From the NCBI GenBank assembly GCA_018821365.1, contig JAHJML010000095.1, forward strand, positions 1 through 33,939: a stretch of DNA of 33,939 nucleotides. The letters run 5' to 3'. Position numbers and translations under genes: made by a program. Positions 1 through 33,939 of this stretch are shown here, in pieces. Origin of the DNA: Actinomycetota bacterium. GTDB lineage: Bacteria; Actinomycetota; Acidimicrobiia; Spongiisociales; UBA11373. Numbering within the stretch: position 1 is the first letter of the stretch; each line of letters opens with the position of its first letter. The notes under the pieces were generated by a model that was not told the origin of the DNA, did not search any database, and saw only the letters and a list, made by a program, of their open reading frames with translations.

Positions 1-275
1 AGGCGGGTGAACACCTCGTAGCGCCCGGTAACCGCCTCAGGGCGGGGCGGCTCGCCGACGGCGACCTCCGCCGACCAGTCGATCGCCGACAGGAAGGAGA
101 AGAAGGGGAGGTGCTCCTTGAGAACGGTGTGGGCCTCGACCCACCCCCGGCGGGGGACCACGATCTTGGCGGTGCCGTGATCGGCGCTCCACGAGGTGGC
201 GCCGGCCAGCGCCGCAAAGCGCTCCGCAACCTCGGAGGCCGCCGCGGCCCGGGCCTCAGACGGGCTCGCGGTCAC
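1..275 (-). CDS. nuoC: NADH-quinone oxidoreductase subunit C, second copy (partial)
   Basis: This is the N-terminal ~91 residues of a 30-kDa complex I subunit (NuoC); the rest lies beyond the left edge. The chosen start is the GTG whose complement is at 273-275; it overlaps the 3' end of the upstream nuoB copy by 20 bases. The translation opens [20 protein letters not shown] and reaches [10 protein letters not shown], which resembles the NuoC region where the hydrophilic domain begins to fold next to NuoD and NuoB. Position directly behind a NuoA and NuoB supports the call. It differs clearly from the other NuoC in this window (27201-27734), so it is not a recent duplicate. The identification rests on a fragment plus gene order. 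Confidence 0.72.
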
Positions 276-729
276 GGAAGCTCCACTTCTCGCGGATGTC
301 CTCGTTCTGGATCTTCTCCTGCAGGAGCATGATCCCCTCCATCAGCGCTTCGGGCCGCGGCGGGCAGCCGGGGACGAAGACATCGACGGGAATGATCTGA
401 TCGACGCCCTTGGTGACGGAGTAGGAGTCCCAGTAGGGGCCACCGCAGTTGGCGCACGACCCCATCGAGATGACGTACTTGGGCTCCGGCATCTGGTCGT
501 AGAGGCGGCGGACCGCCGGGGCCATCTTGTCGGTGAGGGTGCCGGCCACGATCATCAGATCGGCCTGACGCGGGCTGGCCGGCAGCGGGATGATCCCGAA
601 GCGCATCATGTCGTAGCGGGGGGCGGCGGCGGCCAGCATCTCGACCGAGCAGCAGGCCAGTCCGAACTGGAACATCCACAGGCTGTAGCGGCGCGACCAG
701 TTGAGGAGCCACGACACCGGCTTGGGCAT
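256..729 (-). CDS. nuoB: NADH-quinone oxidoreductase subunit B, second copy
   Basis: A 157-residue NuoB, the subunit that carries the terminal iron-sulfur cluster N2 and passes electrons to quinone. Ligand cysteines are visible in order: the tandem pair in [10 protein letters not shown], the first Cys of GSCANCGG, and the Cys of [11 protein letters not shown]. The ATG at 727-729 (MPKPVSWLL) lies 11 nt after the nuoA stop; the upstream open frame reads as Arg-rich shadow sequence and was excluded. Compared with the other NuoB here (27731-28201), the core [20 protein letters not shown] and VDQI motifs match, but the segment after the third ligand differs ([15 protein letters not shown] versus [14 protein letters not shown]). 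That places the two in different NuoB subtypes. It is one of three genes (nuoA, B, C) of a second complex I locus. Confidence 0.93.
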
Positions 730-740
730 CGGGAAGCGGT

Positions 741-1109
741 CTAGGACTCCCACTCGAGCACCCCCTTGCGCACCGCATACAGGAGGCCCGCCAGCAGGAT
801 CACGATGAAGACGGCCATCTCGACGAGCGCAAAACCGCCCAGGCTCTCGAGCCGGACCGCCCACGGGAAGATGAAGACGGCCTCGACGTCGAAGACCAGG
901 AACAGCAACCCGTAGATGTAGAACCGGACGTGGCTCTGGCTCCAGCCGCCTCCGACGGGGTCCATGCCGCACTCGTACGACATCCCTTTGGTGGCCGTCG
1001 GGTTCTTGGGGCGGAGGAGGGCCGAGGCTCCCACCGCAAAGAGCACCAGCAGCACGCCGAAGCCAGCAAAGACGGCGACCGTGATGTAGCCCTGGAAGTA
1101 CTGCGTCAC
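741..1109 (-). CDS. nuoA: NADH-quinone oxidoreductase subunit A, second copy
   Basis: A 122-residue NuoA, a small three-helix membrane subunit at the joint between the peripheral and membrane arms of complex I. The start is GTG (complement at 1107-1109), giving [17 protein letters not shown]; a GAGGA stretch sits just upstream. Three hydrophobic helices are visible, with the conserved SYECG motif in the first loop and [12 protein letters not shown] in the second helix, where the acidic residues sit. The upstream open frame is not NuoA-like. It is the first gene of the left-edge set (nuoA-B-C) and lies behind a good promoter candidate at 1148-1178. The other copy (28201-28617) has a longer C-terminal tail. 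Confidence 0.92.
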
Positions 1110-1147
1110 TGGGGTCCTCGAGTGCCCGGGAGGCGGCTGACGCCGAG

Positions 1148-1178
1148 AGTATAGGAGTCGAGGAGCCCGGCTCCGCAA
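1148..1178 (-). promoter_or_regulatory. Candidate promoter for the second nuoABC set
   Basis: Reading the minus strand, TATACT (complement 1148-1153) is a near-consensus -10 element. TTGCGG (complement 1173-1178) could be the -35 element, but the 19-nt spacer is slightly long. Transcription would begin about 30 nt before the nuoA GTG. The same intergenic stretch (1110-1226) must also serve the divergent phosphodiesterase gene; on the plus strand TATAGG at 1150-1155 overlaps the same bases, so the two promoters may compete. Confidence 0.4.
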
Positions 1179-1226
1179 CGGGATGGGACGACCGGGGCCC
1201 GGCGGGCGACCGCTACCCTCCCCGCC

Positions 1227-2321
1227 ATGCGCCCCCCGGACTACACAGGAGGCGGCCTCGTCAACGTGGTCGCCGAATTGGAGCGGCGGCTGTCGGGGAC
1301 CGCCCCCTCCCCCGGTCTGCGCGACGACCTGGCCGCCCTGATCCCGGCAGCCGCCTCCTACGTCCTGGTGCTCTTCGACGGCCTCGGCGACCATCAGTTG
1401 GGGCATCCCGAGGCCGGGCCGCTCCGGGCGAGCCGGAAAGCCGCCATCGACGCCTCGTTCCCCACCACCACCACCGTCAGCCTCGCCAGCCTCGCCACCG
1501 GGAGGCCCCCCGCCGGACACGGGCTGCTCGGCTACCAGTTGTGGCTCCCCGAGACCGGCGGGGTGGTGGCCACCATCAAGTGGACCACGCTGTGGGGCGA
1601 ACCGGTCCCCTACGACTACGACCACTTCCTGCCGGAGACGACCTGGGAGCGGCTGGCGGCGGTTGGGGCGGAGCCGATCGTCCTGCAACCGGCCAACTTC
1701 GAGGGATCACCCCTCACCAGGGTCCTCTACCGGGGAGCCCGATTCGAGGGCTACCACAACATGGCGGAGGCGGCGGCGGCCGCCGCCGACCTCGCCGAGC
1801 CGGCCGGCCGCCTGGTGGTGATGTACGTCCCCCAGGTGGACTTCGCGGCCCATGTCGCCGGGCAGCAGTCGAAGATCTACACGGAGGCGATGGCGGTGGC
1901 CGCCGAGGTCTGGCTGCGCCTCGGCCTGGCACTGCCCGCCGGGGCGGTGGCGGTCGGCATCGCCGACCACGGACACATCGACGTGCCGCCGGGGCGGCGG
2001 ACGACCATCGCCAGAGCCGATCACGACCACCTGACCTTCGCCGGGGACGCCAGGGTGGTCTTCGTCCACGGCGACGGAGCCGGCCTCGCCGAGCGGCTCC
2101 CGGCCACCTGGGTTCCCAGGGCCGAGATGGAGCACTGGTGGGGGCCCGGTCCCCGCCACCCCGAGTTCGATGCCAGGGCGCCCGACGGGGTGCTGGTCGT
2201 CGATCCCGGCTGCGCAGTGCTCCATCGCTTCAGCGACGACCGACTGGTGGGGCAGCACGGCGGGCTCACGCCGGAGGAACTCGAGGTCCCGCTGCTGATC
2301 GCCGGACCCGGAAGGGGCTAG
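1227..2321 (+). CDS. Alkaline phosphatase superfamily nucleotide pyrophosphatase/phosphodiesterase
   Basis: A 364-residue metal-dependent hydrolase of the type I phosphodiesterase/nucleotide pyrophosphatase group (alkaline phosphatase superfamily). The two-metal site can be read in order: Asp51 in VLFDGLGD, the nucleophile region FPTTTT (Thr80/Thr81), Asp205 and His209 in VPQVDFAAH, Asp247 and His248 in IADHGH, and His344 in GQHGGLTPEELEVPLL. The last is the usual C-terminal signature of the family. No signal peptide is seen, so a cytoplasmic enzyme is likely. It is monocistronic and divergent from the second nuoABC set. The substrate (nucleotide diester, phosphonoester or sulfate-like ester) cannot be decided from sequence. 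The start is the ATG after the pyrimidine-rich CCCTCCCCGCC; no good Shine-Dalgarno is visible. Confidence 0.85.
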   Translation: MRPPDYTGGGLVNVVAELERRLSGTAPSPGLRDDLAALIPAAASYVLVLFDGLGDHQLGHPEAGPLRASRKAAIDASFPTTTTVSLASLATGRPPAGHGLLGYQLWLPETGGVVATIKWTTLWGEPVPYDYDHFLPETTWERLAAVGAEPIVLQPANFEGSPLTRVLYRGARFEGYHNMAEAAAAAADLAEPAGRLVVMYVPQVDFAAHVAGQQSKIYTEAMAVAAEVWLRLGLALPAGAVAVGIADHGHIDVPPGRRTTIARADHDHLTFAGDARVVFVHGDGAGLAERLPATWVPRAEMEHWWGPGPRHPEFDARAPDGVLVVDPGCAVLHRFSDDRLVGQHGGLTPEELEVPLLIAGPGRG

Positions 2322-2594
2322 CGCCGCTTCACGCAACCTTGGCGCGGAAGGCTGTGATTCCAGCAGATGCGCTTCGTTGAGGTGTTCGTCGGTTGCGTTG
2401 TCCGAGTCCTGACACGCCGCACCTGTCAACAACCGGTGTGCGCACTACCCCTAGCGCCGAGAGACCCCCGGGTATGGGTCCCAGGGTGAGGCCCGGTTGG
2501 GGGAAACCCACTATGATCCCCCAGGTCACGAACTGTAGGGCGCGCCTTACATCTCCTGGCGCGACTAGCACCCAATCTCTCTGAGGGGAAACCA
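2322..2594 (+). promoter_or_regulatory. Upstream region of the haem lipoprotein gene
   Basis: No gene is seen in this 273-nt stretch. TATGAT at 2512-2517 is a good -10 match with no convincing -35. It lies inside an imperfect inverted repeat whose arms are TGGGGG and CCCCCA, either side of it. Further down, CGCGCC and GGCGCG (about 2546-2569) can form a hairpin in the leader RNA. A GAGGGG ribosome binding site precedes the ATG at 2595 by about 7 nt and fixes that start. The promoter and any control by the repeats are inference. Confidence 0.3.
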
Positions 2595-3755
2595 ATGAAG
2601 ACGATGAGTTGGCGCCTGGTGGCGTTGCTCGCAGCGATCGCCCTGGTGTTCGTCGCCTGCGGCGACGACGACGCCGCGACCACCACGGAAGCGCCTAGCA
2701 CCACGGAAGCCGCGACCACTACGGAAGCGCCTACCACGACGGAAGCCGCAACTACCACGGAAGCCGCAACTACCACGGAAGCCGGGTTCGAGGCTCCCGA
2801 GGGAGCGTTGGTGTCCGTGGCTGCAGATGCTCCCACGCTCGACGGTGTCGCCGACGAGGCAGCATGGGCCGACGCACCCGGCATCACGGTCGGCGTTGCC
2901 GGCGGCGCCAACGCCGGCGCACACGACGTGACCATCAAGTCCGTGCACTCGGGTGACATGGTGTACTTCCTGCTCACCTGGGACGACGCCAACGACAGCC
3001 ACCTGCGCTCCCCCTGGGAGAAGCAGGCCGACGGAAGCTGGAAGCAGTTGTCCAATCCGGACGACAATCCCAAGAGCGGCGGGAACAACACCTACTACGA
3101 AGACAAGATGGCCATGATCTGGAACATCAACGAATCCCCCATCACCAATTTCGAGACCCAGGGCTGCTTCACCGCCTGCCATGCCGGAGAGAACTCCGAC
3201 ACCAAGGCGTTCGGCAACAAGTACGCGCCGGCCGACGGCGAGATGGGCGACATCTGGCACTGGAAGTCGGTCCGCAACGTTGGCCAGCTCGATGACCAGT
3301 ACCTCGATGCGACTCGTTGGTCCGAGGACACCGAGGAAGCCGGGCGCCATGGCGACCCCAAGGACGGCGGCGGGTACTACAACAACGTGACCGAGGATGG
3401 GCTGATGCCGATGTACATGGTCGCCGGCGGCGGCGACAAGAACGGCGACCCCGGCTACATCCGCGAGACCGACATCGTTGAATTCGACGACTCACTCTTC
3501 GTGGAAGGTGACCTCGTCCCCGGCATCATCACGGCTCCGTTCACGGGCGACCGTGGCGACCTGACGGCAGGATACGCATGGGCCGACGGCGTCTGGACGG
3601 TCGAGTTCAGCCGCCAGTTGGTGACCGGTTCGGAGTTCGACGTGCAGTTCGACGACATGTCCGCCATCTACCACTTCGGTGTGGCGATCTTCGACAATGC
3701 GCAGACGATGCACTCCTATCAGACCGGCGTGAGCCTGTTCGTGTTCAAGCCGTAG
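2595..3755 (+). CDS. Lipoprotein with ethylbenzene-dehydrogenase-like haem-binding domain
   Basis: A 386-residue exported protein. Residues 1-22 are a lipoprotein signal peptide (hydrophobic LLAAIALVFVAC, predicted lipidated Cys22). Residues 29-63 are a Thr/Glu/Ala hexad linker. The rest (about 68-386) resembles the haem-binding domain of ethylbenzene dehydrogenase-related proteins (the gamma subunit of DMSO-reductase-family enzymes): an N-terminal TLDGVADEAAW strand pair, many aromatic strands, and a C-terminal YHFGVAIFDNAQTMHSYQTG. Residues 191-196 read CFTACH: two Cys separated by three residues, then His, which looks like a widened c-type haem attachment site. No molybdoenzyme partner is nearby, so the role is probably extracytoplasmic electron transfer with an unknown partner. 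A monocistronic unit is implied by the terminator right after it. Fold assignment moderate; partner unknown. Confidence 0.75.
   Translation: MKTMSWRLVALLAAIALVFVACGDDDAATTTEAPSTTEAATTTEAPTTTEAATTTEAATTTEAGFEAPEGALVSVAADAPTLDGVADEAAWADAPGITVGVAGGANAGAHDVTIKSVHSGDMVYFLLTWDDANDSHLRSPWEKQADGSWKQLSNPDDNPKSGGNNTYYEDKMAMIWNINESPITNFETQGCFTACHAGENSDTKAFGNKYAPADGEMGDIWHWKSVRNVGQLDDQYLDATRWSEDTEEAGRHGDPKDGGGYYNNVTEDGLMPMYMVAGGGDKNGDPGYIRETDIVEFDDSLFVEGDLVPGIITAPFTGDRGDLTAGYAWADGVWTVEFSRQLVTGSEFDVQFDDMSAIYHFGVAIFDNAQTMHSYQTGVSLFVFKP
2679..2783 (+). repeat. In-frame 18-nt tandem repeat (Thr/Glu/Ala linker)
   Basis: Six tandem hexads of the form [T/S]TTEA[P/A] (codons for residues 29-63) follow the lipidation site of the haem lipoprotein. 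The repeat encodes a flexible, probably surface-exposed spacer between the lipid anchor and the folded domain. Copies differ at third positions but the last two are nearly identical, which suggests slippage expansion or contraction. Confidence 0.85.
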
Positions 3756-3771
3756 CAGAGTCCGCTTCGAG

Positions 3772-3805
3772 ATCGGGGGCCCGCAGCCATTGGCGGGCCC
3801 CCGAT
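3772..3805 (+). terminator. Intrinsic terminator after the haem lipoprotein gene
   Basis: A perfect 13-bp stem (arms 3772-3784 and 3793-3805, ATCGGGGGCCCGC and its complement) encloses the 8-nt loop AGCCATTG. It begins 17 nt after the stop codon. The following TCTCGTAT is only weakly T-rich, typical of high-GC organisms. It may also stop transcription coming from the convergent DtxR-like gene. The 176 nt between it and that gene holds no convincing feature. Confidence 0.85.
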
Positions 3806-3981
3806 TCTCGTATACCCGTCCGGCACGTTGCAGGCATGTTGAAGGTGGTGGCTCCGGAGTCGGATGCGACGGATGACTCGGCGGGGTCGTCTGATGACGA
3901 GTGGCATGCGTGGTATGTGGAGTGGCGGAGTGGCGTCCACGTTCGTGGTGTACGGCGGAGGGACAGGTGTTGAACAGTCTC

Positions 3982-4647
3982 CTAGCCGGGGACGACCATG
4001 ATGCGCGACGAAGCAAAGGGGCCCAGTCCGATGGGATCCAACCCGACGGGTCGCAGGGTCATGACGTCGTGCGGGGTGCGGCCGACCACTTCTATCACGA
4101 GCCCGGGCCGAATCCCCGACTCGTCGAGGAACGCCATCATCTCCAGGTCGCCTTCCAATTCCTGGCTGATACGTTCGACCGTGCCGGACTGGCCGATCTG
4201 CATCTCGGAGATCGAGGTCATCTCAGGGGCGACGTAGCCCATCCCGGGGATCGGGTTGCCATGGGGACAGGTCTTCGGATCCCCCATCACCTCCCGCAGG
4301 GCGACCTCGACATCGTGTGAGATCACGTGCTCCCAGGCGGCGGCTTCGGCGTGCACTGTGACCCACGGCAGCCGGAGCAGGTCCGACAGGAAGCGCTCGG
4401 CGAGTCGGTGACGGCGAACCACACTCTCGGCGAGCACCCGGCCCGCCTCGGTGAGGCCGACCGCGCCGGTGGTCTCGGCGATCATTCCCTCTTCTTGCAG
4501 TTTGCGGACCATCTCCGAGACGCTGGCGCGGCTGACGCCGAGCCAGTCGCCGATGCGGGCCTGGATGGCGGGGATGCCGCCCTCCTCGAGGGCGAAGATC
4601 GCCTGCAGGTAGTCGCGGTGGGCGCTGGGTATCTTGTTCACACCCAT
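3982..4647 (-). CDS. DtxR/MntR family metal-dependent transcriptional repressor
   Basis: A 221-residue regulator with the three-part DtxR layout: an N-terminal winged helix-turn-helix (about 8-70, with LGVSRASVSEMVRKLQEEGM), a metal-binding dimerisation domain (about 75-145, with RRHRLAERFL and WEHVISHDVE), and a C-terminal SH3/FeoA-like domain (about 150-221). Metal ligands line up with DtxR: His80, Glu84 and His99 for the ancillary site, Glu106 and His107 for the primary site. Two primary-site positions differ: DtxR Met10 is Asp12 here, as in manganese-type MntR, and Cys102 is Ala103. The gene is divergent from fbpABC, whose control region it probably binds, so iron- or manganese-dependent repression of ferric uptake is the natural inference. 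Start is ATG; the GTG two codons later is an alternative. Confidence 0.9.
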   Translation of the reverse strand: MGVNKIPSAHRDYLQAIFALEEGGIPAIQARIGDWLGVSRASVSEMVRKLQEEGMIAETTGAVGLTEAGRVLAESVVRRHRLAERFLSDLLRLPWVTVHAEAAAWEHVISHDVEVALREVMGDPKTCPHGNPIPGMGYVAPEMTSISEMQIGQSGTVERISQELEGDLEMMAFLDESGIRPGLVIEVVGRTPHDVMTLRPVGLDPIGLGPFASSRIMVVPG

Positions 4648-4662
4648 ACCCTACCCGCTTCT

Positions 4663-4728
4663 TGTCAGGGCGCCCTTGCACGACGACGGAACGGCACCTT
4701 GCATCCGATGTCAGGGCCTCGTTTGCAC
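4663..4728. repeat. Pair of direct repeats in the repressor-fbpA intergenic region
   Basis: Two related 19-20 nt elements, 4663-4681 and 4709-4728, share TGTCAGGGC at the left and TTGCAC at the right, 46-47 nt apart. The first also contains the 10-nt palindrome AGGGCGCCCT (4667-4676). They lie between the divergent DtxR-like gene and fbpA, where protein-binding sites for both are expected. Function is inferred from position. Confidence 0.45.
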
Positions 4729-4741
4729 TATCGTCATAGTG
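4726..4741. promoter_or_regulatory. Inverted repeat, candidate operator for fbpABC
   Basis: A perfect inverted repeat, CACTAT-CGTC-ATAGTG, ends 17 nt before the fbpA ATG. It overlaps TATCGT (4729-4734), a plausible -10 element, so a bound repressor would block initiation. It does not match the classical DtxR/IdeR box, so the recognition sequence in this organism would have to differ. Control by the adjacent repressor is inferred. Confidence 0.45.
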
Positions 4742-4758
4742 GTAATAGCGTATCCCGG

Positions 4759-5754
4759 ATGCGAACCCGAATCCTCCTCGTCGCCGTCACCGTGGCCCTG
4801 CTGGCCACCGCCTGCGGCGATCCCGATGCCACCACGCTGACCGTCTACTCCGGCCGAAGCCAGGCGCTCGTCCAACCCCTGTTCGATCGGTTCATCGCCG
4901 AGACCGGAATTCGCCTCGAGGTCCGCTATGCCGAGAGTGTCGACCTGGCCGCCACCCTTGCCGAGGAGGGTGGCAACAGCCCGGCCGACGTGTTCTTCGC
5001 CGCCGACCCCGCCTCCCTCGGAGCGGTCGCCGCCGCCGGCCTGCTGCAGCCGCTCCCTGAGCGAATCCTCGCCCTGGTCCCCGACCGGTTCTCCGATAGG
5101 GACGGCTTCTGGGTGGGCACCTCGGGCCGCTCCCGTTCGGTCGTCTACGACACCTCGGTGGTGGACCCGGCCGACCTGCCCTCCTCCCTCGACGGGTTCA
5201 CCGACCCCCGCTGGCGGGGCAGACTCGCCATCGCCCCCACCAATGCCTCGTTCGTGGCCTCGGTCGCCGCCATGATCCTCCTCGACGGTGAGGATGCCAC
5301 CCGGGCGTGGCTGCAGGGGATCGCCGCCAACCAACCGCTCGCCTATCCCAAGAACTCGGTGATCGTCGCCGCCGTCAACGACGGCGAGGCCCAGGCGGGG
5401 CTGGTCAACCACTACTACCTGCTCCAATTGCAGGCGGAACAGGGAGAGACGATCGCCGCCAATCACTTCCTGAGCGGCGGAGCGGGAGCGCTGATCATGC
5501 CGGCGGGGGCGGGCATCCTCGCCACCACCGACGACGAAGCTGCCGCCGAGCGGTTCGTCGAGTTCCTGTTGGCCGACAGCGCCCAGCGCTTCTTCGCCGA
5601 TACGGTCTTCGAGTTCCCGATGGTCGCCGGCATCGATCCCAACCGGGTGCTCCCGGCGCTCTCCGATCTCTCCCCGCCCGACCTCGACCTGTCCGACCTG
5701 GCAGAGGTCCTCGACCTGGCCACCGACCTGATCGCCGAGGCCGGCCTGCTGTGA
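4759..5754 (+). CDS. fbpA: Ferric iron ABC transporter substrate-binding lipoprotein
   Basis: A 331-residue FbpA/FutA-like periplasmic-type binding protein for Fe3+. It has a lipoprotein signal (VALLATAC, lipidated Cys19) and begins the mature fold with LTVYSGRSQALVQPLFDRF, typical of the family. The conserved tandem tyrosines that coordinate iron are Tyr219-Tyr220 in GLVNHYYLLQ, and a further Tyr follows the first strand. The chosen ATG gives a complete signal peptide; the open frame continues upstream to 4327 but that part is antisense to the repressor gene and not protein-like. There is almost no Shine-Dalgarno, so the message may have a very short leader. It is the first gene of fbpABC, with fbpB starting inside its stop codon (GTGA). 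Confidence 0.93.
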   Translation: MRTRILLVAVTVALLATACGDPDATTLTVYSGRSQALVQPLFDRFIAETGIRLEVRYAESVDLAATLAEEGGNSPADVFFAADPASLGAVAAAGLLQPLPERILALVPDRFSDRDGFWVGTSGRSRSVVYDTSVVDPADLPSSLDGFTDPRWRGRLAIAPTNASFVASVAAMILLDGEDATRAWLQGIAANQPLAYPKNSVIVAAVNDGEAQAGLVNHYYLLQLQAEQGETIAANHFLSGGAGALIMPAGAGILATTDDEAAAERFVEFLLADSAQRFFADTVFEFPMVAGIDPNRVLPALSDLSPPDLDLSDLAEVLDLATDLIAEAGLL

Positions 5755-7334
5755 TCGGCCGGTCGGAGGCAGCCGTGCCGTCTACGCCGCCCACCGCCGG
5801 AACCCCGGCGCCTCGCTGGTTGTGGCTGGTGGCCGCCGCAGTGCTGATCCCTGCCGCGGTCCCCTTCCTGGCGTTGGTCGTCCGGGTGGGCGGCGACGGG
5901 GCAGCGGCGCTCGACGTGCTGTGGTCGGCCCGCACCCTCCGGTTGATCGGCAACACGACCGCTCTGGTCGCCGCCGTCTCGGTGAGCGACCTGGTGATCG
6001 GGATCGGGGCGGCCTGGCTCACCACCCGTACCGACCTTCCCTGGAGGCGGGGATGGGCGGTGCTCGCCGCCCTCCCCCTGGTGATCCCCTCGTACGTGAT
6101 CGCCATGGCATTGCGATCGGCGTTCGGCCCCCGCGGCCTGCTGGCCGACCTGACCGGCATCGGATTCCCGATCATCAACGGTTTCCCGGGGGCGTGGCTG
6201 GCGCTCACCGTGGCCACCTACCCCTTCGTCTACCTGGTGGCCGCCGCCGCCATGCGGAAGATGGGGCGCAGCCAGGAGGAAGCGGCCCGCGGCCTTGGTG
6301 CCGGGAGATGGCGGGTGTTCCGCACCGTGATCCTCCCTCACCTCCGCCCCTCGGTGAGCGCCGGTGTCCTGCTGGCCGCCCTCTACACGCTGTCGGACTT
6401 CGGGGCCGTCTCGCTGATGCGCTTCGACGCATTCACCCGGGTGGTCTACGCCCAGTACGCAGGGCGACTGGACCGCACCACCGCCTCGGTGCTGGCCGTG
6501 ATCCTGGTGGGCCTCGCCGCCGCCGTCCTGGTGCTCGAGCAGCGCACCAGGGGCAGAGCGGCCTACCACACCCCGGCCCCCGAGGCACCGGCGCCGCCGG
6601 TTCCGCTGAGCGGGGCGGGACGACTGGCGGGCACCGGCATCCTGGCCGCACTGGCGGCGGTGTCGCTGCTGCTGCCGATCGGCGTGCTGGCCACCTGGCT
6701 GGGGAAGGGCGGCGGGGCCCCGATCCCGTGGGGGGCGGTGGCCGGGTCGATCGCAGGCGCCGGAGCGGCGGCTCTGGTCGCCGGCCTCGCCGCCGCCCCG
6801 GTGTCGGTGCTGGTGGTCCGGCATCGCAGCCGGGCGTCCGCCTGGGTGGAGCGGGTCTCGTACGCGCTGTTCGCCCTCCCCCATCTGACGGTGGCGCTGG
6901 CCGTGGTCTTCTTCGCCAGCCGCTGGTTGGGCGGCCTCTATCAGAGCCTGACGCTGCTGGTGCTGGTGTATGCCTCCATCTTCTTCGCCCAGGCGCTGGC
7001 GGCGGGGAGGGCCGCCCTGCTGCAGGTGAACCCCCATCTGGAGGAAGCCTCCCGGGGTCTGGGTCGGGGAGCACTCGCCACCATGGTCGGGGTGACCGTG
7101 CCGTTGGTGTGGCGCGGGTTGGCGGCCGGCGCACTCCTGGTGTTCCTGACGACCATGAAGGAGTTGCCCGCTACGCTGCTGCTCCGCCCGACCGGGTTCG
7201 ACACCCTGGCCGTCGGGATCTGGTCGGCCGCCGACAACCTGCAGTACGCGGCGGCGGCGGCGCCGGCCCTCCTGTTGATCGCGGTGTCGGCCGTGCCCGC
7301 CTACCTACTCGCCGCCAGGAGCCATGACCGCTGA
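5751..7334 (+). CDS. fbpB: Ferric iron ABC transporter permease (fused two-domain)
   Basis: A 527-residue inner-membrane permease with two tandem binding-protein-dependent transport domains, as in FbpB. Each half has about six hydrophobic helices and an EAA loop that docks on the ATPase: EEAARGLGAGRWRVFRTVI in the first half (about residue 178) and EEASRGLGRGALATMVGVT in the second (about 427). The start is the GTG overlapping the fbpA stop by four bases; the frame is open upstream to 5307 but there it is only the shadow of fbpA. The 3' end overlaps fbpC by 11 nt. Substrate is taken from its neighbours, FbpA and the metal regulator. Confidence 0.93.
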   Translation: MIGRSEAAVPSTPPTAGTPAPRWLWLVAAAVLIPAAVPFLALVVRVGGDGAAALDVLWSARTLRLIGNTTALVAAVSVSDLVIGIGAAWLTTRTDLPWRRGWAVLAALPLVIPSYVIAMALRSAFGPRGLLADLTGIGFPIINGFPGAWLALTVATYPFVYLVAAAAMRKMGRSQEEAARGLGAGRWRVFRTVILPHLRPSVSAGVLLAALYTLSDFGAVSLMRFDAFTRVVYAQYAGRLDRTTASVLAVILVGLAAAVLVLEQRTRGRAAYHTPAPEAPAPPVPLSGAGRLAGTGILAALAAVSLLLPIGVLATWLGKGGGAPIPWGAVAGSIAGAGAAALVAGLAAAPVSVLVVRHRSRASAWVERVSYALFALPHLTVALAVVFFASRWLGGLYQSLTLLVLVYASIFFAQALAAGRAALLQVNPHLEEASRGLGRGALATMVGVTVPLVWRGLAAGALLVFLTTMKELPATLLLRPTGFDTLAVGIWSAADNLQYAAAAAPALLLIAVSAVPAYLLAARSHDR

Positions 7335-8382
7335 ACCGATCCCGGCCAAGACCCCGGCCATCCGCTGCACCGGACTGACCAAGCGGTTCGGTGAGACCGT
7401 GGTGCTAGACGGATTCGATCTGACGGTGCCGGCCGGTTCGATCCTCGGTCTGCTGGGGCCGTCGGGGTCCGGCAAGACCACCGCGCTGCGGATCATCGCC
7501 GGCTTCGAGAAGCCCGATGCGGGAACGGTGGAGATCGCCGGACGGACGATGGTGAGCCGTACCGCCTGGGTGCCTCCGGAGCGGCGGCGGGTCGGGATGG
7601 TGTTCCAGGACTACGCCCTCTTCCCGCATCTCTCGGTGGCCACCAACATCGGCTACGGGGTGCCCGGTCCCGGCCGGGACGCCCGGGTGGCCGCCGCGCT
7701 GCACCTGGTCGGCCTCCACGGGGCGGCGGCCCGCTATCCCCATGAGTTGTCGGGGGGAGAGCAGCAGCGGGTGGCGCTGGCCAGGGCGCTCGCCCCCCAA
7801 CCCGACGTCGTGCTGCTCGACGAGCCGTTCTCCAATCTCGATGCGCCCCGCCGCGATCGGATGCGCCGCGACGTCAGGACGATCCTGACCGAGGCCAGGG
7901 CCACCACGGTGTTCGTCACCCACGATCAGGAGGAAGCACTGGCGATGAGCGACGCCGTCGCCGTGATGCGCCACGGCCGGGTGCTCCAGGTCGACGAACC
8001 GTCCACCCTGTACCGCCGCCCCGCCGATTGCTGGGTGGCCCGCTTCCTCGGCGAAGCCGAGTTCGTGGCGGGGACGGCCCGACACGGGTCGATCGACACC
8101 CCGCTCGGATCCTTCCCGGCGGCCGAGGGACTGGCCGGGCCGGTCGAGGTGATGATCCGGCCCGAGTCGGTGGAGATCCTCCCCGGCGGGGACGACGCCA
8201 CCGTGACCGACCGCGAGTACTACGGCCACGACCAACTGGTCACCCTCCGCATGAACGACGGAAGCCGTCTCCTGTCGCGGATCGGGCCCTACCCGCCGGT
8301 GGCGCCCGGCGAGCGGGTCGGGGTGCTGATCAGGGAGATCGTCGCCTTCGGGGCCGCCCCCGGCCACCAGCACGGCGGCTAG
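7324..8382 (+). CDS. fbpC: Ferric iron ABC transporter ATP-binding protein
   Basis: A 352-residue ATPase that powers FbpAB. Visible motifs: Walker A GPSGSGKTT (45-53), Q-loop MVFQDYALF (Gln95), signature LSGGEQQ (142-148), Walker B VVLLDEP (162-168) and the switch His in FVTHDQEEAL (His200). The C-terminal third (about 235-352) is a TOBE-like regulatory domain, including VEVMIRPESVEI. It is the last gene of the fbpABC operon and ends in a CTAG that also supplies the stop of the convergent membrane-protein gene. It could in principle serve the ATPase-less sugar importer next door, but its TOBE domain and operon position point to iron. Confidence 0.94.
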   Translation: MTAEPIPAKTPAIRCTGLTKRFGETVVLDGFDLTVPAGSILGLLGPSGSGKTTALRIIAGFEKPDAGTVEIAGRTMVSRTAWVPPERRRVGMVFQDYALFPHLSVATNIGYGVPGPGRDARVAAALHLVGLHGAAARYPHELSGGEQQRVALARALAPQPDVVLLDEPFSNLDAPRRDRMRRDVRTILTEARATTVFVTHDQEEALAMSDAVAVMRHGRVLQVDEPSTLYRRPADCWVARFLGEAEFVAGTARHGSIDTPLGSFPAAEGLAGPVEVMIRPESVEILPGGDDATVTDREYYGHDQLVTLRMNDGSRLLSRIGPYPPVAPGERVGVLIREIVAFGAAPGHQHGG

Positions 8383-8930
8383 CCGGACTGCTCCCGGGCC
8401 TCCCGCATCTGGTCGACCACCCAGTCGGCGAAGGCGACCGTGGCAAACGGCAGCAGGCTGGCCGTCAGCACCCCGGGTCCGGCCGCCACGTCGGTGACCA
8501 CCAGCACGAACACATACACGACCAGGGCCGCCACCCACCCGAGCCGGGCCTTCCAACTGTGCTCGATCTCCAGGCGCATCGCCGGGATGGCGCCGAGGCC
8601 GAACCCCGCCGCCAACCCGGTGGCCGGTTCGACGAACAGGACCAGGGGGAACCCGATGATCAGCCAGAACCCCATCGCCCGCAGCGTGGCGCCCGGTGCC
8701 CGCGGGTTGTTGGTGCCGAAGGCCAGCACCAGGAAGGCAAACGGGATGAGGGCGAAGCCCAGGGCAAACGCCCCGGCGGCAGGGCCGGCCGCCTCGGCGC
8801 CCTGCTCGGCGGTAGCCCGGCTCATCCCGATGATGATCGACCAGAACGACACCAGTTCCACCACCGTCGCCAGGACGACGACGGTCCACTTCCGGCGCGG
8901 GGAAAGGGGCCGGGCATCGGTCACCGCCAT
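8379..8930 (-). CDS. Small integral membrane protein of unknown function, in the sugar-importer operon
   Basis: A 183-residue protein that I do not recognise. About five hydrophobic segments are visible (near residues 15-36, 50-72, 84-105, 108-120 and 131-160), starting after a short basic N-terminus (PLSPRRKW) and ending in a charged tail (MREAREQSG). There are no catalytic motifs. It begins 24 nt after the malG-like permease stop, with a purine-rich AAGGGAAGGGG upstream, so it is probably the last gene of the importer operon. It might assist assembly of the importer or be a bystander. The gene is convergent with fbpC and shares its stop tetranucleotide. Confidence 0.7.
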   Translation of the reverse strand: MAVTDARPLSPRRKWTVVVLATVVELVSFWSIIIGMSRATAEQGAEAAGPAAGAFALGFALIPFAFLVLAFGTNNPRAPGATLRAMGFWLIIGFPLVLFVEPATGLAAGFGLGAIPAMRLEIEHSWKARLGWVAALVVYVFVLVVTDVAAGPGVLTASLLPFATVAFADWVVDQMREAREQSG

Positions 8931-8954
8931 GCTCCGGCCCCTTCCCTTGCCGCT

Positions 8955-10109
8955 CTAGCCCTTGACCGCACCGGCCGTGAGGCCCCGCACGAAGTAGCGC
9001 TGCAGGCTGAAGAACACCGCCACCGGCAACGCCATCGAGATGAAGGCCGCCGCCGGGAGCAGATGCTCGAACTGCCCGTACTGGCCGCTCAGTTCGGCGA
9101 GCGCCTGGGTGACCACCGACACGTCCGGGGTCCCGCCCAGGAACACCAGGGCCACCAGCAGGTCGTTCCACACCCAGAGGAACTGGAAGATGGCAAACGA
9201 CGCCAGGGCCGGCACCGACAGCGGCACGATCAGCCTCACGAAGATCTGGAAGTGGGTGGCCCCGTCGATCTGGGCCGACTCGATCAACGACGACGGCAGC
9301 GACCCGATGTAGTTCCGCAACAGGTACACCGCCAGCGGCAGGCCGAACCCGGTGTGAGCCAGCCACACCGCCATGTAGGTGCCGTTGATCGGATGGGGGA
9401 AGGGGGTCGACATCCCGAAGAACTCACCCGAGGTGTACAACCTCAACAGCGGGATCAGCGCCATCTGCAGCGGCACCACCAGCAGGCCGACCACTGCGAC
9501 GAACAGCAGATACCGGCCCTTGAACTCCATCCAGGAGAAGGCGTAGGCGGCGAACGCCGCCACCGTGATCGGGATCACCGTCGAAGGGATCGCCACCGCC
9601 AGGCTGTTCAGAAAGGCGTTGCCGAAGTTGCGGGCGCCGAGCACCGTCGTGTAGTGGTCGAAGGTCCATTGATCCTTCCACCCCTCGGTGAAGGGCGACT
9701 GGTTGAAGATCGTCCACCACCCCTCGGCCTCAACGACGGCCTTGGTCCGGAACGACGACACCAGCAGTCCGACGGTCGGGATCAGCCACAGCACCACGAT
9801 CACCACCAGCGACACCTTCACCATCGGGTGAGAGATCATGCGTCGCAGGAAGCCCTTGCCGCCGACGCCCCAGGCGATCGCCCCCGTCACCAGCAGGGCC
9901 GCGGTCAGCGCCAGCGCCGAAGGCAGCGCAAACCGGAAGAGCACGAAGGCGATCCCTCCCAGGATCACCGGCAGGAACCCGGCGGCGAACCAGATCTCCT
10001 CGTCGGTGGAGCCGCGGCTCACGCCCATTCGTTTGGTCGCCATGCCGGCGATCGCCGCCACCGCCAGCCAGGCGATGAAGATCGCCGCCAGTATGAGAAG
10101 GTCGGTCAT
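8955..10109 (-). CDS. Carbohydrate ABC transporter permease, MalG-type
   Basis: A 384-residue inner-membrane permease of the MalG family. The C-terminal ~280 residues are a standard six-helix domain: it starts near VSLVVIVVLWLIPTVGLLVSSF and has the EAA loop ESAQIDGATHFQIFVRLIVP. The first ~95 residues are an extension with about three extra hydrophobic helices, which ordinary MalG proteins (about 275-300 residues) lack. Its start overlaps the stop of the MalF-type permease (ATGA). It works with that permease and the lipoprotein at 11338-12603 to import a sugar, most likely an oligosaccharide or alpha-glucoside. Confidence 0.9.
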   Translation of the reverse strand: MTDLLILAAIFIAWLAVAAIAGMATKRMGVSRGSTDEEIWFAAGFLPVILGGIAFVLFRFALPSALALTAALLVTGAIAWGVGGKGFLRRMISHPMVKVSLVVIVVLWLIPTVGLLVSSFRTKAVVEAEGWWTIFNQSPFTEGWKDQWTFDHYTTVLGARNFGNAFLNSLAVAIPSTVIPITVAAFAAYAFSWMEFKGRYLLFVAVVGLLVVPLQMALIPLLRLYTSGEFFGMSTPFPHPINGTYMAVWLAHTGFGLPLAVYLLRNYIGSLPSSLIESAQIDGATHFQIFVRLIVPLSVPALASFAIFQFLWVWNDLLVALVFLGGTPDVSVVTQALAELSGQYGQFEHLLPAAAFISMALPVAVFFSLQRYFVRGLTAGAVKG

Positions 10110-11254
10110 CGGATGGCCTCCTCAGCCCGGAACCGCTTCACGTTGACCCACATCACCGGGACGATCGCTAAGAACAGCACGACGGCGATGGCCGCGCCCC
10201 TCCCGTTGTGATCGTTCCGGAAGAACCATCGGATCATTTGCTCGGCGATCACTTCGGTGCCGCTCTCCCCATTGGTCATGACGAACACGATGTCGAAGAC
10301 CTTGAGCACCGTGATGATCATGGTGGTCATCACCACCACCACCGTGGAGAGGATCGACGGCAGCACCACCCGCCAGAACACCTGGATCTCGGTGGCCCCA
10401 TCGATGCGGGCCGCCTCCAGGATGTCGTCGGGGACCGACTTGATGGCGGCAGACAGGATCACCATGGCGAACCCGGTCTGCATCCAGATCATGATCACCA
10501 TCAGCAACAGGTTGTTCCACGGCTCCTGGGAGAGCCAGGCGATCGGTTCGTCGCCGAAGCCCTGCACGATGCCGTTGAGGAGGCCGGTCTGGGCGCCGAA
10601 CACCTTGTACTTGTAGATGAGACCGAACACCACCGAGGCGCCCACGAACGAGACCGCCATCGGCAGGAAGATCAGCGACTTGGCAAACGCCTCACCCCGC
10701 CGCAGCTTGTCGGCGAGCACCGCGATCCCGAGGCCGAGGCCTACCGAAGCCGACGGCACCACCAGGATCCAGATGATCGTGTTGCGGATCGCCCGCAGCA
10801 TCCCGTCGTCGGTGAAGACGAACCCGTAGTTCTCCAAGCCGACGAACTTGTCGGAGTTGCCGTCGAGGAACGACAGCCAGATCGTGTTGAGGGCCGGGTA
10901 CAGCAGGAAGATGCTCAGGATCACCAGGGCCGGGCCCACGAACACCCAGGGGCGAACCGATTCTCTCCACTCCTCGGGCATCCGGTTGACGGCGTAGTCC
11001 ATGGCCCAGTAGAGGGCGAAGATGCCGCCGACGCCCACCCCCAGAGCCACGAGGACGATGACGCCGCGATTCACATCGGCCTGGCGCAGCCACTCGAAGG
11101 AGAGCCACAGGATGATGAACGCAACGATCGGCACCGCCACCGCCGACAGGAACCGCAAGACGGTCAGGCCGAGCCGCATCAGCGGCGATCGATCGTCCTC
11201 GGGCAGTGGCGGGTCTTCCTCGACGACCTCTATGAGCTTGTCCCGCTCGGTCAC
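10106..11254 (-). CDS. Carbohydrate ABC transporter permease, MalF-type
   Basis: A 382-residue permease. The core (about 100-382) begins RPWVFVGPALVILSIFLLYP and carries the EAA loop EAARIDGATEIQVFWRVVLP, both typical of sugar-importer MalF/AglF proteins. The first ~95 residues add an acidic cytoplasmic start and two extra hydrophobic helices, paralleling the extension on its partner. The start is GTG (complement 11252-11254) with an excellent GGGAGG site 7 nt upstream. It is separated from the binding-protein gene by a strong stem-loop, and overlaps the next permease by four bases. Confidence 0.91.
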   Translation of the reverse strand: MTERDKLIEVVEEDPPLPEDDRSPLMRLGLTVLRFLSAVAVPIVAFIILWLSFEWLRQADVNRGVIVLVALGVGVGGIFALYWAMDYAVNRMPEEWRESVRPWVFVGPALVILSIFLLYPALNTIWLSFLDGNSDKFVGLENYGFVFTDDGMLRAIRNTIIWILVVPSASVGLGLGIAVLADKLRRGEAFAKSLIFLPMAVSFVGASVVFGLIYKYKVFGAQTGLLNGIVQGFGDEPIAWLSQEPWNNLLLMVIMIWMQTGFAMVILSAAIKSVPDDILEAARIDGATEIQVFWRVVLPSILSTVVVVMTTMIITVLKVFDIVFVMTNGESGTEVIAEQMIRWFFRNDHNGRGAAIAVVLFLAIVPVMWVNVKRFRAEEAIR

Positions 11255-11285
11255 GTGACCACCTCCCGGGGGAGAGACTAGACGA

Positions 11286-11316
11286 GAGAAGGGCGGCCCT
11301 GCGGGCCGCCCTTCTC
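11286..11316 (-). terminator. Stem-loop between binding-protein and permease genes (partial terminator or mRNA stabiliser)
   Basis: A perfect 14-bp stem (arms 11286-11299 and 11303-11316, GAGAAGGGCGGCCC and complement) with a 3-nt loop lies 21 nt after the binding-protein stop and about 30 nt before the MalF-type start. Stem-loops at this place in importer operons commonly reduce readthrough or protect the upstream message, so that binding protein is made in excess. The following bases are only weakly T-rich, so partial termination is the better guess. Confidence 0.75.
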
Positions 11317-11337
11317 AGATCGTTGTCGAAGCTCGAT

Positions 11338-12603
11338 CTACGGCCAGGAGGCCTCGATCTCGGCTGCGACGGTGGCGGCATCCTTGCCGCGCATCCACTC
11401 GTTCATCCCTGTCCAGAACGAGCCCGAACCGACTGCCGAAGGCATCAGGTCGGAGGCGTCGAACCGGGCCCCGCCTGCGGCGAGGGCATCGAGGATCGAC
11501 TGGGCGATCGTCGCCACGATCGGGTCGCCGTAGCAGGCGCCGGTCGTGTTGATGTTCGGAGAGATGCGCTGCACGCCTTCCTGCTGACCCATGGCGCACT
11601 GGACATCCGTCGAGATGAGCTTCCCGACGAAGTCACGAACCTCAGGGCTGTCCGTGAAGACTGCCGCGAGCTCACCGGCGATCAGGGAGCCCTTGACTCC
11701 GGGATCGATGTCCGGGAATGCGAACAGGTCGATGTCCTCACCGACAACCGTTCCCTCGGGGAAGAAGTTGACGATGAAGCTCGCCTGGCGGTGCATCAGG
11801 CACCCTGGTTCCTCGGCGACCATCGGGTCCGGAGCATCACGGAAGTCGATGTCCGGGATGGCGGTGGCGCCACCGAGGCTGTAGCCCCACACGCTCTCGA
11901 ACAGATCCATCGCCCGCAACACCGTGGGGTCGTTGAAGGGGATCTCATGGGAGACCCACTGGTCGTAGACGTCGGCGCCGGCGGTCCGGAGCATGATGTC
12001 TTCCATCCAGTCGGTGGCAGGCCAACCGGTGGCGGCCTCGGACCCGGTGCCGATGCACAACGGGGTCGCGTAGCCGTCGGTGACCATCTGATCCATCAGG
12101 GCGATCCACTCGGTCCAGGTGGTCGGGGTGGTGTAGCCCGCAGTATCGAAGACGGGCTTGTTGTACCAAACCAGGCTCTTCGAGTTCACGTTGGTGGGGA
12201 TGCCGTAGTGCTTGCCCTCGTACTCGCCGAGCGAGAGGAGGTACGAGCCGAACGTCGCCTCGAGGTCCGCCAGCGAGAAGCCGAGGTCCTCCAGGGCAAT
12301 GGCATCACCGGATGCAGCCATCTCGACGACCGAGCCTGGCTGCGGGTACATGGCGATGTCGGGCGGGTTGCCGCCATCGACCCGAATCTTGATCTGCTCT
12401 TCGAAGGACTCCGAGCCCTCGTAGAAGGCGGTGTAGTCGGCATCCGGCTCGATCATGTCGTCGATCACCGCATTCACAGCGTCGGCCTCAATGCTGCTGA
12501 ACGCCCCGAACACGGAGATCTCCACACCGCTGTCGTCGTCGCCGCATGCCGCGACGATCAGCGCAAAGGCGGTGAGGGGAACGAGCCATTTCATTCTTCT
12601 CAT
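11338..12603 (-). CDS. Carbohydrate ABC transporter substrate-binding lipoprotein (alpha-glucoside type)
   Basis: A 421-residue extracellular solute-binding protein of the sugar-binding family 1. From the chosen ATG (12601-12603) it opens MRRMKWLVPLTAFALIVAACGDDD, a clean lipoprotein signal with lipidated Cys. An upstream in-frame ATG at 12612 abuts the GGGAGGA ribosome site and is less likely. The body has the family landmarks: EEQIKIRVDGGNPPDIAMYP, KHYGIPTNVNSKSLVWYNK, TPTTWTEWIALMDQM and GWPATDWMEDIMLR. The last resembles AglE-type alpha-glucoside binders, but the exact sugar is not proven. It is the first gene of the importer operon. No ATPase gene accompanies it, so a shared MsmK/UgpC-like ATPase elsewhere is expected. 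Confidence 0.9.
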   Translation of the reverse strand: MRRMKWLVPLTAFALIVAACGDDDSGVEISVFGAFSSIEADAVNAVIDDMIEPDADYTAFYEGSESFEEQIKIRVDGGNPPDIAMYPQPGSVVEMAASGDAIALEDLGFSLADLEATFGSYLLSLGEYEGKHYGIPTNVNSKSLVWYNKPVFDTAGYTTPTTWTEWIALMDQMVTDGYATPLCIGTGSEAATGWPATDWMEDIMLRTAGADVYDQWVSHEIPFNDPTVLRAMDLFESVWGYSLGGATAIPDIDFRDAPDPMVAEEPGCLMHRQASFIVNFFPEGTVVGEDIDLFAFPDIDPGVKGSLIAGELAAVFTDSPEVRDFVGKLISTDVQCAMGQQEGVQRISPNINTTGACYGDPIVATIAQSILDALAAGGARFDASDLMPSAVGSGSFWTGMNEWMRGKDAATVAAEIEASWP

Positions 12604-12687
12604 ATGAGACATTCCTCCCGGTGGTTGTGTCTCTCGTGGAGGGAACCCACCCAAACGGGCGGAGCCGTGCCCACGATCACCTAGAGC

Positions 12688-13875
12688 CTAACGGAACCGA
12701 TTCCACCCTGCGTCATCGAGGGCCACCCGGGCGCTCCGGGCCACCGGAATCGAGGGCTCAGACGGCGCCGGCGGGTGTCCCGCCGGCCCGGCCGGCCCAG
12801 GCGGCCCGCCCCAGCGCACCGAGGCCGACGATGGTGCCTGCCAGGTACACCACGACCGCGGCCAACGGCAGCAGCCACATCGCCGCCCACCAGAGCACCG
12901 CCCCCACCACCAGTCCGCCCGCCGGTCCGCCCCGCCCCCGCAGCACCCACGCCCCAACCCGGCGACGGCCGGCAGGGCGCCGAGGAAGACCGCCAGCAGC
13001 CACAGCACCGCCAGCAGCAGGGCCAACGGCAATCCCACCAGGGTGAGTGAGAGCGGGATGACCGCCAGGGGGGTGATCACCAGCACCCCGGCCCCGATGG
13101 CGACGGTCGGCCACGGCCTGGTCGAGGCGGCCCCGACCGCTCGGCGGGCGGTGCCCCGGAACAGCCACCCGAGCACCAGACCGGCCAGCAGGAAGCCGAG
13201 GAAGCCCAGCACGGCGACCGCCCGCTGCACCGCTCTGGCCCAGACCGGCGAGAACACCCGGCTCCGCACCAGGTTCCCGTCCACCGCGGCCGCCTCGGCG
13301 ACCGTCGCCTCGGCCGAGGCGTGGTAGATCACATCGCCGACCACCCGCGCCCCCGCCGCCAGCGAGACCCGGTCGGCCTTGACCAGCACGTCGCCGCCCA
13401 CCTCGCCGCCGACGCCGAGCCGCCAGGCCTGCGCCCGCACGTCGCGGCCGGTGGTGCCCCCGATGTCGGCGCTCCCGGCCACCAGCAGGACGTCCCTCCC
13501 GATGACGGCATCGAGGGTCGTCCCGGCGGCCACCGCCGCCAGGTCGTCGCCGATGGTGCCGGTGACGCTCACCGTCGGCGACACCACCCGCACCGAACCC
13601 CCCACCGCCCCGGTGATCTGCACCCTGGTGCCCGCAAAGCCGACCACGTCGCCGGTGACCGTCCCCGACACGGACAGGATCCCGGTCATGGCGAAGACAT
13701 CGCCCTCGACGGTGCCCTCGACGTAGACGCTCCCCCCGAAGGCGTACAGGTCCTCTGCGATGGTGTCCCCGGCGGGGACGATGATCTGATTCGAGGTCCG
13801 CACCAGGCCGAAGACGACGGGAACCAGCAGGCCGAGGATTCCGATGGAGAGCAGCCGGTTAGAGCGGGATGGCAT
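12688..13875 (-). pseudogene. Bactofilin-like/polymer-forming membrane protein with a frameshift
   Basis: The gene starts at ATG 13873-13875, inside the end of nuoN. Residues 1-24 are a hydrophobic segment. Residues about 30-200 are a run of V-x-G-x-V/I-x-G-D-V repeats (EGTVEGDVFAM, SGTVTGDVVGF, TGTIGDDLAAV, TTGRDVRAQ), a right-handed beta-helix of the bactofilin (polymer-forming cytoskeletal) kind. Then come two or three membrane helices. After LGALPAVAG (near 12960) this frame turns into Cys/Arg/Trp-rich nonsense and stops at 12688. The -1 frame continues sensibly (RVGAWVLRGRGGPAGGLVVG, then more helices) to a stop at 12758-12760. A single-base indel near 12950-12965 is therefore likely, either a real mutation or an assembly error in this G/C-rich stretch. 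The original protein would be about 372 residues. Confidence 0.75.
12693..12704. promoter_or_regulatory. Candidate LacI-type operator upstream of the sugar importer
   Basis: GGAACCGATTCC is a 12-nt near-palindrome with a central CG, the form favoured by LacI/GalR-family repressors. It lies about 90 nt before the binding-protein start, with TAGGCT (minus strand, just downstream) as a possible -10. It also overlaps the last codons of the frameshifted bactofilin-like frame, so it may be chance. No regulator gene is adjacent. Confidence 0.3.
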
Positions 13876-15300
13876 CGCGCAGCATATTCAACAGCGGCCA
13901 CGGCGCAATGCCGAGCGCGACGGTCGCTGCCGAGGTGAGCGCCAGGGTCCAGCCGACCCCGGCGGGCACCGGGATCGCCGGCGCCGCCTCTTCGGGTGCA
14001 TCCATGTACATCCGCACGATCACCCGCAGGTAGAAGTAGAGCCCGGCCACCGTCGCCACCAGGGCGGTGATGACCGCCCACAGGTAGCCGGCGTCGATCG
14101 CCGCCCGGAACACCCCGATCTTGCCGATGAAGCCGGTGGTCAGTGGGATCCCCGCCATCGCCAGCATCATCAGGCCCAACGATCCCGCCAGGATCGGGGA
14201 GCGTCTGCCGAGGCCGGTGTAGGCGTCGAGCGGGGAGCGGCCCCCGGCGGCCCCGGTGACGGCCGCCACCACCGCAAAGGCGGCGACCACCTGGATCGCA
14301 TAGGTGGCCACGTAGAACCACACCGCCTCCACCCCGGCGTCGCCGGCGGTCAGCGCCAGCAGGATGAACCCGGCATGGGCCACCGACGAGTAGGCCAGCA
14401 TCCGCTTGATGTCCTCCTGGGTGATTGCCAGCAGGGTGCCGATCACCACCGAAGCCACCGCCAGCACCGCCACCGCCGGGGCCCAGTCGTCGGAGTACGC
14501 GTCGAAGGACACCGTCAGCACCCTGGCCAGGGCGGCGAACCCGCCCACCTTGGCCCCGGCGGCCAGGAACCCGGTGATGCCGGAAGGGGCGCCCTGGTAG
14601 ACGTCGGGGGCCCACACATGGAACGGGGCGGCCGACACCTTGAAGCCGAGGCCGACGATCAGCATGGCGATGCCGGCCAGCAGCACCCCCGGGCGCAGGA
14701 TCACGGTCGCACCGAGAAAGTCCTCCTCCCCGTACAGCGAGAGGTGCCCGGTGCCGGCAAAGACCAGGGCGATGCCGTACAGGAACACGGCCGAGGCAAA
14801 GGCGCCGAGCAGGAAGTACTTGAGGGCCGCCTCGTCGGCGTCGGCCCGGTTGCGGGTGATCCCCACCAGGACGTAGAAGGAGATCGACATCACCTCGAGG
14901 GCCACGAACAGCATGATCAGGTGGGCCGAGGCGGCCATCAGGTGCATGCCGGCGGCGGCGATCAGCACCAGGGCGACGAACTCGGCGCCCCGCCGCTGCA
15001 GCGAGGCCACCAATCGCCAGGAGGCCGCCAGGCCCAGGGCGGTGAGGGTGAACACCACGATCCCCCCGAAGGCGGCGAACCCGTCGAGCACCAGCATGTC
15101 CGAGAAGTAGGTGTTGGCGTCGGCGCCCCGCCCCAGCACCCACTGGGCGATCGAGAGGCCGAGGGCGGCCGCCACCCCGAGGCCGGCGATCCACCCCCAC
15201 ACCCACTTGGGAGGCTTGCCGCCCACCTCCACCATCAACAGCAGCACCGCGGCGGCGGTGACGGCGACCTCGGGGCCGATGGCGAGGAAGTCCATGTTGG

Positions 15301-15304
<4 letters not shown>
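13859..15304 (-). CDS. nuoN: NADH-quinone oxidoreductase subunit N
   Basis: A 481-residue antiporter-like membrane subunit, proton-pumping module of complex I. Family landmarks: LFVALEVMSISFYVLVG with the conserved Glu in helix 5, the Lys of GLGFKVSAAPFHVWAPDVYQ in helix 7, and QEDIKRMLAYSSVAHAGFIL. The start is ATG at 15302-15304, overlapping the nuoM stop (ATGA); the long open frame upstream of it is a shadow of nuoM. It is the last nuo gene. Its stop overlaps the bactofilin-like start by 17 nt, so that gene is probably co-translated. Confidence 0.96.
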
Positions 15305-16844
<1,540 letters not shown>

Positions 16845-16845
<1 letters not shown>

Positions 16846-18716
16846 CAGAAACCTCCCCTCGTCAAGAACCAGGCGAGCAGTCCGACCGTGCCGATCATGA
16901 CGGCCACCGCATAGGAGCGGACCAGTCCGGTCTGCAGCGGCCGCAGCCACCCCGACACCTTGCCGGTGAGGCGGGCGATCCCGTTGACGGCCCCGTCGAT
17001 GCCCCCGCCGTCGAAGGACTCCGCCGCCCAGGTGGCCGCCGCCCCGCCCCCGCCGGCGAAGGCGGCGGCGTAGGCGTCATCCACGTAGTAGCCCCGGTTG
17101 AGCAGCTTCCAGGCGCCGGAGTCCTCGACGTGCATCGTGCCCCGATAGCGCCGGGTGGCCGCGGCGATGCCGACGATGCCGGCGGCCACCGACACGAAGG
17201 CCAGCACCCAGGGGGTCGCCCCACCCGGGAGTTCCGCCAGGCCCACCCCCTCGAAGGCCGGATGGAGGAAGTGCTCGAGCGCCGGCTTCCACGGGGTGTT
17301 GACCAGGCCGCCCACCAGCGCCAGTCCCCCGAGGGCAGTCAGCGGCCCCACCATGGTCCACGGGGACTCGTGAGGGTGGACCCCGTCGTCCCAGCGCGGC
17401 GTCCCGCCGAAGGTCATCCACATCATCCGGGTCATGTAGAAGGCGGTGAGCAGGGCGGTGAGCAGGCCGACCGCCCACAGGATCACCCACGGCCCGCCCC
17501 GCCCGAACACCGAGGCGAGGATCTCGTCCTTCGACCAGAAGCCGGCAAACGGCGGGATGCCCGAGATCGCCAGCCAGGCGACCGTCATCGTCCCCAGCGT
17601 CCACGGCATCGCCCGGCCCAGGCCGCCCATCTTGCGCATGTCCTGTTCGCCGGCCACCCCATGGATGACCGAGCCGGCCCCCAGGAAGAGCAGCGCCTTG
17701 AAGAAGGCGTGCGTCATCAGGTGGAAGATGCCCGCCACATGAGCGGCGGCGCCCACCGCCATGAACATGTAGCCGAGTTGGCTGATGGTCGAGTACGCCA
17801 GCACCCGCTTGATGTCGAACTGGGCCAGGGCGATGGTGGCCGCGAAGAGGGCGGTGACGGCGCCGACGGTGGCCACCACCCCCGCCGAGATCGGGGCCAA
17901 CTGGAACAGCGCCCCGGTGCGGGCCACCATGTAGACGCCGGCGGTCACCATGGTGGCGGCGTGGATGAGGGCAGAGACCGGGGTGGGGCCCTCCATGGCA
18001 TCGGGCAGCCACACGTGCAGCGGCAACTGGGCCGACTTGCCGGCGGCACCCAGCATCAGCATCAAGGTGATGGCGGTCGCCATCCCGGTCCCCAGGGTGG
18101 CCGGGGCGTTCTCGAAGACGGCGTGGAACCCGAAGGTGCCGAAGGCGTTGAAGATCAGCATCAACGCCACCAGGAACCCGACGTCGCCGACCCGGTTGAC
18201 CACGAAGGCCTTCTTGCCGGCGGCCGCCGCGGTGGGCTTCTCGAACCAGAACGAGATCAACAGGTAGGACGACAGTCCCACCAGTTCCCACCCGACGAAC
18301 ATGACCGCGAAGTTGCTGCCGAGCACCAGCATCAGCATCGAGAAGATGAACAGGTTGAGGTAGGCAAAGAAGCGCCCGTAGCGCTCGTCGCCGTGCATGT
18401 AGCCGATCGAGTAGGCGTGGATCAGCGCCCCCACCCCGGTCACCACCAGGGTCATCAGCACCGAGAGCGGATCCCACAGGAACGACGCCTGCACCCCGAG
18501 GGCCGGCAGCCAGTCGAACCAGGTGACCGTCTCGGGCACGGCGGTGCCGGAGAACACGTCGACGGCGGCGATCAGCGCCAGCACGAAGGCCACGGCAACG
18601 GTGGCGGTGGCCACCACCCCCGGCCACGGCTCCGGCACCCGCTTGCCGAAGGCGAGCAACCCGACGAACCCCGCCAGGGGGAGGAGCAATGCGAGGGAGA
18701 TGAGCACCGCCACCAT
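16845..18716 (-). CDS. nuoL: NADH-quinone oxidoreductase subunit L
   Basis: A 623-residue subunit, the distal antiporter-like module, about the normal length for NuoL. It carries MFVGWELVGLSSYLLISFWF (helix-5 Glu), AAGKSAQLPLHVWLPDAMEG (helix-7 Lys) and FDIKRVLAYSTISQLGYMF. The C-terminal ~130 residues hold the region expected for the long lateral helix and the final membrane anchor (YYVDDAYAAAFAG onward). The start is ATG at 18714-18716 within the nuoK stop (TGATG). Confidence 0.96.
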
Positions 18717-19021
18717 CACCCCTTCAACTCGGCCAACTCGTCGACGGAGGCGGTCGCCCGCCGCCGGAACACGGTCACGATGATCGCCAGGCCCACCACC
18801 ACCTCGGCGGCGGCCACCACCATCACGAACAGCACCGACACCTGGCCGTCGAGCAGGTTCAACTGGCGGCCCGCCGCCACGAAGGTCAGGTTGACGGCAT
18901 TGAGCATCAACTCCACCGACATGAACATCACCAGGGCATTGCGGCGCAGCAGCACCCCGGCGGCGCCGATGACGAATAGCACCGCCGCCAGCGCCATGTA
19001 CCAACCGGGGGTGACGGTCAT
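18716..19021 (-). CDS. nuoK: NADH-quinone oxidoreductase subunit K
   Basis: A 101-residue three-helix subunit, exactly the usual length. The two membrane-embedded glutamates of the proton path are visible, in [15 protein letters not shown] (Glu37) and [11 protein letters not shown] (near Glu73). The ATG at 19019-19021 overlaps the nuoJ stop (ATGA). It is the homologue of mitochondrial ND4L. Confidence 0.96.
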
Positions 19022-19539
19022 GACCCCCCCTCCTCGTCGTCGCCCCCGAAGAAGGCGAGGGCGATGGTCCCGGCGGCGGCGATGATCAGCAGCAGTGCCG
19101 TCACCTCGAAGGGCAGCACCCAGTCTCCGAACAGGCTCTCGCCGATCGCCTCGATGGTGCCGTTGACCGGTTCGGTGGGCGACACGGTCCCGGTGGTCCA
19201 CGCCCGGGCGCCGGCCACCAGCACCCCACCGGCGAACAGGCCCAGCAGGATCAGGGTGAGCGGCCGTTGGAAGGGGATGTCCTCCGATCGATCTTCGTCC
19301 TTGTCGACCCCGATCAGCATGATGACGAACAGGAACAGCGTCATCACCGCTCCGGCGTAGACGATCACCTGCACCACGGCCACGAAGTGGCCGGCGTTGG
19401 AGACGTAGAAGACCGCCAGCGAGAACATCGTCAGCATCAGGCCGAGCGCCGAGTAGACGGGGTTGCGGGCCCACACCATCGAGATCGCCCCGCCGAGGGC
19501 GGTGATGGCGAAGACGACGAAGAGGACGGTCTCGACCAT
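19018..19539 (-). CDS. nuoJ: NADH-quinone oxidoreductase subunit J
   Basis: A 173-residue membrane subunit (ND6 homologue). Conserved helix 3, with the pi-bulge region, is [20 protein letters not shown]. Five hydrophobic helices are present, and the C-terminus is acidic (GGDDEEGGS). The start is ATG at 19537-19539 within the nuoI stop (TGATG). The upstream in-frame extension is Arg/Gly-rich shadow sequence of nuoI. Confidence 0.95.
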
Positions 19540-20168
19540 CAGTCGCTCTCCTCCTCGCCCTCGGGATGCTCCGACTGGCCCCGTTCCGGGGGGCGATGGC
19601 CGGCCCCGGCGGTCGGGGTCCACCCCCGCACCCCCTCATAGGCCGCCCGGCCCGAGGAAGCGGTGGCCCGCATCCATCCGTCGGCCTGCCGCAGTTCGTC
19701 GAGGTCGATCAGCTTGGAGGCGGGCTGCGGGTGGGGGACCTCGCCCTCGGGGCTCATCAGCAACTCGCCCCTGGTGTAGATGGCGTCGGCCCGGTTGGAT
19801 ACCGACATCTCGAACAGGTGGGTCATCGTGATCGCCTCGGTGGGGCACGCCTCGACGCACATGGCGCAGAAGATGCAGCGGAGCATGTTGATCTCGTAGA
19901 TGAACCCGTAGCGCTCGCCGGGACTGACCGGAGCGTCGGCGGGGTTGTCCTTGCCGCGCACGTAGATGCAGCGGGCCGGGCAGATCCCGGCGCACAACTC
20001 GCACCCGATGCACTTCTCCATGCCGTCGGGGTAGCGGTTGAGGACGTGGCGCCCGTGGAAGCGCTGCGGCTTGACCCGCTTGTGCTTGGGGTAGGTGATG
20101 GTGACCCGTTTGCGGAACATCTGCTTGAGGGTCACCCCGAAGCCGGCGATCGGTGCGAACAGGCCCAT
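19539..20168 (-). CDS. nuoI: NADH-quinone oxidoreductase subunit I
   Basis: A 209-residue ferredoxin-like subunit holding clusters N6a and N6b. The two 4Fe-4S motifs are [15 protein letters not shown] and [16 protein letters not shown] membrane-associating N-terminus ([18 protein letters not shown]) precedes them. The ~60 residues after the core are low-complexity, Gly/Glu-rich (ending HPEGEEESD), longer than in E. coli NuoI. The ATG at 20166-20168 is preceded by a GGAG; it is the only nuo start, apart from nuoA and nuoE, that does not overlap the previous gene. Confidence 0.96.
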
Positions 20169-20257
20169 CAGTGCATCTCCATCAGTGATGGGTCGTTGGG
20201 ATGGCGCCCGCGTATCTCCGAGCACTCGGCGTTCCCGGCAAGGACGCACAACGAAGG

Positions 20258-20319
20258 CGCATCCATGGATGCGTCAAGGCGGAGGACGCCGCAGGGGGCG
20301 TCGAGAGCCGGAGAGGCTC
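20258..20319. repeat. Hairpin cluster between nuoH and nuoI
   Basis: The 175-nt gap between nuoH and nuoI holds three adjacent inverted repeats: a 16-nt perfect palindrome CGCATCCATGGATGCG (20258-20273), a 6-bp hairpin GACGCC/GGCGTC (20285-20302) and a 5-bp hairpin GAGCC/GGCTC (20305-20319). No gene is seen. This looks like a REP/BIME-type palindromic element or an RNA processing/stability site. It may be dispersed in the genome, but this window has no second copy that I can see. Confidence 0.5.
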
Positions 20320-20343
20320 GGCGATCATCTCGGCGACCCGCCA

Positions 20344-21483
20344 CTAGGACCACGGCACACCCCATGCCTTCCAGGCCGTCACCACGGTGAACAGCACCAG
20401 CCAGGCGATGCTGGCCGGGATCAGCCGCTTCCAGCCAAGGTCCATCAACTGGTCGTAGCGGAGCCGCGGCAGCGTCGCCCGCAGCCAGATGAACCCGAAC
20501 AGCAGCACGAAGGTCTTGAGCATGAACCAGAAGATCGGCATCAGCGCCGGCAGGAACCCCGGCAGGACTCCGGGGAAGGTCGGGCCGAGCCATCCCCCGA
20601 AGAAGAGGGTCACCGCGATCGCCGACAGGTTGAACATGTTGATGTACTCGGCGAGGAAGAACAGGGCGAAGCGGATGCCGGAGTACTCGGTGTGGAAGCC
20701 GCCGACGATCTCGGTCTCGGCCTCCACCAGGTCGAAGGGCGCCCGGTTGGCCTCGGCGACCGCCGCGATCATGAAGATGATGAACGAGGGGATCAGCCAG
20801 AAGACGAACCACCCGGGGACTCCGACCACCGTGTCCCCGATCGTGAAGAGGTCGCGGAACGATCCGCTCTGCAGTTCGACGATCTTGGACAGCGACATCG
20901 TCCCCATGCCGATCGATCCGGCGCCGATCTGGTGGCTGGCGAACAGCACCACCGGCACCAGCGACAGGCCCATGGCGGCCTCGTAGGAGATCATCTGGGC
21001 GGTGGCCCGCACCCCGCCGAGCAGCGGGTACTTGGACCCCGAGGACCACCCGGCCAGCACGATGGCGTACACCGCCAGCGACGACATCGCCAGGATGTAG
21101 AGCACCCCGACGTTGAGGTCCATCCCCTGCATGGTCACCTCGGTGCCCCCGATGGTGATCGGGCCGCGGATCGGGATCACCAGGAAGATGAGGAAGGCCG
21201 GCACCATCGCCAGCACCGGGGCGGCCAGGTACACGCCGAGTTCCACCTTGGCGGGGATGACCGACTCCTTGATGAACAGTTTGAGGCCGTCGGCCACGGT
21301 CTGCAGCACCCCGAAGGGGCCGGCCCGCATCGGGCCGAGACGATTCTGCATGTCGGCGACCAGTTTTCGCTCTATCCACACCAGCAGCAGCACCACCACC
21401 AGCAGGAAGACGAAGACGAACACCACCTTGATGACCGCCGACCAGAACAGGGAGGCGAAGAGGCGCTCGAGGAAGCCGGTCAC
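20344..21483 (-). CDS. nuoH: NADH-quinone oxidoreductase subunit H
   Basis: A 379-residue membrane subunit (ND1 homologue) that forms the quinone channel with NuoB and NuoD. Conserved stretches: LLVWIERKLVADMQNRLGPMRAG after the first helix, AEANRAPFDL and EAETEIVGGFHTEYSGIRFA in the quinone-site loops, and RATLPRLRYDQLMDLGWK near the end. The start is GTG (complement 21481-21483), overlapping the nuoG stop by four bases (GTGA). The next gene, nuoI, follows only after a 175-nt gap. Confidence 0.96.
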   Translation of the reverse strand: MTGFLERLFASLFWSAVIKVVFVFVFLLVVVLLLVWIERKLVADMQNRLGPMRAGPFGVLQTVADGLKLFIKESVIPAKVELGVYLAAPVLAMVPAFLIFLVIPIRGPITIGGTEVTMQGMDLNVGVLYILAMSSLAVYAIVLAGWSSGSKYPLLGGVRATAQMISYEAAMGLSLVPVVLFASHQIGAGSIGMGTMSLSKIVELQSGSFRDLFTIGDTVVGVPGWFVFWLIPSFIIFMIAAVAEANRAPFDLVEAETEIVGGFHTEYSGIRFALFFLAEYINMFNLSAIAVTLFFGGWLGPTFPGVLPGFLPALMPIFWFMLKTFVLLFGFIWLRATLPRLRYDQLMDLGWKRLIPASIAWLVLFTVVTAWKAWGVPWS

Positions 21484-23870
21484 GACACCGCCTCCATGGT
21501 GATCTCGAGGCCCGCGCCGATCGAGGCCCCGCAGTGGAGCGGCAGGTACACGGTTCCCGCCACCAGCGACGGGTCGAACACGGTGGGCAACTCGACCGAT
21601 CCGCCGCTGCCGGTGACGCGGACGGTCGCCCCGGCCGGGATTCCGAAGCGGGTGGCGTCCTCGGGATGGACGTGGGCGGCCGCCGGGCGGGCCAGTTTGG
21701 CGAGGGATGGGCCGGCCTGGGTGAGGGTTCCCTGGTCGTAGAGGACCCTGGCCAGGTGGAGCACCAGGTTGCGGCCGACCGGAGGCGGGGCATGGTCCTC
21801 GGGGGCATGGACCAGCGGCTGCGACCCGGCCGGCCCGGGCGCCACGATCCCCCGCCGCCCCTCCCCCCAGGAGAGCGCCTCCCAGGTGATGCCGGCGTAG
21901 GCGGGCGCGGTGGCCGCCATCTCTGCCGCGAGGGCCTCCGCCGAGGCGGCCCCGATCGAGCCGCCCATCCGGCGGGCGATGTCCTCCAGGATCTCGTGGG
22001 TGGGGCGGGCGCCGGCTGGGCCGGGGAGGAGGCGGTTGACCTTCTGCACCCGGCCTTCGAGGTTGGTGACGGTGCCCTCGACCTCGGCGAAGCCGAGGGC
22101 GGGGAGCACCACGTCGGCCATGGCCGCCGACTCGTCGAGGAACAGGCCGATCGCCACCGTGAACGAGGCGGCCTCGAGGGCGGCGGCGGCCCGGGCCGGT
22201 TCGAGGTAGTCGGCCACCGGGTCGGCCCCCAGCAGCACCAGGCCCGCCACCTCCCCGGCGATGAGCCCCTCGATGATGCCGGCGGCGTCCCGGCCCCCGG
22301 TGCCGGCCGGAGCCGCCACCCGGCCCGGCAGCAGGCCGGGGTCGAGTCCCATGTCGGCGGCCCCGTAGACGTTGCTGCGCCGGGTCACCGGCAGCAGGGT
22401 GGCGCCGGGGAGGCCGGCGGCGAAGGCGAGCACCGCTTCGGCAAGCCGGGGGTCGTCACCGGCGCCGGGCCTGCCGACGATCGCCACCACCGGGCCTTCG
22501 CCCAATGCCCGGCGGGCCTCGGCGAGGTCCCCGGAGCCGTCGGCGAGGCGTCGCAGCAGTTCGGTGCCGGCCCCGGGGCGGTAGCGGATCGTGTGGGCGG
22601 CGACCGGGTCGAGGCCGGTCTCCCGGGGATGCACCACGATGAGCCTGGCGCCGAGTTCGGTGGCGGCCCGCCGCACCCGCAGGTAGAGGACGGGCAGTTC
22701 TTCCTTCAAGTCGGGCGCCCACACCAGCACGGTGCGGGCCCGCTCCAGGTCGTCGATGGTTCCCCGGGCGGTGATGCCCGCCAGCAGGCGGGCATCGAGT
22801 CCGTCGCCCAGTTGGGCATCGAGGTTGTTGGTGCCCAGGGTCTCCCGGAGGAACTTCCCAAAGGCGAACGCCTCCTCGTTGGTGCCGCGGGCTCCACCGA
22901 GCCCGGCGACAACGTCGGGCCCTCCGGCGGCCAGCGCCCCGAGCCGCTCGGCGACCAGGTCGAGGGCATCGGACCAGGCGGCCTCCTGCAACACGCCGTC
23001 GGCGTTGCGGATCAGCGGGGCCGCCAGCCGCTGCGGGCTGCCGAGGTACTCGAAGCCGAAGCGGCCCTTGTCGCAGAGCCAGCCCTGGTTGGTGGGGCCG
23101 TTGTCGACTCCCATGAAGCGGAGCACCTGGTTGCGGCTCGACTGCACCGAGATGCGGCACCCGACCGAGCAGTGCGGGCAGGTGCTCTCGACCGCCTCGA
23201 GGTCCCAGGGGCGGGCCCGGAACCGGTAGGGGGTGGCGGTGAGGGCGCCGACCGGGCAGATCTGCACGGTGTTGCCCGAGAAGTACGAGGCAAACGGCTC
23301 GTCGGGGAAGGTGTTCACCTCGACGGCGTTGCCGCGGCCCTTGAACTCGATGAGCGGGTCCCCGGAGATCTCATCGGAGAAGCGGGTGCAGCGGGCGCAC
23401 AGGATGCAGCGCTCCCGGTCGAGCAGCACCAGGTCGGAGATCGGGATCGGCTTGGGGTAGTGGCGCTTCTCCTCGACCATCCGGCTCTCGCCGGGGCCGC
23501 ACGCCATCGTCTGGTCCTGCAGCGGGCACTCGCCGCCCCGGTCGCACACCGGGCAGTCGAGGGGGTGGTTGAGCAGCAGGAACTCGAGCACGCCTTCCTG
23601 GGCCTTCTTGACCGTATCGCTCTCGGTGTGGACCGCCATCCCGTCGGCGACCGGTGTCGTGCACGAGGTGGTCAGCAGCATGCCGCGGGGGCCCTCCACC
23701 TCGATCAGGCACATCCGGCACATGCCGACCGGCTTCATCCGGGGGTGGTAGCAGAAGTGGGGGATGTGGACCCCGGCGGCCTTGACGGCCTCGATGAGCA
23801 GCGTCCCGGCGGGGACCTGGGCCGGCTTGCCGTCGACGGTGATCGTCACGAGTGTGGGTTGCTCAGCCAA
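21480..23870 (-). CDS. nuoG: NADH-quinone oxidoreductase subunit G
   Basis: A 796-residue iron-sulfur subunit. In order: a 2Fe-2S ferredoxin domain (CYHPRMKPVGMCRMC), the His/Cys site HPLDCPVCDRGGECPLQD (cluster N5), a 4Fe-4S pair (CILCARC with QICPVGAL) and CPHCSVGC...LCDKG, consistent with an extra N7-type cluster. The C-terminal ~530 residues resemble a molybdopterin oxidoreductase domain and end with a small beta-barrel, as in other actinobacterial NuoG. The most likely start is TTG (complement 23868-23870), with a GGGGGAGG site 8 nt upstream; it overlaps the nuoF stop by 8 bases. A GTG at 23849 is the alternative. Confidence 0.95.
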   Translation of the reverse strand: MAEQPTLVTITVDGKPAQVPAGTLLIEAVKAAGVHIPHFCYHPRMKPVGMCRMCLIEVEGPRGMLLTTSCTTPVADGMAVHTESDTVKKAQEGVLEFLLLNHPLDCPVCDRGGECPLQDQTMACGPGESRMVEEKRHYPKPIPISDLVLLDRERCILCARCTRFSDEISGDPLIEFKGRGNAVEVNTFPDEPFASYFSGNTVQICPVGALTATPYRFRARPWDLEAVESTCPHCSVGCRISVQSSRNQVLRFMGVDNGPTNQGWLCDKGRFGFEYLGSPQRLAAPLIRNADGVLQEAAWSDALDLVAERLGALAAGGPDVVAGLGGARGTNEEAFAFGKFLRETLGTNNLDAQLGDGLDARLLAGITARGTIDDLERARTVLVWAPDLKEELPVLYLRVRRAATELGARLIVVHPRETGLDPVAAHTIRYRPGAGTELLRRLADGSGDLAEARRALGEGPVVAIVGRPGAGDDPRLAEAVLAFAAGLPGATLLPVTRRSNVYGAADMGLDPGLLPGRVAAPAGTGGRDAAGIIEGLIAGEVAGLVLLGADPVADYLEPARAAAALEAASFTVAIGLFLDESAAMADVVLPALGFAEVEGTVTNLEGRVQKVNRLLPGPAGARPTHEILEDIARRMGGSIGAASAEALAAEMAATAPAYAGITWEALSWGEGRRGIVAPGPAGSQPLVHAPEDHAPPPVGRNLVLHLARVLYDQGTLTQAGPSLAKLARPAAAHVHPEDATRFGIPAGATVRVTGSGGSVELPTVFDPSLVAGTVYLPLHCGASIGAGLEITMEAVS

Positions 23871-25149
23871 GCGGGCAGCCTCCCCCGTGCACGTGGGCGG
23901 CGACTTCGTCCTTGAAGTAGGTGGCAATCGAGGTGATCGGCGACACGGCCGACGGGCCGAGCGGGCAGATGGTCGTCATCGCAGGGGGCCAGGCCAGTCC
24001 CGGGCTGATGTTGTCGCTGATGTCGAGCAGCAGGTCGAGGTCGATGTCCCGCCCCGCCCCCGCCTCGATCCTGGTGAGCACCTGCTGCAGCCAGGTGGCG
24101 CCTTCCCGGCAGGGGGTGCACTGTCCGCACGACTCGTGGGCGAAGAACCGCACCACCCGGAGGGCGGCCTTGACCATGCAGGTGGTCTCGTCCATCACCA
24201 CCACCGCCCCCGACCCGAGCATCGATCGGTTCTTGGCGACGTCGTCGATGGTCAGCGGTGTGTCGAGGTGCTCCTCGACGAACCAGGGAGCCGAGGCCCC
24301 GCCGGGGATCCAGGCCTTGAGGGCGTTGCCGTGGCGGATCCCTCCGCCGTACCCGTAGATGAAGTCGCGCCAGGTCATCCCCATGACGACCTCGTAGTTG
24401 CCGGGTTGGTTGACGTGGCCCGACAGCGAGAACATCCTGGTGCCGCGCGACCCCTCGGGGCCGATGGCGTCGTAGGCGGCCCCGCCGTTGCCGACGATCC
24501 AGGGGATGTTGCTGATGGTCTCGACGTTGTTGACGATGGTCGGCTTGGCGTAGAGGCCCTCGACGGCGGGGAAGGGCGGCTTGATACGAGGCTCGCCGCG
24601 GCGGCCCTCCAGGCTGTTGAGCAGCGCCGTCTCCTCGCCGCAGATGTAGGCCCCGGCGCCGAGGTGGACGGTCACCTCGAGGTCGAACCCGGACCCGAGG
24701 ATGTCCCTACCCAGGTAGCCGGCCCCGTAGGCCTCCTCGACGGCCCGCTGCACCCGGCGGGCGGGCCGGGGATACTCGCCGCGGATGTAGATGAAGGCGT
24801 GATGCACGCCGAGGGCGTAGGCGGAGAGGATGATGCCCTCGATCAACTGGTGCGGGTCGCGTTCCAGCAACTGCCGATCCTTGAAGGTGCCCGGTTCGGA
24901 CTCGTCTCCGTTGATCACCAGGTAGCGGGGTCGGGAGGGGGCCAGGAAGCCCCACTTGACCCCGCACGGGAAGTTGGCGCCGCCCCGTCCCCGCAGATTG
25001 GAGGCCTTGACCTCGGCCACGATCGCGTCGGGTTGCATCCCGGCCAGCGCGGTCCGCAGCACCGCGTATCCCCCGGTGTCCTCGTAGCGGCCGAGGGTGT
25101 GGCTGTCGGAGGGGTGGGCCTCCATCCGGGTGGTGAGGATCTGGGTCAT
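23863..25149 (-). CDS. nuoF: NADH-quinone oxidoreductase subunit F
   Basis: A 428-residue NADH-binding flavoprotein, the entry point for electrons. The NADH/FMN site is LRGRGGANFPCGVKWGF. The glycine-rich segment GAGAYICGEETALLNSLEG is conserved. Cluster N3 ligands are ESCGQCTPCREG plus the Cys of TTICPLG. The start is ATG at 25147-25149, overlapping the nuoE stop (ATGA). Its presence with NuoE and NuoG shows the complex is the full NADH-using 14-subunit form. Confidence 0.96.
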   Translation of the reverse strand: MTQILTTRMEAHPSDSHTLGRYEDTGGYAVLRTALAGMQPDAIVAEVKASNLRGRGGANFPCGVKWGFLAPSRPRYLVINGDESEPGTFKDRQLLERDPHQLIEGIILSAYALGVHHAFIYIRGEYPRPARRVQRAVEEAYGAGYLGRDILGSGFDLEVTVHLGAGAYICGEETALLNSLEGRRGEPRIKPPFPAVEGLYAKPTIVNNVETISNIPWIVGNGGAAYDAIGPEGSRGTRMFSLSGHVNQPGNYEVVMGMTWRDFIYGYGGGIRHGNALKAWIPGGASAPWFVEEHLDTPLTIDDVAKNRSMLGSGAVVVMDETTCMVKAALRVVRFFAHESCGQCTPCREGATWLQQVLTRIEAGAGRDIDLDLLLDISDNISPGLAWPPAMTTICPLGPSAVSPITSIATYFKDEVAAHVHGGGCPLG

Positions 25150-25760
25150 GACCCCTCCCCGGCGGTGCCCAGCGGGCCGAAGGCGGGCACCGCCCCGGTG
25201 GCGCCGCCGGCTTCGACAGGGCCCCAGTCGAAGGATCGACGCCCGCCGAAGCGCTCCTGGAGGTCGTCGCCCCGCACCACCGCCGGCCGGTTCTCCGCCA
25301 GCCAGCGGCACAGGGCCCGGCCATGGTCGGGGGTGACCCCCTCGATCAGTTCGTAGTTCACCTGCAGTGCGGGCGCCCCGCCGCAGGCGCCGATGCACTC
25401 GCCATGCTCGACACTGAACAACCCGTCCTCGCCGGTCTCCCCGTCGGCGACACCGGTCTCGGCGGCGACCGCATCGAGGACGTCGTCGCCGCCGAGCAGC
25501 ATGCAGGAGATGGAGGTGCACACCGACACCAGGTACTCCCCGACCCCGTCCCGCTTGTACATGGTGTAGAAACTCGCCACCCCCTGCACCTGGGCATTCG
25601 ACAACCCGGTCAGTTGGGCCACCCGGCGCATCCCGTCTTCGGAGAGGTAGCCGTCCTCGGCCATGGCCAGGTACAGCAACGGCATCACCGCCGAGCGCTT
25701 CTCCGGGTAGCGCCCCACGATGGCGGCGGCCCGATCCTCGGTGCGGCGGTCCCAGGTCAT
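25146..25760 (-). CDS. nuoE: NADH-quinone oxidoreductase subunit E
   Basis: A 204-residue thioredoxin-like 2Fe-2S subunit (cluster N1a). The four ligands are visible as VCTSISC (C-x4-C) and ECIGACGGAP (C-x3-C). The N-terminal helical part has SNAQVQGVASFYTMY, the standard signature. The last ~35 residues are a Gly/Ala-rich tail. The ATG at 25758-25760 (MTWDRRTED) lies 34 nt after the nuoD stop, one of only two real gaps in the operon. Confidence 0.95.
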   Translation of the reverse strand: MTWDRRTEDRAAAIVGRYPEKRSAVMPLLYLAMAEDGYLSEDGMRRVAQLTGLSNAQVQGVASFYTMYKRDGVGEYLVSVCTSISCMLLGGDDVLDAVAAETGVADGETGEDGLFSVEHGECIGACGGAPALQVNYELIEGVTPDHGRALCRWLAENRPAVVRGDDLQERFGGRRSFDWGPVEAGGATGAVPAFGPLGTAGEGS

Positions 25761-25794
25761 TGGTGCACCATCCCTCGTGCAGGAGCCGTCGGGG

Positions 25795-27204
25795 TCATCG
25801 GTCGACGTCTCCCAGCACCGGATCCAGCGAGGCCAGCGTCGCAATGGTGTCGGCGATCAGCGAGTCGGCCAGCATCACCGGCAGCGCCTGGACGTTGGCG
25901 AACGAGGGGGCCCGCACATGGAGGCGCCACGGCTTGGACCCTCCCGCCGACACCAGGTACATGCCCAGTTCGCCGCGGGGCGACTCGACCGCCTGGTACA
26001 CCTCGCCCTCGGGCACCTTGAAACCCTCGGTGAAGATCTTGAAGTGGTGGATGAGGGCCTCCATCGACTGGTCGAGGCGGGCCCGCGGCGGGGGGGTCAC
26101 CTTGCGATCGTCGGTGCGGTAGTCACCCGGCGGCATCCGCTCGGCGGCCTGGGCGACGATCCGCAGCGACTGGCGCATCTCGGCCATCCGGACCAGGTAG
26201 CGGTCGTAGACGTCGCCGTGGATGCCGGTGGGGACCTCGAAGTCATACTCCTCGATGCCCGAGTATGGGAAGGCCTTGCGGAGATCCCAGGCGACCCCGG
26301 CGGCCCTGGCGTTGGCCCCGGTGACCCCGAGGGCCTTGCACTCGGCGGGGGTGATCACCCCCACACCCTGGGTCCGATCCAGGAAGATCGGGTTCTCGGT
26401 GAGCAGGGTCTCGTAATCCGCCAACCCCTTGGGGACGCCTGCCAGGATCCCGGCGACGTCCTCCTCCCACCCGTCGGGGAGGTCGGCGGCGACCCCTCCG
26501 GGGCGGATGTAGTTGTGGTTCATCCGCAGGCCGGTGGTCTTCTCGAAGAAGTCGAGGATCGGTTCCCGGTCCCGGAACCCGTACAGCATCATCGACAGCG
26601 CCCCGACGTCCATCCCCTGGGTGGCGACCCACACCAGGTGGGAGGCGATCCGGTTCAATTCCGTCATCAGGATGCGGATCGCCTTGGCCCGCGGCGGCAT
26701 CTCCACGCCCAGGAGTTGCTCGACGGCCAGCGAGAAGGCCAGTTCGTTGTGGAACGGGGAGAGGTAGTCCATCCGGGTGACGTTGGTGGAGCCCTGCGCA
26801 TAGGTCAGCGTCTCGGCCGTCTTCTCCATGCCGGTGTGGAGGTAGCCGATCACCGGCTTGACCCTCCTGATGGTCTCGCCGTCCAACTCCAGGTTGAGCC
26901 GCAGCACTCCGTGGGTGGCGGGGTGCTGGGGCCCCATGTTGATGATCTGGGTCTCGGCGCCGGTGGGGACCCGTTCCTCGCCGATGTAGTCGTCGTCGAC
27001 CAGGCTCCCCATCTGCCCGGCGAGGGCGATGCCGGCGTCGCCGGGGGCCATCTCCTGGGGGCCTTCCCCGGTCCAGCGGCCCATGCCGGCCGCCGCCTCG
27101 GTGCCCGACAGCCAGAGTTCCCGCTCCTCCAGGGCGCCGGCCGGGGGCCGCTCGACGCCGGTGGCCTCGAGTTCGCCGGTGACGATGTCGGGGGGATTGC
27201 TCAT
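25795..27204 (-). CDS. nuoD: NADH-quinone oxidoreductase subunit D
   Basis: A 469-residue 49-kDa-type subunit that forms the quinone-binding cavity with NuoB. The core starts at INMGPQHPATHGVLRLNLEL and contains GYLHTGMEKTAE, the RMDYLSPFHNELAF segment and, at the C-terminus, ASLDPVLGDVDR with the usual DP...DVDR ending. Before the core lies an extra ~85-residue N-terminal region that is acidic and low-complexity (ELEATGVERPPAGALEERE and so on). The start is ATG at 27202-27204, overlapping the nuoC stop. A shorter product from an internal Met cannot be excluded. Confidence 0.95.
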   Translation of the reverse strand: MSNPPDIVTGELEATGVERPPAGALEERELWLSGTEAAAGMGRWTGEGPQEMAPGDAGIALAGQMGSLVDDDYIGEERVPTGAETQIINMGPQHPATHGVLRLNLELDGETIRRVKPVIGYLHTGMEKTAETLTYAQGSTNVTRMDYLSPFHNELAFSLAVEQLLGVEMPPRAKAIRILMTELNRIASHLVWVATQGMDVGALSMMLYGFRDREPILDFFEKTTGLRMNHNYIRPGGVAADLPDGWEEDVAGILAGVPKGLADYETLLTENPIFLDRTQGVGVITPAECKALGVTGANARAAGVAWDLRKAFPYSGIEEYDFEVPTGIHGDVYDRYLVRMAEMRQSLRIVAQAAERMPPGDYRTDDRKVTPPPRARLDQSMEALIHHFKIFTEGFKVPEGEVYQAVESPRGELGMYLVSAGGSKPWRLHVRAPSFANVQALPVMLADSLIADTIATLASLDPVLGDVDR

Positions 27205-27734
27205 CGGGCCTCGGACTCCTTGAACTGGATCGGGACCGAGCCGACCGGGGCGTCCTTGCGCAGTGGGTGGCCCTCCCACTCCTCCGGCAGCAGGATCCTG
27301 GTGAGATCGGGGTGGCCCTCGAACCTCACCCCCATCAGGTCGAACGCCTCCCGCTCGTAGAAGTTGGCGCCGGGGAACACCCCGGTCAGCGACGGCATCA
27401 CCGGATCTGGCCCCTCCAGCGCCACCTTCACCAGCAGGCGAACGGGCCGGCGCGGGTCGACCAGGTTGACCACCACCTCGTAGCGCTGCGGGCGCCGATC
27501 CAGGTGATCCACGGCGCACAGGTCGAGGAAGTAGTCGAACCCGGCCCGCCGGGCGGCGTCCACGAACCCGGCCACCTCGGCGGGGCCCACCCTGGCGATG
27601 TCGTGGCCCCGGGCCGCCTCGAACCCGGCGTTGGGGAACTCCCCGGCGAGTCCGGCCAGCACCGGGTCCTCGGTCAGGACCGCCGGAGCCTCCCCGGCCA
27701 GGGTCTCCTCGGTCACCCCGGTCTCCTCGGTCAC
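27201..27734 (-). CDS. nuoC: NADH-quinone oxidoreductase subunit C
   Basis: A 177-residue 30-kDa-type subunit. Landmarks: [38 protein letters not shown], and the signature [26 protein letters not shown]. The start is GTG (complement 27732-27734), overlapping the nuoB stop by four bases. The first 18 nt are followed by a near-exact copy, giving [11 protein letters not shown]; the second GTG (27716) is a possible alternative start. Confidence 0.95.
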
Positions 27735-28201
27735 CTGGCCGCCTCCCCGCTCATCACCATGTCGTGGAGGGTGAGGATGCCGTGCATCAGCGACTGCGGT
27801 CCGGGCGGGCATCCCGGCACGTAGACGTCGACGGGGACGATCTGGTCGACGCCCTGCACCAGGGCGTAGTTGTTGAACATGCCCCCGGTCGAGGCACAGG
27901 CGCCCATCGAGATGACCCATTTGGGCTCGGGCATCTGGTCGTAGACCTGACGGAGGACCGGAGCCATCTTCTGGGAGAGCCGGCCCGCCACGATCATCAG
28001 ATCCGCCTGGCGGGGCGAGGCGCGGAACACCTCCATGCCGAAGCGGGCCAGGTCGTTGTGGGCGGCCCCGGTGGCCATCATCTCGATGGCGCAGCAGGCG
28101 AGGCCGAAGGTGGCCGGCCACATCGAACGGGTGCGGGCCCAGCGCATCCCCTTGTCGAGGGTGGTCAGCAGGATGTTGGAGTGGCCCGAGGCGGCGGCCA
28201 T
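27731..28201 (-). CDS. nuoB: NADH-quinone oxidoreductase subunit B
   Basis: A 156-residue NuoB with the N2 ligands: tandem Cys in [11 protein letters not shown], Cys of GACASTGG and Cys of [12 protein letters not shown]. It is the canonical type, unlike the left-edge copy, which has GSCANCGG. The ATG spans 28199-28201 and shares one base with the nuoA stop (TGATG). It sits at the junction of peripheral and membrane arms and delivers electrons to menaquinone. Confidence 0.96.
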
Positions 28202-28617
28202 CAGGCGGCCTCCTCCAACTCGGGCGCCACCACCGGGCGGTAGCGCTCCCGGCGGGGGATGTTCCAATCGAGGGCGCCCCGCCGCCAGGCGTACACCAGC
28301 GTCTCGAGCAGCAGCAGCGTGAAGATGCCGACGGCGGCCACGCCCGGCCACCCCAGCGTCTCGAAGCGGACCGCCCAGGCGAACAGGAAGACGATCTCGA
28401 TGTCGAAGATGACGAACAGCATCGCCACCAGATAGAACTTGACCGGGAAGCGCTGCACCGGATCCTGCAGCGGGACGATCCCGCACTCGTAGGGCTCCAG
28501 TTTCTCCGGGGTCGGATTGTGGGGGGCGATCAGGCGGGAGAGGATCAGCGCCACTCCGGCGAAGAGCATCGCCAGGCCAAACATGATCGCGATGGGCAGG
28601 TAGTCGGCCAGCGCCAT
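28201..28617 (-). CDS. nuoA: NADH-quinone oxidoreductase subunit A
   Basis: A 138-residue three-helix subunit, first gene of the 14-gene operon. The conserved motifs are PYECG in the loop after helix 1 and [12 protein letters not shown] in helix 2. The C-terminal tail (about residues 118-138, [17 protein letters not shown]) is longer than in the left-edge copy. The ATG at 28615-28617 is 79 nt from the stop of the MenJ-like gene, so the operon either has its own promoter there or is co-transcribed. Confidence 0.96.
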
Positions 28618-28646
28618 GGTCTCCGCAAACCCTCGGGTACGCCCGC

Positions 28647-28676
28647 AGACTAGATGCCGCGGGTCCGCTCCCGAAA
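28647..28676 (-). promoter_or_regulatory. Candidate promoter for the main nuo operon
   Basis: On the minus strand TAGTCT (complement 28647-28652) could be a -10 and TTTCGG (complement 28671-28676) a weak -35, spacer 18 nt. The -35 falls in a short hairpin, CCCGA-AAC-TCGGG (28670-28682), which lies 14 nt after the MenJ-like stop and may act as a weak terminator between the two units. The evidence is only positional and consensus-like. Confidence 0.3.
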
Positions 28677-28696
28677 CTCGGGGAACGGACGCTCGG

Positions 28697-29932
28697 CTAG
28701 GGCTCGGGACCGATCTGGACGATGCGCTCCACCATCGCGTACGCCAGTTCGGCCGGGTGGCGTTCGCCGGGCCGCAGCAGGTTCGCCATCGTCCGCAGCA
28801 CCCACTCCATCAGCGACCGGGACCGCAGCCCGGTCCGGGTCAGCGTCCGCATCACCCTCGGCCTCCCGATCGCCCTCACGAACGCCCGGGCGGTCCGGTA
28901 GTAGAGGCCGTAGGTGTCGTCGAGTTCGCTGCGGTACCCCTGCAGCAGGGTCAGGTCACCTGCCGCCAGGGCGGCGTGGACGTGGCCCGCCGCCATCCGC
29001 CCCGTCTCGTAGGCGTAGGCGATCCCCTCCCCGTTGAAGGGGTTGACGGCGCCGGCGGCATCGCCGACCAGCACCCAGTTGGGCCCCACCGTGGGACCCA
29101 CCGACAACGCCATGGGAAGCTTGCCGCCGCGCGGGTTGCTGGTGGCGGTCCCGGGCGAGAGTCCCCACGACGTGGGTGCGGTCGCCTCCAGCGACCCCAT
29201 CAGCATCGAGGTGTTGACCTCCTTCCAGCGGTGGAAGGTCGACAGCACTCCCACCCCGACGTTCACCTCTCCGTCGCCGAGGGGGAAGATCCACCCGTAG
29301 CCGGGGACGTTGGCCCCCGCCGCATCGGTGAGGCTGAGGTGGCTCTCGATGTAGTCGTCGTCGGAGCGGGGGGATGCGTAGTAGCCGCGGGCGGCCAGTC
29401 CGAAGGGCCGGTCGAAGTCGCGGGAGGCGCCGAGGCTCCTCCCGAAGCGGGACAGCGAACCGTCGGCCACCACCACCGCCGTCGGGCGGACGATCTCGGT
29501 CTCGCCGCCGGCGGTGAGTTCGACGGCCGCCAGTCGCCCGTTCTCGACGATCGGGCGGGCCTCGGTGCCGGTGCGCACCACCGCCCCCTGCTTCTCGGCG
29601 AGGCGGACCACCTCGTGGTCGAGGTCGATGCGGCGGATCACACCGCCCCAGTCGGGGTAGAGGGGGTGGTCCGGCCAGTCGAGTTCGATCATCCGGTCCC
29701 CGGCGTAGGCCCGCAACCCGCCGACCCGGTGGAATTCGGGCACCGAGAAGTCGAACCCCATCAGCATCAGTTCGTAGATGGAGCGGGGGGTGAGGCCGTC
29801 GCCGCAGGTCTTCTCGCGGGGGAACTCCTTCTTCTCCACCAGCATCACGTCGTGGCCCCGTTCGGCCAGGTGATAGGCAGCGGCGGCCCCACCGGGGCCG
29901 CCTCCGACGACGAGGACTTCGGGGTTCGGCAT
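28697..29932 (-). CDS. Geranylgeranyl reductase family FAD-dependent protein, probable menaquinone reductase
   Basis: A 411-residue flavoprotein. The N-terminal dinucleotide fold is VLVVGGGPGGAAAAYHLAERG. EKTCGDGLTPRS is the family's Cys-Gly-Asp-Gly motif. The second FAD motif is WVLVGDAAGAVNPFNGEGIAYA. Actinobacterial MenJ enzymes of this family reduce one isoprene double bond of the menaquinone side chain, and the gene directly precedes the nuo operon, whose electron acceptor would be that quinone. Plant-type ChlP activity is unlikely without any other pigment gene. The specific reaction is therefore an inference from family and context. A promoter may lie at 29979-30008; TAATCT (complement 29941-29946) would instead give an almost leaderless message. 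Confidence 0.85.
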   Translation of the reverse strand: MPNPEVLVVGGGPGGAAAAYHLAERGHDVMLVEKKEFPREKTCGDGLTPRSIYELMLMGFDFSVPEFHRVGGLRAYAGDRMIELDWPDHPLYPDWGGVIRRIDLDHEVVRLAEKQGAVVRTGTEARPIVENGRLAAVELTAGGETEIVRPTAVVVADGSLSRFGRSLGASRDFDRPFGLAARGYYASPRSDDDYIESHLSLTDAAGANVPGYGWIFPLGDGEVNVGVGVLSTFHRWKEVNTSMLMGSLEATAPTSWGLSPGTATSNPRGGKLPMALSVGPTVGPNWVLVGDAAGAVNPFNGEGIAYAYETGRMAAGHVHAALAAGDLTLLQGYRSELDDTYGLYYRTARAFVRAIGRPRVMRTLTRTGLRSRSLMEWVLRTMANLLRPGERHPAELAYAMVERIVQIGPEP

Positions 29933-30153
29933 GCGGCGTGAGATTAGGAGCGGACGGGGGGTTAGGGGTAGGCGGACGGGTATGCGACCGCCGGGGGACT
30001 CCTGTCAGAACCTCGCCGGTATCGACTTCACGTTTACCAGCCTCAGTCTGTGGGCTGACCTCCGACCGGGTCCCCCGCCCGGGGCCCCCGCATCGAACGC
30101 CCGCAGGCAGCCTCGCTTATAGTGCTGGCTTAGACGATCAAGGGGGGTCAACT
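29933..30153. promoter_or_regulatory. Divergent control region, MenJ-like gene and cobalamin cassette
   Basis: No gene is seen. For the minus-strand gene, CTGACA (complement 30003-30008) and CATACC (complement 29979-29984) are separated by 18 nt. For the plus-strand cassette, TATAGT at 30118-30123 is a good -10 with only a weak -35, and an AAGGGGGGT ribosome site lies about 7 nt before the GTG at 30154. G-rich repeated words (GCGGACGGG twice, GTTAGGGGTAGG) occur at 29950-29980. Confidence 0.35.
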
Positions 30154-31239
30154 GTGATCGCCATTCTGTGGGCCGGTCATGCCGGCCGGGCGATGGCCGG
30201 CGATTTGGCTCTGCGTGGGGCGACAGTGGCCCTGTGGAACCGCACTGCCTCCCACATCGCCGTGCTCCGTGCTCGGGGCGGTGTCGAAGTCGAGGGAGAG
30301 GTGGAGGGGTTCGGCCGCATCTCCCTCATCACCGATGACCTAGAACAGGTGCTGCGCAGCGCTCACCTGGTGATGGTCTGCGTCCCAGCCTTCGCCCACC
30401 GAGACCTGGCAGAGTGCTGCGCCCCCTACCTATGCGACCGCCAGATTGTCGTGCTCAACCCCGGCCGTACCTTCGGCGCTTTGGAGTTCAGCCGAGGCCT
30501 GCAGGCCTCGGGGTGCACGACTGGCGTTCTCGTTGCTGAGGCGGCCACCAACCTGATGACGGCCCGCTCGACTGGTCCGGCGCAGTCGCACATTGCTCGC
30601 ATCAAGCACGCCGTCCCGGTGGCCGCTCTCCGGGCCGAGAGCACGCCCGAGGTGGTGACCGCCCTGGGCGAGTGGTACCCGCAGTTCACCCCCGCCGTCA
30701 ACACGCTCGAAACCTCCTTTGCAAACGTGGGGGCGGTTATCAACCCGGCGATCACCCTGCTCAACGCCGCCCGCATCGAGAACGACCAGGGACGCTTCGA
30801 GTTCTACATGGACGGCATCAGCCCACGGGTCGCCGAGGTGCTCGCCGCCGTGGACCGGGAACGCCAGGCGGTGGCCGCCCTGCTCGGAGTCCAGGTGCCG
30901 AGTCTCGTGGAGTGGCTGGCCAGCGCCTACCGGGCCACCGGGAGTGACCTTTTCGAAGCGGTGCGGGCCAACGTGGGCTACCGGGGCATCACCGCTCCCT
31001 CCACCCTGGAGCACCGCTACATCGTGGAAGACGTGCCGATGAGCCTGGTGCCCATCGCATCGGCCGGCAAGGCCTTCGGCCTCAACACCCGGGCTATCGA
31101 GTCGCTCATCCTCCTGGCCGGCCTGATCATGGACACCAACTACTGGACCCGGGGCCGCACCCTCGAAACTCTGGGCATGGCCGGCCTCAGCCCGGGGGAG
31201 ATCCGCCGTATCGCCGAGACCGGGGTCTGGGATGGGTGA
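30154..31239 (+). CDS. NAD(P)-dependent octopine/opine dehydrogenase family protein
   Basis: A 361-residue protein. Residues 1-150 are a Rossmann domain (VIAILWAGHAGRAMAGDLAL, then beta2 VALWNR and VMVCVPAFAHRD). Residues about 160-361 are the all-helical octopine/nopaline dehydrogenase domain, including NVGAVINPAITLLNAARIE and TLEHRYIVEDVPMSLVPIAS. Enzymes of this class reduce an imine formed between an amino acid and a keto acid, or the reverse. The first Gly of the GxGxxG motif is Trp6; the other two (Gly8, Gly11) remain. I cannot place the catalytic His with confidence. The GTG start is fixed by a strong ribosome site. It overlaps the next gene by 8 nt, so the two probably act in one pathway. 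The substrate is unknown. Confidence 0.78.
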   Translation: MIAILWAGHAGRAMAGDLALRGATVALWNRTASHIAVLRARGGVEVEGEVEGFGRISLITDDLEQVLRSAHLVMVCVPAFAHRDLAECCAPYLCDRQIVVLNPGRTFGALEFSRGLQASGCTTGVLVAEAATNLMTARSTGPAQSHIARIKHAVPVAALRAESTPEVVTALGEWYPQFTPAVNTLETSFANVGAVINPAITLLNAARIENDQGRFEFYMDGISPRVAEVLAAVDRERQAVAALLGVQVPSLVEWLASAYRATGSDLFEAVRANVGYRGITAPSTLEHRYIVEDVPMSLVPIASAGKAFGLNTRAIESLILLAGLIMDTNYWTRGRTLETLGMAGLSPGEIRRIAETGVWDG

Positions 31240-32848
31240 GGGACTCCTCGTGGTGGGCGCTGCCCTGGGGGACTGCGTCCACACCGCCGGGGTACTCAAC
31301 TTCTTGGCTGTGGCCCGCAGGGCCGGATGGCACACCGAGTTCCTGGGGCCGGCCGTGCGGGTCGACCAGGTAGTGCAGGCAGCAACCCGGCACCCGGACC
31401 TGCTGGCCCTGTCGTACCGACTCACCCCCGAAGCGGCGGAGCGCCTCTTCGATCAACTCCGATCCCGCCTTGCCGACGCCGGTCTGGAGGCACAGCGCCT
31501 CGTGTTCGGCGGCACCCCAGTCACCGCCGAGATAGCGACCCGCAGCGGGCTCTTCGAAGCGGTGTTCGGGGCACCTGGCGGTCTGACGGCCGAGGAGTAC
31601 CTCGCCGGCGGGACACCGGCCACCGCCCAGCAGACGTGGGCTCAGACCTTGGCGGAGCGATGCCATCAGAAGGCGCCCCGGCCCCTCATCCGGCACCACT
31701 TCGGACTTCCCGACCTCGAAGCCACCGTGGCCGGCATCGAGCGCATCGCCGCCGCCGGGGTGGTGGACGTGGTGTCCCTGGGGCCCGATCAGAACTTCCA
31801 GGAGCACGCCTTCCACCCCGAGCGCATGGACCCCGCCCAGGACGGCGCCGGCGGGGTGCCCGTCCGTTCCCTTGATGGTCTGCGCCGTCTGTACGCCGCC
31901 ACCCGACAGGGCAACTACCCACTGATGCGGTGCTACTCGGGCACCAACGACCAGGTGGCCCTCGCCGAGGTGCTGCACCAGACCATTCGCAACGCCTGGT
32001 GTGCGGTGCCCGTGTTCTGGTACTCCGAACTCGACGGGCGCTCAGACCGTTCCCTTGAAGCCGCAATCTCCGAACAGGGAGAACTCGTCGCCTGGTGCGC
32101 CGTCCATTCGGTGCCGGTGGAGCGCAACGACCAGAACCAATGGGGCCTTCGGCACGCCTCCGATGTAGTGCAGGTGGCCACCGCTGCCCTCGCCGCCGGC
32201 CTCACTATCGCCGCCGGGGTCACCACCTACGTTCTTCAGATGATGCTCAACAACCCGCCGGGCACCTCCCCCGCCATGGACGTCGCCAAGATGAGCGCCA
32301 TGGAAGCCATGGTGAGGGGTGCCGCCGGCGAAGACGTCACCGTGCTGCGAGAACTGCGGGCCGGCCTCTTCTCCATGCCTGTCGACGAGGATCGGGCCCG
32401 GGGGCAGTTAGCGTCGGCGACCCGCACCGCCATGCTGCTCCGACCCCACATCCTCCACGTGGTCGGGCACACCGAAGCACACCATGCCGCCGGTCCTGAC
32501 GAACTCATCTCATCCTGCACCCTCGTTCACCAGGTGATCGACGACGCCCTGCTCGGCCTTCCCGATGCCCTCGCCGACCGTCGGGTGGCAGGCCGCCGAG
32601 TCCACCTCATGGATGAGGCCGGCTACCTGCTCAACGCCATCGAAGACCGCTTCCCCGGCACGCTCGCCGGCGACCCCGACGCTCTCGCTGCAGCGGTACG
32701 CTCCGGCTACCTCGATGCTCCCTACCTGGCCGGGAGCGGGGTCGCCCCCGGCCGCACGGCTACCGTCGTCGACGGCGGGTGCGACGCCGTCGACCCCGAC
32801 ACCGGCAAGACCCTCACCGAAAAGGAACGCCTGGCTCTCTTCGCCTGA
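31232..32848 (+). CDS. Cobalamin-binding-domain protein with glutamate-mutase-E-like C-terminal part
   Basis: A 538-residue protein. Residues 1-~130 look like a flavodoxin-fold B12-binding domain: LLVVGAALGDCVHTAGVLNF, then FLGPAV, LLALSYRLTP and LVFGGTP as later strands. The His expected to coordinate cobalt is His17, in Asp-x2-His-x2-Gly, one residue longer than the usual Asp-x-His-x2-Gly. Residues ~150-500 resemble a TIM barrel of the methylaspartate (glutamate) mutase E type. The tail DAPYLAGSGVAPGRTATVVDGG, VDPDTGKTLTEKERL also recalls such enzymes. It may be a radical B12 mutase with the B12 domain fused at the N-terminus. No PLP site is seen. It is translationally coupled to the opine-dehydrogenase-like gene. 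Remote homology only; no substrate assigned. Confidence 0.6.
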   Translation: MGEGLLVVGAALGDCVHTAGVLNFLAVARRAGWHTEFLGPAVRVDQVVQAATRHPDLLALSYRLTPEAAERLFDQLRSRLADAGLEAQRLVFGGTPVTAEIATRSGLFEAVFGAPGGLTAEEYLAGGTPATAQQTWAQTLAERCHQKAPRPLIRHHFGLPDLEATVAGIERIAAAGVVDVVSLGPDQNFQEHAFHPERMDPAQDGAGGVPVRSLDGLRRLYAATRQGNYPLMRCYSGTNDQVALAEVLHQTIRNAWCAVPVFWYSELDGRSDRSLEAAISEQGELVAWCAVHSVPVERNDQNQWGLRHASDVVQVATAALAAGLTIAAGVTTYVLQMMLNNPPGTSPAMDVAKMSAMEAMVRGAAGEDVTVLRELRAGLFSMPVDEDRARGQLASATRTAMLLRPHILHVVGHTEAHHAAGPDELISSCTLVHQVIDDALLGLPDALADRRVAGRRVHLMDEAGYLLNAIEDRFPGTLAGDPDALAAAVRSGYLDAPYLAGSGVAPGRTATVVDGGCDAVDPDTGKTLTEKERLALFA

Positions 32849-32984
32849 CCAACCCAGCCAACCAACACGGCGCCGCCGGCATCGTCCTCCGACAAACGCC
32901 ACCAATGACAGGCAGGATCAACCCCATGGCACGCTCCGGACGCAGACCCTCGGCGCAGCCCTCGACCGACCCGCTACGGTAACG

Positions 32985-33939
32985 TCACTCCGTGCTCGCC
33001 GCCGGGTCGGTCAGGCCGCAGTCGGCCAGCGCGGTGTCGAGGTCCTCGCCGCCGAAGCGGACCCGTTCGTAGAGGACCACGGCGCGCACCTGTTCCTCGG
33101 TCAGGGTGGCGCCGAAGGCCGGCATCACCGCCCCGCTCCCGCCGACCGGCTTGCCGGTGGCCCCGTAGGTGGCCTCGGGCCACCCGGTGCTCCCCAACGA
33201 GACCCAGTCGACATGGGCCTGGCACTGGCCCTCGGGGAACGTCTCCAGCAGCGCCCCACCCACGAACGCCGGGAAGTTGCCGGCCCCTCCCCCGTTGTCG
33301 CCGTGGCAGGCGGCACACGCCGTGAACTCTGCCTGGCCCATGGCATAGAAGTCGATGGTCTCCACTCCGTAGGGGGTGGCGTCGCAGTTGACGGCCACCC
33401 CGGTGACGGGATCGACGGCCAGGCTCCCGGCGTCGCCGCAGTTGGGCCCGTTGGGGAGGAACAGCGCATAGAGGACGGCGATGGTGGGGATCAGCACGAA
33501 GGCGGCCGCCAGCCAGCGGGGGATCGCCGCGGCGGCCGCCGCCTCCTCCTCCGACTCGAACCGCGCGGGCGCAGGTTGGGGAGCGGGTTCGAGGGCGGGT
33601 TCCGGTGACGGCGCCGCCGCGCCCTCGGTGGCGGCCGCAGCCGGGGTGGCGGTCAGGGGAATCGGGGCCGGCGTCGCAGCCGCCGGGGTGGAAGCGGGGG
33701 CGGAAGCCGGGACGGGGGCGGCTGCCGGGGACCCGATCATCTCGGCGAGCACCTCGGCGGCGGAGCGTCCCGAGGCGGCGGCCTTGGCCTCCACCGAGCG
33801 CTGCAGCAACTTGGCCGGCATCCCGGCGGCGGCGGAGGCGGCCTGCCAGTCGATCTCACCGTCGGGGCCGATCGCCGGTGCCGGGGCGGCATCGGCCACG
33901 GGAGCCGGGCCCGGAGTCGGGGCGGGTTCCTGGGCGGTG
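32985..33939 (-). CDS. Membrane-anchored cytochrome c (N-terminus beyond the window)
   Basis: The reading frame stays open to the right edge (TAQEPAPTPGPAP upstream), so the gene is probably cut; a GTG at 33899 would give 304 residues. Numbered from it: residues 15-56 form a possible helical motif (EIDWQAASAAAGMPAKLLQ onward); 57-115 is a Pro/Ala/Thr-rich linker; 128-149 is one membrane helix; and 185-304 is a cytochrome c domain with CAACH (195-199) as haem site and Met259 in AVMPAFG as likely axial ligand. Extra cysteines (NCGDAG, NCDATP, GQCQAH, DCGL) may form disulfides. It probably passes electrons from a quinol-oxidising complex to a terminal oxidase on the outer face of the membrane. 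The partner complex lies outside the window. Confidence 0.85.
   Translation of the reverse strand, partial: TAQEPAPTPGPAPVADAAPAPAIGPDGEIDWQAASAAAGMPAKLLQRSVEAKAAASGRSAAEVLAEMIGSPAAAPVPASAPASTPAAATPAPIPLTATPAAAATEGAAAPSPEPALEPAPQPAPARFESEEEAAAAAAIPRWLAAAFVLIPTIAVLYALFLPNGPNCGDAGSLAVDPVTGVAVNCDATPYGVETIDFYAMGQAEFTACAACHGDNGGGAGNFPAFVGGALLETFPEGQCQAHVDWVSLGSTGWPEATYGATGKPVGGSGAVMPAFGATLTEEQVRAVVLYERVRFGGEDLDTALADCGLTDPAASTE

Follow-up and report, generated by a model that had tools for sequence, protein, structure and literature searches.

A conserved gene pair joining an opine dehydrogenase to a B12-mutase-like protein in actinobacteria and Asgard archaea

The DNA analysed here, a stretch of 33,939 nucleotides that we refer to as the window, carries near its end two overlapping, co-directional genes (table 1). 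The first encodes an enzyme of the octopine/opine dehydrogenase family (ODH), and the second a protein (MUT) in which a B12-binding domain precedes a barrel of the glutamate-mutase-E type. In comparisons with close relatives both genes are under strongly purifying selection (dN/dS about 0.11-0.22 for the two, 0.11-0.17 for ODH alone) and both are conserved in archaea at about 40% identity; chance open reading frames can therefore be excluded. An earlier, sequence-only reading of this DNA had described the 8-nt overlap, which is exactly as it claimed, and had remarked that the pair is set between respiratory genes that fail to explain it. This is indeed the case, with a reductase and NADH dehydrogenase genes on one side and a cytochrome-c-like gene on the other; as both neighbours lie on the opposite strand, a joint operon with the respiratory genes is ruled out. 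The promoter candidate of the same reading found no support, as our search near the pair returned 0 sigma-70-like sites. Around the pair we found no terminator and no known RNA family, regulatory RNA or B12 riboswitch. Elsewhere in the window (8955-12654, minus strand) there is an ABC transporter, with two permeases and a bacterial extracellular solute-binding protein, that is unrelated to the pair.

Table 1. Features of the ODH-MUT locus, in window coordinates
Feature	Position	Strand	Basis
Ribosome-binding-site-like AAGGGGGG (candidate), 5' of gene 1 GTG start	30140..30147	+	direct sequence reading
ODH: octopine/opine dehydrogenase-family protein, 361 aa, GTG 30154 to TGA 31239	30154..31239	+	
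ODH codon 6 TGG (Trp); first Gly of GxGxxG in 35/35 relatives	30169..30171	+	
ODH Arg105, invariant (36/36); matches ArODH position 111, where opine dehydrogenases preferring Asp/Glu have Arg for Ala	30466..30468	+	alignment, PMC10787698
ODH Gly193, invariant (36/36); matches ArODH position 198, the other specificity residue, where they have Gly for Asn	30730..30732	+	alignment, PMC10787698
ODH codon 197 AAC (Asn); catalytic His of His-Asp dyad in 35/35 relatives	30742..30744	+	
Gene overlap ODH/MUT, 8 nt	31232..31239	+	
MUT: B12-binding domain fused to glutamate-mutase-E-like TIM barrel, 538 aa, ATG 31232 to TGA 32848	31232..32848	+	
MUT N-terminal B12-binding Rossmann domain, residues about 1-125, motif C/D-x-H17-x-x-G20, S61, G93	31232..31606	+	
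MUT C-terminal barrel, about residues 150-508; runs collinear with glutamate mutase E, with H156, Q190, Y235 and A258 in place of its substrate claw	31679..32755	+	
FAD-dependent reductase, divergent from pair, then NADH dehydrogenase genes	28697-29932	opposite to pair	
Cytochrome-c-like protein, one CxxCH motif, no Pfam match, convergent on pair	32985-33899	opposite to pair	

A scan of genome contigs with MUT gave 14 loci, ten of them actinobacterial (mostly Acidimicrobiia) and four from Heimdallarchaeota-type Asgard archaea, the latter at about 40% identity. An ODH homologue lies directly upstream of MUT in all 14, so that with the window the adjacency is 15/15, and the flanking genes of these loci are common only to close relatives. 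Among 74 fetched neighbourhoods MUT was present in 73 and ODH in 72. Of 345 genomes sampled from the class, a whole-genome search recovered full-length MUT in 10. In one further actinobacterial family, f62, 28 genomes carry it; a sample of 396 yielded no other actinobacterial group. The richest source is the Asgard archaea, where 90 of 227 genomes (about 40% of the sample) have MUT, a few of these being fragments. There, 80 of 92 MUT copies stand on the same strand as an ODH and at most 250 nt from it, and because both gene orders occur (45 ODH-MUT, 35 MUT-ODH) the adjacency has evidently survived a change of order. The non-adjacent copies are mostly explained by contig breaks, the genomes G506 and G507 being those with intervening genes (in G507 an asparagine-synthetase-B-like, or AsnB-like, gene and one other separate ODH from MUT). 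The phylogenies of the two proteins are correlated as well (Mantel r 0.73, 0/999 permutations). The near-universal adjacency that the sequence-only reading had proposed to look for is thus present, and the conserved unit is the ODH-MUT pair, not its neighbourhood. We found no relatives on plasmids and none on viral contigs, and carriage of the pair by either was rejected.

Some of these loci have particularities of their own. In many f62 genomes (loci L104-L112 and L120-L122) the pair is co-directional with its neighbours, having dnaE on one side and, on the other, what resembles a histidine-biosynthesis operon (HisZ/HisS-like, HisG and subsequent genes), and is placed as if it were part of the core genome. 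At L124:10264-15283 and L125 (G507 and G506) the C-terminus of ODH is lengthened by about 140 aa; the two uncharacterised proteins on either side of it are related to each other, and one of them gave weak matches of the PCI-domain and CofD-like kinds. Genes for trimethylamine-methyltransferase-like and B12-methionine-synthase activation-domain proteins flank the pair in an Asgard group (L075:807-7000 in G361, also L076). At L011:7683-9190 the MUT gene is apparently split into two overlapping frames, probably by a frameshift or a sequencing error.

The association of two such families has a precedent. Zhang et al. (2009; BMC Genomics 10:78, PMC2667541) predicted a B12 protein family "always adjacent" to octopine/nopaline dehydrogenase (pfam02317), with 11 published members in Clostridia, Lactobacillales, Chloroflexi and Thermotogae and with asparagine synthase near it in several organisms. 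The present pair fits this family closely, matched by description rather than by sequence: both have a B12-binding-like domain near the N-terminus, a TIM-barrel-like prediction, a pfam02317 neighbour and an asparagine synthase nearby. The adjacency to pfam02317 by which that family was defined is found for MUT with few Asgard exceptions (G506/G507 and contig breaks). Unlike the members of 2009, those described here belong to the Acidimicrobiia, another actinobacterial family and the Asgard archaea, and the D-Ala-D-Ala ligase neighbour of 2009 was not seen at the present loci. The sequence-only reading had seen in the cassette the window's likeliest place for an undescribed pathway; the coupling itself had already been predicted in 2009 (PMC2667541). 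A literature search that covered only a minority of the subscription journals found no later functional assignment of the pair. New here are the members from actinobacteria and Asgard archaea, the assignment of MUT by structure and a class of substrates that can be tested.

The first gene had been read as an octopine-dehydrogenase-family enzyme, and this assignment is secure. ODH matches Pfam Octopine_DH (PF02317) at E 8e-44 (149.7 bits against a cut-off of 30), and it is homologous over its full length to the closest solved structure, N-(1-D-carboxylethyl)-L-norvaline dehydrogenase (1bg6; E 2e-69, profile E 3e-117). A study of metagenomic opine dehydrogenases published in 2024 found that R111 together with G198 confers a preference for L-Asp/L-Glu with pyruvate, and that swapping the residue pair at 111/198 swaps the preference, a double swap leading to L-Asp (PMC10787698). 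The equivalents of R111 and G198 are present in 36/36 aligned mutase-linked ODHs, and a pattern scan of a wider set of 72 ODHs gave no other residues at these positions where the motifs were readable. Seven Asgard ODH paralogues that lack a mutase have A/N, S/N, D/N or N/N instead of R/G. Loci with such paralogues include L168-L173 and L180, the last with the ArODH-like A/N. The cofactor loop of ODH reads N-R-T/S against D-I-D of ArODH, as in the changes of NADPH-preferring enzymes. From the R/G pair and this loop we predict that ODH, probably using NADPH, joins an acidic amino acid to a keto acid. The published R/G enzymes use Asp poorly (KM about 25 mM for mODH-582; PMC10787698), so that the natural substrate may be something other than Asp itself.

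The window's own copy of ODH departs from its relatives at codons 6 and 197. Among the relatives the Gly of the NAD-binding motif and the catalytic His are kept in 35/35, and the Asp of the dyad in 34/35. Both W6 and N197 differ from close relatives by a single G:C to T:A change (GGG to TGG and CAC to AAC, respectively). They point either to an inactivation of recent date or to an erroneous consensus in the metagenome assembly, and this particular copy is possibly inactive or misassembled.

For the second gene, the B12-binding-like domain and the glutamate-mutase-E-like barrel of the sequence-only reading are both upheld. MUT matches the Pfam B12-binding domain at E 4.6e-10, and H17 (the B12-ligand His), G20 and S61 are invariant in its relatives; a B12 site, whose absence would have told against that reading, is present by sequence and by fold. 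At motif position 15 the relatives have C in 38/41 and D in 3/41, so that the canonical DxHxxG usually becomes CxHxxG, and of the GG motif G93 is kept in 35/41 and G94 in only 25/41. By sequence the barrel of the window copy falls below the Pfam glutamate-mutase-E (MutE) cut-off (15.7 vs 26.6 bits); the profile is nonetheless matched at E <= 0.1 by 12 of the 14 first members (best 4.5e-7), and a relative in G054 lies just above the cut-off (29.3 bits). An AlphaFold model built with 42 relatives (pLDDT 92.6) has glutamate mutase E as its top two Foldseek matches (1cb7_B, E 9.8e-16, TM 0.60/0.66), followed by ornithine 4,5-aminomutase, lysine 5,6-aminomutase and the CoA-mutases.

MUT might instead be a corrinoid methyltransferase or a B12-based sensor that is merely linked to ODH. 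Its isolated B12 domain scores well against the corrinoid proteins of methyltransferases, CxHxxG stands in place of the usual DxHxxG, and MTTB-type genes are found near a few loci (L075). The barrel, however, is far closer to glutamate mutase and the aminomutases than to any methyltransferase, many of its polar or charged residues are invariant across 42 sequences, as in an enzyme, and in G353 MUT is adjoined by GlmL, a reactivase; we regard this explanation as very improbable. The GlmL/MutL protein, which serves glutamate and ornithine mutases, was encountered once among 80 genomes, directly beside the cassette of G353 (L071:3894-5306, divergent from MUT). G353 has no recognisable canonical MutE, and this neighbour supports adenosylcobalamin radical chemistry for MUT, although GlmL is absent in 44 of the 45 cassette genomes examined; apart from the MutL of G353, the cassette genomes contain no canonical MutE or MutL elsewhere. 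An adenosyltransferase of the PduO or CobA type accompanies the cassette in 33 of 35 genomes and was not found in the other two, G432 and G505. The fold, the adenosyltransferase occurrence and the GlmL of G353 give indirect support to the view that MUT is, most likely, a radical isomerase dependent on adenosylcobalamin.

Which substrate such an isomerase would accept can be approached through the barrel. In glutamate mutase an arginine claw, R66/R100/R149, holds the substrate carboxylates (PMC10947579). We compared MUT with five genuine GlmE proteins from Actinomycetota, all five of which have the claw. Profile-profile and joint alignments agree in placing the invariant H156, Q190 and Y235 of MUT at R66, R100 and R149; E171 becomes A258, likewise invariant (C257 in one of the two alignments), N123 becomes G207, and E330 is matched by the invariant E415. 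The MUT-GlmE profile similarity is weak (hhalign E 0.005, probability only 7.6%) and the individual residue mappings are accordingly tentative; neither alignment restores the claw. With all the claw residues and E171 replaced, MUT is not a glutamate mutase, and this identity was ruled out. A PLP-dependent aminomutase was rejected too: the B12 domain of OraE has an insertion with a lysine that serves in PLP binding, and since MUT lacks this insertion a PLP-dependent shift of an amino group is unlikely.

The same residues have a bearing on the order of the two reactions, which the sequence-only reading had guessed to be mutase first and dehydrogenase second. In such a scheme MUT would rearrange a carbon skeleton to make an unusual acidic amino acid, branched or beta, that ODH then N-alkylates with pyruvate. 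Glutamate mutase, the nearest fold to MUT, forms 3-methylaspartate, and the poor turnover of Asp by R/G opine dehydrogenases (PMC10787698) suggests that another acidic amino acid is the natural one. The residues that bind the glycyl and carboxylate groups, however, are all replaced, mostly by smaller ones, and, on the low-confidence alignment, a bulkier or N-substituted substrate would fit better. The smaller residues thus hint weakly at room for a bulkier, possibly N-substituted substrate of MUT. We consider the mutase-first order rather unlikely; it is not established, and the pocket leans weakly to the reverse.

A third gene recurs beside the pair. An AsnB-like protein overlaps or follows it at L124, L071 and L080, and L113 and L136 have one at a distance of 1-4 kb; in G432 the AsnB-like gene adjoins a second R/G dehydrogenase. 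The glutaminase Cys2 is missing from every AsnB-like copy with a clear start, and the ligase is therefore probably not glutamine-dependent. Of 45 genomes with the cassette 9 have this subfamily, against 0 of 35 without it, a suggestive difference that ignores kinship and was obtained with a profile in which two of the counted genomes are represented. A beta-lactam synthetase was considered for the third gene. Those enzymes have Tyr in place of the AsnB Glu; Cys2 is missing here as it is there, but the AsnB-type Glu of GEGxDE is kept and this identity is not claimed. Beyond AsnB there was no further recurrent neighbour, no family occurring in more than 3 of 100 neighbours.

B12 mutases of the glutamate-mutase fold group, to which MUT belongs, are mostly catabolic, and NAD(P)-linked opine dehydrogenases are reversible. 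The pair could accordingly work in the opposite sense, ODH oxidatively cleaving a scavenged opine and MUT isomerising the amino acid released so that it can be degraded, in the manner of the methylaspartate or ornithine/lysine aminomutase fermentations. We hold this to be improbable: no recurrent transporter or degradative gene stands beside the pair (MFS transporters occur in a few Asgard loci), and the NADPH-type N-R-T/S loop and the ATP-dependent ligase adjacent in some loci suggest synthesis.

In our judgement the cassette is rather probably a two-enzyme module of an uncharacterised pathway, composed of an AdoCbl mutase and an acidic-amino-acid opine dehydrogenase that would act on consecutive intermediates of one metabolite. 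ODH would form an imine from a keto acid such as pyruvate and an L-amino acid whose side chain carries a negative charge (Asp- or Glu-like); hydride transfer from NADPH would then complete the reductive condensation and, were ODH to act first, yield an acidic opine, for instance N-(1-carboxyethyl)-Asp/Glu. MUT would carry base-off/His-on cobalamin, held by H17 above a barrel of the glutamate-mutase type, for a substrate other than glutamate. Homolysis of the Co-C bond of AdoCbl and abstraction of hydrogen from the bound anionic substrate would bring about a 1,2-rearrangement of the acidic opine, for example to its N-(2-carboxyethyl) isomer. In some lineages the Cys2-less asparagine-synthetase-like ligase would then form an amide. 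Of the two orders we favour ODH first, which taken alone has a chance somewhat short of even; the reverse order is nearly as possible. That MUT is a coenzyme-B12 radical mutase with an opine substrate, leading to a metabolite not yet described and amidated in some lineages, is a possible but still doubtful reading. A compatible solute, a metallophore or part of a cofactor would be candidates for the role of the product.

This B12 enzyme pair has been without a function since its prediction in 2009, and the substrate class, the cofactor-binding fold and the specificity signature now make that function directly testable. The pair occurs in about 40% of the Asgard genomes sampled, and its function would lengthen the still short list of adenosylcobalamin mutases by a new reaction. 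If MUT does rearrange an opine, a large part of the Asgard archaea, along with some bacteria, would make the resulting metabolite.

Each of the three proteins can be set against a known counterpart. The third gene is homologous to asparagine synthetase B over the synthetase domain and shares its GEGxDE motif, but lacks Cys2. D-Ornithine 4,5-aminomutase and D-lysine 5,6-aminomutase are the next-best fold matches of MUT and have a related B12 domain, the difference being the lysine-containing insertion of OraE, which MUT lacks in a profile alignment. Glutamate mutase (GlmE/GlmS, methylaspartate mutase) offers the best barrel match, a Rossmann B12 domain, an equivalent of the retained E330 and, in one lineage, the nearby GlmL reactivase; MUT differs in being one fused chain that begins with the B12 domain, at about 15% identity, in having R66/R100/R149/E171 all replaced, and in that no methylaspartate ammonia-lyase was seen beside it. 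ODH resembles ArODH/CENDH (1bg6) and the metagenomic mODHs over its whole length, with the His-Asp dyad and key Trp conserved in its relatives; the linked ODHs share R111/G198 with the Asp/Glu-preferring mODHs, whereas ArODH has A111/N198. From the opine dehydrogenases in general ODH stands apart in the window copy, which has no catalytic His, and in its genetic coupling to a B12 mutase.
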